Source: Salinirubellus salinus (lineage in GTDB: Archaea; Halobacteriota; Halobacteria; Halobacteriales; Haloarculaceae). From it: 64,000 bases of DNA. Within the stretch, counting starts at the first letter, position 1; each line of letters opens with the position of its first letter. The notes under the pieces are model-generated. The model was not told the DNA's origin, made no database searches, and was given only the letters and a program-made list of their open reading frames with translations. Location of the stretch: positions 2,108,001 to 2,172,000 of the forward strand of contig NZ_CP104003.1 in the NCBI RefSeq assembly GCF_025231485.1. Reading direction: 5' to 3'. The position numbers and the translations under genes were made by a program. Below are positions 1-64,000 of this stretch, piece by piece.

Positions 1-842
1 GCTACAATGAGCCAAGGTACTTTAGAGAGGTGCTCATGTCTCATCCCATGGGGGTGGCCGTACACTGGTGCCGCAAGAGGGTGTGGTTTCTCACCCAGCA
101 GGTTCCCATGGTCCGATGTGATAACTGTCTTTTCATCAAATAACTCAAGTAGTTCCTCAACGTGCGGGAATACGATTTTTAAGTTCTCTGCATAGGCGTC
201 CCAGACGAGTTCCCGCGAAACATCGCCCGCTTCCAAGCGCTCCCATACCGTGGGGTTGTCGCGGCTTGCCTCGCCTTCTGTTACGTTCCGGTAGGCGAAT
301 TCGTATCCTGAATGAGCACCAATTTCGCTGGCAAGCTCTCCGACGAAGGGATAGTGGGGTTGCATAAAATGGGATATAATACGCTTATTCGGAAACCGCT
401 TGTACGCTGACGCAGTCGCTTCCGTCATTGCTTCGGGTAGGACCGTCTGCTTTTGTCTGTCCCAATGGTTCTCCCATACATCTATAATTTGGTGGAACAC
501 CTCATCTAAGCCAAGGGTCCGATACATCGGGTTCGCAGTCACATATACGGTGTCGTGGTACTGCTTCTCTTCAAAGTTCCGTGAGAGGAACTCCGGCGTG
601 GCTGAGGCTGGTGAAATTCGGTAATCAAGGTTGCCGTCAAGCGTATTCACTGACTCGAATAGGTCATATCGGCAGGCGTCAAGGATGACAACGTTATCCC
701 AATCTTCCTCCATCAAATAACTTGGTTCACTCGGCGGCGAGTACGCCCACTGGGAGAGTCCTATATCCAGTTGTCTGCGGGCATATGGAAGCGCTGTGTC
801 TAACCACCAACGACCACTGAGAAATTTATTGATTTCCCGCAT
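1..842 (-). CDS. Sulfatase-like alkaline phosphatase superfamily protein (3' end outside window)
   Basis: The reading frame is open from ATG 842 to the window edge (280 codons), so the C-terminus is missing. The N-terminal motif ILDACRYD (about residue 52) and a later TSDHGNLLGE (about residue 242) are the metal-binding signatures of the alkaline phosphatase/sulfatase fold. The sulfatase CxPxR motif that makes formylglycine is absent; the matching stretch reads SPASATPEF. Hydrolysis of sulfate esters is therefore not assured, and a phosphoesterase or phospho-group transferase acting on a surface glycan is as likely. It heads a minus-strand gene just downstream of the FkbM methyltransferase gene and is one of three such proteins in the first 8.3 kb. 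Confidence 0.8.
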   Translation of the reverse strand, partial: MREINKFLSGRWWLDTALPYARRQLDIGLSQWAYSPPSEPSYLMEEDWDNVVILDACRYDLFESVNTLDGNLDYRISPASATPEFLSRNFEEKQYHDTVYVTANPMYRTLGLDEVFHQIIDVWENHWDRQKQTVLPEAMTEATASAYKRFPNKRIISHFMQPHYPFVGELASEIGAHSGYEFAYRNVTEGEASRDNPTVWERLEAGDVSRELVWDAYAENLKIVFPHVEELLELFDEKTVITSDHGNLLGEKPHPLAAPVYGHPHGMRHEHLSKVPWLIV

Positions 843-864
843 ATTGTTTAATTATAGCCACTAG

Positions 865-1710
865 TTATATCTTTGTCCGTTTTTCTGCTTTTATAAAGTG
901 TTCGCTGCCTCGTTGGTGAATGGCCTCGATTTCAAATCCGTATGAACGTAGTAGTTTGTATACATCCCCTTCGTTTGCGTCGAAGTTTTGGATCTTCCGT
1001 GGGTGAATCTCACAGAACACCAGCCGGCACGATTCCTGGAGTGTTGATCGTAGCCCATTCAACACCGCGAACTCCGCGCCTTCAACATCAATCTTGATGA
1101 CTGTCGGTTCTGGTAAGTCACACCGGTCAATCAAGCCATCGCCTCGGTTCACCTCTACCTCAACTGTCCGGGCTGTACGTCCAGTCGCGATAGCGTGCTC
1201 TCCCTCTCCGACCTGATCACCGGCAACCGCCAAATCCACTTTCCCCTCTATGTCTGAAAGCGCGACAGGGATAATTTTAGCATCAAGATTATTGTGTTGG
1301 AGGTTCTCCCGGAGTCTGTCCACGCTCTCCTCATGGGGTTCAAACGCGACAATTCGGTCCGCCCCCAGTTCATTCGCCACGAAGCACGTGTACATCCCTA
1401 TGTTCGCACCCACATCGTAAAACACGTCTGCCGGTTCCAAGGATTCCAAAACCTCTGTTATGACGTCACGTTCACTGACGAGATCTCTAAACCTCCGGAA
1501 CTCGGAATAAGAATCCGTCAGGAAGTGAACTGAATTGCCACAAATAGTATGCGTCTCTGTCTTACCTGAGAGAGCGTACACCAGCCGCCAGTACGGATCC
1601 GAGAATAGTTTGTTAAGCCCCGACCACCGAATTACATCCCGCACGTACCCGCTGTAGAACTGTGCACGCAGTCGCCGTAGAGTATCACCCAACTGGTTAC
1701 TCAGAGACAC
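865..1710 (-). CDS. FkbM family methyltransferase
   Basis: This 281-residue protein has a Rossmann SAM-binding core: DVFYDVGANIGMYTC (motif I, about residue 93) and VAFEPHEESVDRL (motif II). The FkbM hallmark VIKIDVEGAEFAVL lies near residue 203. Family members O-methylate sugars or other hydroxyl groups, and in polysaccharide clusters they usually modify a glycan residue. It is transcribed toward the sulfatase-like gene, 22 bp away, so the two probably form an operon. The DNA is more AT-rich than the rest of the window, as in the whole glycan island. The sugar substrate cannot be inferred. Confidence 0.85.
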   Translation of the reverse strand: MSLSNQLGDTLRRLRAQFYSGYVRDVIRWSGLNKLFSDPYWRLVYALSGKTETHTICGNSVHFLTDSYSEFRRFRDLVSERDVITEVLESLEPADVFYDVGANIGMYTCFVANELGADRIVAFEPHEESVDRLRENLQHNNLDAKIIPVALSDIEGKVDLAVAGDQVGEGEHAIATGRTARTVEVEVNRGDGLIDRCDLPEPTVIKIDVEGAEFAVLNGLRSTLQESCRLVFCEIHPRKIQNFDANEGDVYKLLRSYGFEIEAIHQRGSEHFIKAEKRTKI

Positions 1711-1873
1711 GCTATCACACCTACGAAATATGCCAGTACGTAAGTATCTATTTATTCAGTATCCTCCGGATAGCGCCACCAATCCGGTGAGTAATCAGGA
1801 ACCAAATAGTGGTTCTATAATCCATCTATCTGATGTTTCTTAACGCTTATAATCATGAGTAGTGTTCAGGCCA

Positions 1874-3289
1874 ATGATGAACCGAAATGTTGTCGTAGTC
1901 TGCTTAGATACTGTTAGAAAAGACTACTTCGACCGACATGCTTCCTCTCTGTCTCTAATGTCTAACGTATCGTTTGAGCAGTGTCGCGCTGCAAGTTCAT
2001 GGAGTGTACCCAGCCATGCAAGTATCCTCACAGGCGAATTACCCCACAAGCATGATGTACACACTTATTCTCCGAATTTCTCGCAACTTGCCTTTGAGAA
2101 CACATTCCTTGCCGACCTCTCTGACCACAGGCTGATTGGGGTCAGTGCAAATTCGTATGCCAGCCAGCTTTTTTCTTTTAATAAATTCTTCGACGATTTT
2201 AGTTTCATTTCATCATCTAGTCGGTTCCCAGACGCACTTAGCCCCAGTGAGTTTTTCCACGATTCACCCGACCAGACTAGCAATGTTGCGTACTTACGAC
2301 AGGCACTTTCTCACCAGAAACCGGTCCGAAGTATAATTAATGGGATATCTCGGAAAGTAAGTAATATTTTTGCTAAGACACCGGTACCAAAGCCGTACGA
2401 TGACGGCTGTTCCGCAGTGCTACGCGAAACCACCACACGTATACAGGATGGTGAGGAGCCATTCTTTGCGTTTGTCAATCTCATGGACGCACATGGGCCT
2501 CTCCAGACTATACGCCAGTATGACCAAACGCTTCTAAATGTCCCGAATACCTTTGATTCGAGAGATCTGGACGTGCTTAGTATCAACATGAATGAGGAGT
2601 GGAGTGAGCATGAAACCGAGTTTGGCTACTACAAGGATTTGTACGCGGCAGCTATAGACTATCTCGACAGACGAGTCTCCGAGTTCGTTACACAGATACG
2701 AGACATGACCGAACGAGAGACGACGGTTCTTATCACCTCTGACCACGGTGAGCAACTGGGCAATGAAAATCCCAATAGACGGTTTGGTCACATTACTCCG
2801 GACCTGACCGAGGAACTTCTTCATGTCCCACTTGAGGTAATAAATCCGCCAGAGGACGGTGCTATCAAGTCAAATGAACTATTCTCACACCTCCACCTCG
2901 GGGAACTCATAACCTCGTGGGCTCTTGGCAGGGATTTCGAACCAGATTCAAGACCGGTCGGGGCCGAAGTTGTTGGAATCGGCGTCTCTAATATCCCATA
3001 CGACCACGAGCAGTTTGAGCACTGGGACCGAACAGTAAGGTGCGTGTACGCGGACGACGGCAGTAAATATGTCTGGGACTCCAACGGGAACACAGATTGT
3101 TCCCTAGTGAATGGGTCTCCTGCCAACATGGAGACGAAAACTCCATGCCAAGGACGGCCCGAGGCCTGCAATAGGCCTCCATTCTTGATTCCGATTGAGG
3201 AGTTTGCAAAGTCTGCCCGTTCGGAGTCACAAACTGTAGACATTGACGAGAGGGCTCGTGCTCGGTTAGCAGATCTCGGATATATGTAG
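1874..3289 (+). CDS. Sulfatase-like alkaline phosphatase superfamily protein
   Basis: The protein has about 471 residues from ATG 1874; an upstream in-frame GTG at 1862 is also possible. The opening VVVVCLDTVRKDYF supplies the first metal-binding aspartate. SWSVPSHASILTG occupies the catalytic-nucleophile position, and TVLITSDHGEQLG (about residue 290) carries the second metal site. The usual Cys/Ser-x-Pro-x-Arg is changed to SVPSH, so a formylglycine sulfatase is unlikely, while a Ser/Thr nucleophile enzyme remains possible. No signal peptide or membrane segment is evident, which suggests cytoplasmic action on a glycan intermediate. It stands alone between genes on the opposite strand. Confidence 0.85.
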   Translation: MMNRNVVVVCLDTVRKDYFDRHASSLSLMSNVSFEQCRAASSWSVPSHASILTGELPHKHDVHTYSPNFSQLAFENTFLADLSDHRLIGVSANSYASQLFSFNKFFDDFSFISSSSRFPDALSPSEFFHDSPDQTSNVAYLRQALSHQKPVRSIINGISRKVSNIFAKTPVPKPYDDGCSAVLRETTTRIQDGEEPFFAFVNLMDAHGPLQTIRQYDQTLLNVPNTFDSRDLDVLSINMNEEWSEHETEFGYYKDLYAAAIDYLDRRVSEFVTQIRDMTERETTVLITSDHGEQLGNENPNRRFGHITPDLTEELLHVPLEVINPPEDGAIKSNELFSHLHLGELITSWALGRDFEPDSRPVGAEVVGIGVSNIPYDHEQFEHWDRTVRCVYADDGSKYVWDSNGNTDCSLVNGSPANMETKTPCQGRPEACNRPPFLIPIEEFAKSARSESQTVDIDERARARLADLGYM

Positions 3290-3335
3290 TAATGATTAAC
3301 CGTATTATTGATCCGTAGAATACTGGGCTTGGAGT

Positions 3336-4640
3336 TTATTTTCTGCCCTCTCCCAATAGTTTCATTGCTACTGAAACTAGGCGCATTAGCAAAAATAGGA
3401 GAGCGATATTAAACCAGAAAATCGGGTTCGCCCACATGGGAGCGTGCCATGATAGAAGAATAACCGATCCTAATATCCCATATACTTGGACCGCAAAGAG
3501 GCTATTTTCAGCACGAAAGAACGCTAGTTGCGAAATATGCCCCCAAATGAAGAGGATAATAAGTCCAAATATTCCGAAGTCGACATATGGTGCGCCCAAT
3601 GCTGTCCAACTCCCACCTCCGCTGTATAGGGCAATCTCGGGCTGTACTCCTGAAAGCAAAGTCTTTCTCGCCAACCCCTCAATAAATGTGTATTTAAAAA
3701 CAAAGTTGAAAGAATAGTATCCATAACTATGCCCGTCTATCAAAAGTGCTCTGTTCAGATTCCCGATGTCATTCGCGAAGTAGAATAAAAGCCTAGAAAC
3801 GCTGTATGACAATGACCGCAAGAGACTATTGATTGAGAGACCTACTCGAATTAACTCTTGAGTTGTCCATACAGAAAACGATAACAATATGGAAAAAATT
3901 GGATATCGGAGTGGGATTGATATTGAGCTCGCTATCGTGAATGATATCAGACCCCCAAGCAGAGCCATCACTAATAATAACCTTTGAGAAATCAGGAGCG
4001 GGAGAATCAGAAGTGGACCGCAGGAGAGCAGAAAAAGTAGTGCATATGGAGCAAACCAACCGACGCTCGAGAGGGCTCTATTCGAATCCGCATTAAGATG
4101 GCGGACAGTAAGTCCCAATACAGAGGCAGCAACAATCGTCGGGGTGATTAGTCCAGTATACAGGAGTCTAGCCCCAATGAATGGTTTTTGATTGATCCAA
4201 AGCCGGGATGCAGCGTGCCAATCACTAACCAGTAAGGATAAGAACGATCGGATCCCTCCAACTTGATTTACCGCTAGTAAAGTCCACAATAGTAACATCA
4301 CTAGTATAGTAATAGAAATGAAATAAGCGGGAATAGCCACTACTCGAAATCGGAATCCCAACTCGGTTTGGTCGCGTAAATCGGGGACAATCCCGCTGGT
4401 ATCAACTCGAGATCGCACGATATGGTACTTTCGTGCAGAATGGACCCCCAGTAAAAACGTTAAGGCTGAAACAAAAAGCCAGACAATCCCTCGTGCAGTG
4501 AATATAGTGGTGACTCCGTGTATATCGTAAACTTGCTTGGCGGGACCGAACCAAGCGCCGGTGACCGCTACTGTCCAAGTGACGAGGAATAACCGATCCG
4601 GTGATAGAGACGACTTTGATAGAAGACGGAACCCAGACAC
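3336..4640 (-). CDS. Polytopic membrane protein, Wzy-like repeat-unit polymerase
   Basis: This 434-residue, strongly hydrophobic protein has roughly 10-12 membrane spans and a long soluble loop near residues 290-350 that includes INRALLIDGHSYGYYSF. This layout (even span distribution, one large loop, place in a glycan cluster between glycosyltransferases) fits oligosaccharide-repeat-unit polymerases of the Wzy/O-antigen polymerase type, which link lipid-bound repeat units on the outer face of the membrane. Such proteins share almost no sequence, so the call rests on topology and context. The start is GTG 4640, only 7 bp after the stop of the upstream GT2 gene, so the two are co-transcribed. 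The DNA is AT-rich. Confidence 0.65.
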   Translation of the reverse strand: MSGFRLLSKSSLSPDRLFLVTWTVAVTGAWFGPAKQVYDIHGVTTIFTARGIVWLFVSALTFLLGVHSARKYHIVRSRVDTSGIVPDLRDQTELGFRFRVVAIPAYFISITILVMLLLWTLLAVNQVGGIRSFLSLLVSDWHAASRLWINQKPFIGARLLYTGLITPTIVAASVLGLTVRHLNADSNRALSSVGWFAPYALLFLLSCGPLLILPLLISQRLLLVMALLGGLISFTIASSISIPLRYPIFSILLSFSVWTTQELIRVGLSINSLLRSLSYSVSRLLFYFANDIGNLNRALLIDGHSYGYYSFNFVFKYTFIEGLARKTLLSGVQPEIALYSGGGSWTALGAPYVDFGIFGLIILFIWGHISQLAFFRAENSLFAVQVYGILGSVILLSWHAPMWANPIFWFNIALLFLLMRLVSVAMKLLGEGRK

Positions 4641-4647
4641 TATGCAA

Positions 4648-5580
4648 TCACCATCTCAAATTACGCCATATATTCTTTGCGGAGAGGAGATACTTATTAT
4701 CCGCATCAATAGGTGAGACCCCTATAAATAATGCGAACCACGTTTTCCAATATAAAGGATAAGAACATAACGAGCGTAATAACAAGGACTGCGCAAGGGA
4801 CGGCCTGCCAGCAAGCTGCGCAAATCGACCCATTGTGTAGTACTGATATCCCCATGTATGACGTCTCTGGACATAACCTAGTGATTCAATGTCAGGTTTG
4901 ATTTTCTCGAGTATTTCTTTGTTTCCATCCATTCGAGCGCCAATGTCCCCTGTAATTCTATTACTACTGTCAGTATGCAAAATCGTAACCGGCTCCTTGA
5001 CATAATCAAATTTGAATTGCCGAGAGATTCGGAGCCACATATCGTAATCTTGTCTAGCAGGTAGCTCCGAATCGAATAGGCCTACATCTTCAAAACATCG
5101 AGATTTTACCATTACTGTCGAGGTAGGATTCACCCAGTCTTTCATCAGCTGCTGGGTGAAAATATCACCGCGTTTAGACGGAACAGTCCCGATCTCCTCT
5201 TGACCGTCATTAATTGTCTTGAACCCAGTGTAGACTGCCCCTAAAGGAGTTAATTTTGAATTTTTGAATACCTGTAATTGGGATTTCAATTTCCCAGGTT
5301 TCCACTCGTCATCACTATCAATAAATGCAACAAAATTACCCTGACTAGCTTTGATTCCAGTATTTCGAGCAGCAGGCGCTCCTCTATTTTCTTGATGACG
5401 AAGGTACTCAACAGATTCATCATACTGAGAGACAACATGTTTTGTATCGTCATCAGAGCAATCATCCACAACAATCAGCTCAATATCGTCTAACGTCTGC
5501 GACAAGACGCTATCAATTGCTCTAGGAAGTGTTTCTGCCCGGTTATATGTGGGTAAGACGACACTGACCTCAGGAATCAT
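4648..5580 (-). CDS. Family 2 glycosyltransferase (GT-A fold)
   Basis: The 310-residue protein begins with the canonical GT2 nucleotide-binding strand VSVVLPTYNRAETLPRAI. It continues with IELIVVDDCSDDDT and the DxD-like metal site FVAFIDSDDEW (about residue 88). Lower in the domain, ARQDYDMWLRISR resembles the ED-type catalytic-base region. It presumably adds one sugar from a nucleotide donor to a lipid-linked acceptor on the cytoplasmic side. It is the first gene of a minus-strand pair with the polymerase. The 164 bp to the divergent GT4 gene hold both promoters. Donor and acceptor cannot be assigned. Confidence 0.9.
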   Translation of the reverse strand: MIPEVSVVLPTYNRAETLPRAIDSVLSQTLDDIELIVVDDCSDDDTKHVVSQYDESVEYLRHQENRGAPAARNTGIKASQGNFVAFIDSDDEWKPGKLKSQLQVFKNSKLTPLGAVYTGFKTINDGQEEIGTVPSKRGDIFTQQLMKDWVNPTSTVMVKSRCFEDVGLFDSELPARQDYDMWLRISRQFKFDYVKEPVTILHTDSSNRITGDIGARMDGNKEILEKIKPDIESLGYVQRRHTWGYQYYTMGRFAQLAGRPSLAQSLLLRSLCSYPLYWKTWFALFIGVSPIDADNKYLLSAKNIWRNLRW

Positions 5581-5744
5581 TTTGAGCTAATAATGGCACA
5601 GTTATATTGTACGTCGTTAAATCGGTTTCTAATCAGATGGTGTGTATGACAGAATCGGGGCACTCCCACTGGTATAACAATAGTGATGAACGCAACGACC
5701 AAGTGTGTATTAATATCATGCCCCATTGGATGGATGATCTGTAA

Positions 5745-6893
5745 ATGAAAGTCGCTATCTTACACCCGTATTTGAATGCAAATGGCGGGGCAGAGTCAGT
5801 TCTCTTACACACCATCGAAGCTCTACAGTCAAACCATCAACTTACTCTTGTTTCCAACAGAGAAATCCCACTCAGTGACCTGAATGAATTCTTTGATACA
5901 GAAGCTCAAGTTGATAAGAATGTTGTCCCCGCTGGCAGTAAAATAGTATCAACAATTTCCGCCTTGTCGCGTTCAGCTACTGGGAATGGCTTAGAACAAC
6001 TACGGCGGGCATTTTTGAATAGGTGGCTGTCGGGTCATAGCGGGTCATACGACTTGGTGTTCTCAACAAAAAATGAAATCACAAGCTCTGAGCCAACCAT
6101 TCAGTACATTCACGCACCACAATTTACCGGGGGAAATGTGCCGGGCATTATTGGAGGTAAATCTTATTCGCGAAAGATATACGAACGTATTTGCAAAAAA
6201 TTAGGTGGCATATCAACAGAATTTGTGAATTCAGATTGCCTAATAGCTAATTCAGATTGGACTGCAGATATGGTTGAGCAATCGTACGAAACAAACGCAC
6301 GTGTTGTTCACCCCCCTGTCGACATCATTCCATCCCGACCCCTTAGCGAGCGTCAAAACGGATTTGTGTGTGTCGGTAGAATCGTACCAAGCAAAAATAT
6401 TGAAGTATTGATCGACATTATTGATGAACTACGAAATAGAGGTCATGCAACTCACCTACATATAGTAGGACCAGCCTCACAAGGCAATTACCTAGATCTG
6501 ATAAAAAAGCGTTCTCGCGCTCGCGATTACATTCAATTTGAGGGGGCCGTGACTAAGCCCGTTCTTCGAAAACTCGTTCGAAATCATAAATTTGGGATAC
6601 ACGGACGGAAATATGAACACTTTGGTATTGGAATTGCAGAGATGGCAGCCGCAGGGACTATTCCTTTCGTACATGATTCTGGGGGGCAGCGCGAGATCGT
6701 GGATATTAGTCCACTCCTGACGTACAATGATAAAGCTGATGCGGTACGAAAGATATCAAGCGTCTTGTCCGCTATACCCCTCCAAGAAAGCTTATCCCAT
6801 GACCTAATTTCGAGTGCGGAGGAATACGCCCCAGAGAGTTTTCGTGAAAATATTAAAAAAGTGATGGAGCGACATGGCAAATTATCAGAATAA
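5745..6893 (+). CDS. Family 4 glycosyltransferase (GT-B fold)
   Basis: This 382-residue protein has the two Rossmann domains of GT-B enzymes. The N-terminal AILHPYLNANGGAES carries the glycine-rich acceptor loop. The C-terminal half has FVCVGRIVPSKNIEVLID and the retaining-enzyme E-x7-E type motif around EHFGIGIAEMAAAGTIPF. It probably transfers a hexose-type sugar onto a lipid-linked glycan. It is the first gene of a plus-strand group followed by a sulfatase-like gene (57 bp gap) and the amidotransferase gene. The coding DNA is AT-rich like its upstream neighbours. Its specificity is unknown. Confidence 0.88.
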   Translation: MKVAILHPYLNANGGAESVLLHTIEALQSNHQLTLVSNREIPLSDLNEFFDTEAQVDKNVVPAGSKIVSTISALSRSATGNGLEQLRRAFLNRWLSGHSGSYDLVFSTKNEITSSEPTIQYIHAPQFTGGNVPGIIGGKSYSRKIYERICKKLGGISTEFVNSDCLIANSDWTADMVEQSYETNARVVHPPVDIIPSRPLSERQNGFVCVGRIVPSKNIEVLIDIIDELRNRGHATHLHIVGPASQGNYLDLIKKRSRARDYIQFEGAVTKPVLRKLVRNHKFGIHGRKYEHFGIGIAEMAAAGTIPFVHDSGGQREIVDISPLLTYNDKADAVRKISSVLSAIPLQESLSHDLISSAEEYAPESFRENIKKVMERHGKLSE

Positions 6894-6950
6894 GTCAAAG
6901 ATAGTTGCTGAACCGATTCACTTATTCATTGTACACGATTTACCCATCTC

Positions 6951-8306
6951 GTGAACCTCCTCTATGTTACAGTTGATGCACTGCGCCAAGATCACGTAGT
7001 GGAGGAAATAATGCCGGCGACGCGCGAATTCTTTGACGAGGCAGTCGAGTTCAAGGAATGTGTCGCAAACGGGCCTGGGACACCATGGTCGTTCCCAGCG
7101 CTTCTCGCGGGACGATACTCCGGGGGGACAGTTGGGTTTGGGATTCCAGATACGGGCGACTCTCGTCCCACCCTAGCCGAGGTAATTTCAGACCATGGAT
7201 GGTCTACCGCTGGGTTCACTGACAATCGGTTCGCCTCAAGTGCCTACCACTATGATCGTGGGTTCGACACAATGAACGACGAGGGAGCAGTCTCCTTCCT
7301 GAAAGAGCTGAAACAGATAGTACGAGAGCGGTTCGACAGAGACGGGCTGGTATTCCAGTCGCTATTGAGAGCCTACCACTTGCTTGACGGAGCGGTTATT
7401 TCTGCTAGCGGACGAGACAGTCGGTTCGTACGTGCAAAAGTGCTGGTCGACCAACTCATCAACTGGACCGCCGACGAGGACGATTGGTTCGCGTGGTTCC
7501 ACCCTATGGACGTCCACGACCCATACGAGGCCCCGCCCGAATACCAGCGGATGTTCCTCGATTCACCGGTCGACCGAATCCGCTCACAGAAACTGGCCCG
7601 GGCGGCGGTCCACCACCCGGAGGAATTGAGTGACGAGGAGTGGGATCTCCAACGCCGCCTCTATCGGGCGGAGTGCCGGTATTTCGACGACCAGTACGGC
7701 CGGTTGCTATCTGCTCTTGAACAGCGCGGGGAACTCGAGGAGACGATAATCGTATTCACTTCTGACCACGGTGACATGCACGGTGAACATGGCCGGGGGG
7801 GGCATCCGCAAGAATTCTGGGAGGAAGTGATACGGGTACCACTCGCAATCCGCGTTCCAGGATACGGGCATAGCACCTTAGATGGCCAGACCGCACTCGT
7901 GGACGTGCCACCGACGATTCTGGAACTTCTGGAGATTGCTCCGCCAGATGGATGGGATGGAGAATCGATTTGGGACCGTGTCGAAGGGGGTTCACAACCC
8001 CGGCAACACGCGTTCATTGACGTCGGGGCCGAACTTGACAGACAACACGCTGGTATTAGACGGGCAGATGGGTGGAAACTCATGCGACATCGTGAATCAG
8101 AACTCCTGTTTGACCTCTCCGAGAACCCGACAGAGCGGGAGGAAAAAAACCACCGGGACGTGGCTAAACGACCATTTGATGAACTCACCGACGCCTTGGA
8201 TGCACACTTAGACGAGATGGAACGTCGACGGAGTGGGGACGCGTCGGGCGTTCAAGACGAGGAGATGATTGAAGACCACCTACGAGAGCTGGGATACCTG
8301 GAATAA
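6951..8306 (+). CDS. Sulfatase-like alkaline phosphatase superfamily protein
   Basis: This 451-residue protein starts at GTG 6951 and opens with NLLYVTVDALRQDHV, the first metal-binding segment of the sulfatase fold. The nucleophile region reads GPGTPWSFPALLAG, so CxPxR is absent. IIVFTSDHGDMHGEHG (about residue 265) supplies the second Asp-His pair. The FHPMDVHDPYEAPPE stretch matches the substrate-side histidine region. It is probably a hydrolase or transferase on a phosphate- or sulfate-substituted glycan rather than a classical sulfatase. It is separated by 6 bp from the asnB-like gene downstream, so coupled translation is likely. Composition moves from AT-rich to GC-rich across this gene. 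Confidence 0.85.
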   Translation: MNLLYVTVDALRQDHVVEEIMPATREFFDEAVEFKECVANGPGTPWSFPALLAGRYSGGTVGFGIPDTGDSRPTLAEVISDHGWSTAGFTDNRFASSAYHYDRGFDTMNDEGAVSFLKELKQIVRERFDRDGLVFQSLLRAYHLLDGAVISASGRDSRFVRAKVLVDQLINWTADEDDWFAWFHPMDVHDPYEAPPEYQRMFLDSPVDRIRSQKLARAAVHHPEELSDEEWDLQRRLYRAECRYFDDQYGRLLSALEQRGELEETIIVFTSDHGDMHGEHGRGGHPQEFWEEVIRVPLAIRVPGYGHSTLDGQTALVDVPPTILELLEIAPPDGWDGESIWDRVEGGSQPRQHAFIDVGAELDRQHAGIRRADGWKLMRHRESELLFDLSENPTEREEKNHRDVAKRPFDELTDALDAHLDEMERRRSGDASGVQDEEMIEDHLRELGYLE

Positions 8307-8312
8307 AGACGG

Positions 8313-10199
8313 ATGTGTGGTATTACTGGGATATTCGACCCTCACGAAAATCCTGATAACAACCTTGAGGCGATGAACGCCTGCCTCGCCCATCGTGGCC
8401 CAGACGACAGCGGTATTTTCCGCGACGGACCGGTTGGGCTCGCACACACGCGTCTGAGCATTATCGATCTCTCGACCGGGAAACAACCAATCTTTAACGA
8501 GGACGAAACAGTGTCAGTCGTATTCAACGGCGAAATCTACAACTACCGCTCGCTCCGTTCGTCTCTCTCGAACGCCGGGCACACGTTCAGCACTAAAACC
8601 GACACTGAGGTCCTCGTTCACCTGTACGAAGAACACGGTCCGTCGTTTGTTGACCGGCTGAAGGGGATGTTCGCGTTCGCGTTGTGGGACCACGACGACG
8701 AGCGACTCCTCCTCGCTCGAGACCCGCTGGGAATCAAGCCGCTCCTGCTTGCCGATGACGGCGACCGCATCGCGTTCGCCTCCGAGCTCCCCGCGCTGCT
8801 CGAATCGGGCGTCAACCACGGTGGCGTCAATCGACAAAGCATCTCGCAGTACTTCGCACTGGGATACATCCCGGCTTCGATGACAGCGTTTCGCAACATC
8901 AGAAAACTACGCCCAGGAGAGCAGGTCATCGTCTCGGAGGAGGGGGTCGAGCAACGTCAGTTCTACACCCCGACAATCAACTCTCGGGATGTAAGCTTCG
9001 ACACCGCCGTCAATGGACTCCGTGACAGGCTGGAAGATGCCGTCGAAGAGCGTCTGATGAGCGACGTTCCACTTGGCGCGTTTCTGAGCGGCGGTATCGA
9101 CTCTAGCATCATCGTCGGGCTGATGACAGACCTCTCCGACTCACCGGTCCGGACGTTCACGGTTGGCTTTGAAGAGTCGCGCTTCGACGAGTCATGGGCC
9201 GCTCGGGAGGTCGCAGAGTACCACGATACAGACCATACCGAGTACACAGTAAGTCCCAGCGAAGTCCGTGACGCAATCCCGAACGTGCTCGGGCAGCTAG
9301 GCGAGCCTTTCGCCGACCAGTCACTCTTGCCGACCTACGCCGTCTCCCGTGAGACGAGTCGAGACGTGAAGGTCGCGCTATCGGGGGACGGCGCGGATGA
9401 ACTGTTCGCCGGCTACAGCCGGTATCGAGGCGAGTACTATGCGAATCACTACCGTCGCATCCCTTCGACCGTCCGGACGAGCCTATTGGAGCCCGTTGTC
9501 AACCGACTTGATGTCTCACGGCGAACCACTCGCGGTGAGCTCGTGCGAAAGGGGCAGAAGTTCCTTGGGGGTGGTGAGCCCGACCCGGCGATTCGCCACT
9601 TCGAGTGGGCTCGAGTGCCCGATGACGAGGCCGCGGTCACGTTCGACCAAATCGCTCCCGTGGAGGCGGGGCGACAGGTGCTCAAGAAGCAACACGAGGC
9701 CGCAGGTGACTACCTTCCCACGGAGAGGCAGGACGAGTTGGCGACGATGCTCGCGGTTGACACTCAGTTTGGCCTCCCCAACCAGATTCTTCACAAGACC
9801 GACCTCGCAAGCATGCAGAACTCCCTCGAAGTTCGTGTCCCATTCGTAGACACGGATGTCGTCGAGTATGCTATGTCGCTCCCAACAGAGTACAAAATTA
9901 CTCCTCGGAAGCAAAAGCGGGTGTTGAAGCGGGCGTTTGATGACCTGTTACCCAAGCCGATACTCGAACGTGGCAAGCAGGGGTTCGACATGCCGATTGG
10001 CGAGTGGCTCAAAGACGACCTTTATTCCGAGTTCCGAGAGACCGTTACGAGCATTGATACCGATTTATTCGACACCCGTGGTGTGCTCAGTGTACTCGAC
10101 AATCACCGGACTGGAGCAGCTGAACATGGGAAGTTCCTCTGGTCGGTGTATGTCTTCGCCCGCTGGCACCGACAGATGACACAGCGCGGTGTTATCTAA
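8313..10199 (+). CDS. asnB: Glutamine-hydrolysing asparagine synthase-type amidotransferase
   Basis: The 628-residue protein begins MCGITGIF, with Cys2 as the class II glutamine amidotransferase nucleophile. CLAHRGPDDSG and VVFNGEIYNY complete the glutaminase site. The synthetase half has the ATP pyrophosphatase loop GAFLSGGIDSSIIVG (about residue 255) and LSGDGADELFAGYSRY. The length suits the about 630-residue AsnB group that is often found in polysaccharide and exosortase-associated loci, where an aminated or amidated sugar acid may be the product rather than free asparagine. It lies 6 bp after a sulfatase-like gene. Its 3' end overlaps the convergent GT4 gene by 8 bp. Confidence 0.93.
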   Translation: MCGITGIFDPHENPDNNLEAMNACLAHRGPDDSGIFRDGPVGLAHTRLSIIDLSTGKQPIFNEDETVSVVFNGEIYNYRSLRSSLSNAGHTFSTKTDTEVLVHLYEEHGPSFVDRLKGMFAFALWDHDDERLLLARDPLGIKPLLLADDGDRIAFASELPALLESGVNHGGVNRQSISQYFALGYIPASMTAFRNIRKLRPGEQVIVSEEGVEQRQFYTPTINSRDVSFDTAVNGLRDRLEDAVEERLMSDVPLGAFLSGGIDSSIIVGLMTDLSDSPVRTFTVGFEESRFDESWAAREVAEYHDTDHTEYTVSPSEVRDAIPNVLGQLGEPFADQSLLPTYAVSRETSRDVKVALSGDGADELFAGYSRYRGEYYANHYRRIPSTVRTSLLEPVVNRLDVSRRTTRGELVRKGQKFLGGGEPDPAIRHFEWARVPDDEAAVTFDQIAPVEAGRQVLKKQHEAAGDYLPTERQDELATMLAVDTQFGLPNQILHKTDLASMQNSLEVRVPFVDTDVVEYAMSLPTEYKITPRKQKRVLKRAFDDLLPKPILERGKQGFDMPIGEWLKDDLYSEFRETVTSIDTDLFDTRGVLSVLDNHRTGAAEHGKFLWSVYVFARWHRQMTQRGVI

Positions 10200-11286
10200 T
10201 CTCTGCGAGCTGTGCAGTCGTCTGAGCAACGGTATTTTCCCACCTAAATCCATTGACAACGGCACGACGACCCTGCTCGCCCAGTTGTGTTTGACTACTG
10301 AGCACCTGATTCAATGCTACAGCGTACCCCTCGACATCACCCACTGGCACGGTTTTCCCACCCTGCCTAACAACCGGTGCAGTATGGTCAAGGTGACTCG
10401 AGACAACGGGGACCCCACTCGCCATTGCCTCGAGCACCGTTCGAGGCAAACCCTCGGCTCGACTTGGCAATACCAGCACATTCGCTCCGCGATACACAGA
10501 TGGCATCTCCTCATACTCAAGATGTCCGAGAAATCGGACTGACTCCGCTATCCCAAGCGTCTCTGCCCTACATCTCAGTTCCTCACGTAACGCTCCCTCG
10601 CCAGCGAATACCATAGACGCATCTGGGTGCTCCTCAACCACACCAACGAACCCCTCCAGCGCATCTCCTGGTCGCTTCCCTTCTACCAGTCGCCCCACAA
10701 ACAGCACATTCGTGCCGTCGGGCATTGCATGGTGGATCTTGTCTCCAGGTGTAAACCGCTCCGTATCAATACCATTCGGTACGACTGCCACATCCGTCAT
10801 TACGCCGTACTCGCGTAGTCGCTCACGGTCCGGATCCGTATAACAAAACAGCACGTCGGCCGAGTTGAACGTCCACTTTCCGACAGTCTTCAGGTACCAA
10901 TGAAACACCTCTTCAGGAGCGTTCTGGCTGAATAGCCCGTGGTTCGTAATCGCCAAGGGTGTCTCAGACAACTGCCGAAATGCCGCCGCGAGGTTGGTCG
11001 AGAAGTACAGGTGAGAGTGCGCGTGAACCACGTCAAATTCGTCCGCGTGACTGACCAGATGCCACGCCACGCCTGGCGCAATATCGTTGCCCACCACGGC
11101 TCCCCAGCTCGGATATCGAAGCACCTCGTACCCATCGCGAAACTCCCGCCGCGGGCCCTCGCCCACAGTTAGGAGCGTCACGTCGTGGCCCATCGCTGCC
11201 TGATCACGACTCATCGCGTGGACGTGATACGCTCCTCCGCCCGTGACATCGGGATACGCCTTTTGTGCGACGCGGAGAATTCGCAT
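10192..11286 (-). CDS. Family 4 glycosyltransferase (GT-B fold)
   Basis: This 364-residue GT-B enzyme begins MRILRVAQKAYPDVTGGGAY, the glycine-rich N-terminal loop of GT4 proteins. It carries VLFVGRLVEGKRPGDALEGF at the donor-domain junction and RGANVLVLPSRAEGLPRTVL plus EAMASGVPVVSS for donor binding and catalysis. It probably adds a sugar to a membrane-anchored acceptor. It follows the phosphosugar transferase gene on the same strand with a 34 bp gap, which suggests an initiation-plus-second-sugar operon. It overlaps the convergent asnB-like gene by 8 bp. GC content here is typical of the window's later part. Confidence 0.9.
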   Translation of the reverse strand: MRILRVAQKAYPDVTGGGAYHVHAMSRDQAAMGHDVTLLTVGEGPRREFRDGYEVLRYPSWGAVVGNDIAPGVAWHLVSHADEFDVVHAHSHLYFSTNLAAAFRQLSETPLAITNHGLFSQNAPEEVFHWYLKTVGKWTFNSADVLFCYTDPDRERLREYGVMTDVAVVPNGIDTERFTPGDKIHHAMPDGTNVLFVGRLVEGKRPGDALEGFVGVVEEHPDASMVFAGEGALREELRCRAETLGIAESVRFLGHLEYEEMPSVYRGANVLVLPSRAEGLPRTVLEAMASGVPVVSSHLDHTAPVVRQGGKTVPVGDVEGYAVALNQVLSSQTQLGEQGRRAVVNGFRWENTVAQTTAQLAEIR

Positions 11287-11320
11287 CTATCCGCAGTGTA
11301 CCCGAGCCTTGGGTTTCAGT

Positions 11321-12757
11321 CTACTCATCGTGCCTGGAATCGCCACCCAATGCAACAACGGCATCTTGTACCACCATGTACACTTGCCGAATGACTATCT
11401 TCACGTCAAACCAGAAGTTCTGCCGTCGAATGTACTCCACGTCGTACCGTAGCTTCTTCTCCGGATCGTGCCCCGTTGCCCCCTGGATTTGGGCTAGTCC
11501 CGTCAGCCCAGGCTTGACGAACCATCGTGAGCGCCACTTAGAAGCACCGTCTTCCATCTTCCAGTCTAACTCCGGCCGCTCCGGTCGTGGGCCAACGACG
11601 CTCATGTCGCCAACAAGGATTGACCACAGCTGTGGAATCTCGTCTAGATGCGTTGCTCGGATGACTCGTCCCACGCGGGTCACCCGTGGGTCGACGCCGC
11701 CGCGATCTTCTTCACTCAGCTTCGCTCCATTCTCTTCAGCATTTTCTATCATCGAGCGGAACTTTGCGACGGTGAATGTATCGCCGAACGAGGCGGTCCG
11801 CTCTTGCCGGTATAGAACTGACCCACCATCCTCAAGCTTCACCGCGAACGCAATAACGAGAATCACGGGCGACAAGATGAGAAGCGCAACACCGGCAAAG
11901 GCAATGTCAAACGCCCGTTTCAGTACGTGATCCACCGGGTCCCACGGCTCAAGATCGATATCAACCAACTCGTCCTCGCCGAACCCGGTCGTCAACACGG
12001 CATCGGCGTGATCACGGTGGACCTTCGCGGTGACACCGTGCTCATAACAGGAGTCCAGTGCCCCGAAGAACTCCGCTCGGTCGGGATGGGAGAAGGCCAA
12101 GACAGCAGTGTCGATATCGTACTGCACCAGCACTTCATCCAGTCGCGAGAGCCCACCAAGATTCGTCAGATGTGACAGCGCCTCTGGAGTACCACCATCG
12201 GTCGCCTCAATATCGAGGATGCCGCGACTTGTGTAGGTGATGGGTGGAGAGACGTACCCAAGGACGGGGACATCAGTCACCTCATGGATCTCGGCAATCG
12301 TCTCGGGGTCATCGCCAACGATGAGTACCCGGTCAGCGCTTCCCGAGGGTCGGGTCCGAATCAGCATGAACCAACCCGGCATCGCCACGAGCAGGATCGC
12401 CGTGGTCAACACGAGCGTCAACCTGGGAAGCGCGAAGGTATAATCGAAGTATCCGATGGCGGCAAGTGCAACCATCGCGAGGAGGACCCGCTGTTGTGAC
12501 AGCGTCGCGGTATCGAGTAGCCGGCGTGGTCGGGATTTGAACAGCGGGATGAACGTCACGAACATCACGGCGACTGCAGTTGCCGTCTCGAGGAACAGCA
12601 AGCGCCCAGTAGACGGCTCCAACGGAAGCCGGCCCAAGACAGGGACGAGTCGTACGATCGACTGGACAGTACCGTTCGCTGCGATCAGGACGGCGAGCGT
12701 AGTCAGGACTATCGCTCCACCGCCAGCAGCAAGTCGGTACTGCCACCCAGTCCGCAT
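11321..12757 (-). CDS. Polyprenyl-phosphate sugar-1-phosphate transferase (WbaP/PglC-like)
   Basis: The 478-residue protein has an N-terminal membrane region of about five spans (residues 10-150) and a central CoA-binding-like domain with VLIVGDDPETIAEI. The C-terminal bacterial-sugar-transferase domain (residues about 285-478) is marked by LKRAFDIAFAGVALLIL, KFRSMIENAEENG, HLDEIPQLWSILVGDMSVVG and FVKPGLTGLAQIQGATG. This class moves a sugar phosphate from a nucleotide sugar to a polyprenyl (in archaea dolichyl) phosphate and starts glycan assembly on the inner membrane face. It is the first gene of a minus-strand pair with the GT4 gene. A TATA-like TTTATAC lies 70-80 bp upstream. Confidence 0.9.
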   Translation of the reverse strand: MRTGWQYRLAAGGGAIVLTTLAVLIAANGTVQSIVRLVPVLGRLPLEPSTGRLLFLETATAVAVMFVTFIPLFKSRPRRLLDTATLSQQRVLLAMVALAAIGYFDYTFALPRLTLVLTTAILLVAMPGWFMLIRTRPSGSADRVLIVGDDPETIAEIHEVTDVPVLGYVSPPITYTSRGILDIEATDGGTPEALSHLTNLGGLSRLDEVLVQYDIDTAVLAFSHPDRAEFFGALDSCYEHGVTAKVHRDHADAVLTTGFGEDELVDIDLEPWDPVDHVLKRAFDIAFAGVALLILSPVILVIAFAVKLEDGGSVLYRQERTASFGDTFTVAKFRSMIENAEENGAKLSEEDRGGVDPRVTRVGRVIRATHLDEIPQLWSILVGDMSVVGPRPERPELDWKMEDGASKWRSRWFVKPGLTGLAQIQGATGHDPEKKLRYDVEYIRRQNFWFDVKIVIRQVYMVVQDAVVALGGDSRHDE

Positions 12758-13425
12758 TCTGTTAAAATACCAAACGCAGGCAGGATAAACGCTACGTCTC
12801 GTCTGACACGTGAGGGCAGATATCGAAGCGTATAAATGTTTAATGTATCGGGAGGTACCCCTAGGCAGAGTTCAAACCAGAGAACCGTAGGACGACGAAC
12901 GTGCTTAACAGATTGGGCGTGCCGGGTCACGCCACGGTCAATCACCGGGATACCCAACGTAGGAGAGTGCTGAAGAAGACGGTAAGCCATCGTATTACTT
13001 CACCAGAAAGTATTATCAACCAGCCGACCAACTATAGAAATGGGTAATACGCACCCTCTGTTGAGGCAGATGGTGCGGGCGCGAGAGAGCCCCCGCCTTC
13101 CGCGTCCGTCGACAACCCTTGCCCGGGGACATTCTGTCGGCGGCGCACTCATGACCCTGAGCGACAGCCGTGCACTACATAGTTTGGCGCTGAAACGTGG
13201 AATTAAGTCCGTCTAAGGAATCATTATCAGATGGAAACAGTCAGAAATTATAAGACGATGACCGCGTAACGTCAAGTCAACCAGTCTGACCCACCGAGGA
13301 TACCGCCACGAAGGAGTAGAGGGGCACCGGAGGGCACCATCCTCCCCGGAACCTCTCATCACCCGATTCGGAAGGGTTCGTGATAACGGTTGTCCCAAGC
13401 GGGGTCGGCACTGGGAAAGATAATC
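12758..13425. other. Intergenic region without a convincing gene
   Basis: This 668-bp gap separates the minus-strand phosphosugar transferase from the plus-strand pilin. It holds a TATA-like GTATAAA at 12830-12836 (TTTATAC on the minus strand), suited to the transferase, and an AT-rich stretch AAATTATAAG near 13245 that could serve the pilin. Around 13080-13105 a run GCCCCCGCCTTCCGCG resembles stem segments at ends of haloarchaeal IS elements, but no transposase fragment is readable. A 93-codon minus-strand frame crosses 12709-12990, but it overlaps the transferase start and looks unlike a protein family. Confidence 0.4.
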
Positions 13426-13869
13426 ATGAACATCAAGAACCTCATCTCAGAGGAAGACGCGGTGTCGCCGGTCATCGGCGTCATCCTGATGGTCGCCATC
13501 ACCGTCATCCTCGCCGCAGTCATCGGCACGTTCGTACTGGGGCTCGGTGACCAGGTGCAGAACAACGCGCCGCAGGCAACGTTCAGCTTTGATTACAGCG
13601 AGCAGAGTAGTGGTAGCTCATTTGACGTGGATGCGACCCACGACGGTGGTGACACGTTTAACGAAGAGAATACGCAGGAACTCCAACTTACTGACGGGGA
13701 CGGGCCTGGATCAGAGACTACATTCAGCCTTGGCGGAGGAGGAGTTTCAGCCGGTGATACGGCTACGCTGACGGGTGCAAACCCTAATAGCGAGATACGA
13801 ATTATCTGGACCTCGGCAAACGGCGGTAACACGGCAACTGTCGCCACCGGCACGACGCCCTCACTGTAA
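13426..13869 (+). CDS. Archaeal type IV pilin with class III signal peptide
   Basis: The start chosen is ATG 13426 ([20 protein letters not shown]), giving 147 residues; an upstream in-frame TTG gives an unlikely extension. The N-terminus is a textbook haloarchaeal pilin: a short charged leader, then [20 protein letters not shown] with a hydrophobic stretch ending FVLGLG. Prepilin peptidase PibD is expected to cut just before VSPVIG. The rest is a Ser/Thr/Gly-rich beta domain with repeated NAQ-like polar segments and no cysteines. It would assemble into a surface adhesion pilus. It faces the STT3-like gene (stop to stop, 204 bp apart), so its pilin may be an N-glycosylation substrate. Confidence 0.93.
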
Positions 13870-14073
13870 GGGCGATTCCGCCGCTCTTCATTTCGCTCGC
13901 TAATCCTCAATGAATGCCCAGTGGGGTATTAAACAGAGCATTATTGCGTGTATCCAGTTATTGTACCGCACCCGTCCTAAATCCCAAATCCTCCCCAGTT
14001 ATAACAATGAAAATATTCGACTACATCATGACTCAATATTGAACCATCAGAACAAATTATGTTCAAATGTCGG

Positions 14074-16386
14074 TCAGCTTTCTGGTACAGAGACTAGTGA
14101 TCCGTTCCGGATGGAGGCTTCTGTAATTGTCGCCCGAGCGCCGTTTACCGAGTATGTACCAGTATAGGGGACAGTAACCTGGTAGGACCCATTCGTAGTA
14201 GTCTGTATTTCTCGTACATATTGGCTAGTTCCATTTCGGAACTCTACCTGCGTCGAGACTTTTACAGTCGTATCTGGAGCAGCTTTTCCCATCAGTGTGG
14301 CACCGGGAACTAGTTCAACCACCCGGTACTGCCCATCCTCCGAAGCGTAGACTACCCGATAGTGAGCTAGACCAGACCCGTTCGTGGTTTGGCTTCCGTT
14401 GGCCGCCAAGCGCTCTGCGATGCTCCCCGAGCGCATATCATCAAACTCCGTATCGTAGACGACGAAGCCCACCCGTCCACGCAACTGTTCGTACCACCGC
14501 GTCGAATTGCTCGAGTTCAAGAACGCCACGTAGTTCGCCCGTGCGAACCCATACGACCGAGACTCACCGTTGACGAAGTAGTTGTGCATCCGATTGTGTC
14601 CCCACTCGCTGAAGACGTAGTTCGGCCCCTCCCATCCCGGCTGGTCAGCCTGCTCCTCCATCCATGCCGTCGTCTCGTACATCTCGGTGGGCGTCGTGAT
14701 CTGGCTGGTCTTCAGCGGCACCTGCAACAGGCCAAGTCCCCCAACGAGCACGAACAGCGCGAGGAGCGTCCCGGCCTGTTGGCGGTTCGGCAGCACCAAT
14801 TGAGCCCCGTCAACGGTCCGGTCAAACGGTCGGGGGCGACGCGCAACCTCGAGCCGTTCAGCGAGATGAACGAAGCCGAGGCCGGCGAATAGGGCGATGA
14901 ACGAGGCGAATTCGCCAACGAATCGGATCTGCAACACCGAGAGCCCGAGGAACCACCACGCGTACACCGCGGGGACAGCCCAGACCGGTTCGGAGAGGGC
15001 ACGCCGCGTCCCCCATAACAGATAGGGAATCGCGAGGACGAGCACGAAGCCGAAGAGCAACAGCCACCCCACGGAGTCACCGAACAATCCCTGTACCTCA
15101 GCAATCTGGTCGCTTCGAAGGAGACTGCCCTCCACACGGCTCTGGAGCGTGCTCCACGCCTCAGGCAAGCCGAAGGCGACACCAGCGAGCCCTGCCCCAC
15201 CCGCGACACCAACCGCGACGGTCGCGAGTCGAGCATCCGGTCGGAGTCGGAATACCGCTTCGGTAACGAGAAGGACTCCCGCACTACCGGCGAGCAACAG
15301 GGCGGGCGCCGAGGCGACGACGTTCGTGTGCCACCCGAGCTCCGTGTGGACGAGCCACGTCACACCGGCCGCGATACCTGTCCCCACCAGTATCGGGAGG
15401 CCACGAACGAGTGGAGACTCATCAGTATGCACCCACGCGATACTCATCGCGGCGATAGCGAGCCCAGCCGCGCCAATCAACAATGGCCCCGCATCCCACG
15501 CCAGCACCTGCCCGGAGACGCCGAGACCGAGACCGAGCACTCCGAGCACGGCCCGCCCCCACTGGCCCCGCTCGCGTACCACGACGACCGCGAGCGAGAG
15601 GGCAGTAAGCCCGAGCCACGGGTAGTCGAACGCGTGATGGTCAGGGAATCCGAGACTGGTCCGGAGAGCGTGACCTGCAATGACGGCCAACATTAGCACG
15701 GAAGCGATGCCAACGCGCCGGTCCTCGGTCACGGTAACGGTGAGGAGATAGACGAGCACACCCGAGAGCAGCGCCGAGACGACGGGATACCACGCCAAGA
15801 GCCACCCAGTCGTCGTTGCCCCACCGCCGAGCACTGCTGCAATCGCCCACATCGTTACCACGTACAATGGCTCGCCCTTCACAACCTGCCATGGGAGCGA
15901 GGAAGGCGTTAGATCCGGATTCGCCAACAGTTGCTCGACCCAGTAGCGGTAGTAGTACGGGTCGTTCGACGAGAGGACGACCGCACCATCGCGAAAGACC
16001 GCAGAAAAGGAGAAGACCACGCGAAGCAGGACGAGAAACGCGAGCGCCCCGCCGAGCGCGAAAACGAGTCGGCGGTCAGGCAGCGTTGGCCGCGAGAGAC
16101 CCACCTCCGAAAGCGCGGAGGTACTCTCACCACGCTTCTCACCAGCTCCCGACGTTTCGCCTGCGAGCGCCCGCTCGACCGCCTGCGGATTCGCAAGTTG
16201 GTACCCGCCATCGGTTTTCGTGATAACTCCACGGGAGACGAGCTCGCCAAAGCGGCCGGAGTCGACCGAGAGGTCGTCGAATGTCCACGACTGTGCCCCG
16301 GCATCGGCTTGGAGGGCGGCTTCGAGCGGCGCCTCGAGGTCGGGGCGCTCATCCAGGAGGGCAGCAACCTCCTGTGCGTCGTTCAT
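14074..16386 (-). CDS. aglB: Diverged STT3/AglB oligosaccharyltransferase with extra N-terminal domain
   Basis: ATG 16386 (MNDAQEVAALLDERP) gives 770 residues; it lies 23 nt after a TATA-like TTTATTC. Residues 1-75 form a soluble domain ending in a winged-helix-like LVSRGVITKTDGGYQLANP. Then come about 11-13 membrane spans with the STT3 first-loop site SSNDPYYYRYW (about residue 143) and GFPDHHAFDY (about residue 249). The C-terminal periplasm-facing domain is beta-rich. The WWDxG sequon-recognition motif is not present: the matching place (about residue 595) reads FSEWGHNRMHNYFVNGES. The protein should transfer a dolichol-linked glycan to Asn, but acceptor recognition may differ. A paralogue lies at 38067-40499. 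Confidence 0.88.
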   Translation of the reverse strand: MNDAQEVAALLDERPDLEAPLEAALQADAGAQSWTFDDLSVDSGRFGELVSRGVITKTDGGYQLANPQAVERALAGETSGAGEKRGESTSALSEVGLSRPTLPDRRLVFALGGALAFLVLLRVVFSFSAVFRDGAVVLSSNDPYYYRYWVEQLLANPDLTPSSLPWQVVKGEPLYVVTMWAIAAVLGGGATTTGWLLAWYPVVSALLSGVLVYLLTVTVTEDRRVGIASVLMLAVIAGHALRTSLGFPDHHAFDYPWLGLTALSLAVVVVRERGQWGRAVLGVLGLGLGVSGQVLAWDAGPLLIGAAGLAIAAMSIAWVHTDESPLVRGLPILVGTGIAAGVTWLVHTELGWHTNVVASAPALLLAGSAGVLLVTEAVFRLRPDARLATVAVGVAGGAGLAGVAFGLPEAWSTLQSRVEGSLLRSDQIAEVQGLFGDSVGWLLLFGFVLVLAIPYLLWGTRRALSEPVWAVPAVYAWWFLGLSVLQIRFVGEFASFIALFAGLGFVHLAERLEVARRPRPFDRTVDGAQLVLPNRQQAGTLLALFVLVGGLGLLQVPLKTSQITTPTEMYETTAWMEEQADQPGWEGPNYVFSEWGHNRMHNYFVNGESRSYGFARANYVAFLNSSNSTRWYEQLRGRVGFVVYDTEFDDMRSGSIAERLAANGSQTTNGSGLAHYRVVYASEDGQYRVVELVPGATLMGKAAPDTTVKVSTQVEFRNGTSQYVREIQTTTNGSYQVTVPYTGTYSVNGARATITEASIRNGSLVSVPES

Positions 16387-16409
16387 ACCTCCGGTGATTG
16401 GAGACGAGC

Positions 16410-16416
16410 GAATAAA
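16410..16416 (-). promoter_or_regulatory. TATA-like element of the first aglB paralogue
   Basis: TTTATTC on the minus strand, 23 nt before ATG 16386. The second paralogue has the identical heptamer at the identical spacing. At this distance the transcript would be leaderless or nearly so, and the GGAGGT next to the ATG would then be outside or at the very edge of the mRNA. Confidence 0.55.
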
Positions 16417-16663
16417 CCCACCGACTACGCAGGGGCGGGTGGCGTCTTCGGCACAGCCTACCTCATACGCGCCAGCCAGGTGCTCAGTCACACCCAAAAC
16501 GGTCGGTGAACGGCGAGCAATGCCGGCGCTCTAAGCGGGTACAATCCGTGGCGGCGGCACGTCCACTCGAGCTTCAGAACCGCTATTAACACCAGGTTGT
16601 CGATTCCGGGATACCCATTCACAGATGCTTCCGACCGAAGGATTTTGGTAGTTTAGTTGATAT

Positions 16664-17332
16664 GTGAGTGAAATGGCTGACGGGTCGTGGGAGTTCAGCA
16701 TCGCCAAGGGTGTCGTCACGGTGAGGTCTGATTCCATCGGTATCCGAATGACGCCACAGGCGTTCTTGAGGGGACAATACGTCCAGCTACGAAATGGGTC
16801 GATCGGCCAGCAAGTCCAAGCCCTGCTCAACCTCTGTGCGTTTGCGTTCACACCGATTGCGTTAGCCCTCCACCTCGACCAGCTACTCGGTCCCGGTCAG
16901 CAGTGGGCATTCGTTCCGTTCGCCGTGTTCGGCCTCGTCACGCTGATGTGGGGGTTCTGGATAACGCATCTCCGGGAATCGTCGATTCCGTTGTCGGCCG
17001 TTGAGTTCGTCTCCATCGACGAATCAGCACAGACGATACGAATCGCTCACGAGCGACCGAACGGCCTGCTGTCGAGACTAACCACCTGCGCAACTCAGGA
17101 GCAGTACGCTCTGCGGGGGGCCGAAGACGCGCGGCGGGCGAAAGAGGCTTTCCAACTGCGAGGCATCGAACCAAAGTCACCATCCGACCTGAGTACGACC
17201 ACCGAGTATCGATTCACCAGTCGTCAGGGCGTCTGTTTTTGTGACCAGTGCCATTCGCAGGTGTCCCCGAGTGACCGGGTATGTCCCTCTTGCGAGTATC
17301 TCCTCCGAGTAGAGTCGCCGCTGGTTGAGTGA
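16664..17332 (+). CDS. Membrane protein with C-terminal zinc ribbon
   Basis: The 222-residue protein begins at GTG 16664 (an ATG at 16673 is an alternative). It has a beta-rich first segment, then two membrane spans near residues 55-105 (ALLNLCAFAFTPIALALHL and WAFVPFAVFGLVTLMWGF). A PH-like cytoplasmic stretch with VEFVSIDESAQTIRIAHE follows, and the C-terminus ends with a zinc ribbon (CFCDQCHSQVSP then CPSCEYLL). No family name can be given. Haloarchaea have many such membrane/zinc-ribbon proteins of unknown role. It lies divergent from aglB and upstream of an IS-end repeat at 17401. Confidence 0.65.
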   Translation: MSEMADGSWEFSIAKGVVTVRSDSIGIRMTPQAFLRGQYVQLRNGSIGQQVQALLNLCAFAFTPIALALHLDQLLGPGQQWAFVPFAVFGLVTLMWGFWITHLRESSIPLSAVEFVSIDESAQTIRIAHERPNGLLSRLTTCATQEQYALRGAEDARRAKEAFQLRGIEPKSPSDLSTTTEYRFTSRQGVCFCDQCHSQVSPSDRVCPSCEYLLRVESPLVE

Positions 17333-17400
17333 CTCTCGCTCCCGGGTGTGGGTTTTTGACCCTCGTTCCGCGCTGGACAGACATGATACACACGCGCCCT

Positions 17401-17449
17401 GTATGCAGCACGCCAGTCGTATCAACTTCTGAGGATTTCAACAGAGTCG
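17401..17449 (+). repeat. IS-end-like repeat, copy 1
   Basis: The 49-bp stretch from GTATGCAGCACGCCAGT to TTTCAACAGAG is closely similar to 27827-27874 in the same orientation. It also resembles 26808-26860 in the opposite orientation. Reading on the minus strand it begins CTCTGTTGAAATCC, like termini of haloarchaeal DDE insertion sequences. No transposase is attached, so it is a solo remnant. It ends 30 bp from the stop of the TumE-like toxin gene. Confidence 0.5.
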
Positions 17450-17478
17450 TTTCTTCGGCGATGAAGTAGACAGAAACT

Positions 17479-17910
17479 CTACGCCCGTTCCCAGAGCGTA
17501 TGGATGCGTTCTTCAATCCTGTCGAGAACGAGGCGGCTCACCCCTCGATGGTCAGAAGGCCAGTGAGCATTCTCCGCATCGCTACGGCTGGCGGTCGGCG
17601 GCGGGTGAAAGTGATCTCTGGAGTTGTGGGTATTCGGATGTCGGTCCCAGCGGCATTTCCACGTGCTATCCGGGCGTTCCTCCTGATAGTGAACGTTGAA
17701 GTCGTCGTTCCGGTACCACCGAATCTCGAATCGAGCAGATACCTTGCCTGGATAGTACTCGTCTGACAGTTCGACGCGGAGATGCAGGTTTCCTTCCTCG
17801 ATGAATTCCGCGGACTCGAACATGCGACTCCCGATGAACCGGGACCGTAGCCGCTCCAGTACCGACCGGTCTATCGGCGCAGGACTCGCGCCGTCGTCTG
17901 AGGGCCCCAT
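17479..17910 (-). CDS. TumE-like (DUF6516) putative toxin
   Basis: This 143-residue protein has a beta-rich core with RFEIRWYRNDDFNVHYQEE, followed by CRWDRHPNTHNSRDHFHPPP. The Arg-Tyr/Trp-Asp and closely spaced histidines match the pattern of DUF6516/TumE-type toxins, whose histidine cluster is the likely active or metal-binding site. It begins 2 bp after the stop of a wHTH gene, the arrangement expected for an antitoxin-toxin operon with the repressor first. Its C-terminus, LVLDRIEERIHTLW, is helical. The exact target of this toxin class in archaea is not known to me, and the assignment rests on motif pattern and operon order. Confidence 0.6.
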   Translation of the reverse strand: MGPSDDGASPAPIDRSVLERLRSRFIGSRMFESAEFIEEGNLHLRVELSDEYYPGKVSARFEIRWYRNDDFNVHYQEERPDSTWKCRWDRHPNTHNSRDHFHPPPTASRSDAENAHWPSDHRGVSRLVLDRIEERIHTLWERA

Positions 17911-17912
17911 CC

Positions 17913-18431
17913 TCAGCTATGTGACGGGGCTGTGGAGCCAGCGGCTTTCCGTCGAGCACGCTCGTGAAGGGCACGCTCCTCGATGGCAGTGGCCCACTGA
18001 CCGAGTTCGACGTAGACATCGTCGATTCGCTCCGGGTCGAATTCGAGGACATCAATCTCGGCGGGCGAGTCAGCATCGTATTCGTTGCGATAGTTCTCAA
18101 TGCGGTCGGTCAGCTCTGACACCCGGGTCTGCAGCTCGTCGACGGTATTCTCTCGCGCCAGCTCGTTCACACGCCGCCACTCGAAGTAGTCGTCGTTGCG
18201 CTCATATCGAACTGGCCGTCCCTCGTGTTTGATGACAATCCCGAGGTCGGCGTAGAAGGAGAGATGCGTCCGCGCAGACTCTGTCGAGCAATCGGCCCGC
18301 TCGGCGAGTTCAGCAGCAGTCATCGGATCTCGAGCGTGCAGTACTGCTCCATACACGCGCTGCTTCGTGTCTTCACCGTCGAACGGTCTATCAAATGGAG
18401 GCGGGCCGTCACGGTGAATCTCGTCGGTCAT
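17913..18431 (-). CDS. Winged-helix regulator, probable TumA-like antitoxin
   Basis: ATG 18431 (MTDEIHRDGPPPFDRPF) gives 172 residues; longer in-frame starts lack a plausible N-terminus. The HTH spans residues 28-75 (QRVYGAVLHARDPMTAAELA with CSTESARTHLSFYADLG). A conserved VRYERNDDYFEWRRVNELA precedes a coiled-coil stretch (LQTRVSELTDRIENYRNEY). This architecture recurs in haloarchaeal TrmB/ArsR-like single-domain regulators. The 2-bp gap to the TumE-like gene supports a toxin-antitoxin role with autoregulation. The palindrome-bearing promoter should lie in 18432-18480, where an AT-rich ACGTATATATTTC is visible. Confidence 0.7.
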   Translation of the reverse strand: MTDEIHRDGPPPFDRPFDGEDTKQRVYGAVLHARDPMTAAELAERADCSTESARTHLSFYADLGIVIKHEGRPVRYERNDDYFEWRRVNELARENTVDELQTRVSELTDRIENYRNEYDADSPAEIDVLEFDPERIDDVYVELGQWATAIEERALHERARRKAAGSTAPSHS

Positions 18432-18640
18432 ATCCCCACTAACGCACTTAACGTATATATTTCTTTTTTCACCCCAAATATATTGTGTTGAGGAGTCGTT
18501 CGTCTCCCCAACGGTCGGTCGCACTGCGTGGTTGTACGCTCAGACTCCGCAACCGAGCGAGCCGCTGTCGACTGCTCGCCCACCCAAGAGAGCGCAGGCC
18601 AGCAGTCTCCATCCCCACATCGGCAACAGCCCAGTTGAGT

Positions 18641-19630
18641 TCAGGACGCCAGCACGAGCGGTTCGTACCACCCGCGATTCTGCTCGTACCACTCGATGAA
18701 CTTCGCCACGCCCTCGCGGATGGTGTGGTCAGGCTCGTACCCCAGCAGGACGGAGGCCTTCGACGTGTCGGCGTGCGTGTGCTCGGCGTCCGCGTCGTGG
18801 CGGTCGGCGAACTCGAACTCCAAGTCGGGTGCAATCTCATCCCGGACGACCGCGGCCAACTCCCGGATCTCGATATTGTCCGTCGACCCGACGTTGACCG
18901 CCTCACCGTCGGCGGCGCCGGTCTCCATCAGTGCGAGATTCGCCTCCACCACGTCGTCGACGTAGGTGAAGTCCCGCGTCTGCGTCCCGTCGCCGTAGAT
19001 GATGGGCGACTCCCCGTTCATACACCGCGAGACGAAGTTCGAGATGGCCATGTTCGGACGCATTCGCGGGCCGTAGACCGTGAAGTAGCGCAACCCGACA
19101 AAGGGGAGGTCGTACACCTCACTGTAAGCACAGCCGTAGCGCTCGGCCGCCAGCTTCGATGCTCCATATGGCGACACTGGTGTCGTCGGATGCTGCTCGT
19201 CGTACGGGAGGTACTGCGGCTTGCCGTACACGGACGACGAGGAGGCCATCACGACGCGCTCGACATCGCTCGCACGCGCCGCGTCGAGCAAGTTCAGTGT
19301 TCCATCGACATTCACCTCGTCATACACACGCGGGTCGCTCACGCTGTCTCTGACGCCGGCTCTGCCCGCTTGGTGGTAGACGAACTGAGCATCCGAGACG
19401 AGGTCGCTCACGAGGTCCGCGTCGCGCACGTCGCCCTCGACGAACTCGTAGCCGCCCGCCTCGCTCGACGCACTCGCCTCGCGACAGACCTCGACGGTGT
19501 GTTCCTTGATGCCGAGGTCGTAGTACGGGTGCATCGCGTCGAGGGCGACCACGTCGTGGCCTTCGCGGACGAACCGCTCGGCGAGGTGGCCACCGATGAA
19601 GCCTGCGCCGCCGGTGACGAGTATCTGCAT
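18641..19630 (-). CDS. NAD-dependent sugar-nucleotide epimerase/dehydratase (GalE-like)
   Basis: ATG 19630 (MQILVTGGAGFIGGHLAERF) gives 329 residues of the extended short-chain dehydrogenase family. The N-terminal TGGAGFIG binds NAD. ASSSSVYGKPQYLPYDE and PVSPYGASKLAAERY contain the catalytic Ser and Tyr-x3-Lys. VGLRYFTVYGPRMRPNMA lies in the substrate pocket. Such enzymes interconvert UDP-sugars (4-epimerases, or UDP-glucuronate 4-epimerase) and feed glycan assembly. It sits upstream of the VapC gene on the same strand but about 77 bp away. Substrate identity is not determined by these motifs. Confidence 0.88.
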   Translation of the reverse strand: MQILVTGGAGFIGGHLAERFVREGHDVVALDAMHPYYDLGIKEHTVEVCREASASSEAGGYEFVEGDVRDADLVSDLVSDAQFVYHQAGRAGVRDSVSDPRVYDEVNVDGTLNLLDAARASDVERVVMASSSSVYGKPQYLPYDEQHPTTPVSPYGASKLAAERYGCAYSEVYDLPFVGLRYFTVYGPRMRPNMAISNFVSRCMNGESPIIYGDGTQTRDFTYVDDVVEANLALMETGAADGEAVNVGSTDNIEIRELAAVVRDEIAPDLEFEFADRHDADAEHTHADTSKASVLLGYEPDHTIREGVAKFIEWYEQNRGWYEPLVLAS

Positions 19631-19707
19631 GCCGGTGGCGTCGGCAGGGGTCGGCAAAAGAGCGTCGGGTCCACCTCAGCCAGAGCCTACCGGCCAGTTC
19701 TCCTCGT

Positions 19708-20112
19708 TCAGTAGCCGATTCGCTGTAGTCCGTCTACCGTGTCGAAATCACGGTCGTCGGAGACGACGGCCTCGTTCTTCTCCAGTGCTGTCGAAGCCAC
19801 GATGGCGTCGGCCGGCCCGAGCTTCGGCTTGCTGTCGCTCCGACGGTGCGTTCCCTCCAGTACACCCGCACGTGTCGCGATCGACTCGGTGAGGTCTACG
19901 GTCGGCTTACTGGCAAGGAGTCGACGATACGCACGCTGGTCCGTGACCTTGTACTCTCGCCGAGTCGTGTGCCCGATGGGGACGAACAGCTCGAACCAGA
20001 CGATAGTGGGGACGCGAAGGGGCACACCAGTACGCTCCAGCTCGGCCGCTCTCTCCAGCGCGCCCGGATCCTGGTCCTTCAGCGCGCCGAGAAAGTTGGT
20101 GTCGAGGATCAT
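19708..20112 (-). CDS. vapC: PIN-domain ribonuclease toxin VapC
   Basis: ATG 20112 (MILDTNFLGALKDQDPG) gives 134 residues. The PIN fold shows the first acidic residue in MILDTNF, the second in IVWFELF, the third in LGPADAIVASTALE and the fourth in VVSDDRDFDTV, so the four-acid metal site is complete. It should cleave RNA when freed from its antitoxin. The ATGA overlap (20109-20112) with the upstream vapB gene gives coupled translation. The pair sits between a nucleotide-sugar epimerase and a nucleotidyltransferase gene, an accessory-type insertion in the glycan region. Confidence 0.88.
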   Translation of the reverse strand: MILDTNFLGALKDQDPGALERAAELERTGVPLRVPTIVWFELFVPIGHTTRREYKVTDQRAYRRLLASKPTVDLTESIATRAGVLEGTHRRSDSKPKLGPADAIVASTALEKNEAVVSDDRDFDTVDGLQRIGY

Positions 20113-20345
20113 TCGTCGTGGAGGAGCCGCTCGACGGACTCGTCCTCGTCTTCCGTCGCCTCGATGAGTTCGCGCTCGGTTTCCCACCGTCCGCTGTCTT
20201 CGTCGTCGAACTCCGCCGCGAAGTCGAGCAACGTGTACTCACCCGTGAGCCGGTCTATGGCGTCCGAGAACGTCTCGTCGTCGCGCTTCTGGCTCTTGAT
20301 GCGCTCGTAGACATCCTCGTCCAGTCGGACGTTTTTCGTCCCCAT
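20109..20345 (-). CDS. vapB: VapB-type antitoxin
   Basis: ATG 20345 (MGTKNVRLDEDVYERIKSQK) gives 78 residues. The first 40 residues form a ribbon-helix-helix or related short DNA-binding domain, and the acidic C-terminus (EDEDESVERLLHDE) would wrap the toxin. It overlaps vapC by 4 bp. Autoregulation through the N-terminal domain is expected. A TATA-like GTATACAC lies close upstream (about 20351). Confidence 0.82.
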   Translation of the reverse strand: MGTKNVRLDEDVYERIKSQKRDDETFSDAIDRLTGEYTLLDFAAEFDDEDSGRWETERELIEATEDEDESVERLLHDE

Positions 20346-20428
20346 GTGTGTACGTCGTATACACACCAGTATCAGCGTTTCCCCGCTCGGCGAGCGGTAC
20401 GCACGAAGAACAGCGGTCGTCTCTCCGC

Positions 20429-21166
20429 TCAGTCGTCGGCCTCGACCGCCTCCCGCGCTTCCAGGATTCGCTCTTCGGCCTCCTCTCGGTCTTCGGGGTA
20501 GCCCACGTCGACACGCCAGCCGTCCATCCGAACCGCGTCGATGGTCCGCCCCGAGTGGATGAGCAGGTCGATGGCATCGCTCAGTTCGTATTCGCCGCGG
20601 TCGGAGGGCTGGACGAGGTGACAGGCGTGGAAGATAGCCGGCGAGAACGTATAGAAGCCCGTCATCACCAGATTCGTCGGTGGGTCGTCCGGCTTCTCGA
20701 CGACGGCCGTGATCTCACCGTAGTCGTTCGTATCACAGACGCCGTAGCGCGAGGCTTCCTCGTAGGGCACCTGCTCGACGAGGAAGGCGGCGTCGGCGCG
20801 GTCCTCGCGCTGGCGCTCGACGACGTCACCGAGGTTCGCCCGGAAGACGTTATCTCCGAGCATCAGCATGAAGTCGTCGTCGATGTGCTCTTCCACCGTG
20901 AGCAGGGCGTGGGCCAGCCCGTTCGCCTCGCGCTGGTGGCAGTACGTGATGGGCACCCCCTCGTACTCGTCCTCGTAGTGGCTGATGATGGCCTCCTTCT
21001 TGTAGCCGACCACGACGAGCAGTTCGTCCGCGCCGAGCTCGATGAGGCGGTCGAAGCAATCGGAGAGGATGGGGCGGTCCGCGACCTCGACGAGGGCTTT
21101 CGGCTTGTCCTCGGTCAGGGGCCGGAGTCTCGTCCCCTCACCGGCGGCGAGTACGACGGCTTGCAT
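20429..21166 (-). CDS. aglF: Sugar-1-phosphate nucleotidyltransferase (AglF/RmlA-like)
   Basis: ATG 21166 (MQAVVLAAGEGTRLRPLTED) gives 245 residues. The signature LAAGEGTRLRPLT plus KPKALVEVADRPI binds nucleotide and sugar phosphate, and FMLMLGDNVFRANL carries the metal-binding Asp. The enzyme makes UDP- or dTDP-glucose from sugar 1-phosphate and NTP. In Haloferax, AglF performs this step for the S-layer N-glycan. It lacks the hexapeptide acyltransferase tail of longer family members. Its promoter lies in a region carrying a transposase fossil (21294-21479). Confidence 0.85.
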   Translation of the reverse strand: MQAVVLAAGEGTRLRPLTEDKPKALVEVADRPILSDCFDRLIELGADELLVVVGYKKEAIISHYEDEYEGVPITYCHQREANGLAHALLTVEEHIDDDFMLMLGDNVFRANLGDVVERQREDRADAAFLVEQVPYEEASRYGVCDTNDYGEITAVVEKPDDPPTNLVMTGFYTFSPAIFHACHLVQPSDRGEYELSDAIDLLIHSGRTIDAVRMDGWRVDVGYPEDREEAEERILEAREAVEADD

Positions 21167-21293
21167 ACCCGGTGGGTGTACGAGCGCCGACAAATACCTT
21201 GTCTGTCGGACAGGGAACGAAGCGCGGGGGGTCCCGAGCGAAACGATGCTGATCAGACTTGTCGACTAACTCGGCGGCCGATCACTGTCGAGG

Positions 21294-21479
21294 TCATCGA
21301 CACATGACTGAAGTCGTGGGCTTGTCCGCGGACTCCCGGTCTGGCGACCCAGCATCGTTGGCGGTGTACTCGCCGTTCCCGTCCAACATCCCGGACTTCA
21401 GGGCGAGATGACCGTCGCCCAGCCCAGAGGGACGTTTGCCCTCCGATTCGGTTTCCTCGTGTAGTCTCTCGAGTGTCGA
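21294..21479 (-). pseudogene. C-terminal fragment of a TnpB (IS1341/IS605-type) protein
   Basis: The minus-strand frame from about 21479 to the stop at 21294 reads ERLHEETESEGKRPSGL, GDGHLALKSGMLDGNGEY and ESADKPTTSVMCR. This is the typical C-terminal end of haloarchaeal TnpB proteins (compare LQSGTLGPDGF in the intact copy at 51275-52480). The RuvC and zinc-ribbon parts are absent. The frame remains open toward 21515, into the 3' end of the surface-protein gene in another frame, so the insertion junction is close to that gene's stop. It is a decayed IS200/IS605-family element. Confidence 0.75.
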
Positions 21480-21486
21480 TTCCGAG

Positions 21487-24400
21487 CTACCACCAGTTAC
21501 GGAACTTCTGTCGTTCGTTCCGTCTGCGGTAGACCAAGCTGCACACGATGGCGAGAAGTGCCGCCACTAGCGTCACGGCGGGACCGAAGCCCGCGCCGGT
21601 CTGAGTGGTCGTCGATGGCTCATCGGTCGACTGCTCAACCGTGGAATCCGCTCTCGTGTTCGCGGTCACTGTCGCAGTCTCTGCCGTAGCTGTCGGTTCG
21701 GGTGTCGCCGTCGACTGACGTGCCACTACCCGGACCGCCCCGGCCGACTGCTCGCCGACCGCCAATGCGTACGTTCCTGCTGTCTCGAAGCCCGGTTCGA
21801 GGGTCACGGTACGGGTCGAGTTGGGGGCGATGTCGACCGCCGTTGTCGCCACGATGGACCCGTTAGCAGTCAGGTTCACAGTGAACGTCCCCGCTGCACT
21901 GCCCCGGTTCTCGACCGTCGCCATCACGGCAGCAGACTCGCCAGCCTCAAGCGTGTCTGTGCCGACTTGCGCGTCCGTCACTGCGAACGCGGGCGCAACT
22001 GACGCGATGGTGAACACCGAGAGTCCCGGCGAGGTGGCCACGAGCGTGTAGTGGGTGTCACTCTCGCCGACGACAGTGGTCGGCAGGCGGTTCCAGCCGT
22101 CGGTCTCCTCGCGGTACACGACCACCGACGCTGGCGTGGTGTCCAGGTCCTCAAGCTGGGACTTGCGCACGTCGACGGTGAGGGTCACGTCGTCGATGTT
22201 CTCGTCGGGAACGGTGTGAGAGACGGTGACATAGCCGACCGCTCGCGCGCCCGTTTCGGCTTCAAAATCACGGGGCCCATCGTCGCCCGTGTCGCGCTCG
22301 GGCTGGGTATCGCTCGCCGTCACGTCGAGGGTGAACTCACTGTCTCGATCGAGAGTCAGTTGGAGCCGCGACATCATAACAGACTGGCCGTCGTCGCCAT
22401 CGGTAGTCCCACCATCGGACGCCTCGACGCTGATGTCGACGGACTGGTCGGCACTCGCGTTCGAGACGGTCGCGGTCCACCCTGCCGTGCCGTTCTGCTT
22501 GGTGGAGACCTCCACCTGCGGCGTCGTCGACTCGTTGAGAGTCTGGTTGTGGGCCGTCGTGTCGTTTCGGACGATGATCGTCTTGGTGTCGCTGTCGGTC
22601 TTGCCGACTTCGTCCTCGACAGTCAGTGTCGCGGTGTAGGTCCCCGGCTGGCGGTAGATGGTCTGTTTCCGCGGGAGGTTCCCCTCGACGGTGCCGTCAC
22701 TGGTGAAGTCCCAGCGATAGCGGGCGATGTCCATGTCGTCGGTGGAATTCGACCCGTCGAGGACGACCACCGAACCCGGCTCGACGGTGACGTTCTCACC
22801 AGCGTCGGCGGTGGGCGGCCGTTCGTCTTGCTGGCGCTTGCGTTCCTGAATGGAGATTCCGTCCGATTCGATACTCACGGTGATTGATTCCGCAGCAGTC
22901 TGGCCCGCGGCGTCAGTGACGGTTAGTCTAGCGGTGTAGCTTCCGGCATCGGCGTAGGTGTGTGTCGCGGTTTGGCCGGTTGCCGTGGTGCCGTCGCCAA
23001 AGTCCCACTGGTAGGACGCGATCTCATTGTTGTCGGTCGATCCACTGGCGTCGAAAGATATTGCAGTACCCTCCTCCGCGGGGTTCGGATCGGTGGTCGA
23101 CGAGGCGACGGGCGCGGTGATATCAACAGTTACAGGACTCGACGCGACAGCTTGGCTCCCGCCGTTACTGGCGGCGTCGGTCGCATCCACACTGACTGAC
23201 TGGTCACCCTCGGTCGGTGCCGACCCAACGGTGACAGTCGCGCTGTACTGATCGTCTGCCGTCGTCGAGTCCGGGCCGTCGTCGTCGAGCGTGACTGTCC
23301 CAGCGTCAAACGCGCTCGCATCGGCCTCGATTGTCGAAATCGTGTTGCTGTCGGTGACGGTGGCCGTGACCTGGATGGTGTCCCCGTCGGTGACGATGCC
23401 GTTCTCATCGGTGACGTCCGTGAGCGTGACATCGCTGATGCTCGGTGCGGTGGTGTCGACAGTCATGGAAGTCGACGCGACAGCCTGTTTCCCGCCGTTA
23501 CTGGCGGTGTCGGTCGCACCCACACGGACTAACTGGTCTCCCTCGATCGGTGCCGCACCGACAATCAGCGTGGCGCTGTACTGGTCGTCCGAGGCCGCGG
23601 AGTTCGGCCCATCGTCGTCGAGCGTGACCGTGCCCGCATCGAACGTGCTCGCGTCGGCCTCGACCGTCGAAATCGTGTTGCTGTCGGTGACAGTGGCGGT
23701 TATCTGGACGGTATCCCCGTCGGTGACGATACCGTTCCCGTCGGTGATGTCCGTGAGTGTGACGCCGTTGATGCTCGGTGCGGTGGTATCGACGGTCAGA
23801 GAAGTCGACGGGACAGCCTGGCTCCCGCCATTACCGGAGGCGTCGGTCGCACCCACACTGACTAACTGGTCTCCCTCGGTCGGTGCCGCACCAACGGTGA
23901 AAGTCGCGCTGTACCGGTCATCCGAGGCCACGGAGTTCGGCCCGTCGTCTTCGAGGGTGACTGTCCCCGCATCGAACGCGTTCGCGTAGGCCTCGACCGT
24001 CGCAATCGTGCTGGCGTCCGCGACCGTTGCTGTGATCTGGACGGTGTCGCCGGCCGTGACGACACCATCGCCGTCAGTCACGTCTGTGAGTGTGACGCTG
24101 GCGACAGCCGGTGGCTTGATGTCTTGGACGACGACGTCCCGCGTATCGCTGTCTACGTTGCCTGCAGCGTCTCTGACAGTGAGTGTCGCCGTGAACGTGC
24201 CGGGGGTGTCGTAGTAGTGCGTTACCGACTCGCCGGTGGCAGTCTCGCCATCGCCGAAGTCCCACTCGAACGAGGCAATGTCGATATTGTCACTCGATCC
24301 CGATCCGTCAAATCGGACGTCTGTGAACTGATCGACAGTCACGTCCGACCCGACGACTGCGACAGGGTCGACTTGATCTTCGACCGTGACCGTCGTCGTG

Positions 24401-25776
24401 TAGTCGTTGCCGCCCCAGGTCGCAGTAATCGTCGCCGTCCCCGGACTGACCGCAGAGACGGTACCGTCTGAATCGACGGTCGCCACGGTCGTGTCGCTAC
24501 TGCTGTAACTCGACACGCCCGTCCCGGTCTCGGTCGACCCGTCGACGAACGTGCCAGTGACCGAGACCGTCGTCTGACCGGTCGTGGCAATGGATGACTG
24601 GCCCGCGTCCACCGACACGGATTCGAGCGACCAGCGCAGTCGCGGATAGCTATCGGTGACCAGCCAGGTCGTATCGTAGTCGAACTCGGGGAGGTTCGTC
24701 TTGGCATCGAGACCGGTCATCTCCGCAGTCGTGAGTCCCGTCGCACCGCTGGCGGACGAATCCGCACCGGTCGCCTCCGTGTCCCAGTACGATTCGGTCA
24801 CGAACGCAGAGCGGCCCGGGTCCGGCTCGAGTCCCTTGACACCCATGAATCCACCGTCCCGGTAGTTGGAACCGGCTTTCGTGGTCGCACCGGCAGCGTA
24901 GGAGCGCTCGATGGTTCCGTTGTTCATCCCGACGTATCCGGCGGGATTCGTCGAGTCCGAGGTGGAAGAGACATCACTCGTGGTGTACGTCGCCTCGACG
25001 GTACTCACGTCGAAGCCGTCCACACTCGAGGAGGCGTCCGCATCGAGATGCCACCCGAAGAATCCGCCGACGGTCGACTCGTACTTGGAGGTTAGGTACC
25101 GCTCCCCGACGTCACCTGCCGTATAGGACTCTTGCACGGTAGTGAACGCGGCGTACCCAATCAGGCCACCGACGAACTCGTCGCCCCGAACCGTCGTCGT
25201 CGTCGCCACCTTCCGGACCGTCACCTTGTTGGCCGGGTCTCGGTCGAATTCGCTGCCCTTCGAGCCGCCGGTCGTCCCGGCGAGGGCGCCGACAAATCGC
25301 CCGCCTTCGACCCGTCCCCCCTCAAGGACGACGTGTTCGAGGGTCGCCTGCTCGGCGTACCCGAACAGACCTACTCTGCTCTCCAACGGCCTGTCGATAG
25401 TCAGCCCCGAGATGGTGTGGCCCTGCCCGTCGAAGCTGCCGGTGAACGCCGGTCCCCCGTAGCGTGGGTCCTCTCCGATCGGGACGAAGCCCTTGCCGCC
25501 GTTCCAACTGCCCGTCTCGCTCGCGTCGATATCGCCGGTCAAGACGTAGTTCTTATCCAACTGCTCATTGATACACTGGAGCTGGTCCAGGCTGCCGACC
25601 TGATACGGATCGGCGACTGTGCCGGACCCACTGTAGCTGACACTGCTACAGTCCGGTGCGTCTGCGACTGCTGTGCCCGAAAAGGCAGTGAAACCAACAC
25701 ACAGCGAGGCAATCACGAAGGCAGACAGAACCAGCGACCGTTTGTAACTGCGTCCCGTCACGCCACTACTCCCCAC
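21487..25776 (-). CDS. Large PKD/Big2/GLUG surface protein with PGF-CTERM-like tail
   Basis: This 1429-residue secreted protein starts MGSSGVTGRSYKRSLVL with a signal peptide to about residue 38. In order: GLUG-type beta repeats (45-380; VGLFGYAEQATLEHV), a Big2 domain (about 385-468), a PKD domain (about 470-552; EWDFGDGETATGESVTH) and three tandem repeats of about 111 residues (about 556-890). Two more PKD domains (about 890-1070), a PGF-pre-PGF domain (about 1085-1260), a CARDB-like domain (about 1265-1355) and a Thr-rich linker follow. The terminal span TLVAALLAIVCSLVYRRR comes after AGFGPAV. The archaeosortase signal PGF is AGF here, so the anchor may be a variant. It is likely a cell-surface adhesin. 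Confidence 0.88.
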   Translation of the reverse strand: MGSSGVTGRSYKRSLVLSAFVIASLCVGFTAFSGTAVADAPDCSSVSYSGSGTVADPYQVGSLDQLQCINEQLDKNYVLTGDIDASETGSWNGGKGFVPIGEDPRYGGPAFTGSFDGQGHTISGLTIDRPLESRVGLFGYAEQATLEHVVLEGGRVEGGRFVGALAGTTGGSKGSEFDRDPANKVTVRKVATTTTVRGDEFVGGLIGYAAFTTVQESYTAGDVGERYLTSKYESTVGGFFGWHLDADASSSVDGFDVSTVEATYTTSDVSSTSDSTNPAGYVGMNNGTIERSYAAGATTKAGSNYRDGGFMGVKGLEPDPGRSAFVTESYWDTEATGADSSASGATGLTTAEMTGLDAKTNLPEFDYDTTWLVTDSYPRLRWSLESVSVDAGQSSIATTGQTTVSVTGTFVDGSTETGTGVSSYSSSDTTVATVDSDGTVSAVSPGTATITATWGGNDYTTTVTVEDQVDPVAVVGSDVTVDQFTDVRFDGSGSSDNIDIASFEWDFGDGETATGESVTHYYDTPGTFTATLTVRDAAGNVDSDTRDVVVQDIKPPAVASVTLTDVTDGDGVVTAGDTVQITATVADASTIATVEAYANAFDAGTVTLEDDGPNSVASDDRYSATFTVGAAPTEGDQLVSVGATDASGNGGSQAVPSTSLTVDTTAPSINGVTLTDITDGNGIVTDGDTVQITATVTDSNTISTVEADASTFDAGTVTLDDDGPNSAASDDQYSATLIVGAAPIEGDQLVRVGATDTASNGGKQAVASTSMTVDTTAPSISDVTLTDVTDENGIVTDGDTIQVTATVTDSNTISTIEADASAFDAGTVTLDDDGPDSTTADDQYSATVTVGSAPTEGDQSVSVDATDAASNGGSQAVASSPVTVDITAPVASSTTDPNPAEEGTAISFDASGSTDNNEIASYQWDFGDGTTATGQTATHTYADAGSYTARLTVTDAAGQTAAESITVSIESDGISIQERKRQQDERPPTADAGENVTVEPGSVVVLDGSNSTDDMDIARYRWDFTSDGTVEGNLPRKQTIYRQPGTYTATLTVEDEVGKTDSDTKTIIVRNDTTAHNQTLNESTTPQVEVSTKQNGTAGWTATVSNASADQSVDISVEASDGGTTDGDDGQSVMMSRLQLTLDRDSEFTLDVTASDTQPERDTGDDGPRDFEAETGARAVGYVTVSHTVPDENIDDVTLTVDVRKSQLEDLDTTPASVVVYREETDGWNRLPTTVVGESDTHYTLVATSPGLSVFTIASVAPAFAVTDAQVGTDTLEAGESAAVMATVENRGSAAGTFTVNLTANGSIVATTAVDIAPNSTRTVTLEPGFETAGTYALAVGEQSAGAVRVVARQSTATPEPTATAETATVTANTRADSTVEQSTDEPSTTTQTGAGFGPAVTLVAALLAIVCSLVYRRRNERQKFRNWW
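23110..24108 (-). repeat. Three tandem ~333-bp repeats inside the surface-protein gene
   Basis: Three near-identical units of about 333 bp (111 codons) lie at about 23110-23442, 23443-23775 and 23776-24108. Each encodes VTLTDVTDGDG or a close variant, then a GDTVQITATVTD-like block, DDGPNS and VDTTAP. Nucleotide identity is high enough for recombination to change copy number. The units look like bacterial Ig-type domains. Confidence 0.85.
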
Positions 25777-25938
25777 CGTCCGGGCCGTCGATCGCCATCG
25801 GCGACCCTCGCTACATCTGTCACGCTCATTAAACCAACAGACTGGTCAGTTCAGTGTTATAGTCATTCCCTGAGACGATGTTTCAGCATCCGAGATTTAC
25901 CTCGATACACTAACAATTCAGCGGTCTGTATATTGAGC

Positions 25939-26742
25939 ATGGACTACTACGAGAGCGACCCACACCTGTTGCTTGATCGGGCACCGATGTTAGAAGCGAC
26001 TCGCGGCGACTCACTCGACCGGTCGCAGTTGCAGGACGAACTCGATATCTCACGCGCGACCGCCTACCGACGAACGTCTACCCTCACAGAGCATGGGATG
26101 CTCGAAAAAACGCCGGCTGGCTACCAGACAACCGGATCCGGCCGTGCCGTACTCGAGGCCGTCGAGCAGTTCAAGCGCTCGCTGGCGGCTATCGACAAGC
26201 TGGAACCGCTGCTCGCACAACTGTCGGCACCTGAACTCACGCGGAACGTCCACCTGTTTGCGGACGCCGACCTCCACGTCGCCAGGCCCCAGAACCCGAA
26301 CGAACCCATCGAACCGTGGCTCGAACACTTCGACGAGTTCGATTACGCTCGAAGCTTGGTCGTCGCCGGCTGTCCCCCGAAAGTGACCGAGCTGGGTATC
26401 AAGCACGCACAGAACGGCGTCGATTTCGAGGCCATCTGTACGCCGCTTGCCCTCCAGGCAGACCAGAACGCCTCCGAAGAGGCCTTCGAGACGATCGCCA
26501 ACGCCGACGCACCAGCGCTGTACACCCATCCCGCACTCCCCTTCACTATGGGAATCATTGACGACGTGGTCATCATCGGTGGCTTCGACGATGAGACATC
26601 GCTACCCGTCGCCTCCCTCACCACCGAGAATCCAGAGGCTCGAAGGTGGGCCGAGGACCTCTATCGCCGGTGCAAGCGTGATGCAGAAGAACTCGATTTC
26701 GTCGAGATAGACAGTAGTATCCAGTCATCGACCCACGACTGA
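25939..26742 (+). CDS. HTH regulator with FilR1-like sensor domain
   Basis: ATG 25939 (MDYYESDPHLLLDRAPMLEA) gives 267 residues. An N-terminal winged helix (LQDELDISRATAYRRTSTLT, then LEKTPAGYQTTGSGRAVLE) is followed by a C-terminal domain of about 150 residues with VVAGCPPKVTELGIK and GIIDDVVIIGGFDDETSL. This layout matches the haloarchaeal FilR1-type regulators that bind small ligands through the C-terminal domain. The last codons (SSTHD and stop) lie inside an IS200/IS605-like hairpin at 26733-26750, so the native C-terminus may have been replaced. It is divergent from the surface protein and could control it. Confidence 0.75.
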   Translation: MDYYESDPHLLLDRAPMLEATRGDSLDRSQLQDELDISRATAYRRTSTLTEHGMLEKTPAGYQTTGSGRAVLEAVEQFKRSLAAIDKLEPLLAQLSAPELTRNVHLFADADLHVARPQNPNEPIEPWLEHFDEFDYARSLVVAGCPPKVTELGIKHAQNGVDFEAICTPLALQADQNASEEAFETIANADAPALYTHPALPFTMGIIDDVVIIGGFDDETSLPVASLTTENPEARRWAEDLYRRCKRDAEELDFVEIDSSIQSSTHD

Positions 26743-26750
26743 AGCCGTGG
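26733..26750 (+). mobile_element. IS200/IS605-type terminal hairpin
   Basis: CCACGACTGAAGCCGTGG forms a 5-bp stem with an 8-nt ACTGAAGC loop, the motif found at right ends of haloarchaeal IS1341/IS605 elements (also echoed at 21302-21320). It contains the stop codon of the upstream regulator gene (26740-26742). No tnpA or tnpB is attached, so this is a solo end. Confidence 0.55.
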
Positions 26751-26807
26751 ACTTCCTCCTTGCATCTACGTGAATATCCGTCCTGGGTGGGTTGTGTAGG
26801 AATGGTC

Positions 26808-26860
26808 GGCCCTGTTGAAACCCGCAAAACGCGATGGCTTTCAACGGGTGTGCTGAAGAG
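26808..26860 (-). repeat. IS-end-like repeat, copy 3 (inverted)
   Basis: GGCCCTGTTGAAACCCG at 26808 and GGTGTGCTGAAGAG near 26847 correspond, in the opposite orientation, to the outer parts of the repeats at 17401 and 27827, with a slightly longer middle. It ends 2 bp from the stop of the vapC gene at 26862, suggesting the toxin-antitoxin pair is flanked by IS ends on both sides. Confidence 0.45.
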
Positions 26861-26861
26861 A

Positions 26862-27257
26862 CTAATACGGCCCAAGTCGTCGGACAGAGAGGAGTTCACG
26901 GAGGCCTTCTGTATCGAAGTCAGCGTCGGAGACGACCAGTTCTTTCCCTTCAGATCGAGCCGTAGCTGCGATCATGACGTCACGTGGCGACATCGGGGTG
27001 CCAGATTCGAGAAGGCAGTTCTGCATCCGGGCGGCTTCGAACGCGACCTCTTCGGAGAAGTCAATACCAGTGACCCGCCCGAAGTTCTCACGCGCCCCAA
27101 TCAGGTCTGCCTCACCCGCTGAAAACACCTCACCAGCGAGAACTTCATAGAGACAGATGCTGGAGGTGACCAAAGTCGGTTGTTCATCGACGAACTGGAT
27201 TACGTCTTCGACACCATCGAGGTAGTCGATGATAATGGACGAATCGAGAAAGGACAC
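26862..27257 (-). CDS. vapC: PIN-domain ribonuclease toxin VapC
   Basis: GTG 27257 gives 131 residues beginning MSFLDSSIIIDYLDG. The PIN acidic residues are seen in FLDSSIIIDYL, SSICLYEVL, SPRDVMIAATARSEG and VVSDADFDTEG, so the metal site looks complete. The start overlaps the vapB stop by 1 bp (TAGTG), giving coupled translation. It differs from the VapC at 19708 and is not a recent duplicate. IS-end repeats lie on both sides (26808-26860 and 27827-27874). Confidence 0.88.
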   Translation of the reverse strand: MSFLDSSIIIDYLDGVEDVIQFVDEQPTLVTSSICLYEVLAGEVFSAGEADLIGARENFGRVTGIDFSEEVAFEAARMQNCLLESGTPMSPRDVMIAATARSEGKELVVSDADFDTEGLRELLSVRRLGPY

Positions 27258-27454
27258 TACTGGAAGCTCTCTCGGGAACGTTTGATTGCCTCACGTGCCT
27301 TCTCGGCTTTGTCAGTCCCTTTCCACGCACCAGCCTCCATTTCCGAACCCTCATTCGCCAATCGGTCGAGAAACTCGTCCCAACTCTCATCCTCACGCTT
27401 CAGCCGCGCCAGCTTCTCTTTCGTCTCGTCAGAGACACGGATTGATGTGCTCAT
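27257..27454 (-). CDS. vapB: VapB-type ribbon-helix-helix antitoxin
   Basis: ATG 27454 (MSTSIRVSDETKEKLARLKR) gives 65 residues. SIRVSDETKEKL is the beta strand plus first helix of a ribbon-helix-helix domain, followed by DESWDEFLDRLANEG and a basic tail. It should bind the VapC above and repress its own promoter. Upstream, TGTGCATACATTGCGTATGC (27456-27475) is nearly palindromic (GCATAC / GTATGC) and could be the operator. Confidence 0.82.
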   Translation of the reverse strand: MSTSIRVSDETKEKLARLKREDESWDEFLDRLANEGSEMEAGAWKGTDKAEKAREAIKRSRESFQ

Positions 27455-27455
27455 G

Positions 27456-27475
27456 TGCATACATTGCGTATGCAG
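27456..27475. promoter_or_regulatory. Candidate VapB operator palindrome
   Basis: Immediately upstream of vapB, GCATAC and GTATGC arms flank ATTGC. An autoregulated vapBC promoter usually has such an inverted repeat at the start site. The assignment is positional. Confidence 0.4.
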
Positions 27476-27574
27476 TCGTAAGTAGTTTGAGAACCCTGCC
27501 ATTGGTGGATTGCTTTCAGTAGTGAGGTTGCTGCATACACTCTTGATATCTTGTACGGTTTTTGTTGACCTCCT

Positions 27575-27594
27575 CCCGCGCCTGAAGACGCGGG
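27575..27594 (-). mobile_element. IS200/IS605-type terminal hairpin
   Basis: Perfect 6-bp arms CCCGCG and CGCGGG enclose CCTGAAGA. On the minus strand the context CGCGTCTTCAGGCGCGGGAG resembles right ends of haloarchaeal IS1341-type elements. No transposase is nearby. Confidence 0.5.
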
Positions 27595-27826
27595 TATGCG
27601 CTTGAATGTATCACACTCCATCGACCGTACAGATGCTTCTCGACGGGATCTATGCTCGACCTGCTGAATACACCATCTAGGCCTTGTAGACGCTTCTGAA
27701 CGCGTTGGTCGGTGGTTTTGTCGGATGAGCAGAACCAGTCCGTGAGCGCCTCTCAATCCGCTTTCGCTGTTCGGAGAACGTCCGTACTGGACGATCTACA
27801 CCGCATCTACACAAGCCCCGGAGGGT

Positions 27827-27874
27827 GTATTCAGCACGCCAGTTCTATCCGACACTGAGGACTTAAACAGAGCC
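27827..27874 (+). repeat. IS-end-like repeat, copy 2
   Basis: GTATTCAGCACGCCAGT at 27827 through ACTTAAACAGAG at 27870 matches copy 1 at 17401-17449 over most positions and in the same orientation. It is probably a terminus of a DDE-transposase IS. Confidence 0.5.
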
Positions 27875-27926
27875 AAGAAACATCGAGTCCACGAATGCCC
27901 GCACCAGGTGTTCACGTTGGCCGAAC

Positions 27927-28538
27927 TCAGGAGCCCTGCCGGGTGGGTTCGAGCTGCGCGTGAAGTCCTGCTCGGACTCGGGAGGCGACCTCACGGTCGG
28001 TGCTCACGCTGGCCACAAGCGCGCCGTTGAGTGTCGCGGCGACGTGCTCAGCGAGAATCGCTGGGTCCCCGGGCTCGAACACGCCGTGTTCGATGCCGAC
28101 TCGCAAACACTCCCTCAGGTAGTCGTATAGCCGGTCGTCGAACGCCGTGAGTACCTCGCGGAGGCCGTCATCGACGGCGGCTTCGGCCCGGAGTTCGACC
28201 ACCACCTCGCGGGCGGCCACAATCGACGGTTCGACGGTCGAGGCCGGCCCGAGCAACAGCTCGACGGTCGCGTCTAACGCAGCAGCCGGGTCGTCCGTCT
28301 CGAGGGCTTCGAGACGGCGAGTGAGTCGCCCGGTCGCGACCACCAGCGCGTCACGGACGAGTTCGTCGCGGTCGTCGTAGTGGCTGTAGAGGGTCGCTTT
28401 CGACCGGCCGGACTCGGCAGCGATGCGCCCGATGCTCAGCCCCGAGTGGCCGTGCGTGCGCAGCACGCGAAACGTCGCCTCCAGCAATTCGCGTTGACCA
28501 ACCGTCCGGTCGGCTTCCATCCACGGCGCCTCACTCAT
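27927..28538 (-). CDS. TetR/AcrR family regulator
   Basis: This 203-residue protein has the TetR HTH at residues 12-60 (GQRELLEATFRVLRTHGHSG, IGRIAAESGRSKATLYSHYD). A helical ligand domain follows, with VEPSIVAAREVVVELRAEAA in the dimer region. The family represses adjacent transporter genes until a hydrophobic ligand binds. It overlaps the upstream zinc-ribbon membrane gene by 8 bp, so both share a promoter. Two matching operator-like sites lie at 28949 and 29109, between this unit and the divergent MMPL operon, so it probably controls both. Confidence 0.9.
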   Translation of the reverse strand: MSEAPWMEADRTVGQRELLEATFRVLRTHGHSGLSIGRIAAESGRSKATLYSHYDDRDELVRDALVVATGRLTRRLEALETDDPAAALDATVELLLGPASTVEPSIVAAREVVVELRAEAAVDDGLREVLTAFDDRLYDYLRECLRVGIEHGVFEPGDPAILAEHVAATLNGALVASVSTDREVASRVRAGLHAQLEPTRQGS

Positions 28539-28947
28539 CCGTGACCTCTTCGACCGTCAGCCGCTCGAAATCCAGCGAACACCACTGGCAGAACCCCAGC
28601 TCCACGTCCGTCTGCTTGCCGCACCGAGGGCACTCGAGGCCACCCGCTTCCTCGGCCGGCTCGACCGTCGACTTCGCTCGGTCGGCAACTGCGAGGACGT
28701 ATGCATCGAGCGCCGAGAGGGCAGTCACGGCAGCGACGGGGAGGAGAGTCCGGAGGCGGGGGAGTTCACCTGCGATGAAAGCTTCGGCCGCCGCAGGCGG
28801 GATGAAGAACACGTTCGTCACGTACGCGAGGGCGATCCAGAGTACCGCGCGCTTCCACCGCCGAAGATAAAGGTGGCCACTCCCGGGAAGCACCGCACCG
28901 AGCACCGCGGCGAGCCACGGACGGCCAGACCGGCTGGAAACGCTCAC
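28531..28947 (-). CDS. Small membrane protein with zinc ribbon
   Basis: GTG 28947 gives 138 residues: WLAAVLGAVLPGSGHLYLRR (a glycine-rich entry helix), two to three membrane spans to about residue 95, then a C-terminal zinc ribbon CPRCGKQTDVELGFCQWC. The GSGHLYLRRWKRAVLW pattern occurs in small haloarchaeal membrane proteins of unknown function. It is the first gene of the TetR operon. Its start lies at the operator-like site 28949-28968, implying repression at the transcription start. Confidence 0.75.
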   Translation of the reverse strand: MSVSSRSGRPWLAAVLGAVLPGSGHLYLRRWKRAVLWIALAYVTNVFFIPPAAAEAFIAGELPRLRTLLPVAAVTALSALDAYVLAVADRAKSTVEPAEEAGGLECPRCGKQTDVELGFCQWCSLDFERLTVEEVTDE

Positions 28948-28948
28948 A

Positions 28949-28968
28949 TACTGAACGAACAGTCAGTA
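28949..28968. promoter_or_regulatory. Putative TetR operator, site 1
   Basis: TACTGAACGAACAGTCAGTA has perfect TACTGA/TCAGTA arms around an 8-bp centre. It begins 1 bp upstream of the GTG start of the zinc-ribbon gene. Site 2 at 29109 shares 14 of 18 aligned bases (TGAAyGAAyAGTCAGT). Confidence 0.65.
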
Positions 28969-29108
28969 AGTGTTCAATCTTACGCCCTAATATCGGACTC
29001 CGTAGCTATCGGCACCGGAAGCGGCTGCCGGAAAGCGTGATACGCACCACCACGCTTGTTTGTAGGATAGTGCAAACAGTTATCCAGTCCGGCCCAGTAC
29101 GTGTGAAC

Positions 29109-29127
29109 GTTGAATGAATAGTCAGTC
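29109..29127. promoter_or_regulatory. Putative TetR operator, site 2
   Basis: GTTGAATGAATAGTCAGTC repeats the core of site 1 and lies 55-73 bp upstream of the ATG of the divergent Ig-repeat protein. The pair of sites in the divergent promoter region is best explained by the TetR protein encoded next door. Confidence 0.65.
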
Positions 29128-29181
29128 TACGTCGGCCCAGATTCGGTGCGGTCGTTCGCCATTCGGGCCAGAGGAGGCGGC

Positions 29182-31476
29182 ATGAATCGGAAACAGACGC
29201 TCGCTATCTTTTTCGCGGCAGTTTTGTTCGTCCCTGCGGCGGGGACGGCCACCATCGGACTCGCACAGGCCCAGACCACGAGCGGGGCGGCGACCCCGGG
29301 CCCGATCGGTGAACCCGATGTCACGGTGTTCGCCCCGGACAACGAACTCACGCCCGGACAGCCGACCGCGCTCACCCTGCAGGTCCAAAACAACGCACAA
29401 ATCATCCGTGGCGGGGCCAACCCATCGACGGTGCAGCAGGTGACGACTGCCCGTGGCGTCGAGGTGAACCTGACGAGCGACAACGACCAGATCGATATCA
29501 CCACCGCCACCCAGCCGATCGGGACGCTCCCTGACGGTGCCATCAGACCGCTCACGTTCGAAGTGGTCGCCGACGAGAACATCGAACCGGGCACCTACGA
29601 CCTCGAGGCCGAGGTCGACTACGAGTACACCCGAACCGTCACCGACGAGGGGCTCTACTCGCCTCGAAGCGAGAGTAAAACCATCGACGTGACCGTCCGT
29701 GTGACCGATGACGCCCGATTCGAGATCGTCGAGGTCACCGACAGTGTCGCGGTCGGCGAAACTGGCGACGTGGCACTGACGGTCCGGAACATCGGTGGCG
29801 AGCCCGCCAGCGAGGCGAGCGTTACCGTCCAGAGCGGGTCCGCAGACATCGTCTTCGGACAGTCGCCTTCCGCGACACGATACCTCGGTGAGGTCGAGCC
29901 GGACGACGAACGAACCATCAGCGTCGAGGCGACCGCCACGAGCGGCGCTTCAGCCAGCGCCTACCCACTCACCGCGACGGTGAACTTCGAGAACACTGAT
30001 GGCGTCACCAGCCAGTCCGTCCCACTACAGTTCGGGATTCAACTTGGCGCCGAGCAGTCCGTCTCCATCGAGGACGGCACCTCATCACTCGCGGTCGGCG
30101 ACCGCGGGACGGTCACGGCGACGCTCACCAACGAGGGGCCGCGCACGCTTCGCGATGCCACGGTCGCGCTCCAGCCGAACGGCCAGACGGTCGTCCCGGT
30201 CGAGCCGGAGCAGGCCATCGGCACCCTCGAACCCGGTGAGTCAACCACCTTCGAGTACCCAGTCCGCATCTCGCCCGAGGCGAGCGAGGGGCCACGCCAG
30301 CTCGCGTTCGTCACCGCCTATCGTGACGGCGAGGGAGAAACCCGACAGACCACACCCAGCTATCTGACGCTCGATGTCGCCGAGCGCCAGAGCTTCGATA
30401 TCGCCGAGGTGACCGACGATCTCGCAGTCGGCGGACAGGGGACAGTCAACTTCACCGTCACCAACGAGGGCCCGTTCACCGTCGAGGACGCGACGGTCGC
30501 GCTCCAGCCGAACGGCGAGACGGTCGTCCCGGTCGAGCCTGACCAGCCCCTCGGCACGCTCGCACCTGGCGAGTCCACGACCGTCCAGTACCCCGTCCGC
30601 GCGACGGCTGCGGCCGAGCCTGGCCCGCGGCAGCTCTCGTTCGTCTTCGACTACCAGTACGACGGCACGGCCGGCCGCAGCGAGCCAGAGTTCGCTCGTG
30701 TCGAACTCGCCGACGAGCAGTCGTTCTCGCTCTCGAACGTGAACAGCACGCTTCGCGTCGGCGCGGAGGGCGAGGTCGAGTTCACCCTCACGAACGACGG
30801 CCCGAACGCCGTCTCGGACGCCGTCGTCGCGCTCCAGCCTGCGGGCCCGAACGTCCAGCCGCAGGAGACCGAGTACGCAGTCGGCGACCTCGCGGCCGGT
30901 GAGGAGGCCACCGTCACCTTCCCGGTCGACGTCACCTCGTCGGCCGCCGCGATCGCCAAGCAGCTCTCGGTCACCGTCGAGTACCGCAACGCCGACGACG
31001 ACGCTCGACAGAGCGGCCCCGTCAGCACTCAAGTCGAAGTCGCCCCCGAACAGCGCGTCTTCGCCCTCGAGGGCGTCTCCACACAACTCGAAGCCGGCAG
31101 TGAGGGGACCGTCGAGCTTCAGCTCACTAACAACCGCGATGAGGAAGTGCGGAACATCAACGCACAACTGTTCGTCGACAGCCCACTCTCGGCGAGCACC
31201 GATGAGGCGTACGTCCCCTCGTTGGCATCCGGCGACAGCACGACCATCGCGTTCGACCTGAGCGTGGCCGGCGATGCACCCGCTCGGAACCAACCGGTCG
31301 AACTCGACTTCCAGTACGACGAGTCGGACGGCGACACGAAGCTGACAGACACCTACCAGCTCCCCATCGACGTGACCGCCTCCTCAGATGGCGGCGGCCT
31401 CGGCCTCGGAACAATCGCCATCGGCCTGCTCGCTATCGCGGGCGTCGGCCTCGGTATCTTCTACGTGAGGCGATAG
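29182..31476 (+). CDS. Secreted Ig-like repeat protein, MMPL-transporter partner
   Basis: ATG 29182 (MNRKQTLAIFFAAVLFVPAA) gives 764 residues; a GAGGAGG just upstream favours this start. A signal peptide is followed by a unique domain (to about residue 180). About five CARDB/COG1361-type beta domains follow, three of them close repeats (GTVTATLTNEGPRTLRDATV, GTVNFTVTNEGPFTVEDATV, GEVEFTLTNDGPNAVSDAVV). The C-terminal span GLGTIAIGLLAIAGVGLGIF ends in FYVRR. The stop is 3 bp before the MMPL gene. Such proteins paired with MMPL transporters may hold or receive the exported molecule at the outer face. Confidence 0.85.
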   Translation: MNRKQTLAIFFAAVLFVPAAGTATIGLAQAQTTSGAATPGPIGEPDVTVFAPDNELTPGQPTALTLQVQNNAQIIRGGANPSTVQQVTTARGVEVNLTSDNDQIDITTATQPIGTLPDGAIRPLTFEVVADENIEPGTYDLEAEVDYEYTRTVTDEGLYSPRSESKTIDVTVRVTDDARFEIVEVTDSVAVGETGDVALTVRNIGGEPASEASVTVQSGSADIVFGQSPSATRYLGEVEPDDERTISVEATATSGASASAYPLTATVNFENTDGVTSQSVPLQFGIQLGAEQSVSIEDGTSSLAVGDRGTVTATLTNEGPRTLRDATVALQPNGQTVVPVEPEQAIGTLEPGESTTFEYPVRISPEASEGPRQLAFVTAYRDGEGETRQTTPSYLTLDVAERQSFDIAEVTDDLAVGGQGTVNFTVTNEGPFTVEDATVALQPNGETVVPVEPDQPLGTLAPGESTTVQYPVRATAAAEPGPRQLSFVFDYQYDGTAGRSEPEFARVELADEQSFSLSNVNSTLRVGAEGEVEFTLTNDGPNAVSDAVVALQPAGPNVQPQETEYAVGDLAAGEEATVTFPVDVTSSAAAIAKQLSVTVEYRNADDDARQSGPVSTQVEVAPEQRVFALEGVSTQLEAGSEGTVELQLTNNRDEEVRNINAQLFVDSPLSASTDEAYVPSLASGDSTTIAFDLSVAGDAPARNQPVELDFQYDESDGDTKLTDTYQLPIDVTASSDGGGLGLGTIAIGLLAIAGVGLGIFYVRR

Positions 31477-31479
31477 CGA

Positions 31480-33930
31480 GTGGTCGACGTCGAACCGCTT
31501 CTCGAACGGGCCGACGCGTTGATCGTCGGCCGTCCGAAGGTGGTCATCCTCGCGTTCTTCGTCCTGACCCTCGCGTTCGCCGGCGGGCTCGCGAACACGG
31601 CCACCGAAGCGGGAACCGACCAGTTCGTCGAGGGTAACGAGGCCCAAGAGGCCTTCGAGGACATCAACGAGAACTTCGGCGGCTCGACGTTCGCAACCGA
31701 CACCGGGACGACGCAGCTCATCCAGAGCAGCGAGAACGTCCTCTCGAAGCCCGAGCTACTCCGGATGCTCGAGATACAGCGCGACGCACAGGTGCGCGAG
31801 GACCTACGCGTCGTTGGAACCACCAGCGCAGCCGGCATCGTCGCCCAGCAGCTCGACCCGAGCGCGACGACGCTCAAAGCACAGATCCAGGCTGTCGAGA
31901 CGGCAAGCCCAACGCAGATAGACAACGCCGTCGGGCGAGCCGCCGAGATTCAGGGCTTTTCCTCCACGCTGAGCGATGACTTCAACCCGACCGCCGCCTC
32001 CGCCTCGGCGACGACTGGCGTCATCACCCACGAGGTACCCGCTGGCGTCTCTGGCTCTGCCGGTACGGGCGGGACCAGCCCGCTCACCGCCGTCCAACAG
32101 GAGGTAGCCCACATCGCAGAGACCGCCGGTGGTGATGTCACCGTCTTCGGAAGCGGAATCATCTCCGCCGAGCTGTCCGGCGTTGTCGGTGACTCGCTCG
32201 CCATCGTCGTCCCGGCGGCATCGCTGCTCATCTTCGCCTTCCTCGTCTACGCCTATCGCGACCCCATCGACCTCCTGCTCGGCATCACGGCACTCGTGAT
32301 GACCATCATCTGGACGTTCGGATTCATGGGCTGGGCGGGCATCCCGTTCGGCCAGATCCTCATCGCCGTCCCGGTGTTGCTGCTGGCGGTGGGAATCGAC
32401 TTCGGTATCCACGCAGTCAACCGCTATCGCGAAGAGCGCATCGAGGGCCGCGGCGTCTCCGAGTCGATGAAAACGACGACCGACCAGCTACTCGTCGCGT
32501 TCTTCATCGTCACCGGGACGACCGTCCTCGGGTTCGGCGCAAACCTCGTGAGCGACCTCCCCCCGATCCGCGACTTCGGGCTCGTCTCGGCTATCGGCAT
32601 CGTGTTCACCTTCCTCATCTTCGGTGTGTTCCTCCCGAGCGCGAAGCTCTGGGCAGACCAGCTGCGCGAACGGTACGGCCTCCCCACGTTCGGCCAGCGA
32701 CCCATCGGTGCGGAAGGGTCGGTGCTCTCACGCGCCCTCGCCGGTGGCGTGACTATCGCCAAGCGAGCGCCCAAGGCGTTTCTTCTTATCATCCTAGTGA
32801 CGAGCGTCGCCGCCGCAGGCTACGGCACCGGACTCGACACTTCGTTCTCTCAGGAGGACTTCCTCCCACCCGAAGAACAGCCCGCCTACGTCGAGGTGCT
32901 CCCCGAAGGACTCGCCCCCGGTGAGTACACCGTGACCCAGACGCTGAACTTCCTCGAAGACAACTTCGAGTCCGCGCAGGGGAGTTCGGTGACGGTCTAC
33001 ATCGAAGCCCCACTCAGACAGGACAACACGCTCGAGCAGTTACACGACGCCTCGGCCGACCCACCCGATGCGTTCGTCAGCGAGGGGCGACGCGCCGAGG
33101 TGAACTCCATCGTCGGCGTCATCCAGCAACAGGCCGCACGCGACCCCGAATTCGCTGCCCTGGTCGAGCGAAACGACCTGAACGACAACGGCGTCCCCGA
33201 CAATAACCTCGAGCAGGTGTACGACGCGCTGTTAGAGACACCCGCCCGGGGACAGGCGCTCAACTTCATCACCGAGGACTACACCTCGACACAGCTCCGA
33301 TTCAGCGTCGAGGCCGACGCCACCGATGCCGAGATCACGACTGCTGCGCAGTCAGTGGCCGACCGAATCCGCCTCGGCGGCGTCGCGACCGGCCAGACAG
33401 TCGTGTTCAAAGCCATCTCGGATACGCTGTTGAACTCGGCGCTCGTGAGCCTGCTCGCCGCGCTGGCCGCGACCGCAGTGTTCCTCGTGTTCATCTACTG
33501 GGTGCTCGAAGGCCGTCCCAGCCTCGGTATCGTCAACCTCGTCCCGATCGTGGCGACGGTCGCACTGCTGGCAGGGTCGATGCGGGCGCTCGACATCCCG
33601 CTCAACGCCCTGACCGCGACCATCCTCTCGATCGCCATCGGGCTGGGTATCGACTACTCCGCACACATCGTCCATCGGTTCGCTGAGGAGTACGAGGCCG
33701 GTGGCGACCTGTTCGGCGCGCTCGATAAGACCGTCCGCGGGACCGGCGGCGCGCTGATGGGGAGCATGCTCACCACCTCGAGCGGGACGGCCGTCCTCGC
33801 GCTGGCCATCACACCCGTACTCGGGCAGTTCGGCCTCGTCATCGCCCTGAGCGTGTTCCTCTCGTTCGCCACCGCCGTGCTTATCACGCCGTCGACCGTC
33901 GCCGTCTGGAGTGAGGTGACCAGCGCGTGA
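31480..33930 (+). CDS. MMPL/RND family transporter
   Basis: This 816-residue protein from GTG 31480 has the two-fold RND layout. Span 1 is near residues 20-40, with an outer loop to about 235. Spans near 236-370 include VGIDFGIHAVNRYREERIEG, and a second outer loop covers about 450-640. The last span block includes IAIGLGIDYSAHIVHRFAEE. The GIDFG/GIDYS Asp pair is the proton-relay signature of MMPL proteins. It would export a lipid, glycolipid or hydrophobic compound using the ion gradient. It is translationally coupled downstream to a TrmB gene (4-bp GTGA overlap). Confidence 0.92.
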   Translation: MVDVEPLLERADALIVGRPKVVILAFFVLTLAFAGGLANTATEAGTDQFVEGNEAQEAFEDINENFGGSTFATDTGTTQLIQSSENVLSKPELLRMLEIQRDAQVREDLRVVGTTSAAGIVAQQLDPSATTLKAQIQAVETASPTQIDNAVGRAAEIQGFSSTLSDDFNPTAASASATTGVITHEVPAGVSGSAGTGGTSPLTAVQQEVAHIAETAGGDVTVFGSGIISAELSGVVGDSLAIVVPAASLLIFAFLVYAYRDPIDLLLGITALVMTIIWTFGFMGWAGIPFGQILIAVPVLLLAVGIDFGIHAVNRYREERIEGRGVSESMKTTTDQLLVAFFIVTGTTVLGFGANLVSDLPPIRDFGLVSAIGIVFTFLIFGVFLPSAKLWADQLRERYGLPTFGQRPIGAEGSVLSRALAGGVTIAKRAPKAFLLIILVTSVAAAGYGTGLDTSFSQEDFLPPEEQPAYVEVLPEGLAPGEYTVTQTLNFLEDNFESAQGSSVTVYIEAPLRQDNTLEQLHDASADPPDAFVSEGRRAEVNSIVGVIQQQAARDPEFAALVERNDLNDNGVPDNNLEQVYDALLETPARGQALNFITEDYTSTQLRFSVEADATDAEITTAAQSVADRIRLGGVATGQTVVFKAISDTLLNSALVSLLAALAATAVFLVFIYWVLEGRPSLGIVNLVPIVATVALLAGSMRALDIPLNALTATILSIAIGLGIDYSAHIVHRFAEEYEAGGDLFGALDKTVRGTGGALMGSMLTTSSGTAVLALAITPVLGQFGLVIALSVFLSFATAVLITPSTVAVWSEVTSA

Positions 33931-34685
33931 CCGACGACGCCGACGCCATCGCTGCACTCGAACGCCTCGGCCTGTCGAACTACGAGGCCCGAGCATTCGT
34001 TGCACTCCAGCGCCTTGGAACGGGAACCGCCCGGGATATCCACGACGCCGCAGACATCCCTCGGTCACAGGTGTACGGCGCGGCCGACTCGCTCGAAGAC
34101 CGTGGCCTGGTCAACGTCCAGCAGTCCCGCCCGAAGCTCTACCGCCCAGTCTCGCTCGAGCAGGCCAACCAGCACCTGACGGCCGAGTTCGAACACGACA
34201 GACAGCGCGCGTTCGACCACCTCGAGGCTGTCCAAGCCCAGAGCGACGCTGACGAAGAGCAGGCCGAAGAGGTCTGGACGATCACCGGTCGAGCCGCTAT
34301 CGACTCGCGCGTCGCCTCGCTCATCGACGGGGCCACGGACTCGGTCATCGTCGCCGCGGGCGACCCACAGTACCTCCCCGACTCCGTCGTCGAGGCGCTC
34401 CAAGCCCGGCTTGACGCAGGCATAGACATAGTCGGTGTTTCGGGAAATCCTGCCGTACTCGAACGGTTCGAAGAGTTGGGCATTCCGGCCATGCGGCCGG
34501 ATGAAGAGATGGTCGACCCCGACGAGCGTCTCGGGACGCGACTCCTGCTCGTCGACGGCGACACGCTGTTGCTGGGCGTCCGGCCGGACGAAGAGATCGC
34601 GGTCTGGAGCGCCGGAAGCACGTTCGCAACCGTCTTCGGAAGCATGCTCCGCCGCGGTCTCCTCTCAGGTGAACGCCACCCGTGA
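33927..34685 (+). CDS. TrmB family transcriptional regulator
   Basis: GTG 33927 gives 252 residues. The N-terminal wHTH (LGLSNYEARAFVALQRLGTG, IPRSQVYGAADSLEDRGLV) is the TrmB signature. A coiled linker (residues 75-115) leads to a C-terminal PLD-like sensor domain (ITGRAAIDSRVASLIDGATD, LLVDGDTLLLGVRPDEEIA) without the sugar-binding extension of long TrmB proteins. As last gene of the surface protein-MMPL operon it probably modulates that operon in addition to the TetR protein. No nearby sugar genes point to a sugar inducer. Confidence 0.88.
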   Translation: MTDDADAIAALERLGLSNYEARAFVALQRLGTGTARDIHDAADIPRSQVYGAADSLEDRGLVNVQQSRPKLYRPVSLEQANQHLTAEFEHDRQRAFDHLEAVQAQSDADEEQAEEVWTITGRAAIDSRVASLIDGATDSVIVAAGDPQYLPDSVVEALQARLDAGIDIVGVSGNPAVLERFEELGIPAMRPDEEMVDPDERLGTRLLLVDGDTLLLGVRPDEEIAVWSAGSTFATVFGSMLRRGLLSGERHP

Positions 34686-34820
34686 CGGCTCGCCTCTGAG
34701 CCAGAAACGACGACGGCTCCTGTCCGCGCCGGCTAGCGGGCCCACCATCCCAGCACCAGCCAGTGAGTGAGCCACCAGAAGAACACCGGCCGAGCGGAAG
34801 CCCGCTTCGTCGAGTCGACG

Positions 34821-36149
34821 CTACTCCCAGTTGTACAGCGCGTCCCGGAAGATCTCCTCGCAGTCCTCGACGGTCACGGGCCGTGGGTTACACCGCAACA
34901 GCCGCTGCTGGGTCTCGACGGTCTGCGTCGCTAGCCAGCCGATGTCGTCTTCCTCCACACCGGCGAGTTCCGCCAGCCCCGAGGGCAGGACGTTCAGGTC
35001 GCGCTGGAGATCGACGTACGACTCACGCAACGCGGTGGCCGCCTCGCGGTCGCTCAGCCCCGCCGTCTCTACGCCGAACAGGTCGGCCACGTCCGCGAAC
35101 TTCGAGGGGTCGCTCGCCACGTTGTAGCCGATGGTCGACGCCGGTGTGAGGACCGCGATAGTCTCGCCGTGGGTCGTGTGATACTTGTTCCCGACGGGGT
35201 AGGCCATCGCGTGACAGAGCGTCGCGCCAGCGGTGAGCCCCGCGATGGCGCCGAACAGCGCACCCTGCAACATCCCCTCGCGGGCGTCCAGGTCGTCGCC
35301 GTTGTGGACCGCCTTCCGGACGTTGCCCGAGAGGAGCCGGATCGCCCGCTCGGAGAACTGCTCGGTGATCGGGGTCCGCCCCGCGTACACGGGCCTCTCT
35401 TCGGCGTTCGAGGGCGCCAGCAGCGAGTCGTAGTCGTGTGTCGTGTACCCCTCGATGGCGTGCCCGAGCGCGTCCATCGCCGTCTCCGCAGTCAAATCGG
35501 GCGGGAGCGTCGTCGTCAACGTCGGGTCGAGCACCGCGGCGTCGGCCCGGACGTGATTGGAGGAGATACCCTCCTTGATCTCCTTCTCCGGGACCGAGAA
35601 GATGGCGACGGGCGAGATCTCGGAACCGGTCCCCGCGGTGGTCGGCAACAACACCAGCGGTTCGCCCGCGTCGGTGAGTCGCTCGCCTTCGCCGGTGGGC
35701 TCAGCGATGTAGTCCAGCACCTCGCCCCCGTTCGCCACCACGGCTCGCGTGGCCTTCGCGGTGTCGAGCGCCGACCCTCCACCGAGCCCCACGTAGAAGT
35801 CGAACCCCTCGGGACCGGCTTCGTCACGCACGAACGCGATGCACTCGTCGACCGCCCCGACGGAGGGCTCGCGCTCCACGCCGTCGTAGACGGCCACGTC
35901 GTAGCCCGCAGCCTCGAGTTCGTCGCTCACGCGGTCGGCGTGGCCCAGCGAGACGAGGGTCTCGTCGGTGACGAGGACCCCCTGGGCGCCCTCGGCCACG
36001 CCGAGGTCGCGGAACTGGTGGCCGAGTTCCTCCACCGCCCCGCGGCCGAACCGGACCTGCGGCATCCGGAACTCCCAGACCGACTCCGCGCGCTGTTCGT
36101 GTGGCGATGCAGAAACCGAGCGCTCGTAGCCCGTCGTCACGCCGACCAC
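34821..36149 (-). CDS. Iron-containing alcohol dehydrogenase
   Basis: The 442-residue frame starts at GTG 36149; GTG 36140 (MTTGYERSVSASPHEQ) is a likely alternative. The core begins FRMPQVRFGRGAVEELG. NAD is bound near VGLGGSALDTAKATRAV, and the iron ligands lie in MDALGHAIEGYTTHDYDS and GATLCHAMAYPVGNKYHTTHG. The family oxidises or reduces small alcohols and semialdehydes. TTAGTGSEISPVAIF is the group III ADH hallmark. It is convergent with the TrmB gene and lies near the sugar-nucleotide dehydrogenase but has no obvious operon partner. Confidence 0.92.
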   Translation of the reverse strand: MVGVTTGYERSVSASPHEQRAESVWEFRMPQVRFGRGAVEELGHQFRDLGVAEGAQGVLVTDETLVSLGHADRVSDELEAAGYDVAVYDGVEREPSVGAVDECIAFVRDEAGPEGFDFYVGLGGGSALDTAKATRAVVANGGEVLDYIAEPTGEGERLTDAGEPLVLLPTTAGTGSEISPVAIFSVPEKEIKEGISSNHVRADAAVLDPTLTTTLPPDLTAETAMDALGHAIEGYTTHDYDSLLAPSNAEERPVYAGRTPITEQFSERAIRLLSGNVRKAVHNGDDLDAREGMLQGALFGAIAGLTAGATLCHAMAYPVGNKYHTTHGETIAVLTPASTIGYNVASDPSKFADVADLFGVETAGLSDREAATALRESYVDLQRDLNVLPSGLAELAGVEEDDIGWLATQTVETQQRLLRCNPRPVTVEDCEEIFRDALYNWE

Positions 36150-36239
36150 CGCCCGGCACGCCCGCCTGCTGTGGTGTGCATACCCGAGTCACCGTGCCAC
36201 GCGCAATCACTCTTCCCCCACCGAACCTCGGTATCGAGG

Positions 36240-36614
36240 CTACCGCAGTTTCCAGAGCAGCGAGCGAATCTTGTAGCTCAGCGACCCCTCGTGGTACCCG
36301 CGCCAGCCGCTCATCCCACCGCGCAGCGTCACCGCGTCGTACCCCTCATCCCGAAGCAGGCGCGTCGCCCGCTTCGCGACGATTCCCATCTTACAGACGA
36401 CGACCACGGCTCTCTCACGCGGAATCTCGTCGAGTCGCGCCCGCAGGGTCGACTCGTCGCCGCTCCGTAGGTCGTCGTAGACCGGGACGTTCCGGCTCCC
36501 GTCGATGGCGCCGCCCTCGAACGACGGTTCGGGCCGGATGTCGAGCAGGAAGGGCTCGTCGTCGGTGCCCGACTCGAGTCGCTCGTGGAGGTCGTCCGGA
36601 CGGATGGTGCTCAC
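36240..36614 (-). CDS. Rhodanese-domain protein
   Basis: GTG 36614 (MSTIRPDDLHERLESG) gives 124 residues; an upstream ATG at 36641 is less natural. It is a single rhodanese fold: FLLDIRPEPSFEGGAIDGSR is the N-terminal CH2A motif, and VVVVCKMGIVAKRATRLLRD carries the active-site cysteine loop (CKMGIVAK). It ends with GGMSGWRGY, the usual C-terminal strand. It could transfer sulfane sulfur or act as a redox module. It is divergent from UDP-glucose dehydrogenase. Confidence 0.85.
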   Translation of the reverse strand: MSTIRPDDLHERLESGTDDEPFLLDIRPEPSFEGGAIDGSRNVPVYDDLRSGDESTLRARLDEIPRERAVVVVCKMGIVAKRATRLLRDEGYDAVTLRGGMSGWRGYHEGSLSYKIRSLLWKLR

Positions 36615-36706
36615 GGGGAGCCGTTCGCGTTCGGGGCACAAGAGCCGCCCGCTTCGAGGTATGGGTGGAGGGGAACGCTGAAACGGGCCGGCCCGGAAGC
36701 CGTGGT

Positions 36707-38005
36707 ATGGACGTCTCCGTCATCGGCAGCGGCTACGTCGGCACCACACTCGCAGCCTGTCTCGCTGACCTCGGCCACGACGTGGTCGCCGTCGACATCG
36801 ACGAGGACATCGTCACACGGTTGAACGAGGGCGAGGCCCCCATCCACGAACCCGGCCTCCAGCCCCTGCTCGACGCCTACACTGGCTCTCGCCTGCGCGC
36901 CACGACCGACTACGACGCCGTCCCCGAGACCGACCTCACGTTCGTCACGGTCCAGACCCCCTCGCGCGAAGACGGCAGCATCGACATCTCCGCCGTCGAG
37001 GCCGCCTGCCGCGACGTGGGTGAGAGCATCGCCGAGAAGGACGAGTACCACCTCGTCGTCGTCAAATCGACCGTGATTCCGGGGATGACCGAGGAGGTCC
37101 TCGCCCCCGCCATCGAGGCGGCGTCGGGCAAGACCGAGGGCGAGGGGTTCGGTCTCGCCGTCAACCCCGAGTTCCAGGCGCAAGGCTCTGCGGTGCAGGA
37201 CTTCATGGAGCCCGACAAGCTCGTCCTCGGCACGGACGGCGACGACCGGGCGCTCGATCTGCTCGCGAACTGCTACGAGCCGCTCGTCGTCGACTGGGAC
37301 CCACCCGTCGTCGAGACCGGCCGACGGGAAGCGGCGATGATCAAGTACGCCAACAACGTCTTTCTCGCCTCGAAGATCTCGCTCATCAATGAACTCGGCA
37401 ACGTCTGCAAGGAGTATGGCGTCGACTCCTACGAGGTAGCGGATGCGATGGGCTTAGACGACCGTATCGGCGCTGCCTTCCTGCGGTCTGGCGCCGGTTG
37501 GGGGGGCAGTTGTTTTCCAAAGGACACGGCTGCATTAATGGCCGCCGCTCGCGAGCGGGACTACGAGCCCGAACTCCTCGGACAGGTCGTCGCGGTGAAC
37601 GACCGCCAGCCGCTCCGGATGATTGAACTGCTCGAACGCCACGTCGACCCGAGCGGCGAGCGCATCGCCGTCCTTGGCGCGGCGTTCAAGCCCGGCACAG
37701 ACGACACGCGCGGAACGCGCTCGCGGCCCGCTATCGAAGGACTGCTCGAACGGGGCGCGACGCCCGTGCTCTACGACCCGACCGAGGCCGCAGCGTCGCT
37801 CGCGAGCGAGTTCGACGGCGTGGAGGTGGCCGACTCGGCGGCCGACGCACTCGAGGACGCGAGCGGTGCGATCGTGATGACAGACTGGCCCGAGTTCTCC
37901 GAACTCGACGCGGCGTTCGACGCGATGGCCGACCCGGTCGTGGTCGACGGACGGCGGATAATCGCGCGGCGCGAGGGGCTGATGTACGAAGGGCTGACCT
38001 GGTGA
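36707..38005 (+). CDS. aglM: UDP-glucose 6-dehydrogenase (AglM-like)
   Basis: ATG 36707 (MDVSVIGSGYVGTTLAACLA) gives 432 residues; upstream in-frame codons are intergenic. The NAD-binding GSGYVGTTLA, the central helix YANNVFLASKISLINELGNV and the catalytic cysteine loop GWGGSCFPKDTAAL are all present. The C-terminal VLGAAFKPGTDDTRGTRS is the UDP-binding domain. It oxidises UDP-glucose to UDP-glucuronate, as AglM does for the Haloferax N-glycan. Together with the epimerase and nucleotidyltransferase upstream it could supply uronic acids for the glycan. It lies 61 bp from the convergent second aglB gene. Confidence 0.93.
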   Translation: MDVSVIGSGYVGTTLAACLADLGHDVVAVDIDEDIVTRLNEGEAPIHEPGLQPLLDAYTGSRLRATTDYDAVPETDLTFVTVQTPSREDGSIDISAVEAACRDVGESIAEKDEYHLVVVKSTVIPGMTEEVLAPAIEAASGKTEGEGFGLAVNPEFQAQGSAVQDFMEPDKLVLGTDGDDRALDLLANCYEPLVVDWDPPVVETGRREAAMIKYANNVFLASKISLINELGNVCKEYGVDSYEVADAMGLDDRIGAAFLRSGAGWGGSCFPKDTAALMAAARERDYEPELLGQVVAVNDRQPLRMIELLERHVDPSGERIAVLGAAFKPGTDDTRGTRSRPAIEGLLERGATPVLYDPTEAAASLASEFDGVEVADSAADALEDASGAIVMTDWPEFSELDAAFDAMADPVVVDGRRIIARREGLMYEGLTW

Positions 38006-38066
38006 GCGAATCAATACGACCCCTCTCGTAGGACAGCCCCGACTACGGTAGCCGACAGCGACGCAC

Positions 38067-40499
38067 TCACTCGTCGAGTCGGATGGTCGCCCCCTCCGTG
38101 ACGGCCGTCTCGTTCACGGTCACCGTCGTATTCCCGAAGGTGTACGTCCCCGGATACGAGACAGTGAGGCTGAACGCGCCGTTATCCGCCGGCTCAACGA
38201 GTCGCTGATAGCTGAACGATGCCCCCTCAGTCGAGACATCTGTCGCGGTGATGAACGACTCGTTGGCGCTCAACGTTCCGATGATTTTCGCACCAGGGAC
38301 GACCTGAAATACCTGGTATGCCCCATTCTGTGAGTCACGCTCGTAGATGAGTCGGTAGTGTGAGACGCCCTCCTCGGCGTCTCCGAGGCTGCCGTAGTGC
38401 TCGCGGAGCCGCGAGAGTACCACGTCACGGTCTGTGTCGTAATCCGGGTCAAGCACGATGAACCCGACCGGCTTGTTCAACACGCCATAGCGCTTGTGTC
38501 TGGTCTGGAACTCTTCACGCTCGAATTTCTCGTACCAGAATCCCGGACTGGGCGACCCCAAGAAGGGAAGGTAGTCGTTCTGTGCGTACGCATAAGACTC
38601 GGACTCACCGCTGACGAAGTAGTTGTACATCCGATTACGCCACCACTTCGAGAACACGCGATTGTCCGGATACGAGAGATCTTGCGTCTCAGCGAACTCC
38701 GCGGTGAACGCTGCAGTTTCGTACTCGCCTTCGGTCATCGGACCTCTCGAAGCGTAGTTCGGCCCTTGCACGATGCCGTAGCCACCGATGAGTAAGAAGA
38801 GCAAGACGATGACGCCGAACTGCTTGACCGAAGGCCACCCAACGCCAGTCAGTCGGTCGGCCACATCCGTGAACGGCACCGGATCGCTAAGCACCTCAAC
38901 CTTCCACGCCAGATAGACGAGGGCCAGCCCAGCGAAGGCAGCGACGAACGGTGCAAACTCGCCCGCGAAGCGCTGCTGGAGCGAGGCGAGAAACAGGAAC
39001 GACCAGCCGTAAGCGACGCCAGCCAGCCAGCGTCGTGACCCCCCCCACGCTCGGTACGATCCCCAGATGAAGCCCACGATGGCGAAGAACAGTACCGGCC
39101 CGAACAGTGTCAGCCAGCCATTACTCCGCAATGAGAAAAGCGGCTGATACTCGACGATGGGCCGCGAGTCGAGCAGGACGCCAATCCGCGAGAACAGTAC
39201 CTCACCAACCGCGGGGATGATCAGCGTGATGGCTGTCATGAACGCGATGAACCCTGCCGTCATCACGACGAGAAGGACCGAGAGGTCCGCCACAGGAAGG
39301 GAGACGCGGCGAACCGCCTCGGCGGCCACGCCCACCGCTAGCCCACCGGCAAACAATAATAGCGGTGTGAACGCCACCACCGCGCTGTGCCAGCCGAACA
39401 GCAGGTGGACACTCCCCGAGAGCGCGCCGCCGAGCGCCAACCCAAGCAGGACAGGCGCGTTCGCCCAGAACGCCGAGGTGCCATCACGCGCTGCCAGCAC
39501 CGTAACCACAGGTAGGTAGACCAACAGCGGCAACAGCAGCAACGGCCCGGCCTCCCACGCGAGCATCTGTCCTGCGACGCCGAGCGCGACCCCACCTACT
39601 CCGAAAAAGAGCGGGCGACTTGGCCGAACGAGCGCCTCACGCGTCGCGGGTAACCGCGCCAGCATGACCACGCTTGCGGCCGTCAGCGTCAGCCAGATGT
39701 AATCGAAGGCGTGGTGATCGGCGAATCCGAGTCCCGAACGAAAGACGTGGACGGGAACGACCGCCAGCATCGCGACCGCCGCAATGGCAATCCGCTTGTC
39801 GTCGGTTAGCTCACGCGTGAACACGTAGGTGAGCAGCCCGACCAGCACCGCGCTGACGACGGGATACCACGCCAAGACGAGCCCGGAGGCCGTCTGTGTC
39901 CCGCCAAATAGGCTGGTAAAGAACCAGAGCGTCGCGACCAGCAGTGGCTCGCCACCCCGGACGCGCTCAGGGAGGGCCGCCAGCCCACCGAAGTCGAGCG
40001 TGCCACCCGCGGCGACGACCTGATCGACCCAGTAGCGGTAGTAATACGGGTCGTTCGCTGAGAGGACAACCGCGTCGGAATAGAAGATACGCTCCCAGAC
40101 AGTGAGGCGAAGCACCACCACGAGCGCGAGTGCTCCTACCAGCCCAAGCGCCGCGCGGTCATCAGCCGAAAGACGTGCTGTTATATCGAGCGACTCCCGG
40201 ACGCTCGCCGTCGCCCCCCCGTCGGTGCTGGCCGACTCGCGCTCGGTCGATGTGTCTTCGATAGTGACCTCTCCACCAAGCGCTGCCTCGACCGCGCCCG
40301 GATTCGCCAACCGGTACTCCCCGTCAACTTTCTCGACCACCCCTCGCGAGACGAGTTCGCCGAACGCCCCAGAATCAGCCTCGAGATCCCCAAACACCCA
40401 CGTTTCATGACGTTCATCCACAACCGAGGCCGCCTCGACTGCCTCCTCCAGATCAGGCCGGTCAGCGAGGAGTCGAGCGACCTCGGACGCATCACTCAT
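38067..40499 (-). CDS. aglB: Diverged STT3/AglB oligosaccharyltransferase, second paralogue
   Basis: ATG 40499 (MSDASEVARLLADRP) gives 810 residues and lies 23 nt after a TTTATTC. The N-terminal 75 residues match the first paralogue (LVSRGVVEKVDGEYRLANPG). Membrane spans follow, with the catalytic first-loop site SANDPYYYRYW (about residue 150) and GFADHHAFDY (about residue 262). At the WWDxG position it has FSKWWRNRMYNYFVSGES (about residue 621), sharing NRMxNYFVxGES with the first copy, so both belong to one diverged STT3 group. The C-terminal domain is beta-rich (YPGTYTFGNTTVTVNE). It is divergent from the LamG pilin-like gene. Confidence 0.88.
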   Translation of the reverse strand: MSDASEVARLLADRPDLEEAVEAASVVDERHETWVFGDLEADSGAFGELVSRGVVEKVDGEYRLANPGAVEAALGGEVTIEDTSTERESASTDGGATASVRESLDITARLSADDRAALGLVGALALVVVLRLTVWERIFYSDAVVLSANDPYYYRYWVDQVVAAGGTLDFGGLAALPERVRGGEPLLVATLWFFTSLFGGTQTASGLVLAWYPVVSAVLVGLLTYVFTRELTDDKRIAIAAVAMLAVVPVHVFRSGLGFADHHAFDYIWLTLTAASVVMLARLPATREALVRPSRPLFFGVGGVALGVAGQMLAWEAGPLLLLPLLVYLPVVTVLAARDGTSAFWANAPVLLGLALGGALSGSVHLLFGWHSAVVAFTPLLLFAGGLAVGVAAEAVRRVSLPVADLSVLLVVMTAGFIAFMTAITLIIPAVGEVLFSRIGVLLDSRPIVEYQPLFSLRSNGWLTLFGPVLFFAIVGFIWGSYRAWGGSRRWLAGVAYGWSFLFLASLQQRFAGEFAPFVAAFAGLALVYLAWKVEVLSDPVPFTDVADRLTGVGWPSVKQFGVIVLLFLLIGGYGIVQGPNYASRGPMTEGEYETAAFTAEFAETQDLSYPDNRVFSKWWRNRMYNYFVSGESESYAYAQNDYLPFLGSPSPGFWYEKFEREEFQTRHKRYGVLNKPVGFIVLDPDYDTDRDVVLSRLREHYGSLGDAEEGVSHYRLIYERDSQNGAYQVFQVVPGAKIIGTLSANESFITATDVSTEGASFSYQRLVEPADNGAFSLTVSYPGTYTFGNTTVTVNETAVTEGATIRLDE

Positions 40500-40522
40500 G
40501 TTCGTGACCTCCAAGTCAGGTT

Positions 40523-40529
40523 GAATAAA
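40523..40529 (-). promoter_or_regulatory. TATA-like element of the second aglB paralogue
   Basis: TTTATTC on the minus strand, 23 nt before ATG 40499, the same heptamer and spacing as upstream of the first paralogue. It implies similar promoter strength or control. Confidence 0.55.
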
Positions 40530-40643
40530 GCCTCTGCCCTCTGCGACTCTCGATAGCCCTCGCGTCGAAGGGCGCTGCCTACCCCAACCACGCACTGAGG
40601 GAGTGTGACCGCGCAACGGTACGCTGCTGAGCAATGCCGCTCA

Positions 40644-40650
40644 ATTAATA
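40644..40650 (+). promoter_or_regulatory. TATA-like element of the LamG pilin-like gene
   Basis: ATTAATA at 40644-40650 lies 23 nt before ATG 40674, the spacing seen at other leaderless starts in the window. It sits in the 174-bp divergent region shared with aglB. Confidence 0.5.
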
Positions 40651-40673
40651 ACAAGACCGCTATACCAACCTGC

Positions 40674-42893
40674 ATGAGAAGCCGGCCACCGTGGGCCGGA
40701 CGGGGGGTCTCGACAGTGTTGGCGGTGATCTTCCTCGTCGGGCTCGCCATCATCGGCGGGACAATCGTCGGAGCGTACAGTTTGGGGCTCATCGACGGGG
40801 CATTGGGCACGGACGTGCCGCAGGTGGCCTACGAGTTCGAGTACGACGCTGAACAGGGCGTCCTCACCATTGGCCAGACCGCAGGCCAGCGCTTCGGGGG
40901 TGAGGAACTCAAGACACTCCAGATTCAGGTCGCCGACGGCACGAGGACCGAGACCTTCAGTTGGGCTGCGGCGGTCGGACCGGAAGCGACGGTCGCTGCT
41001 GGGTCGAGCATTCGCCTCGACGACAGCACTGGGGCCAACATGGGGTCGTTCACCCACTCGGGCGTGTTCAACGCGGGCGACACCGTCCGCGTCGTCTTCG
41101 AAGGGCGCACGGAGAGCTACACCCTCGCGACCTACCGCATCACCGAGGGGCCGAGTGCCGTCGCGAGCTGGCGGGCTCCAACCACGGGGCTGCTGAACCG
41201 CTACCCCCTCGACGAAGCTGAAGTGGTCACCACGGACATGGCCGGCGATGGCGCGGGTCGAAACACAGGGGCAACCCGAGGTGTCGACGGACAGGTCGGC
41301 TCGGCCTACATGTTCGACGGCGATGACTACATCGCGCTGGACCGGTCGTTCGACGGCAGCGGGACGCTTGAGGAGGTGACAGCGTGTGCCTGGTTCCGGA
41401 CGAGCGAGCGCGGCACCGGTGAGTTCGATAACTGGGCACTGCTGGATTTCGATCGCTCGGAGTATTTTAACCTCTATGTCCGTGGCGATACGGGCGGTAT
41501 TGGCTTTTCGACGTCCGGGCCCGAACGAACGATGGTCGACCACAGCACGGCCGGAGACTACACGGATGGAGACTGGCACCTCGCCTGCGGGATTTACGAC
41601 GCAGCCACGGACACCAAACGCATCTACGTCGACGGCTCGCTCGAAGAGGAGGTCGCCGCACAGAACAGCGGCGGTCTGGGGACTGGCGCGACGCGCTACG
41701 GCATCATCGGCGATGGCTCGGAGGCTGCCTCGTTCGACGGCGACCGAAACACGAGGTACTTCGACGGCCGCATCGACGAAGTCCGTCTCTACGAGACGGT
41801 CCTCACCCCGAGTGAGATTAGCGCAATCTACAATGCCGGCCGCGGAGTCGATGGTGCGAGCGATCCCACCCGTGGGCTGACAAACTACTGGCCTCTCGAT
41901 GAGCCGGGCACCACGGACGCCGTCGCCGATATCGCTGGTGGCGGTTCTGGAACGATCGTCGGTACAAGCACCCAGCGAGCGGTCGATGGGCCGGTCGGGA
42001 ACGCCTACCGCTTCCGCGACGGGAGCGGTTACGTCGCGCTCAACCGTACGTTCATCAGCGATACCGTCGGGAACCTCACCGCGTGTGCGTGGTTCCAAAC
42101 GAGCGAGGCAGACGGCTCGGAGAATTGGGCGTTACTCGATTTCGACCGCTCTGAGTACTTCAATCTCTATGTGGAAGGGGACGGTGATGTTGGGTGGTCG
42201 ACCTCGGCGGTCCCCGGCTACGACAGCGGTTCGGTCGATGATCTGTACGCCGACGGCGGATTCAATGACGGGGATTGGCACCACGCTTGTGGCGTCTACG
42301 ACGGCGGGAAGCGACTCATCGTCGACGGCCGAGACCGGGCGAGTCGGGCCGACCCACACGACGGGCAATCCCTCGGGACCGGTACCACCCGGTACGGTGT
42401 CATCGGTGAGGGCTCGGAGGCCGACGACTACGGCCGACTTACCAGCGCGTCGAACGGCAATCAGCGCAACGAGTACTACTACGATGGCGCGGTGGATGAC
42501 GTTCGACTCTACGGACGCGGGCTTTCGACAGCTGAGGCTAGCCGCCTGTGGGCGTTTACCGGCGGGGCCGTCAAGACAACCTACGAGACTGCATCGCGGT
42601 CGTTCGCCGAGCCGACCGATGTCGAGGGGCTCTCTGTCCGGTCGCTCGGCGCACAGCTCCCGGCTGGAACAACCGTCACGGTCCGCGTCCGAGCGGACAC
42701 CGGCGGCGACGGTATAGATTCAGAGGACCCACTAAGCGAGCCGGTGACGTTCACGCCTACTGCGAGCGGAATGCAGGCCGTCGACGGACTCTCCGGAGAG
42801 GCGACGACTGTCCGCCTCGAGGTGACGTTTGGCGGGACAACAGCTGCGGCCGGTTCGCCGACAGTCGATGGCTTCGATGTACTCGGGTCGTGA
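40674..42893 (+). CDS. Pilin-signal adhesin with two LamG domains
   Basis: ATG 40674 (MRSRPPWAGRGVSTVLAVIF) gives 739 residues. The charged leader ending GRG, followed by VSTVLAVIFLVGLAIIGG, is a class III signal peptide and N-terminal helix of a type IV pilin-like protein, cut after residue 11. A beta domain of about 140 residues follows. Two concanavalin-type LamG domains come next (about 172-391, starting LLNRYPLDE, and 401-628, starting LTNYWPLDE), both with LLDFDRSEYFNLYV and ATRYG/TTRYG repeats. A C-terminal beta domain of about 110 residues ends the protein. LamG domains bind glycans, so this looks like a pilus-associated adhesin. It is divergent from an aglB paralogue. Confidence 0.88.
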   Translation: MRSRPPWAGRGVSTVLAVIFLVGLAIIGGTIVGAYSLGLIDGALGTDVPQVAYEFEYDAEQGVLTIGQTAGQRFGGEELKTLQIQVADGTRTETFSWAAAVGPEATVAAGSSIRLDDSTGANMGSFTHSGVFNAGDTVRVVFEGRTESYTLATYRITEGPSAVASWRAPTTGLLNRYPLDEAEVVTTDMAGDGAGRNTGATRGVDGQVGSAYMFDGDDYIALDRSFDGSGTLEEVTACAWFRTSERGTGEFDNWALLDFDRSEYFNLYVRGDTGGIGFSTSGPERTMVDHSTAGDYTDGDWHLACGIYDAATDTKRIYVDGSLEEEVAAQNSGGLGTGATRYGIIGDGSEAASFDGDRNTRYFDGRIDEVRLYETVLTPSEISAIYNAGRGVDGASDPTRGLTNYWPLDEPGTTDAVADIAGGGSGTIVGTSTQRAVDGPVGNAYRFRDGSGYVALNRTFISDTVGNLTACAWFQTSEADGSENWALLDFDRSEYFNLYVEGDGDVGWSTSAVPGYDSGSVDDLYADGGFNDGDWHHACGVYDGGKRLIVDGRDRASRADPHDGQSLGTGTTRYGVIGEGSEADDYGRLTSASNGNQRNEYYYDGAVDDVRLYGRGLSTAEASRLWAFTGGAVKTTYETASRSFAEPTDVEGLSVRSLGAQLPAGTTVTVRVRADTGGDGIDSEDPLSEPVTFTPTASGMQAVDGLSGEATTVRLEVTFGGTTAAAGSPTVDGFDVLGS

Positions 42894-43051
42894 AACGGAG
42901 AGCCCTCCATATCCTGAGCTAGCGACGAGTGGCAGCCACTCAAGACACCTGCCAGCGTGCCAAGGGATATGCGACGGCAACTCAACCACGCAAGTCAGAA
43001 CCGAGAGCACGCTCGCCACACAAACGGAGCATCGCTCGGGGAAACTGTTCG

Positions 43052-43639
43052 ATGAGACGGTTCGCCGTCTGCGGCCACGAGGCCCCGCTCGACCCCGACT
43101 TCTCGCTGGACGCCCTGACGGGTGCCGGTCGCCTCGACCTGCTGGCGCGGTGTGTGACCGCGGGATTCCTCCTGAGCCACGGCATCCGCGAGGAGGTGGA
43201 GGTCTCGCTCGTCCTGCAAGACGAACTCACCGTCCGATTCGACGGGCGCGAACTGAAGCAACTTCACCCAGACGAGCGCTCGGCCGCGGCGCTTGTGAAG
43301 ACCGCTCTGGAGGGGAAACGGGGGGCAATTGGCGCGATGGAAGCGAATCCCTCGCCGGGCGTCTACGTTGGCAAGCGCGGGCTGGCCGAGACGCTCAACC
43401 GTGCCGATGGGACGCTCGTCGAACTCCACGAAGACGGCGACCCCGCGGTCAACGTGACACCCCCCGAGGACCCGGTGTTCGTCCTCTCGGATCACCGTGA
43501 CTTCGCGGACGAAGAGGCCGACCTGCTCGCAGAGCGCGCCGACCACCGGATTCGGGTGGGGCCAGAGCGACTCCACGCCGACCACACCGTGACGGTCGCA
43601 CACAACTGGCTAGACACGGTCGGATACACGACGTATTAA
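43052..43639 (+). CDS. trmY: tRNA (pseudouridine(54)-N1)-methyltransferase TrmY
   Basis: ATG 43052 (MRRFAVCGHEAPLDPDFSLD) gives 195 residues, the usual SPOUT TrmY length. It has GRLDLLARCVTAGFLLSHGI near the start. A SAM-knot region follows with FVLSDHRDFADEEADLLA. TrmY methylates N1 of pseudouridine at position 54 of archaeal tRNAs. The gene is monocistronic here. It follows the LamG gene by 158 bp. Confidence 0.93.
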   Translation: MRRFAVCGHEAPLDPDFSLDALTGAGRLDLLARCVTAGFLLSHGIREEVEVSLVLQDELTVRFDGRELKQLHPDERSAAALVKTALEGKRGAIGAMEANPSPGVYVGKRGLAETLNRADGTLVELHEDGDPAVNVTPPEDPVFVLSDHRDFADEEADLLAERADHRIRVGPERLHADHTVTVAHNWLDTVGYTTY

Positions 43640-44048
43640 CTGGCCAGCTGGGGGGCCTGAGCATCGAACAACATACGCCTCGAAGACATCAACACCACAC
43701 CGGAGCGCAGCTGACGACGATCCCAATGCGCGCTCGTGTGCTGGGCATAATACTCATGCAAGCCACAGTTGTGTGCTAAATGCCCACTTTTGTACTGACC
43801 CTCCCAGCTGCGATGGTCGGTGTACTGAGCCCCAGAATCGAATGAATAATTAGTCAAGAAGTCACAGAGTCATGTATCTAAGACAGAACCACACAAAATA
43901 CAGAATGTTCAATAATTGTCTTCGATATAAACGTTCTCACGATGGGTAACGGTAACCATACTATTGCTGATATTTTTCAATCGTGTCTCTCCTCACGCTT
44001 TTCTCAGAATATACCAACCTCCGGTAGAGTTAAGACAGTCTTCTACTT
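43640..44048. other. AT-rich intergenic stretch, no recognised gene
   Basis: This gap lies between trmY and the Tat-exported protein. A 73-codon minus-strand frame at 43636-43857 (MTNYSFDSGAQYTDHRSWEG) begins at the trmY stop and shows amino-acid use slightly like a protein, but I recognise no family and it has no promoter evidence. From 43858 the DNA is AT-rich (ATTTTTCAATCG near 43971) and probably holds the promoter of the next gene. Confidence 0.4.
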
Positions 44049-45077
44049 GTGAGAATCATCGCTCGAAACAACCAAAACCTTGAAAAGGATGCATTGACAG
44101 ACGATTGCGGTCGGACCCGACGGCACTTTCTGACCGGGGCGGCAGCGATTGCGACGGCCGGCGTCGTGTCCGGACGCGCGATGGCGGACGACCGGCCGAT
44201 CGAAGAAGAGGGCGAGATTGTCGACCTGGACTACGACGGCGGCACGCTTTATCCAGGCGAGACCGAGACAATCCAACGCGTTGAGTACAATCTCGGAGCT
44301 GCTGACCGAGTCGTGTCTCTCGCAAATGCCTTCTTCCAAGGAGGTGAGAGCATCGAGAGCGTAACCTACAGCTTCGACGACGACTCTATTCCTGACAAGA
44401 CAGTCTCCCCAGATAGATTCAACGCTGAGCGACGGGAAACGCGGGAGGGACTGGTCGTGGTTGAATACCCAGTCGCAGAACTCGGAGAACCCGTAGCGGT
44501 TCCCGATGGTACTATCCTCACAATCGATGTCACAATCACCGACGAGCCAACAGCAGGCCCCCTTGAGACGGAGCATGCGGTCCGGCTGGGCTCAGATGTA
44601 GACCGAGTCATCATCGGCTCCGAGAAAGAGCAAGTCCTGACAGACGGCCCAACCCCAACGGAGACCGTGATTACTGAACCCAGTTACACATCAGACATCC
44701 TGTACGTAAAGGACGGAACAGCAGAACAGATCAGCGAGAGCCAACCCTCCTCACGAGACGCCGAGTTCTCACTCGTCGCCGACCAGCCGTCGTACTACGA
44801 CAGCATGGACGGGTACGAACGAGTGACAGTCACACCCGAACAGCCGACGGTCGGCGAACAAGTGACGGTTGAGGTCGTCGTCACCAACATCGGCGATGGG
44901 GCCGGCACATATCACGCCCGACTCGATAACTACTTCACCATCTTCGGGAGTCAGGACGTGGAGCTCGAACCAGGCGAGAAGACCACTCTCGAATTTACTT
45001 TCAGCTTTGACAAGGCCGGCACCCACCAGCTGTTCCTGACGAACGACCGCATCGCCGAAGTCGTCGTCACGGAGTAG
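44049..45077 (+). CDS. Tat-exported beta-domain protein (CARDB-like)
   Basis: The 342-residue protein starts at GTG 44049. Its signal TRRHFLTGAAAIATAGVVSG has the twin-arginine motif RRHFL, and the mature part begins near GRAMADDRP without a lipobox cysteine, so it is secreted folded. The middle has beta strands (YPGETETIQRVEYNLGAADR). Residues 250-342 form a CARDB-like domain (PTVGEQVTVEVVVTNIGDGA). Function is unknown. GC content is lower than the neighbouring trmY and SPFH genes. Downstream (45078-45308) is a decayed IS end. Confidence 0.75.
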   Translation: MRIIARNNQNLEKDALTDDCGRTRRHFLTGAAAIATAGVVSGRAMADDRPIEEEGEIVDLDYDGGTLYPGETETIQRVEYNLGAADRVVSLANAFFQGGESIESVTYSFDDDSIPDKTVSPDRFNAERRETREGLVVVEYPVAELGEPVAVPDGTILTIDVTITDEPTAGPLETEHAVRLGSDVDRVIIGSEKEQVLTDGPTPTETVITEPSYTSDILYVKDGTAEQISESQPSSRDAEFSLVADQPSYYDSMDGYERVTVTPEQPTVGEQVTVEVVVTNIGDGAGTYHARLDNYFTIFGSQDVELEPGEKTTLEFTFSFDKAGTHQLFLTNDRIAEVVVTE

Positions 45078-45179
45078 CTGGCCACCTAAAATCCCCTGTC
45101 TGATCGGTCCGGTTCCCCCGCCCGCATGGCCGCGTGTTTCTGCGCTGACCGCACCCACGCTACGGCAGCTCAAGTGAAC

Positions 45180-45204
45180 TGCCTCGAGGTCAAGCCCCGA
45201 GGCA
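45180..45204. mobile_element. IS200/IS605-like hairpin remnant
   Basis: TGCCTCG and CGAGGCA form a perfect 7-bp stem around AGGTCAAGCCC. Stem-loops of this form occur at ends of haloarchaeal IS1341-type elements. It sits alone in the 231-bp gap between the Tat protein and the GIDE-like gene. The element type is inferred from the hairpin alone. Confidence 0.4.
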
Positions 45205-45308
45205 CTCGCCTTGATTCTTCTGTAGACGACCGAGTAGACCGCTCACGAGGCGAGGAAGAGACCACCACTCACAAGCCGCGGACCTCAGAGACAGCCAGTC
45301 AACCCCAA

Positions 45309-46049
45309 TTAGCCCAGCCAAAGCGTGAGCCCAAGCACGAAACCAGCTCCACTGGCAAGCAGTCCAATTACTGCCGTCCGGGCCATCCGTCGGAGCGTCG
45401 CCCCAGGTGAGCGGTCCGAAACGACGGTCGGGTCGAGGCCAAGTCCCTCATCGGTCTCGACGAGTCGGCCCATGACGAGCACCTCTGCACCCGGCTCAAG
45501 CACTCCTTCGCGGTAGCGTCGTGTTCCTAGCGAGAGCGCACGGGCGAGGAGACTCACGACCGGAGGCCGTCGGTGCCATATCGTTCGTGACGGCACCTCG
45601 TGTCGCCGCTCGAAGGACCGGAGCGCATCGGCGGGCGTCTCGCCCGGGACTACCTCGGCAACCGACCCGTCTGCGAGGACGAGACTGGCTGTCGGCGCAA
45701 CGAGCGAGATGTCAGCCGTCGGCGTCCGCACCTGAAACGGCTCGGCGACGCTCGTCCGCGCGAGCTGGACCCACGTCGGAAGCGGAACGACACCCAAACG
45801 GCGCTCCTCGACTGTCGCCTGCACGGCCAGCGCGCTCTGCTCAGAGAGAGGACTCTCAAGTGGACCGTTTGAGCCAGCGTGTGCCGTCCCTTCGACCCGG
45901 ACGCAATCACCGGGCGTGGGCGAGGCGAGGGTATCGAACGCAGGGGCGCGAACCGCACGCGTCGTTTGCCACGCGTACGCGCCGCTGACGAGCACACCGA
46001 GTGCCCCGAGTGCCAGCAGCGCGACAGCGAATACGTCGAGTGGCGTCAC
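45309..46049 (-). CDS. GIDE-domain-like membrane protein
   Basis: This 246-residue protein has an N-terminal span (VFAVALLALGALGVLVSGAY). A beta domain (residues 40-185) follows with CVRVEGTAHAGSNGPLESPL, SALAVQATVEERRL and VLEPGAEVLVMGRLVETDEG. The C-terminal span is TAVIGLLASGAGFVLGLTLW. The order of a leading span, a GIDE-type beta domain opening with an added-glycan-like motif, and a trailing span matches haloarchaeal proteins labelled E3 ubiquitin ligase-like after the eukaryotic MUL1 family; no RING is present. It lies 23 bp after the SPFH gene on the same strand, suggesting a shared membrane-microdomain role. Confidence 0.6.
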   Translation of the reverse strand: MTPLDVFAVALLALGALGVLVSGAYAWQTTRAVRAPAFDTLASPTPGDCVRVEGTAHAGSNGPLESPLSEQSALAVQATVEERRLGVVPLPTWVQLARTSVAEPFQVRTPTADISLVAPTASLVLADGSVAEVVPGETPADALRSFERRHEVPSRTIWHRRPPVVSLLARALSLGTRRYREGVLEPGAEVLVMGRLVETDEGLGLDPTVVSDRSPGATLRRMARTAVIGLLASGAGFVLGLTLWLG

Positions 46050-46072
46050 AAGCCTTCACCTCGATCGACAGG

Positions 46073-47098
46073 TCAGGACCCACTTGCCGTAGGCGTGGGC
46101 GTCGGCGTCGTCCCTGCCGTCGCGTCGACCGAGGTGTCGAACCCCGCGCCCACGTCCGACTCGTTCGTCCCGCCACCGTTCGTGCTCGACCCGGTCTGGA
46201 GGATGATGGGCGTCCCCTCATCGTCGGTCGCGAGGATGACCTTGTCCGAGGCGTCGATGGCCTCGATGTACTGCTGGCGCAGGACGATGGGGTTCTCACG
46301 TAGCGCCTGCCCGCGGATCTCGATGACCCGCGCGTCGGCCTCGGCCTGGACCTCCTGGCGTTCCTTGTCCTTGCGTGCCTGCTGGATCTCGAACTCCTTC
46401 TGCTGGACCTCCTGCTTGGCGATCTCCTTCTCGTTCAGCGCGCGGTCGTAGGACTCGGGCAGGTCGACCTCCCGGACCTGCACCTCCTCGAGGACGAGCG
46501 CCTCGTCGTCGAAGACGGACTCCAGTTTCTGCTGGGCGGCGGTCGCGAGGCGCTCGCGCCCACTGCTCGTGTAGATCTCGCTCGTCTGGATACCGGCGGC
46601 CTCGTCGCGGAGCTGTGAGCGGACCGAGGGCCGGATGAGCCGTTCTTCTGCCTGCCCGACGGTCCGCCACTGCGTGACGAACGTCGAGGTGTCGTTGGCC
46701 TGCACCCGGTAGCGGACCGTCAGGTCGATGTCGACGGTCGTCCCGTTGACGCTCTGGACGACCACCGCGTCCGCGCGGCCGGGTTTGTCACCCTCGCCCT
46801 GCGTGTTCGCCATCGTGTAGGTTCGGGGACGGATCTCCACGTCCTGCACCGAATCCTTCACGGGTACGATGAGGTGCGCGCCGGGCTGGAACTCCGTGCC
46901 CGTCACCGCACCGAAGGACTTCTGGACGCCGACGTGCCCCTCGGGCACCTGGTGATAGCCACCGGCGAGGACGCCGAGGACCAGCAGGCCGACGACGGCG
47001 ATGCCCGCGAGCCGGACGAACCGACCGACGTTCACGTCGGGGAGCGAAGGCCCAGAGTCCGACCCGGAGTCCGGACCGGGACCGGGGATGTCGCTCAT
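46073..47098 (-). CDS. SPFH/prohibitin-domain membrane protein
   Basis: The 341-residue protein opens with a Ser/Gly/Asp-rich cytoplasmic tail, then a membrane span (VRLAGIAVVGLLVLGVLAGG). The SPFH domain (residues 50-215) has VPEGHVGVQKSFGAVTGTEF and GTTVDIDLTVRYRVQ, followed by EEVQVREVDLPESYDRALNE. A coiled coil (EIAKQEVQQKEFEIQQARKD) drives oligomerisation. The C-terminus is Thr/Gly-rich. Such proteins form ring-shaped scaffolds and affect protease activity or membrane domains. It is the first gene of an operon with the GIDE-like gene and is divergent from 47268. Confidence 0.9.
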   Translation of the reverse strand: MSDIPGPGPDSGSDSGPSLPDVNVGRFVRLAGIAVVGLLVLGVLAGGYHQVPEGHVGVQKSFGAVTGTEFQPGAHLIVPVKDSVQDVEIRPRTYTMANTQGEGDKPGRADAVVVQSVNGTTVDIDLTVRYRVQANDTSTFVTQWRTVGQAEERLIRPSVRSQLRDEAAGIQTSEIYTSSGRERLATAAQQKLESVFDDEALVLEEVQVREVDLPESYDRALNEKEIAKQEVQQKEFEIQQARKDKERQEVQAEADARVIEIRGQALRENPIVLRQQYIEAIDASDKVILATDDEGTPIILQTGSSTNGGGTNESDVGAGFDTSVDATAGTTPTPTPTASGS

Positions 47099-47267
47099 CG
47101 GTGCACCTGCCGCGCAGTCGCTACTCGGAACCGCTGTACGGGGACCATGAACGTTCGTTCAGGAGGCGCGTGAAAAGCCCCACGGTCTCCGGTCGGAACA
47201 CACACGGGCGAGTCCACCGTCACCAGTCCACCGCAGTCGTTTTGTCCCACCCGCCTCGGGTACGAAC

Positions 47268-48089
47268 GTGCGTCCCCGCCTTCCCTCCCTCCGACCGTTC
47301 AGCGTCGGCACCGGCCTGTTCGCCGGCGTCTGCGCCGGCCTGCTCGCACACCACCTCGCGCCCGGCGTCGCCATTCCAGACCTCGGCTCCGGTCCCGGCG
47401 TCGGTCTCGCCCCCGCCGTCGGCTTCCTCGTCCTGCTCGGCGTCTGGGTCGCCCTCGAACAGGTCCCCGAAGCCGTCGACCGCCTGCTGCTCGCACGTGG
47501 ACACTACGCGCTCGGCGCGTTCGCGCTCTGTCCAGCGCTGGCCGTCCTCGTCGTCGACGCAACCGGCGCCGTGGCGCTGGCCGAAGCCACCAGAGTGCAG
47601 GCGCTCGTAGTCGCGCTCGTGGGACTGGCTGCCACCTCGGCGGCGACCGGCCAGCGAGCGCGACTCCTGCGCGAGCGCGAGGCGGTCGAACTCGCCGTCG
47701 AGGCCGTCGAGGTCAGGCGGCGTCGACTGGCGGTCACCGCCGCGTCGTTCGTCGTCTTCTACGCCGGCTTCGCCGCCGTCTACCCCGCGGTCTTCTCGGT
47801 CGCGTCGTTCGTCGGTATGGCAATCGGGCTCGGCGTCGGCGCGTTCGTCGTGGGTGAACGCCGGGTCGACCTGACCGTCCTCGACCGGGGGCTGCTCGTC
47901 GGCGCGAGCGGCCACCTCGGTGCGAGTCTCGTCGCGTGGCAGCGCGTCCACAGCGTGACCGTCGACGGCGACACCCTGACCGTCCGGCGCGGACTCCCGT
48001 GGCCGCTCGTCTACCGGGTCGACCTCGGCGAATCCGACGACCGGAACGCAGTGGTCGAGACGCTCCGAGCACGCGTCGACGGCCGCTGA
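47268..48089 (+). CDS. Polytopic membrane protein with C-terminal PH-like domain
   Basis: GTG 47268 gives 273 residues. Several hydrophobic spans (GTGLFAGVCAGLLAHHLAPG, PAVGFLVLLGVWVALEQVPE, VVFYAGFAAVYPAVFSVASF) precede a basic amphipathic helix and a short beta domain (VHSVTVDGDTLTVRRGLPWP) resembling a bacterial PH domain. I do not recognise the family. It is divergent from the SPFH gene with a 169-bp intergenic region, and it is 78 bp before the ABC gene, so operon membership is possible but not shown. Confidence 0.6.
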   Translation: MRPRLPSLRPFSVGTGLFAGVCAGLLAHHLAPGVAIPDLGSGPGVGLAPAVGFLVLLGVWVALEQVPEAVDRLLLARGHYALGAFALCPALAVLVVDATGAVALAEATRVQALVVALVGLAATSAATGQRARLLREREAVELAVEAVEVRRRRLAVTAASFVVFYAGFAAVYPAVFSVASFVGMAIGLGVGAFVVGERRVDLTVLDRGLLVGASGHLGASLVAWQRVHSVTVDGDTLTVRRGLPWPLVYRVDLGESDDRNAVVETLRARVDGR

Positions 48090-48167
48090 GCGACCGACAC
48101 CTCGATACGCTGGCCACCCGACACGTTCTTCACTCGCTCCGTCGATACGCGAGGCGTCCCCCTGACC

Positions 48168-49001
48168 ATGGATTCAGTCGAGACCTCCCACCTGACCAAG
48201 CGTTACGGCGACACGGTCGCCGTCGATTCGCTCGACCTCGCGGTCCCCGAGGGTACCGTCTACGGCTTCCTGGGCCCGAACGGCGCCGGCAAGACCACGA
48301 CGATGCGGATGCTCACCTCGCTCGTCCGGCCGACGAGCGGGTCGGCGACCGTCGCCGGCGTCAACGTGACCGACCGCGAGGCGCTCGTCTCCCACATCGG
48401 CTACCTCCCCGAGGAGCCCCCGCTGTACGATGAACTCACCGCTCGCGAGCAACTCACCTACGCCGCCGGCCTCCGCGGGATCCCCGAACCCACCGCGCGC
48501 GAGCGGATGGACGACTACTTCGAGCGCCTCGACCTCGCGGACGACGCCGACCTTCGCATCGACGCCTACTCGAAGGGGATGCGCCAGAAGACCGCGTTCG
48601 TCCAGGCGCTGCTGCACGAACCGGACGTGCTGTTCCTCGACGAGCCCACCTCGGGCCTCGACCCCCGGGCGGCCCGGACCATCCGCGACACCATCGACGG
48701 GCTGGCCGACTCCGGGACGACCGTCTTCCTCTCGACGCACATTCTCCCCGTCGTCGACGAACACGCAGACGTCGTGGGTGTGCTCTCGGAGGGTCGCCTC
48801 GTCGCCGAGGGACCGCCAGCGGACCTGAAACGGCGGGCCGACGCCGGCGAGGAGGCCGACGACGACCGCTCGCTCGAGGACGTGTTCCTCGACGTGACGA
48901 GCGAGGACCCCGCGTCCGGCGACAGCGACAGCGAGGACGAGGGCGAGACGGCCACGCCAGAGGCGGCGAGCGCCGGTCACGGTCCCGAGGCCGATGGCTG
49001 A
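48168..49001 (+). CDS. ABC transporter ATP-binding protein
   Basis: This 277-residue protein has Walker A GPNGAGKTTTMRML (about residue 37), the Q-loop region HIGYLPEEPPLYDELTAREQ, an ABC signature YSKGMRQKTAFVQAL and Walker B VLFLDEPTSGLDPRAARTIR. The C-terminal 45 residues form an acidic tail (DSDSEDEGETATPEAASAG). It belongs to the ABC-2/ABC-type export ATPase group. Its stop overlaps the permease start by 8 bp. The pair forms a complete transporter of unknown substrate. Confidence 0.93.
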   Translation: MDSVETSHLTKRYGDTVAVDSLDLAVPEGTVYGFLGPNGAGKTTTMRMLTSLVRPTSGSATVAGVNVTDREALVSHIGYLPEEPPLYDELTAREQLTYAAGLRGIPEPTARERMDDYFERLDLADDADLRIDAYSKGMRQKTAFVQALLHEPDVLFLDEPTSGLDPRAARTIRDTIDGLADSGTTVFLSTHILPVVDEHADVVGVLSEGRLVAEGPPADLKRRADAGEEADDDRSLEDVFLDVTSEDPASGDSDSEDEGETATPEAASAGHGPEADG

Positions 49002-50736
49002 GCCGGCGTGGCTCGGGCAGGCCCGCCGCGTCGCGCGGATGGAGTTCCGCCGGAGCGTCCGCAAGGTCCGCGGGAGCGGCCTCCGAATGGGTGGGTTGCT
49101 ACTCGCGGCTGGGTTCTTCACGCTCGTCGCCGTGGGGTTCTCGGCGCTCCTGATCTCGCTCGACCCCGACGTGAGCGGGTTCACCGTCCCGGACGTCTTT
49201 CGCGGGACCGTCGCCGGCCAGTGGCTGTTCGCACTCGTCATCCTCACCCAGCGGGTGGTCTCGAACTTCCCGGAACCCGAGGCCGAGGCCTTCGTCCTGA
49301 CGACGATCCCGGTCCGGGCGGCCGTCCTCGGCCAGATGCTCGCCGAGACCTACCGGGCGCTGGCGTACATCGGTCTCCCCGTGCTCGCGCTCGCGGGTTC
49401 GCTCGCGTACGTGGCCGGCGCGCCGCTCCTGTTCGTCGCCGTCGTGCTCGCGTTCGGCCTGTTCGTCGCCAGCGTCTGTGCCGTCGCCGCCGCGCTCGGC
49501 TACGGCCTCAAGCTCCTCGTCGCTCGCGTCCCCGGCATCGCACGCAACCAGACCCTCCTCGGAGTGCTCGCCGTCCTCCTCTTCTTCGGCGGCTACACGC
49601 TCGTCCAGTTGCAGGTGGTCGACTACAGCGTCCTCGGCGTGCTCCCGATGGGCTGGTTCGTCGACCTCGCGGTGCTCGGCTCGCCCGTCGAGGGCTCCGC
49701 GCTGCTCGCACTCGGCGCCGCCGCGTTCGGTCTCGGTGGTATCGCCCTCGCTGTCGCGCTCGGCGCACCGCTGGCGACGGCACTCTGGCTCGGTGACTCC
49801 GTCGAGGGGCGCGTCGAGCGCGAGCAGGCCCGCGTCGGCACCGCCAGCGGCGACCCGCTCGCCGCCGCCATCTCCCCACTCGCGTTCCCGGTCGGCCGGC
49901 CCGCCACGCGACGGGTCGCCCAGCGGACCGTCCTGCTCGCACGACGGGCGCCCATCAAGCTGAGCTTCCTGCTGACGCCGTTCGTCCTCGGTGCGGTGGG
50001 CCTCGGGAACCTCGCCGCCTCCGGTAATCTCGCGGCCACCATCGGCCCGCTCGCGCCCGTGCTGGCCGTGACGCTCCCGTGGCTCACCGGCGCTGCGCTC
50101 GCGCTCAACCCGCTCGGCGACGAGGGGCGCGTCCTCCCGGTGACGCTCACCGCGCTCACCGACGGCCGGGCGTACGTCCGTGGTCTCGCGCTCCCCGGTC
50201 TGCTCTACGGCGTCCCCCTCGCCGTCGTCCTCACCCCGCTGGCGACGCTCGGCGGGACCTACACCGCGCTCGAGGTGGCCTGTCTCACCCTCCTCGCTGG
50301 CGTCACCGCCGCCAGCTCCGCGGCGCTCGCCCCGGGCGTCGGCGTCGCGTTCCCCCGCCTGAACGCCGTCCGCGTCGTCCGGGGCCGCGACCTCGTCCCG
50401 CCGCGGTTCACCGCCATCGCCCTCCACGGCGCCGCCGTCTTCGGCCTCGGCGGGTTCGCGGCCGCCGCGCTGCTCGCCCCCGACGCGACCCGGACGGGTC
50501 TCGCCGTGGTCGTCGGTGGCCTGCTCGCGCTCCCGTTCGACCTCGCGGCGACCCGCGGCCTGCCGACGGCCGGCGTCGCGGCGGGACTCAGAGACGCCGG
50601 CGACGCCATCGCAGCCGTCCCCAACCTCGCCTTCCGCTGGGGCGGGTACCTCATCCCGCCGCTCGTCGGAGTGGGACTCGCGCTCGCGGCACTCCGGTTC
50701 GCCCGCCGACGCTACGAGCGCTTCGAGGTCGACTGA
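48994..50736 (+). CDS. ABC-type membrane permease
   Basis: The 580-residue polytopic protein has about 12 spans, starting after the amphipathic EPAWLGQARRVARMEFRRSV. Hydrophobic blocks include LRMGGLLLAAGFFTLVAVGF and GALVLILTQRV-type segments near residues 70-110, and there are repeated Gly/Ala-rich spans to the end. It is the partner of the ATPase immediately upstream (8-bp overlap). Haloarchaeal large ABC-2 permeases of this length are usually unannotated exporters. A long antisense frame over the gene is a GC artefact. Confidence 0.85.
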   Translation: MAEPAWLGQARRVARMEFRRSVRKVRGSGLRMGGLLLAAGFFTLVAVGFSALLISLDPDVSGFTVPDVFRGTVAGQWLFALVILTQRVVSNFPEPEAEAFVLTTIPVRAAVLGQMLAETYRALAYIGLPVLALAGSLAYVAGAPLLFVAVVLAFGLFVASVCAVAAALGYGLKLLVARVPGIARNQTLLGVLAVLLFFGGYTLVQLQVVDYSVLGVLPMGWFVDLAVLGSPVEGSALLALGAAAFGLGGIALAVALGAPLATALWLGDSVEGRVEREQARVGTASGDPLAAAISPLAFPVGRPATRRVAQRTVLLARRAPIKLSFLLTPFVLGAVGLGNLAASGNLAATIGPLAPVLAVTLPWLTGAALALNPLGDEGRVLPVTLTALTDGRAYVRGLALPGLLYGVPLAVVLTPLATLGGTYTALEVACLTLLAGVTAASSAALAPGVGVAFPRLNAVRVVRGRDLVPPRFTAIALHGAAVFGLGGFAAAALLAPDATRTGLAVVVGGLLALPFDLAATRGLPTAGVAAGLRDAGDAIAAVPNLAFRWGGYLIPPLVGVGLALAALRFARRRYERFEVD

Positions 50737-50819
50737 CGCCACGGCCGAGGGCGACGCTATCGACCGCGAAGTGGCGTTCGCCGGGCGCCGTCGGGCGAAG
50801 CGATACCGATCGCTACCGT

Positions 50820-50966
50820 GTGTCTCGAACGACGAAGTGGACGGGGGGTGACCTCGCGCGCTGGGCGCTCGCACTGCGCGCTCGGGAGTCGTGGTGGCGA
50901 GAGCGGCTCGCCCGCGACACCGACCCGAAGACCGCAGCGAACGGGAGCGAGGCGGTCGGTGGTTGA
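50820..50966 (+). CDS. Possible small basic protein, 48 residues
   Basis: A GTG-started frame reads MSRTTKWTGGDLARWALALR then ARESWWRERLARDTD. It is Trp/Arg-rich and lies between the ABC operon and the tRNA-Pro gene. No Shine-Dalgarno or TATA box is clear and I recognise no homologue, so it may be chance in GC-rich DNA. Confidence 0.25.
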   Translation: MSRTTKWTGGDLARWALALRARESWWRERLARDTDPKTAANGSEAVGG

Positions 50967-51012
50967 ACCGAGTCGGAACCGTTAAACCTCGGTCCTGCCT
51001 TGCCCGTAATGC

Positions 51013-51085
51013 GGGCCGATGGGGTAGCTTGGTATCCTTCGAGGATCGGGTCCTCGGTACCTCGGTTCAAATCCGAGTCGGCCCA
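51013..51085 (+). tRNA. trnP: tRNA-Pro (anticodon CGG)
   Basis: The 73-nt cloverleaf has acceptor arms GGGCCGA/TCGGCCC (7 bp), then D-arm GGG/CCT. The anticodon arm is CGAGG/CCTCG around ATCGGGT, with CGG at the anticodon preceded by T33. The T-arm is CTCGG/CCGAG around TTCAAAT, and A73 ends the gene. CCA is not encoded. The CGG anticodon reads proline CCG. An oligo-T run (TTTTTT, 51090-51095) directly follows. Confidence 0.95.
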
Positions 51086-51089
51086 TCAA

Positions 51090-51095
51090 ATTTTT
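51090..51095 (+). terminator. Oligo-T terminator of tRNA-Pro
   Basis: TTTTTT five bases after the tRNA end is the usual archaeal oligo-T stop for tRNA genes. Confidence 0.5.
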
Positions 51096-51243
51096 TACAC
51101 TTCTAGATGAGTAGCGGAGAGTCGGATCCACGAGAACGTATCTGATTCACAGCATTGTAGCGAGCGTGTCGATTACGCCGCAGGTGGCCACGCAGAGCTG
51201 TGTCCTTCTCGGTGACGGGTGGGCGGTCGAGAGGGGGTGAAGG

Positions 51244-51250
51244 TTTATAA
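51244..51250 (+). promoter_or_regulatory. TATA-like element of the TnpB gene
   Basis: TTTATAA lies 24 nt before GTG 51275, which supports that start as leaderless over the in-frame GTG at 51257. Confidence 0.55.
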
Positions 51251-51274
51251 GCGAAAGTGGGACCATCAGACCAC

Positions 51275-52480
51275 GTGCCCGGCGAGTACCTGTACCGGAC
51301 GGCAATCACGCGGTTGCGCGTCAGCGAGGAGGGAGCTGAACGGCTCGAGCGGCTCATAGACGCATGGCGCGTGGGCTGTGCGATGGCGACGGATATCGCC
51401 TGGCCGACCATCGACGACCCGCAGGCGCTGCAGTCAGCGGCGTACGAGCGTGTTCGCGAGTCGTCCGGCCTGAAGAGCCAGCACGCCATCCTCGTCTGTC
51501 GGCAGGTCGCCAAGGCACTCCGTAGCATCGAGGCGAGGCGCCAGCGTGGACAGCAAGTCTCGAAACCCGTGTTTCGTTCGCCGACGGTCACTTACGGCCA
51601 GCGGACGATGACGGTGTTCGAGGACGGCTGGGTCTCGCTCACGACGCTCGGCGAGCGCGCTGCGTGTCAGCTCGTGCTCCCGAATGACGACGATGGGTAT
51701 CAACAGCAGTACCTCGAGAACGACTCGTGGGAGCCGACCGAGAGCACCCTCACCCGTCGTGACGGTGTCTACTATCTCCACCTCGGCTTTCGACGCCCCG
51801 CCCCAGCGACCGAGTCACCCGAGCACAGGACAGTCCTCGGTGTCGACCTCGGTATCGAACACCTCGCGGTGACGAGCACGGCCCGGTTCTTCTCGGGTCG
51901 GGCGTTCGCTCACGAGCAGCGCGAGCTACTGAAACGCGAACGGGAACTCCAGCAGACCGGGACACGGAGCGCGTATCGCACCCTGAGATGCCTCAAGGCG
52001 AGGTACCGGCGTCGCGCTCGTGACCGCCTCCACCGCGTCGCGAACGACATCCTCGACGAAGCCGTCCGGCACGACTGCACGACGATCGCGTTCGAGGACC
52101 TTCGCGGCATCCGCGAGAACGACCTGACAGTCACCGCAGTCAACCGGTGGGCGTTCCGCACGCTCGTCTCGTTCGTCGAGTACCGCGCTCGTGGACGCGG
52201 GCTCACGGTGGAGTACGTCGACCCGTCGTGCACCTCTATCGCCTGTTCGCGGGTCGGCTGCGACAGCGTCGACTCAGCGAACCGACCCGAGCGTGGCCAG
52301 TTTCGTTGTCGGGAGTGCGGGTACGAGGTTCACGCGGACTACAACGCCGCGAAGAACGTCGGGCTGAGATGTGTCCGTTCCGGCCACACGTCGTCGGAGC
52401 GGACGGGCGTCGGCCAGTGCGCCCTGCAGTCCGGAACCCTCGGACCGGACGGGTTCACGGGCAGGTCGAGCATCCCGTAG
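51275..52480 (+). CDS. tnpB: TnpB RNA-guided nuclease (IS1341/IS605-type)
   Basis: GTG 51275 gives about 401 residues. The RuvC acidic residues are seen in VLGVDLGIEHLAV (about 190), TIAFEDLRG (about 273) and EVHADYNAAKNVG (about 355). A zinc ribbon between them reads CSRVGCDS and CRECG, with CxxxC in place of the usual CxxC (an extra residue). The N-terminal REC-like and WED-like part starts VPGEYLYRTAITRLR. TnpB cuts DNA guided by an omega RNA from the element's right end; no TnpA partner is present. The gene sits 190 bp after a tRNA gene. The C-terminus LQSGTLGPDGFTGRSSIP is complete. Confidence 0.9.
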   Translation: MPGEYLYRTAITRLRVSEEGAERLERLIDAWRVGCAMATDIAWPTIDDPQALQSAAYERVRESSGLKSQHAILVCRQVAKALRSIEARRQRGQQVSKPVFRSPTVTYGQRTMTVFEDGWVSLTTLGERAACQLVLPNDDDGYQQQYLENDSWEPTESTLTRRDGVYYLHLGFRRPAPATESPEHRTVLGVDLGIEHLAVTSTARFFSGRAFAHEQRELLKRERELQQTGTRSAYRTLRCLKARYRRRARDRLHRVANDILDEAVRHDCTTIAFEDLRGIRENDLTVTAVNRWAFRTLVSFVEYRARGRGLTVEYVDPSCTSIACSRVGCDSVDSANRPERGQFRCRECGYEVHADYNAAKNVGLRCVRSGHTSSERTGVGQCALQSGTLGPDGFTGRSSIP

Positions 52481-52641
52481 CTCGACAGCTGGTATCCGGG
52501 TCGACCCTCTCTCCGTGGGTAACCGCGAGCCCTGTGGAACGCGGAGTGACCAGTCCCGTGGCGTGCAGTCGCCACTCAGGGTCGAGACACGGCATCACAC
52601 CACCGCACAGTTTACCAGTCCACGTCCTCGAGTCGCCGCCG
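52481..52641 (+). other. Possible omega-RNA/right-end region of TnpB
   Basis: In TnpB elements the guide RNA overlaps the 3' end of tnpB and runs into the right end. This stretch is GC-rich with short inverted segments (GGGTCGA near 52498 and 52580) but lacks a clear CACGACTGAAG-type terminal hairpin, so the boundary of the element is not visible. Confidence 0.3.
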
Positions 52642-52905
52642 ATGACTGTCGTCGCAGCGTTCACCGCCCCCTCCTCCGCGAGCGCCTTCGGGTCGCTCGG
52701 AGACGTCAGGGTCGAACTCGAGCGGTTCGTCCCGCTGAAAGAGGTGGCATCCCGTATCTCTGGGTCCTGAGGGTAGGCCGGGGGGAACTGGATGCCGCGT
52801 TCGCTGAACGCCTCCACAGGCAGCGGATGGAGGTGCTCGACAGCGTCGGGGGTGAGCACCTCCTGCAGATGCGGTGGCTCCGGGAGCCGAAGGAGTGGTG
52901 GATAC
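52642..52905 (+). pseudogene. Frameshifted N-terminal remnant of a Bat-type HTH-10 regulator
   Basis: ATG 52642 begins MTVVAAFTAPSSASAFGSLG and continues VRVELERFVPLKE, the conserved opening of haloarchaeal bacterio-opsin-activator-like regulators. Near 52745 the frame shifts by one, and GIPYLWVLRVGRGELDAAF followed by RMEVLDSVGGEHLLQMRW continues the same domain in another frame. The C-terminal HTH-10 domain is missing. It therefore looks like a decayed gene cut by the neighbouring mobile insertion. Confidence 0.65.
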
Positions 52906-53064
52906 CCTCGTCGCCTCGGACGGGTCCTCACTGGAGGGTGACGGGACTGGCACCTCGAGGCGCGCGGCACCGTGACGACCCGGAGAGGTGAGCGTCGGCA
53001 AATCTGAAAGTCTCGAAATCAGGCGTTAGAAGAGCAACAGCAGCGTTATTCGGTATGGCGTGGT

Positions 53065-53886
53065 ATGACGTGTATGCTCGACGAGCCGCCGAGTCACTCG
53101 TTCGGCGCGAAAGAGAGGGGTGTCCACGTCCTCCACGTCGACGACGAGGCGATGGTGCGTGATCTGGTGCGGATCTACCTCGAACGTCACGGCGCGGACT
53201 GTGCCGTCCGGTCCGTGACGTCGGCGGCCGAGGCGCTCGAGCTGCTCGAGCAGGAGCAGTTCGACTGTATCGTGAGTGACTACCGGATGCCCGACATGGA
53301 CGGCATCGAGTTCCTCGAGCGGGTCCGCGAGACGAACCCGGAGGTCCCGTTCATCCTGTTCACGGGGCAGGGGAGCGAGGAGGTGGCGAGCCGGGCCATC
53401 GAGCGGGGGGTGACCGACTACCTCCAGAAGGGCGAGGCCGAACGCCTCGAACTGCTCTGGAATCGCATCGACCACGCCGTCGAGCACTACCGGAGGCGGC
53501 GGGAACTGTCGGGGGAGGCACGGAAGTTCCGGGCGGTGTTCGACCGCTCGTCGGACGCGATGTTGCTCGCCGACGAGGTGGGCCGGTACGTGGACGTCAA
53601 CGACGCGGCGTGTGACCTGTTCGGCGTCCCGCGCGAGGAGTTGCTAGGGCGGACGGCCATCGACTTCGCACCGCCGGAGTTCGACTTCGAGACGGCCTGG
53701 CGACAGTTCCGCAGCTCGGACGGGGAGGAGGGTGAGTTCCCGCTCGTCCGACCCGACGGCGAGACGATCATGCTCGAGTACTCGGCGGTGCCCGACGTCG
53801 TCCCCGGCTTGAACCTCTCGGTCCTCAGGCCGGTCGAGTCCGAGGACGACTCGGACGAGGATGCCGAGGACGCGGGAGCGGCCTGA
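53065..53886 (+). CDS. Response-regulator receiver plus PAS protein
   Basis: The 273-residue protein starts at ATG 53065 (or 53074, MLDEPPSHSF). A receiver domain (residues 20-140) has the acidic pair HVLHVDDEAMVRDL, the phospho-acceptor aspartate in DCIVSDYRMPDMDG and ILFTGQGSEE plus DYLQKGEAERLEL for the switch residues. A PAS domain (150-255) begins ARKFRAVFDRSSDAMLLADE. No kinase or output domain follows. Such haloarchaeal proteins relay signals to separate kinases. The C-terminus is acidic (DDSDEDAEDAGAA). Confidence 0.9.
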   Translation: MTCMLDEPPSHSFGAKERGVHVLHVDDEAMVRDLVRIYLERHGADCAVRSVTSAAEALELLEQEQFDCIVSDYRMPDMDGIEFLERVRETNPEVPFILFTGQGSEEVASRAIERGVTDYLQKGEAERLELLWNRIDHAVEHYRRRRELSGEARKFRAVFDRSSDAMLLADEVGRYVDVNDAACDLFGVPREELLGRTAIDFAPPEFDFETAWRQFRSSDGEEGEFPLVRPDGETIMLEYSAVPDVVPGLNLSVLRPVESEDDSDEDAEDAGAA

Positions 53887-53899
53887 GGCGACGCTCGCC

Positions 53900-54589
53900 T
53901 CAGGCCTCGTGACCGGACAGCGGCTCTCGGCCGCCTTCGAACACGCGGAAGACGCGCCTGAGCGCGGCACCGAGCAGGAAGCCACCGCACGCGAGCGGGA
54001 CGCCGAACGCGACGGCGAGGAGCGTGGCGACACCGACCGCTTCCGGCAGCGAGACGACGGGTCCGAGTGAGAGCACGGTCGGTTCGGTGCCGTAGCGCAG
54101 CAGGCCGGCGCCGAACACCGGTGCGGAGACGAGCAGTGTCGTCGGGAGGAGCCCGGAGTTGACGGCGCTGCTGGCGGCTCCGAGCGCGACGAGCGCGGCG
54201 GCGGCGAGCAGGACGACCAGCGTGGGGTCGCGCCCGGTCCACGTGCCGACGACGGCCTCGCGGACGGCGTCGAAGCCGACGCCCGAGAGCGCCCACGCGA
54301 CGGCCAGCGCGAGGACGGGCGCGAGCAGGACCGCGAGCAGCGAGACGCCCGGGCGACGACCGAGGAGGCCCACCCTGACCGGGCCGACGACGTGTCGGCG
54401 GGTGGGACCAGCGAGGTCGGCGAGAGACGCCCGTAACCAGCCGAGCCATCGGACGGTACTGCGGGCGAGCGAGCGGGCGGCCGTGCCGAGCCAGCCGAAC
54501 GCACGGCCGGCGAGACGAGCCGTCAGGACGAGTGCCGCGACCAGTCCGGACAGGAACCGACCGGCGACGGTGAGAGGGCTTCGGGACAC
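53900..54589 (-). CDS. Membrane protein of unknown function
   Basis: This 229-residue protein has an amphipathic, Arg-rich N-terminal half (GWLRASLADLAGPTRRHVVG). Several spans follow: VSLLAVLLAPVLALAVAWAL, LVVLLAAAALVALGAASSAV and GVATLLAVAFGVPLACGGFL. I do not recognise a family. It is convergent with the receiver-PAS gene (13 bp apart). The alternative long antisense frames over it are GC artefacts. Confidence 0.55.
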   Translation of the reverse strand: MSRSPLTVAGRFLSGLVAALVLTARLAGRAFGWLGTAARSLARSTVRWLGWLRASLADLAGPTRRHVVGPVRVGLLGRRPGVSLLAVLLAPVLALAVAWALSGVGFDAVREAVVGTWTGRDPTLVVLLAAAALVALGAASSAVNSGLLPTTLLVSAPVFGAGLLRYGTEPTVLSLGPVVSLPEAVGVATLLAVAFGVPLACGGFLLGAALRRVFRVFEGGREPLSGHEA

Positions 54590-54735
54590 GACAGAGAGCT
54601 GTGGGCGGGACCATCTACCGTTTTGGGTGACTACGACGCCGGTTTCACCCTCAGAAGAAAAGTGTGGTCTGCCCGGCTACTTCGGCGCCGGTGCGGGCGA
54701 CCCCATGCCCGGTCGAGCGGCCACGTCCAGCGGGG

Positions 54736-55701
54736 TCAGGCGGAATCGACCCGCCGTGCTCTGGTGACGTCGACGACTGACATGGCCTCGTCTATCGTCA
54801 ACGTGAGCGAATCCCCCTTGATGGTGAACGTGATGGCCACCCGGAGCGGGTCGAGCGACTGGACATCCTCCTCGTAGTTCGCCAGCGCGCCCGGCTCCAC
54901 GTTGTGGGTCTCTGGCACGAGCGGATTGGCGTCGTGGTCGGTGACGAACGACAGCAGTTCAGTCTTCGCCAGCAGACCGATGACGGCGATGCCGCTCGTC
55001 TCGTAGTGGCAGGTCGCGCACTCTACCTCGAAGAGGACCGCGTATCGTCGGTCGCAGGCGTCGCAGAAGCCCCCGGAAGCGTCGTGGTCCTCACAAACCC
55101 TCAGCGAGTGTTCGATGGTACCGGAACAGCGCGGACAGACACCCGTGCTCAACCCCAGAAGTTCCAGATTCGACCAGACCTCCGCGGCGTAGTGCATTTC
55201 GGCCGGAGTCCGACCCTGGACACCCGCCGGGGGGAGGTAGATGTGACCGAGTGTGCCGAACTCGGCGTCGAACTGCTCTCCAGAGGCCTCCTGTCTGACG
55301 ATACCGGGGCACTCCGAACAGTACATCTCTACGCGTTCTTGCTGGTAGCTCACCTCGATCGGTGCCGAACAGATGGGACACGGCCGGTCCGATGGCGCCC
55401 GCTCGACCACTGGGTCATCGGTCACCGTCCCCGAGACGACCGCCTCGACGATTCGGCGTCCCGTCTGCCGGAGGGCGTAGCCCCCGTCAGCCCGACTGAT
55501 GAAGTGCCCCTCGAGTTTCTCGAGGTGGTAACTGAAGTTCGACCGTGTGTCGTACTCGCTGCGCTCGAACAGCGTGGAGAACGCGAGCGGTTCGCCCGCC
55601 TCCGCGAGTGTCCGCAGAATCCCCAGCCGCGTCTCGTCGGCGACGAGGGCGAACGCCTCGTCCGGTGAGAGCCCCGACGCCGCGCTCTCGTCGACGGTCA
55701 T
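54736..55701 (-). CDS. ArsR-like HTH regulator with zinc-binding C-terminal domain
   Basis: ATG 55701 gives 321 residues. An ArsR-type winged helix (FALVADETRLGILRTLAEAG, YDTRSNFSYHLEKLEGHFIS) precedes a long domain with four Cys pairs (CPICSAPIEV, MYCSECPG, CPRCSGTIEHSLRVC, FCDACDRRY, CATCHYETS). This layout matches a common haloarchaeal group of unknown ligand. A TTTATAC at 55725-55731 (minus strand) lies 23 nt upstream of the ATG, so the mRNA is probably leaderless. It is divergent from the membrane protein at 55834 and is the likely regulator of that gene. Confidence 0.82.
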   Translation of the reverse strand: MTVDESAASGLSPDEAFALVADETRLGILRTLAEAGEPLAFSTLFERSEYDTRSNFSYHLEKLEGHFISRADGGYALRQTGRRIVEAVVSGTVTDDPVVERAPSDRPCPICSAPIEVSYQQERVEMYCSECPGIVRQEASGEQFDAEFGTLGHIYLPPAGVQGRTPAEMHYAAEVWSNLELLGLSTGVCPRCSGTIEHSLRVCEDHDASGGFCDACDRRYAVLFEVECATCHYETSGIAVIGLLAKTELLSFVTDHDANPLVPETHNVEPGALANYEEDVQSLDPLRVAITFTIKGDSLTLTIDEAMSVVDVTRARRVDSA

Positions 55702-55724
55702 GCCCCACTCATCACCGGAGGAGT

Positions 55725-55731
55725 GTATAAA
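55725..55731 (-). promoter_or_regulatory. TATA-like element of the ArsR-like regulator
   Basis: TTTATAC on the minus strand, 23 nt before ATG 55701, the same spacing as other leaderless starts in this window. Confidence 0.6.
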
Positions 55732-55788
55732 TCCGGGTCCGCCACTCCCCCGGCGGAACTGACCTCCGCGAACGTGTCAGAACACCCA

Positions 55789-55815
55789 CTATAGTATCAT
55801 ATAGCTGAACTATAA
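55789..55815 (+). promoter_or_regulatory. Palindrome and TATA box between divergent genes
   Basis: CTATAGTATCATATAG (55789-55804) has CTATA/TATAG arms, and ACTATAA follows at 55809-55815, about 19-22 nt before ATG 55834/55837. The palindrome could be an operator for the ArsR-like regulator. Confidence 0.45.
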
Positions 55816-55833
55816 TTGTCCGACGTGTGATGG

Positions 55834-56703
55834 ATGATGACGTACACCATGAGTTCCGAAACGACAGGCACGGGCAGCACGATGGGCGGGATTATGGACG
55901 TATCGACCGTTTCCGACCTCTCGACGTTCGGAAAAGCACGGCTCGCAGGGTTCGGACTGGTCGTCCTCGCGACGATCGGCTTCGCGGTGGTCGCGCTGGG
56001 GGAGTTGTTCAGTCTGCTCGTCGTGGGCTGGACCGAACCCGTGGGGGCGGAACTCGGCATCCATCGGCTGCACGTGATGGCCATCGCACTCACGATACTC
56101 ACGACGCTCCTCGGCGTGTTCGTCCAAGCGTACAGACCGACACGACAGGTCGCGTCGATGCTCGGGGCCTTCCTCAGTATCGTCGTCGCCGCGGGAATCA
56201 CGGTCGGCGTCGGCGAATCGCTCGGCTCTATCGTTCCGTTCCTCCTGCTCGTCGGACTCGCGACGGTTCTCCACCCCGCTGGCCGGGAGCTACTGGACCG
56301 GGGGCAGTCCTACAGCCCCGCGATGCTGGCGCTGGTGGTCGTCGCGGCCATCCCCATGCTCGCGTTCGCAGTCGACCAAGTGAGCCTCCAGCTCGGGTCG
56401 GGCGACCCACACGCTGCGGCCGGCCACTACACGGTGATGGCGCAGTTCGGACTGGTCCCGCTCGCCTACGGCTTCCTCGCCGCGATAGGGATGCGAGGGT
56501 GGCGCGTCGCCGCCTGGATCGCCGCCATCCCGGTCTCGTACTACGGCGTGCTGTCCATCGCATTCCCGGCACAAGCGAGTTCGACGGGCGTCGTCTGGGG
56601 GACCGCGGCCGTTCTCTGGGCCGTCGGCTTCGTCGTCGTCACGGAGTACTCGCGTGTCGGGACGTCGCCGGCACTCCGTCAGAGCGTGGCCGGACAGGAC
56701 TGA
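55834..56703 (+). CDS. Polytopic membrane protein of unknown function
   Basis: This 289-residue protein begins MMTYTMSSETTGTG (ATG 55834; 55837 or 55849 are alternatives). It has about 8 spans, including FGLVVLATIGFAVVALGELF, MAIALTILTTLLGVFVQAYR and GAFLSIVVAAGITVGVGESL. Histidines in the second and sixth spans (LGIHRLHVM, HAAAGHYTVM) could bind heme or metal, but no family is certain. It is divergent from the zinc-binding regulator and 124 bp before the MFS gene. Confidence 0.6.
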   Translation: MMTYTMSSETTGTGSTMGGIMDVSTVSDLSTFGKARLAGFGLVVLATIGFAVVALGELFSLLVVGWTEPVGAELGIHRLHVMAIALTILTTLLGVFVQAYRPTRQVASMLGAFLSIVVAAGITVGVGESLGSIVPFLLLVGLATVLHPAGRELLDRGQSYSPAMLALVVVAAIPMLAFAVDQVSLQLGSGDPHAAAGHYTVMAQFGLVPLAYGFLAAIGMRGWRVAAWIAAIPVSYYGVLSIAFPAQASSTGVVWGTAAVLWAVGFVVVTEYSRVGTSPALRQSVAGQD

Positions 56704-56827
56704 CCGAAACCCGGGAGGGAACACCCGTGTTCGGCGGTCGACACGCCGGACTCGCCCCCGAGCGGTGGCTGATACGATTCCATCACCGGAGGAACATTTT
56801 TCCCACGATATTCTGAACAGGGGGACG

Positions 56828-58078
56828 ATGCTGGAGCGGGGTGAACGAGGGGAGCCGGGCGTGGGGGCTGTCGCCGGGAGCTTCGTCGTCGGCATCTTCC
56901 TGCCCAGCGTGGCCGGCGGCATCACCTTCCCTGCGCTCCCCCGACTCGAACTCGTCCTCGGGCTCTCGCCGGCGGTCGTCGGCCTCATCGTGGCCACGGC
57001 CGACGGCGCCCGCCTCCTGAGCAACGCACCAGTCGGAAGCCTGCTCGACCGGGTCGGGACTCGCCGGCCGCTCGTCGTCGGGTTCCTCCTGTTGGGCGTC
57101 TCCCCCTTCGGGTACGCGCTCGGGATGGACCCGGGAGCCATCCCCGTGGATCCGGCGGTCGTGTTCGTCATCGCACAGGGCGCAACTGGCCTCGGCTCCG
57201 CGCTGGTGCTCGTGGGCGGCTACGCGATGATAACGGACATCACGACGCCCGAGAACCGCGGTCGGTGGCTGGGGTACATGCTCGGGTCGTACGGCCTCGG
57301 ATTCCCCATCGGACTGGTCGTCGGCGGTGTCGTCGGGGACGTGTACGGCCTCCGCGAGATGTTCCTGCTCGGTGGCGTGCTCAGCCTCACCTCGGTCCCG
57401 GTCATCGTCGCGATCGTCCCCGACCGTTCACCGGCGGTCGACCGGAACGGCGACATCCGCAAGATACCCGCGCTCGTCCGGGCCGACCGTCGCCTCGCGG
57501 CCATCGGAACGGTCAACGGTATCCTGTCGTTCCTCAGCCGGGCCTTCCTGACGACCGTCGTGGTGTTCACCGCCGAGCTCGGTCTCGAACTCGGCGGCCT
57601 CGGTGACATGGGCGTCACCGGTTTCCTGCTCGCACTCGTCACCCTCGCCGCGGCCGGGTCGACGCTGGTGGCCGGACGGTACTCCGACCCGTTCGACGAC
57701 CGACTCACCCTCGTCCTCCCCTCGCTCTGTGTGATGGCCGTCGGGTTCGTGACCGTCGCGGCTGTGCCGACGGTGACCGGCATCGTGGCCGGTGGCATCG
57801 TCGCCGCGGCCGGTGGGGGTGCGGTCGGCCCGGTCCTCAAGGCGTATCTCGGCGACATCAGTCCGCCGGGCGACGTCGCGAAACTCGGTGGCGCGTACAA
57901 CGTCTTCGGCGACCTGGGCTCGATTCTGGGGCCGATAGTCGCCCTCCCCGCAGCGTCACGGGTCGGGTTCGACGCCGTGTTCGTCGGTTGTGCCGTGCTC
58001 AGTGCTGTCGCCCTGGCGCTGGTCGTGCGGACGCTGTTCTCCACCGCACCGGTTCCGGGAGCGACGGTGAGCGAGTGA
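56828..58078 (+). CDS. Major facilitator superfamily transporter
   Basis: ATG 56828 (MLERGERGEPGVGAVAGSFV) gives 416 residues and 12 predicted spans in the MFS pattern. The loop motif DRVGTRRPLVVGFLL between spans 2 and 3 and LGYMLGSYGLGFPIGLVVGG in the middle match drug-efflux-type members. It begins after the unknown membrane gene. Its stop is followed 150 bp later by the duplicated-domain gene. Confidence 0.9.
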   Translation: MLERGERGEPGVGAVAGSFVVGIFLPSVAGGITFPALPRLELVLGLSPAVVGLIVATADGARLLSNAPVGSLLDRVGTRRPLVVGFLLLGVSPFGYALGMDPGAIPVDPAVVFVIAQGATGLGSALVLVGGYAMITDITTPENRGRWLGYMLGSYGLGFPIGLVVGGVVGDVYGLREMFLLGGVLSLTSVPVIVAIVPDRSPAVDRNGDIRKIPALVRADRRLAAIGTVNGILSFLSRAFLTTVVVFTAELGLELGGLGDMGVTGFLLALVTLAAAGSTLVAGRYSDPFDDRLTLVLPSLCVMAVGFVTVAAVPTVTGIVAGGIVAAAGGGAVGPVLKAYLGDISPPGDVAKLGGAYNVFGDLGSILGPIVALPAASRVGFDAVFVGCAVLSAVALALVVRTLFSTAPVPGATVSE

Positions 58079-58227
58079 GCGACGACTCGAGGGACGAGTG
58101 TCGTCCCGACTCGTCGACGGGCACCGCGGTTGCCACCCCCGTCGAGCCCACCACACACCGGAGGCCGTCTACGTTCACTCCGCTCGCACTCCGAACGTTT
58201 ACCCCCGGTGGCGACCCACCTCCGGAC

Positions 58228-58950
58228 GTGACAGAGATCCCGTTCGAGGCGGCGTCGGCGGACGACGTGGTCGGCCGGCGCGACGATTTCGTCGCCGCCG
58301 TTCGCGACCACGCTGGGCAGTTGGCCCGTGACCTCGCCCGCCTGCAGGGTGGGGACTACGGCCGCGAGGCGTTCCGCACCGACGACGGGACGTGGACGCT
58401 GAAACACGAGGCGGGCGACCTCGAGTTCCTCCGGTTCGAGGGCGCGAAGACCGACGTCTACGTCGTCTCGACCAAGCAGGCACCCGAGCCCGAGGCGCTG
58501 GCGACGGCGCTCGCGGACTACGAGGCGTTCGTCGACGCGTGGGACGAGTGGGTCGCGGGCTACGAGGGCCTGCTCGACGACGTGCCCAGCGAGTTCCCCG
58601 CACCGGCGTCGACCGCCGAGGTGGTCGCCGAACGCGACCGCATCGTCGCGGCGATGCGCGCCACCGCAGACCGGATGGCGGGCGAACTCCACCGCTACGA
58701 GGGGACCGACTACGGCTCGTACACCGCGCGCGTCGACGGTACCCGCTGGGAACTCAAGTGGGAGGCCGACCGGGCCTCGTACCTCCGCGTCGGCGGCGAG
58801 GGCGGGACCTACCTCCTCTCGCAGTACGGTCCTCCCTCCGCCGAGTCGGTCCGCGAGTACGCCGGCGGGTTCGAGGGGTTCGTCACGGCGTTCGACGACC
58901 ACGTCGCCGAACTCGAGGCCGCGATGAAGGGGCTCGACGTCGGCGAGTAG
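58228..58950 (+). CDS. Protein with two tandem copies of a ~105-residue domain
   Basis: GTG 58228 (MTEIPFEAASADDVVGRRDD) gives 240 residues. Residues about 14-118 and about 129-236 are two copies of the same alpha/beta unit: VVGRRDDFVAAVRDHA with DYGREAFRTDDGTWTLKHEA, and VVAERDRIVAAMRATA with DYGSYTARVDGTRWELKWEA. Both end in a helical segment before the next strand. No signal, metal motif or family match is visible. The upstream in-frame extension reads as low-complexity and was rejected. It follows the MFS gene and precedes the kinase gene on the same strand. Confidence 0.75.
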   Translation: MTEIPFEAASADDVVGRRDDFVAAVRDHAGQLARDLARLQGGDYGREAFRTDDGTWTLKHEAGDLEFLRFEGAKTDVYVVSTKQAPEPEALATALADYEAFVDAWDEWVAGYEGLLDDVPSEFPAPASTAEVVAERDRIVAAMRATADRMAGELHRYEGTDYGSYTARVDGTRWELKWEADRASYLRVGGEGGTYLLSQYGPPSAESVREYAGGFEGFVTAFDDHVAELEAAMKGLDVGE

Positions 58951-59027
58951 CCGAGCGGGACTGTCGGTCGACGCGAACCGTTCGGCTTCCGAGAGTTCTT
59001 TGGGGTGAGCGCGACCACGGCCGGTAG

Positions 59028-59564
59028 ATGCAGCGACTCGTCGCCGTCGCCGGCCTGCCGGGCGTGGGCAAGACCACCGTCTCGGGGGCCGTCGCCGAGC
59101 GGCTCGGCGCGACCCGACTCCGCTCGGACGTGCTCCGCAAGGAACTGTTCTCCGACCCGACCTACGCCGCCTCCGAGACGGAGGCGGTCTACCGGACGCT
59201 CCGTGACCGCGCCGCAGAACGGCTGGCCGCCGGCGAGAGCGTGGTGCTGGACGCGACCTTCCGCGAGCAGCCGCGCCGCCGCCGAGTCGCGGCCGTGGCC
59301 GACGACCACGGCGCGGCGTTCCGCTTCGTCCACGTCGAGTGTGCCGACAGCGTGGTCCGCGAGCGCATCGCCGCGCGCGAGGGCGACGCCAGCGACGCCG
59401 ACGTGGCCGTCTACGAGCAACTGAAAGGCGAGTTCGAGCCGGTCGAACGCGACAACGTCCGGGTCGACAACTCCGGGACCATCACGGAGACACGCCGGCA
59501 GGTCGACCGGGCGTTCCCCGTGAGCGCGAGCGACCCCGCTACTCAGGACAGCGTCTCGAGGTAG
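59028..59564 (+). CDS. Small P-loop kinase-like protein
   Basis: The 178-residue protein from ATG 59028 has Walker [21 protein letters not shown], then [11 protein letters not shown] (LID-proximal) and the strand [20 protein letters not shown]. This matches AAA/zeta-toxin or gluconate-kinase-like P-loop phosphotransferases. Residues [17 protein letters not shown] end the domain. Substrate is unknown. Its 3' end overlaps the convergent cobQ gene by 22 bp. Confidence 0.75.
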
Positions 59565-61060
59565 TCGAGGAGCCCCGGTGCCTCGCGACAGAGCGCGGCC
59601 GCCACGGCGTACGGGTCGGCCGTCTCCTCGTCGACCGACGGACGCTCGCGTCCGGTCCGCCGGTAGAGCCCGTCGACGAACGCCTCCCTCACCGCCCGGT
59701 TCTCGAACAGGCCGTGGAGGTACGTCCCCAGCACGTCACCGCAGGCGGCGCTCTCCGGGCCGAGGGGCCGGGCCACCTCACCCACGAGTTCGGTCCGGCC
59801 CGCGTGTATCTCGTAGCCCGTGGCGGTCCCGCTCGCCCCGTCGATGGGACCGGTCCCGCACACCTCGACGGTCGCCTGCTCGACACGCTTCTCGGGGGAG
59901 AAGCGCGTGACGACCGGGAGCAGGCCGAACCCCTCGACGGTCGCCGTCTCGCCGGTCCCCTCCAGCGCGGCGTTCTCAAGCCGCTCGCCGAGCATCTGGT
60001 AGCCGCCACACAGCCCGACGACCGGGCCGTCGAACGCGGCGAGTCGCCCGCCGAACCCCGCCGCCCGGAGCGCCAGCAGGTCGTCGACGGTGTTCTTGGT
60101 GCCGGGGAGGACCACGGCATCCGCGCCGTCGAGCGACGCGTCCGGTGGACGGTACACGACCCGTACCCCCGGGACCGCCGCCAGCGGTTCGAGGTCGGTG
60201 ACGTTCGAGACCCGGGCGAGCCGCGGGACGACGACGGTCACCGTCCGGGCGTCGTCGACACCGTCCGCGTCGCCGAACGTCGCGGCCCCACCCTCGTCCG
60301 GGAGCGAGACGCTGTCCTCCTCCGGCAGGCCGGGGTCGTCGTACGGGAGGACACCGAGGACGGGGACCCCCGTTCGTGATTCGAGGTCGGCGGTGCCCGA
60401 CTCGAGGAGCGAGGCGTCACCCCGGAACTTCGTGATGCAGGTGCCGACCACCCGCTCGCGGACGTCGTCGGGCATCAGGTCGAGGGTCCCGTAGAGGCTG
60501 GCGAACACCCCACCGCGCTCGATGTCGCCGAGGAGGAGGACCTTCGCGTCCGAGAAGCGAGCCGTCTCCACGTTCGCCAGGTCGCGGTCGTGGAGGTTCG
60601 TCTCCGCGATGCTCCCCGCACCCTCGGCCACGACGACGTCGTGTCGCGCGGCCAGTCGTGCGTGGGCCGCCCGCGCCGTCTCGCGGGCGCGTGCCCAGTG
60701 CTCGTCGTAGTAGTGCCCGGCCTCGACGTGCCCGACGGCCTCACCGTCGAGCACGAGCTGGCTCTCGCCGTCGCCCCGCGGTTTCAGGAGGACCGGGTTG
60801 TGGTCCGTCGTCGGGGTGACGCGAGCGGCGCGGGCCTGCACGTACTGCGAGACGCCAACCTCGCCCCAGTCGCCGTCGGGCCGGCGCACGGCGCGGGCGT
60901 TGTTACTCATGTTCTGGGCCTTGAACGGGGCGACCGAGACGCCGCGGTCGGCCAGCAGCCGGCAGAGCCCGGCGACGACCGTGCTCTTGCCGACGTGGCT
61001 CGCGGTGCCCGCGACGAGGAGGGTCCGTGCGCGGTCGGCGTCGTCCGTCTCGGCCTCCAT
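59543..61060 (-). CDS. cobQ: Cobyric acid synthase CobQ (CbiP)
   Basis: The 505-residue protein has an N-terminal dethiobiotin-synthetase-like ATPase ([34 protein letters not shown]). A glutaminase domain of the class I-like cobyric type follows, with [15 protein letters not shown] (catalytic Cys) and the catalytic His in [15 protein letters not shown]. It amidates cobyrinic acid a,c-diamide side chains to cobyric acid. The start is at 61060, 3 bp after the cobO stop. It is the last gene of the minus-strand cobalamin operon. Confidence 0.95.
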
Positions 61061-61063
61061 CGT

Positions 61064-61768
61064 TCAGTACTCCGTCCCCTTCCGGGCGCGCTGGCCGTCG
61101 TCGATGGGATGCGTCTCCTTGCGGACGTTCGTGACGAGGTCCGCGATGTCGGTCACGTACTCGGGCCGCTCGTGCCCCCCGGTGAGGACGAGTTCGAGGG
61201 GGGAGGGCTTCGACTCGACGAGGTCGACCACGTCCGCGGGCGCGACGAGCCCCCGGTTCGCGGCGTACAGGATCTCGTCCAGTATCAGCATATGGACGCC
61301 CTCGTCGGCCGGGCCGTCCGGGTCCAGCGGCGCGGTCAGGTCTGCCTCGTGCGCCCCCTCGAGGAGGTCGCGAGCGCGTTCGAGGCCGCCCTGCGCTCGG
61401 GCGTGGTGTTCGTCGTCGTCCGAGCCGTCGAGCAGGCCGTGCCAGCCGTAGTGTCCCGAGTTCTCGTAGCTGAAGCCGGGCATCGCGGCGATGGCGTTGT
61501 ACTCCCCGCGGGTGTCCTCGACGCTCGCCGCGCCGCCCTTCATGAACTGCAGCATGTGGACGCGGTAGCCCTGCCCGGCCGCGCGGAAGCCCATCCCCAT
61601 CGCGGCGGTGGTCTTGCCCTTACCGTCGCCCCACCAGACCTGGACGAGGCCGAACGCCTCGGGTGCGGCGGGTTCGATGGTGCGGGCCTCGGGGGTGACC
61701 CCGCGGCCGGGCGTGTTCGCGTGCTGGTCGGCAGTCGGTCCGTCGTGCGTGTCGGTGTCGTCGGTCAT
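61064..61768 (-). CDS. cobO: Cob(I)yrinic acid a,c-diamide adenosyltransferase
   Basis: The 234-residue protein has the CobO/BtuR P-loop VWWGDGKGKTTAAMGMGFRA (about residue 45). MLQFMKGGAASVEDTRGEYN and the aspartate-rich DLLEGAHEADLTAPLDPDG follow. It adenosylates the corrinoid cobalt. The N-terminal 38 residues are an Asp/Thr-rich extension. It lies 29 bp after cbiA and 3 bp before cobQ. Confidence 0.92.
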   Translation of the reverse strand: MTDDTDTHDGPTADQHANTPGRGVTPEARTIEPAAPEAFGLVQVWWGDGKGKTTAAMGMGFRAAGQGYRVHMLQFMKGGAASVEDTRGEYNAIAAMPGFSYENSGHYGWHGLLDGSDDDEHHARAQGGLERARDLLEGAHEADLTAPLDPDGPADEGVHMLILDEILYAANRGLVAPADVVDLVESKPSPLELVLTGGHERPEYVTDIADLVTNVRKETHPIDDGQRARKGTEY

Positions 61769-61797
61769 GGTGTGGTGGGTGTGGTCGGTCTCGGTGC

Positions 61798-63096
61798 TCA
61801 GAGCGCGTCCACGAAGCGGTCGAACGCGCCGCTCTCGGGGTGGACGTGACAGTACGTCCCCAGCGTGCGGTGCTCGGTGAGGCCGTCGTGGTCGCTGTCG
61901 AGTCCGGTGCCGCGGACGGTGTCGAACGCGAACCGGGCGTCACCGGCGGCCTCGGCCGACGAGTAGTGGAACTCGTGGCCCCGGAGGGTCGCCCCCTCGC
62001 TGGCGGTCAGCGTCGACTCGCGCGCCCTGAGTTCCACGTGGTCGAGCGCCCGGTACCGCTCGTGCATCCGCACGTCGGCGGGCAGGACACCCGCCATCGC
62101 GTGTCTCTCGCCGTCGGCGGTGGTGAGCGACTCGGCCAGCGCCATCAGCCCGCCACACTCGCCGAGGACGGGGGTCCCGTCTGCGGCCGCCCCGGCCACG
62201 TCGTCGAGTGCCGGGGCGGAAGCCAGCGTCGCAGCGTGGCGCTCCGGGTAGCCACCGGGGAGGTAGACCGCGTCGCAGTCGGGGAGTGGGTCGCCCGCGA
62301 CGGGCGAGAACACCGCGACGGTGGCCCGCTCGCGGAGCCGTTCGAGGGTCGCCGGGTAGCAGAACGCGAACGCGTCGTCGCGGGCGACGGCGACCGTCCG
62401 GTCGACTCGCGCCTGCGGTTCCCGTTCCGCGTCGGAACGAGGCGGTTCGCGCGCCACGTCCAGCAGTCGGTCGACACGGATCTCTGCGGCGGCCTCGTCC
62501 AGCGCCCCGGGGTCGACCGGCGACTCGCTCCCCAGGTGGAGGCCGAGGTGGCGCTCCGGTATCGAGAGGCCGTCTAACGGCGGGACGCGACCGAGATACG
62601 CCAGTCCGTCGGGGAGCGCCTCGCGGATACCCCGCTCGTGGCGTCCGCCGTGAGCCCGCGCGGCGAGGACGCCGACCACGTCGATGTCGCGGTCGGCGTG
62701 GTCGGCGTACTCCCGGAACCCGAGCGCGCTGGCGGCCACGCTCTCCATCCCGGCACTCGCGTCGACGACGAGGACGACCGGGAGCGAGAGCGCCTCGGCG
62801 ACGACGGCCGTGCTCGTGTCGCCGTCGTACAGCCCCATGGCCCCCTCGACGACGCAGACGTCGCCCTCGCCGCGGTGATAGTTCCGGTGGAGGCCGGTCT
62901 CCCCCTGGAGCCACGGGTCGAGCGTCCGCGACGGTCGGCCGGCGACGGCGGCGTGGTGGCTGGGGTCGATGAAGTCCGGCCCGGCCTTCGCCGGCTGGAC
63001 GGCGTGGCCCGCCCGTTCGAGCGCCCGAACCGTGGCGAGCGTCGCCACCGTCTTCCCGACGCCGGAGGCCGTACCGGCGAGCACGACCCCCTTCAC
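61798..63096 (-). CDS. cbiA: Cobyrinate a,c-diamide synthase CbiA
   Basis: GTG 63096 (MKGVVLAGTASGVGKTVATL) gives 432 residues. An N-terminal nucleotide-binding domain (PAKAGPDFIDPSHHAAVAGR, VEGAMGLYDGDTSTAVV) is followed by a glutaminase-type domain with VLGECGGLMALAESL and GTYCHVHPESGAF. It amidates the a and c side chains of cobyrinic acid. The start overlaps the cbiZ stop by 4 bp (GTGA). A longer upstream in-frame reading overlaps cbiZ and was rejected. Confidence 0.93.
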   Translation of the reverse strand: MKGVVLAGTASGVGKTVATLATVRALERAGHAVQPAKAGPDFIDPSHHAAVAGRPSRTLDPWLQGETGLHRNYHRGEGDVCVVEGAMGLYDGDTSTAVVAEALSLPVVLVVDASAGMESVAASALGFREYADHADRDIDVVGVLAARAHGGRHERGIREALPDGLAYLGRVPPLDGLSIPERHLGLHLGSESPVDPGALDEAAAEIRVDRLLDVAREPPRSDAEREPQARVDRTVAVARDDAFAFCYPATLERLRERATVAVFSPVAGDPLPDCDAVYLPGGYPERHAATLASAPALDDVAGAAADGTPVLGECGGLMALAESLTTADGERHAMAGVLPADVRMHERYRALDHVELRARESTLTASEGATLRGHEFHYSSAEAAGDARFAFDTVRGTGLDSDHDGLTEHRTLGTYCHVHPESGAFDRFVDAL

Positions 63097-63800
63097 GGCT
63101 CTGACACCTCCGGCGTGAACACCGTTGCGCGCTCGTCGGTGACGACGCCGTACTCCGCCGCGGCGACCGACTCGGGGCGCTCGCGCTCGGCGTACCGCGA
63201 GTCGAGACTCGCCCGCACCGCCTCGCGGACACAGGCCCGGGCGGCCGCCCCCACCTCGGTCGCACTCCCCGCGAACGTTACCCGCTCGCCGGCCGGGGCA
63301 CAGCCGACGACGACGGCGTCGCTCGTCGTCCCCGTAAAACCCGTCTCGGCGACGAGCGTGGCCGTCTTCGCCTCGACGACAGCCCCGAGCAGGGTGGCGA
63401 GCGTCCCCTCGGCGAGCGCCCGGGTCGTCCCGACCACGAGGTTGACCGTCCCGGGTCGGGGAGCGGTCGCCGTCCCGCCGTCGGGCAGCGGGAGCGCCGC
63501 CGGGTTCGACACGCCCGCGGTGGCGTAGGCCACCACCGGCCCGAGTCGCGCGCCGCGGGCGTGCTGCAGTTCGACGCCGGTCAGCAACGTCGGCCCACCG
63601 TCGTCGAACCCCGCCTCCCGTCGTCGCTCGGCGGCGTACGCGGTGAGGTCCGTCCGTTCCCACCCCTCCGGGACGGTGACGTTGTAGGCCGCGTCGGCCC
63701 GCTCGTAGCCCCCGTCCCACCCCGTCGAGAGCCAGCGGGCACCGGGCTGTCGGACCCGGAGGACCCCCTCCCGGACCGTCGCGGTGAACGGCTCACGCAT
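63093..63800 (-). CDS. cbiZ: Adenosylcobinamide amidohydrolase CbiZ
   Basis: ATG 63800 (MREPFTATVREGVLRVRQPG) gives 235 residues. The CbiZ pattern is seen in GGYERADAAYNVTVPEGWER, LTGVELQHARGARLGPVVAY and GTVNLVVGTTRALAEGTLAT. CbiZ splits adenosylcobinamide to adenosylcobyric acid, letting archaea use scavenged cobinamide. Its start overlaps the cobD stop by 8 bp (ATGCGTGA), so translation of the whole cluster is chained. Confidence 0.88.
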   Translation of the reverse strand: MREPFTATVREGVLRVRQPGARWLSTGWDGGYERADAAYNVTVPEGWERTDLTAYAAERRREAGFDDGGPTLLTGVELQHARGARLGPVVAYATAGVSNPAALPLPDGGTATAPRPGTVNLVVGTTRALAEGTLATLLGAVVEAKTATLVAETGFTGTTSDAVVVGCAPAGERVTFAGSATEVGAAARACVREAVRASLDSRYAERERPESVAAAEYGVVTDERATVFTPEVSEP

Positions 63801-64000
63801 CGATAGCCTCCAGCACGGCCAGCAGCCGGTCGTGCTCCTCGGGGAGTCGGACCGCGACGCGGACGTGCGAGTCGAGCCCCCGGAAGGTCGTGGCGTCGCG
63901 CAGCGCCACCCCTTCGGCGAGCGCCGCCTCGCAGAGCGCCGCCGGGTCCCGGTCGCCCACGTCGAGCAGGAGGAACGGGGCGGCCGAATCGTGGACCGCG
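63793..64000 (-). CDS. cobD: L-threonine-O-3-phosphate decarboxylase CobD, C-terminal end
   Basis: The reading frame, open from the window edge to the stop at 63793, ends APFLLLDVGDRDPAALCEAA then GVALRDATTFRGLDSHVRVA and HDRLLAVLEAIDA. These are the C-terminal signatures of CobD-type PLP aminotransferase-fold enzymes that make aminopropanol phosphate for the cobalamin linker. The N-terminal part and PLP lysine lie outside the window. Its position upstream of cbiZ supports the call. Confidence 0.75.
   Translation of the reverse strand, partial: AVHDSAAPFLLLDVGDRDPAALCEAALAEGVALRDATTFRGLDSHVRVAVRLPEEHDRLLAVLEAIDA

Follow-up and report, generated by a model that had tools for sequence, protein, structure and literature searches.

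A probable haloarchaeal modular pilin with two tandem LamG domains and a LamG signature shared with haloviruses

In the window (the whole 64,000-nucleotide stretch of Salinirubellus salinus DNA that was analyzed), an intact reading frame encodes a protein of 739 residues, whose parts follow one another in the order of leader peptide, hydrophobic helix, PilA-like head, two LamG domains, and C-terminal domain (Table 1). The ATG at 40674 was preferred as the start codon over an upstream GTG at 40605, because the leaders of the orthologues have 11-12 residues and because of an AT-rich box, AATTAATAA, whose sequence would fit a leaderless haloarchaeal promoter. Codon bias of the gene resembles that of its neighbors (GC3 0.77). 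A six-frame search of the genome detected 15 Pilin_N frames, among which this one is by far the largest (764 codons versus at most 412), in agreement with the preliminary description of the product as unusually large for a pilin. The last ~100 residues matched no known family in the searches run.

Table 1. Features of the double-LamG pilin gene and of the adjoining STT3/AglB-like gene (window coordinates)
Feature	Position	Strand	Evidence or remark
Divergent STT3/AglB-like membrane protein	38067..40499	-	Pfam STT3, AglB_L1; TIGR04154 113.6 bits vs cut-off 450
TATA-like AT-rich box AATTAATAA	40643..40651	+	~27 bases 5' of ATG; promoter role inferred
Double-LamG modular pilin CDS, 739 aa	40674..42893 (ATG to stop)	+	Orthologues align across entire length
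Leader peptide MRSRPPWAGRG, predicted prepilin peptidase cut after G11	40674..40706	+	Class III pattern; Pilin_N from aa 10
N-terminal hydrophobic helix VSTVLAVIFLVGLAIIGGTIVGAYSLGLID, aa 12-41	40707..40796	+	Sequence; Pilin_N match aa 10-81
Pilin module with PilA-like head, aa 12-155	40707..41138	+	Profile matches 8fj5, 9myg, 8gi2; blast to ordinary pilins aa 10-162
LamG domain 1, ~aa 168-397	41175..41864	+	Pfam; AlphaFold2 pLDDT 79.8, pTM 0.84; Foldseek
Predicted pentraxin-type disulfide, Cys238-Cys305 span, LamG 1	41385..41588	+	Invariant in orthologues; aligns with pentraxin cysteines
Block 1 DFDRSEYFNLY, LamG 1	41445..41477	+	DRSE invariant in pilin-family and viral domains but not in other LamGs compared
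Block 2 RYGIIGDGSE, LamG 1	41694..41723	+	Orthologue alignment; motif comparison
LamG domain 2, ~aa 398-638	41865..42587	+	Pfam; 50% identical to LamG 1; model
Block 1 DFDRSEYFNLY, LamG 2	42138..42170	+	Orthologue alignment; motif comparison
Block 2 RYGVIGEGSE, LamG 2	42390..42419	+	Orthologue alignment; motif comparison
C-terminal domain, ~100 aa	42594..42890	+	Conserved in orthologues; low-confidence model

The N-terminus follows the class III signal pattern, namely a short, hydrophilic leader whose last residue is G or A, followed by about 20 hydrophobic residues (here GRG and then VSTVLAVIFLVGLAIIGGTIVG). Pilin_N was matched at 28.9 bits in the six-frame genome search, above the cut-off, and at 24.2 bits, slightly below the cut-off of 25.2, in a single-protein hmmscan. 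The solved archaeal pilin 8fj5 was matched by the single sequence at 2.3e-7 (aa 11-146) and by a profile of four orthologues at an E value of 4e-12 (aa 10-152), the latter also matching 9myg and Natrinema PilA2 (8gi2). Because these matches span the head, a whole pilin module is present, beyond a mere signal. Haloarchaeal PilA-type pilins (Pilin_N; 8fj5, 8gi2) share with it the signal, the hydrophobic helix, and the head, but are only ~145-165 residues long, i.e., about 580 fewer; the ordinary ones were also the closest blast relatives of the head. A Sec or Tat signal is ruled out by the class III pattern together with the pilin head. Thus, the pilin-like nature and PibD-type signal (GRG then VST) that had been read from the DNA are borne out by pattern and homology, with cleavage itself predicted, and the Sec signal without a pilin-type cleavage site that might have replaced them was not found.

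Both LamG domains were recognized by Laminin_G_3 (PF13385; 112.5 bits in all versus a cut-off of 27.6). The fairly confident AlphaFold2 model of LamG 1 and its Foldseek matches add the jelly-roll fold to the profile match, which places the domains in the LamG/concanavalin A-like superfamily; the tandem LamG pair of the preliminary description therefore held up, and the absence of a predicted LamG fold, which would have spoken against it, did not occur. Alignment of the two domains scored 491, compared with 48 ± 9 for shuffled sequences (maximum of 96 among 500). Both copies contain the very same block, DFDRSEYFNLY (aa 258-268 and 489-499), although about half of its codons differ. Considering these codon differences and that the repeats are just 69% identical in DNA, they result from an old duplication maintained by selection and not from an assembly artefact.

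The LamG profile aligned with a Limulus SAP-like pentraxin (2.5e-8), PTX3, and C-reactive protein. In this alignment, the pentraxin cysteine pair corresponds to Cys238/Cys305 in LamG 1 and to Cys471/Cys539 in LamG 2, the latter likewise invariant in orthologues; presence of the pair across LamG domains gave a Fisher p of 5e-5, a value that ignores the kinship of the sequences. The first pentraxin calcium loop has its D aligned with that of DRSEY, and the second aligns with GSE; the residues are partly the same, and the calcium ligands are not all conserved residue for residue. The pentraxin calcium-binding residues and cysteine pairing used here are those generally known. The two blocks may form a calcium or ligand site. 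Fold and profile neighbors of the domains (Foldseek and profile search) include carbohydrate-binding jelly rolls and pentraxins. Clostridial neurotoxin binding domains also appeared among the Foldseek matches; at 10-16% identity they reflect the general jelly-roll fold alone, and no functional meaning was drawn from them. A single-sequence scan of genome contigs matched only distant bacterial LamG.

Among 392 genomes of the order, full-length homologues were identified in three (G364, 747 aa; G358, 746 aa; G374, 793 aa as read, with an uncertain start), all from another GTDB family. They are 42-44% identical to the protein over 690-734 residues and have the same order of parts, so the architecture represents a small conserved family. 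It is rare (4/392), and within the source organism's own family it was found, among the genomes searched, only in this genome. The gene neighborhoods of the orthologues differ from that in the window, implying that the gene travels alone and that its neighbors give no pointer to function.

One of these neighbors is the divergent STT3/AglB-like gene, which has a paralogue at 14074-16497 on the same (-) strand; each of the two adjoins a pilin gene (at 40674 and 13390, respectively). The WWDYG motif was absent from both proteins in a motif check, and both, at ~113 bits, fall short of the 450 bits set as cut-off for the archaeal OST subfamily. At 863 bits, the true AglB-type gene is located elsewhere in the genome (G000:C1, 1570612). 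A functional link between the pilin and the STT3-like gene is unsupported, considering that no such neighbor accompanies any of the three orthologues, that WWDYG is missing, and that the score is far below the OST cut-off. About a dozen genomes of the family, as well as the source genome (G000:C1, ~3831562), encode STT3-like membrane proteins of ~930-1020 aa with a C-terminal LamG domain, which group as a single clade of the LamG tree (96/95). In our literature search, AglB and LamG were found together in no paper.

By scanning for LamG and reading the N-termini across 146 genomes of the family, we detected single-LamG pilins of ~330-390 aa (15 loci or more), longer forms with ~500-550 aa, and pilin-signal proteins with PKD and LamG of ~900 aa, one of them in the source genome. 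In a set of 27 pilin-signal LamG proteins, Pilin_N was present in 24 and LamG in 26 at an E value of 0.01. The single-LamG and PKD-LamG proteins share the pilin signal and LamG with the double-LamG pilin but belong to other lineages, carry one LamG domain and pilin heads unlike its own, and lack the DRSEY/RYG signature; no other LamG pilin was found among the hits of its head at an E value of 0.001. In a tree of 76 LamG domains, single-LamG pilins formed one clade and the double-LamG family another, with the longer forms scattered, and a single clade of single- and double-LamG pilins was rejected (p-AU 0.014). These separate clades and the differing pilin heads indicate that grafting is recurrent, LamG having been joined to haloarchaeal pilins more than once.

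Several other proteins were noted in the course of this survey. One large pilin bears PA14 domains in place of LamG, and pilin-like proteins of ~600 aa are present in three genomes (G366, G421, and G374), the one scanned having PA14 and no LamG. Also common in the family, and found mostly in one genus, are Tat-type lipoproteins of ~600-690 aa that carry a pair of LamG domains; descent of the double-LamG pilins from them is unsupported, a joint clade with the Tat-type group being rejected (p-AU 0.0002). The TafC family (NF052521) likewise consists of haloarchaeal fimbrial proteins with a C-terminal LamG-like part, but these have a Tat-like N-terminus and no pilin, and membership of our protein was dismissed (29 bits versus a cut-off of 410); TafC-family proteins were observed in five genomes of the family. 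The source genome also contains a 2315-codon frame with four LamG matches, three of them above the cut-off (G000:C1, 3778762-3784851).

DRSE and RY/GSE are invariant in 8/8 domains of the double-LamG pilin family and in 5/5 viral domains compared, and the full DRSEY plus RYGxxGxGSE motif was absent from the other LamG domains of the comparison. The viral carriers comprise gp7 of the isolated Halorubrum tailed virus 25 (HRTV-25), which was retrieved by plain tblastn, LamG proteins beside baseplate genes in proviruses of two genomes of another family (L139 and L140; baseplate matches were tested in L139), and a protein of an 82-kb viral contig (L144), which was retrieved by a pattern including DRSEY. 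These proteins (L212, L139, L140, and L144) have the same blocks but no pilin part, and are set among baseplate or packaging genes. In the tail regions of both proviruses, several consecutive LamG-bearing proteins follow the baseplate genes, resembling a receptor-binding cassette. The viral domains group with the double-LamG pilin family in the tree (support 97/95). In a profile search of the 392 genomes, double-LamG pilins and proviral proteins scored 263-334 bits, compared with 90 bits for the next LamG, the top scorers being those from which the profile had been built. In this sample, the LamG subfamily defined by DRSEY/RYGxxGxGSE was found only in double-LamG pilins and haloviral or proviral structural proteins.

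The anatomy of the protein, a pilin followed by two LamG domains, can be stated with high confidence. Its full function is best explained as that of a minor modular type IV pilin displaying the LamG pair as a glycan-binding adhesive head, to which we assign a probability of about 65%. Prepilin peptidase (PibD) would cut after GRG, and the hydrophobic helix and PilA-like head would allow the protein to be incorporated, in a few copies, into a type IV pilus consisting mainly of ordinary pilins. The LamG modules would then project outward, from the tip or the shaft, as a bivalent adhesive head, which most likely would bind glycans, possibly of the cell surface or matrix, via the pentraxin-like loop site of DRSEY and RYGxxGxGSE. 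Thus, the pilus-bound lectin adhesin that had been suggested for this gene survives as the best reading, with its processing, pilus incorporation, tip position, and sugar binding all at the level of prediction.

The role as a minor pilin is suggested by analogy with Streptococcus sanguinis PilC and with UpsA, and the ~580 extra residues argue against a major subunit. PilC is a lectin modular pilin, modelled at the pilus tip, whose lectin module has been measured to bind sialylated glycans and GAGs (PMC9934059), and UpsA archaeal pilins were proposed to recognize species-specific N-glycans (PMC7064770). Similar to PilC, the double-LamG protein is a type IV pilin with a C-terminal grafted concanavalin-type beta-sandwich module and a probable role in adhesion. 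PilC differs in having an Ig and one lectin module, partner minor pilin genes, and measured binding, whereas the haloarchaeal protein, known from its sequence, has the archaeal Pilin_N class, a PilA-like head, and a tandem LamG pair. In the genome, 11 T2SSF (PilC-type) matches above the cut-off are spread over several loci, and an archaeal prepilin peptidase was matched as well. No pilus assembly genes were found beside the double-LamG gene, the nearest PilC-type match being ~195 kb away, which counts against the favored explanation, as do the borderline Pilin_N score in the single-protein scan, the partly conserved pentraxin calcium ligands, and the rarity of the gene.

LamG domains, such as those in laminin and neurexin of eukaryotes, bind proteins too; glycan binding is therefore not assured, and the LamG pair might instead recognize proteins, e.g., of the S-layer or of a partner cell, making the product a pilus adhesin and no lectin. 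Distant profile matches to neurexin are in line with this, but the better-scoring matches are mostly to pentraxins, an arabinanase C-terminal domain, and a sialidase lectin domain, and we regard protein binding as possible though clearly the less probable choice. It is rather unlikely that the protein, after PibD processing, remains in the membrane, or within a short stub resembling a pseudopilus, as a surface lectin that binds sugars or matrix with no long pilus: the lack of adjoining pilus genes, the very large cargo, and the richness of haloarchaeal genomes in pilin-like proteins of unknown role would all be compatible with it, but the head comprises a complete pilin domain of the PilA type and is no minimal anchor. 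A chance fusion or pseudogene, in which a pilin start would run on into a LamG gene unrelated to it, might be imagined for the sole carrier in its family, but is negligible given the intact frame, the ordinary codon bias, and above all the full-length homologues in three other genomes.

There is also a bolder scenario, which we consider doubtful: haloarchaeal pili and haloviral tails might share one glycan-binding LamG subfamily (that with the DRSEY/RYGxxGxGSE signature). A pilin would have acquired a viral receptor-binding module, or a virus one from a pilin, with the result that both recognize the same haloarchaeal surface glycan, the role of the pilin being species-specific recognition between cells.

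In a survey based on the bacterial IPR012902 signal (PMC8179133), modular pilins bearing grafted adhesive domains proved widespread among bacteria, and a census of archaeal pili makes no mention of LamG or lectin (PMC4858521). Archaeal LamG pilins were described in no paper found by our literature search. Modular pilins as such are already known, and the pilin-double-LamG fusion in archaea is a new variation on them. The conserved family, the recurrent grafting, and the signature shared with haloviruses had all been overlooked in the preliminary description. The double-LamG family and the other LamG pilins suggest that archaea, too, turn pili into adhesins by grafting modules of a sugar-binding type, and do so repeatedly. 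Moreover, the signature common to viruses and pilins connects the ligands of haloarchaeal pili with the receptors of haloviruses in a way that can be tested.
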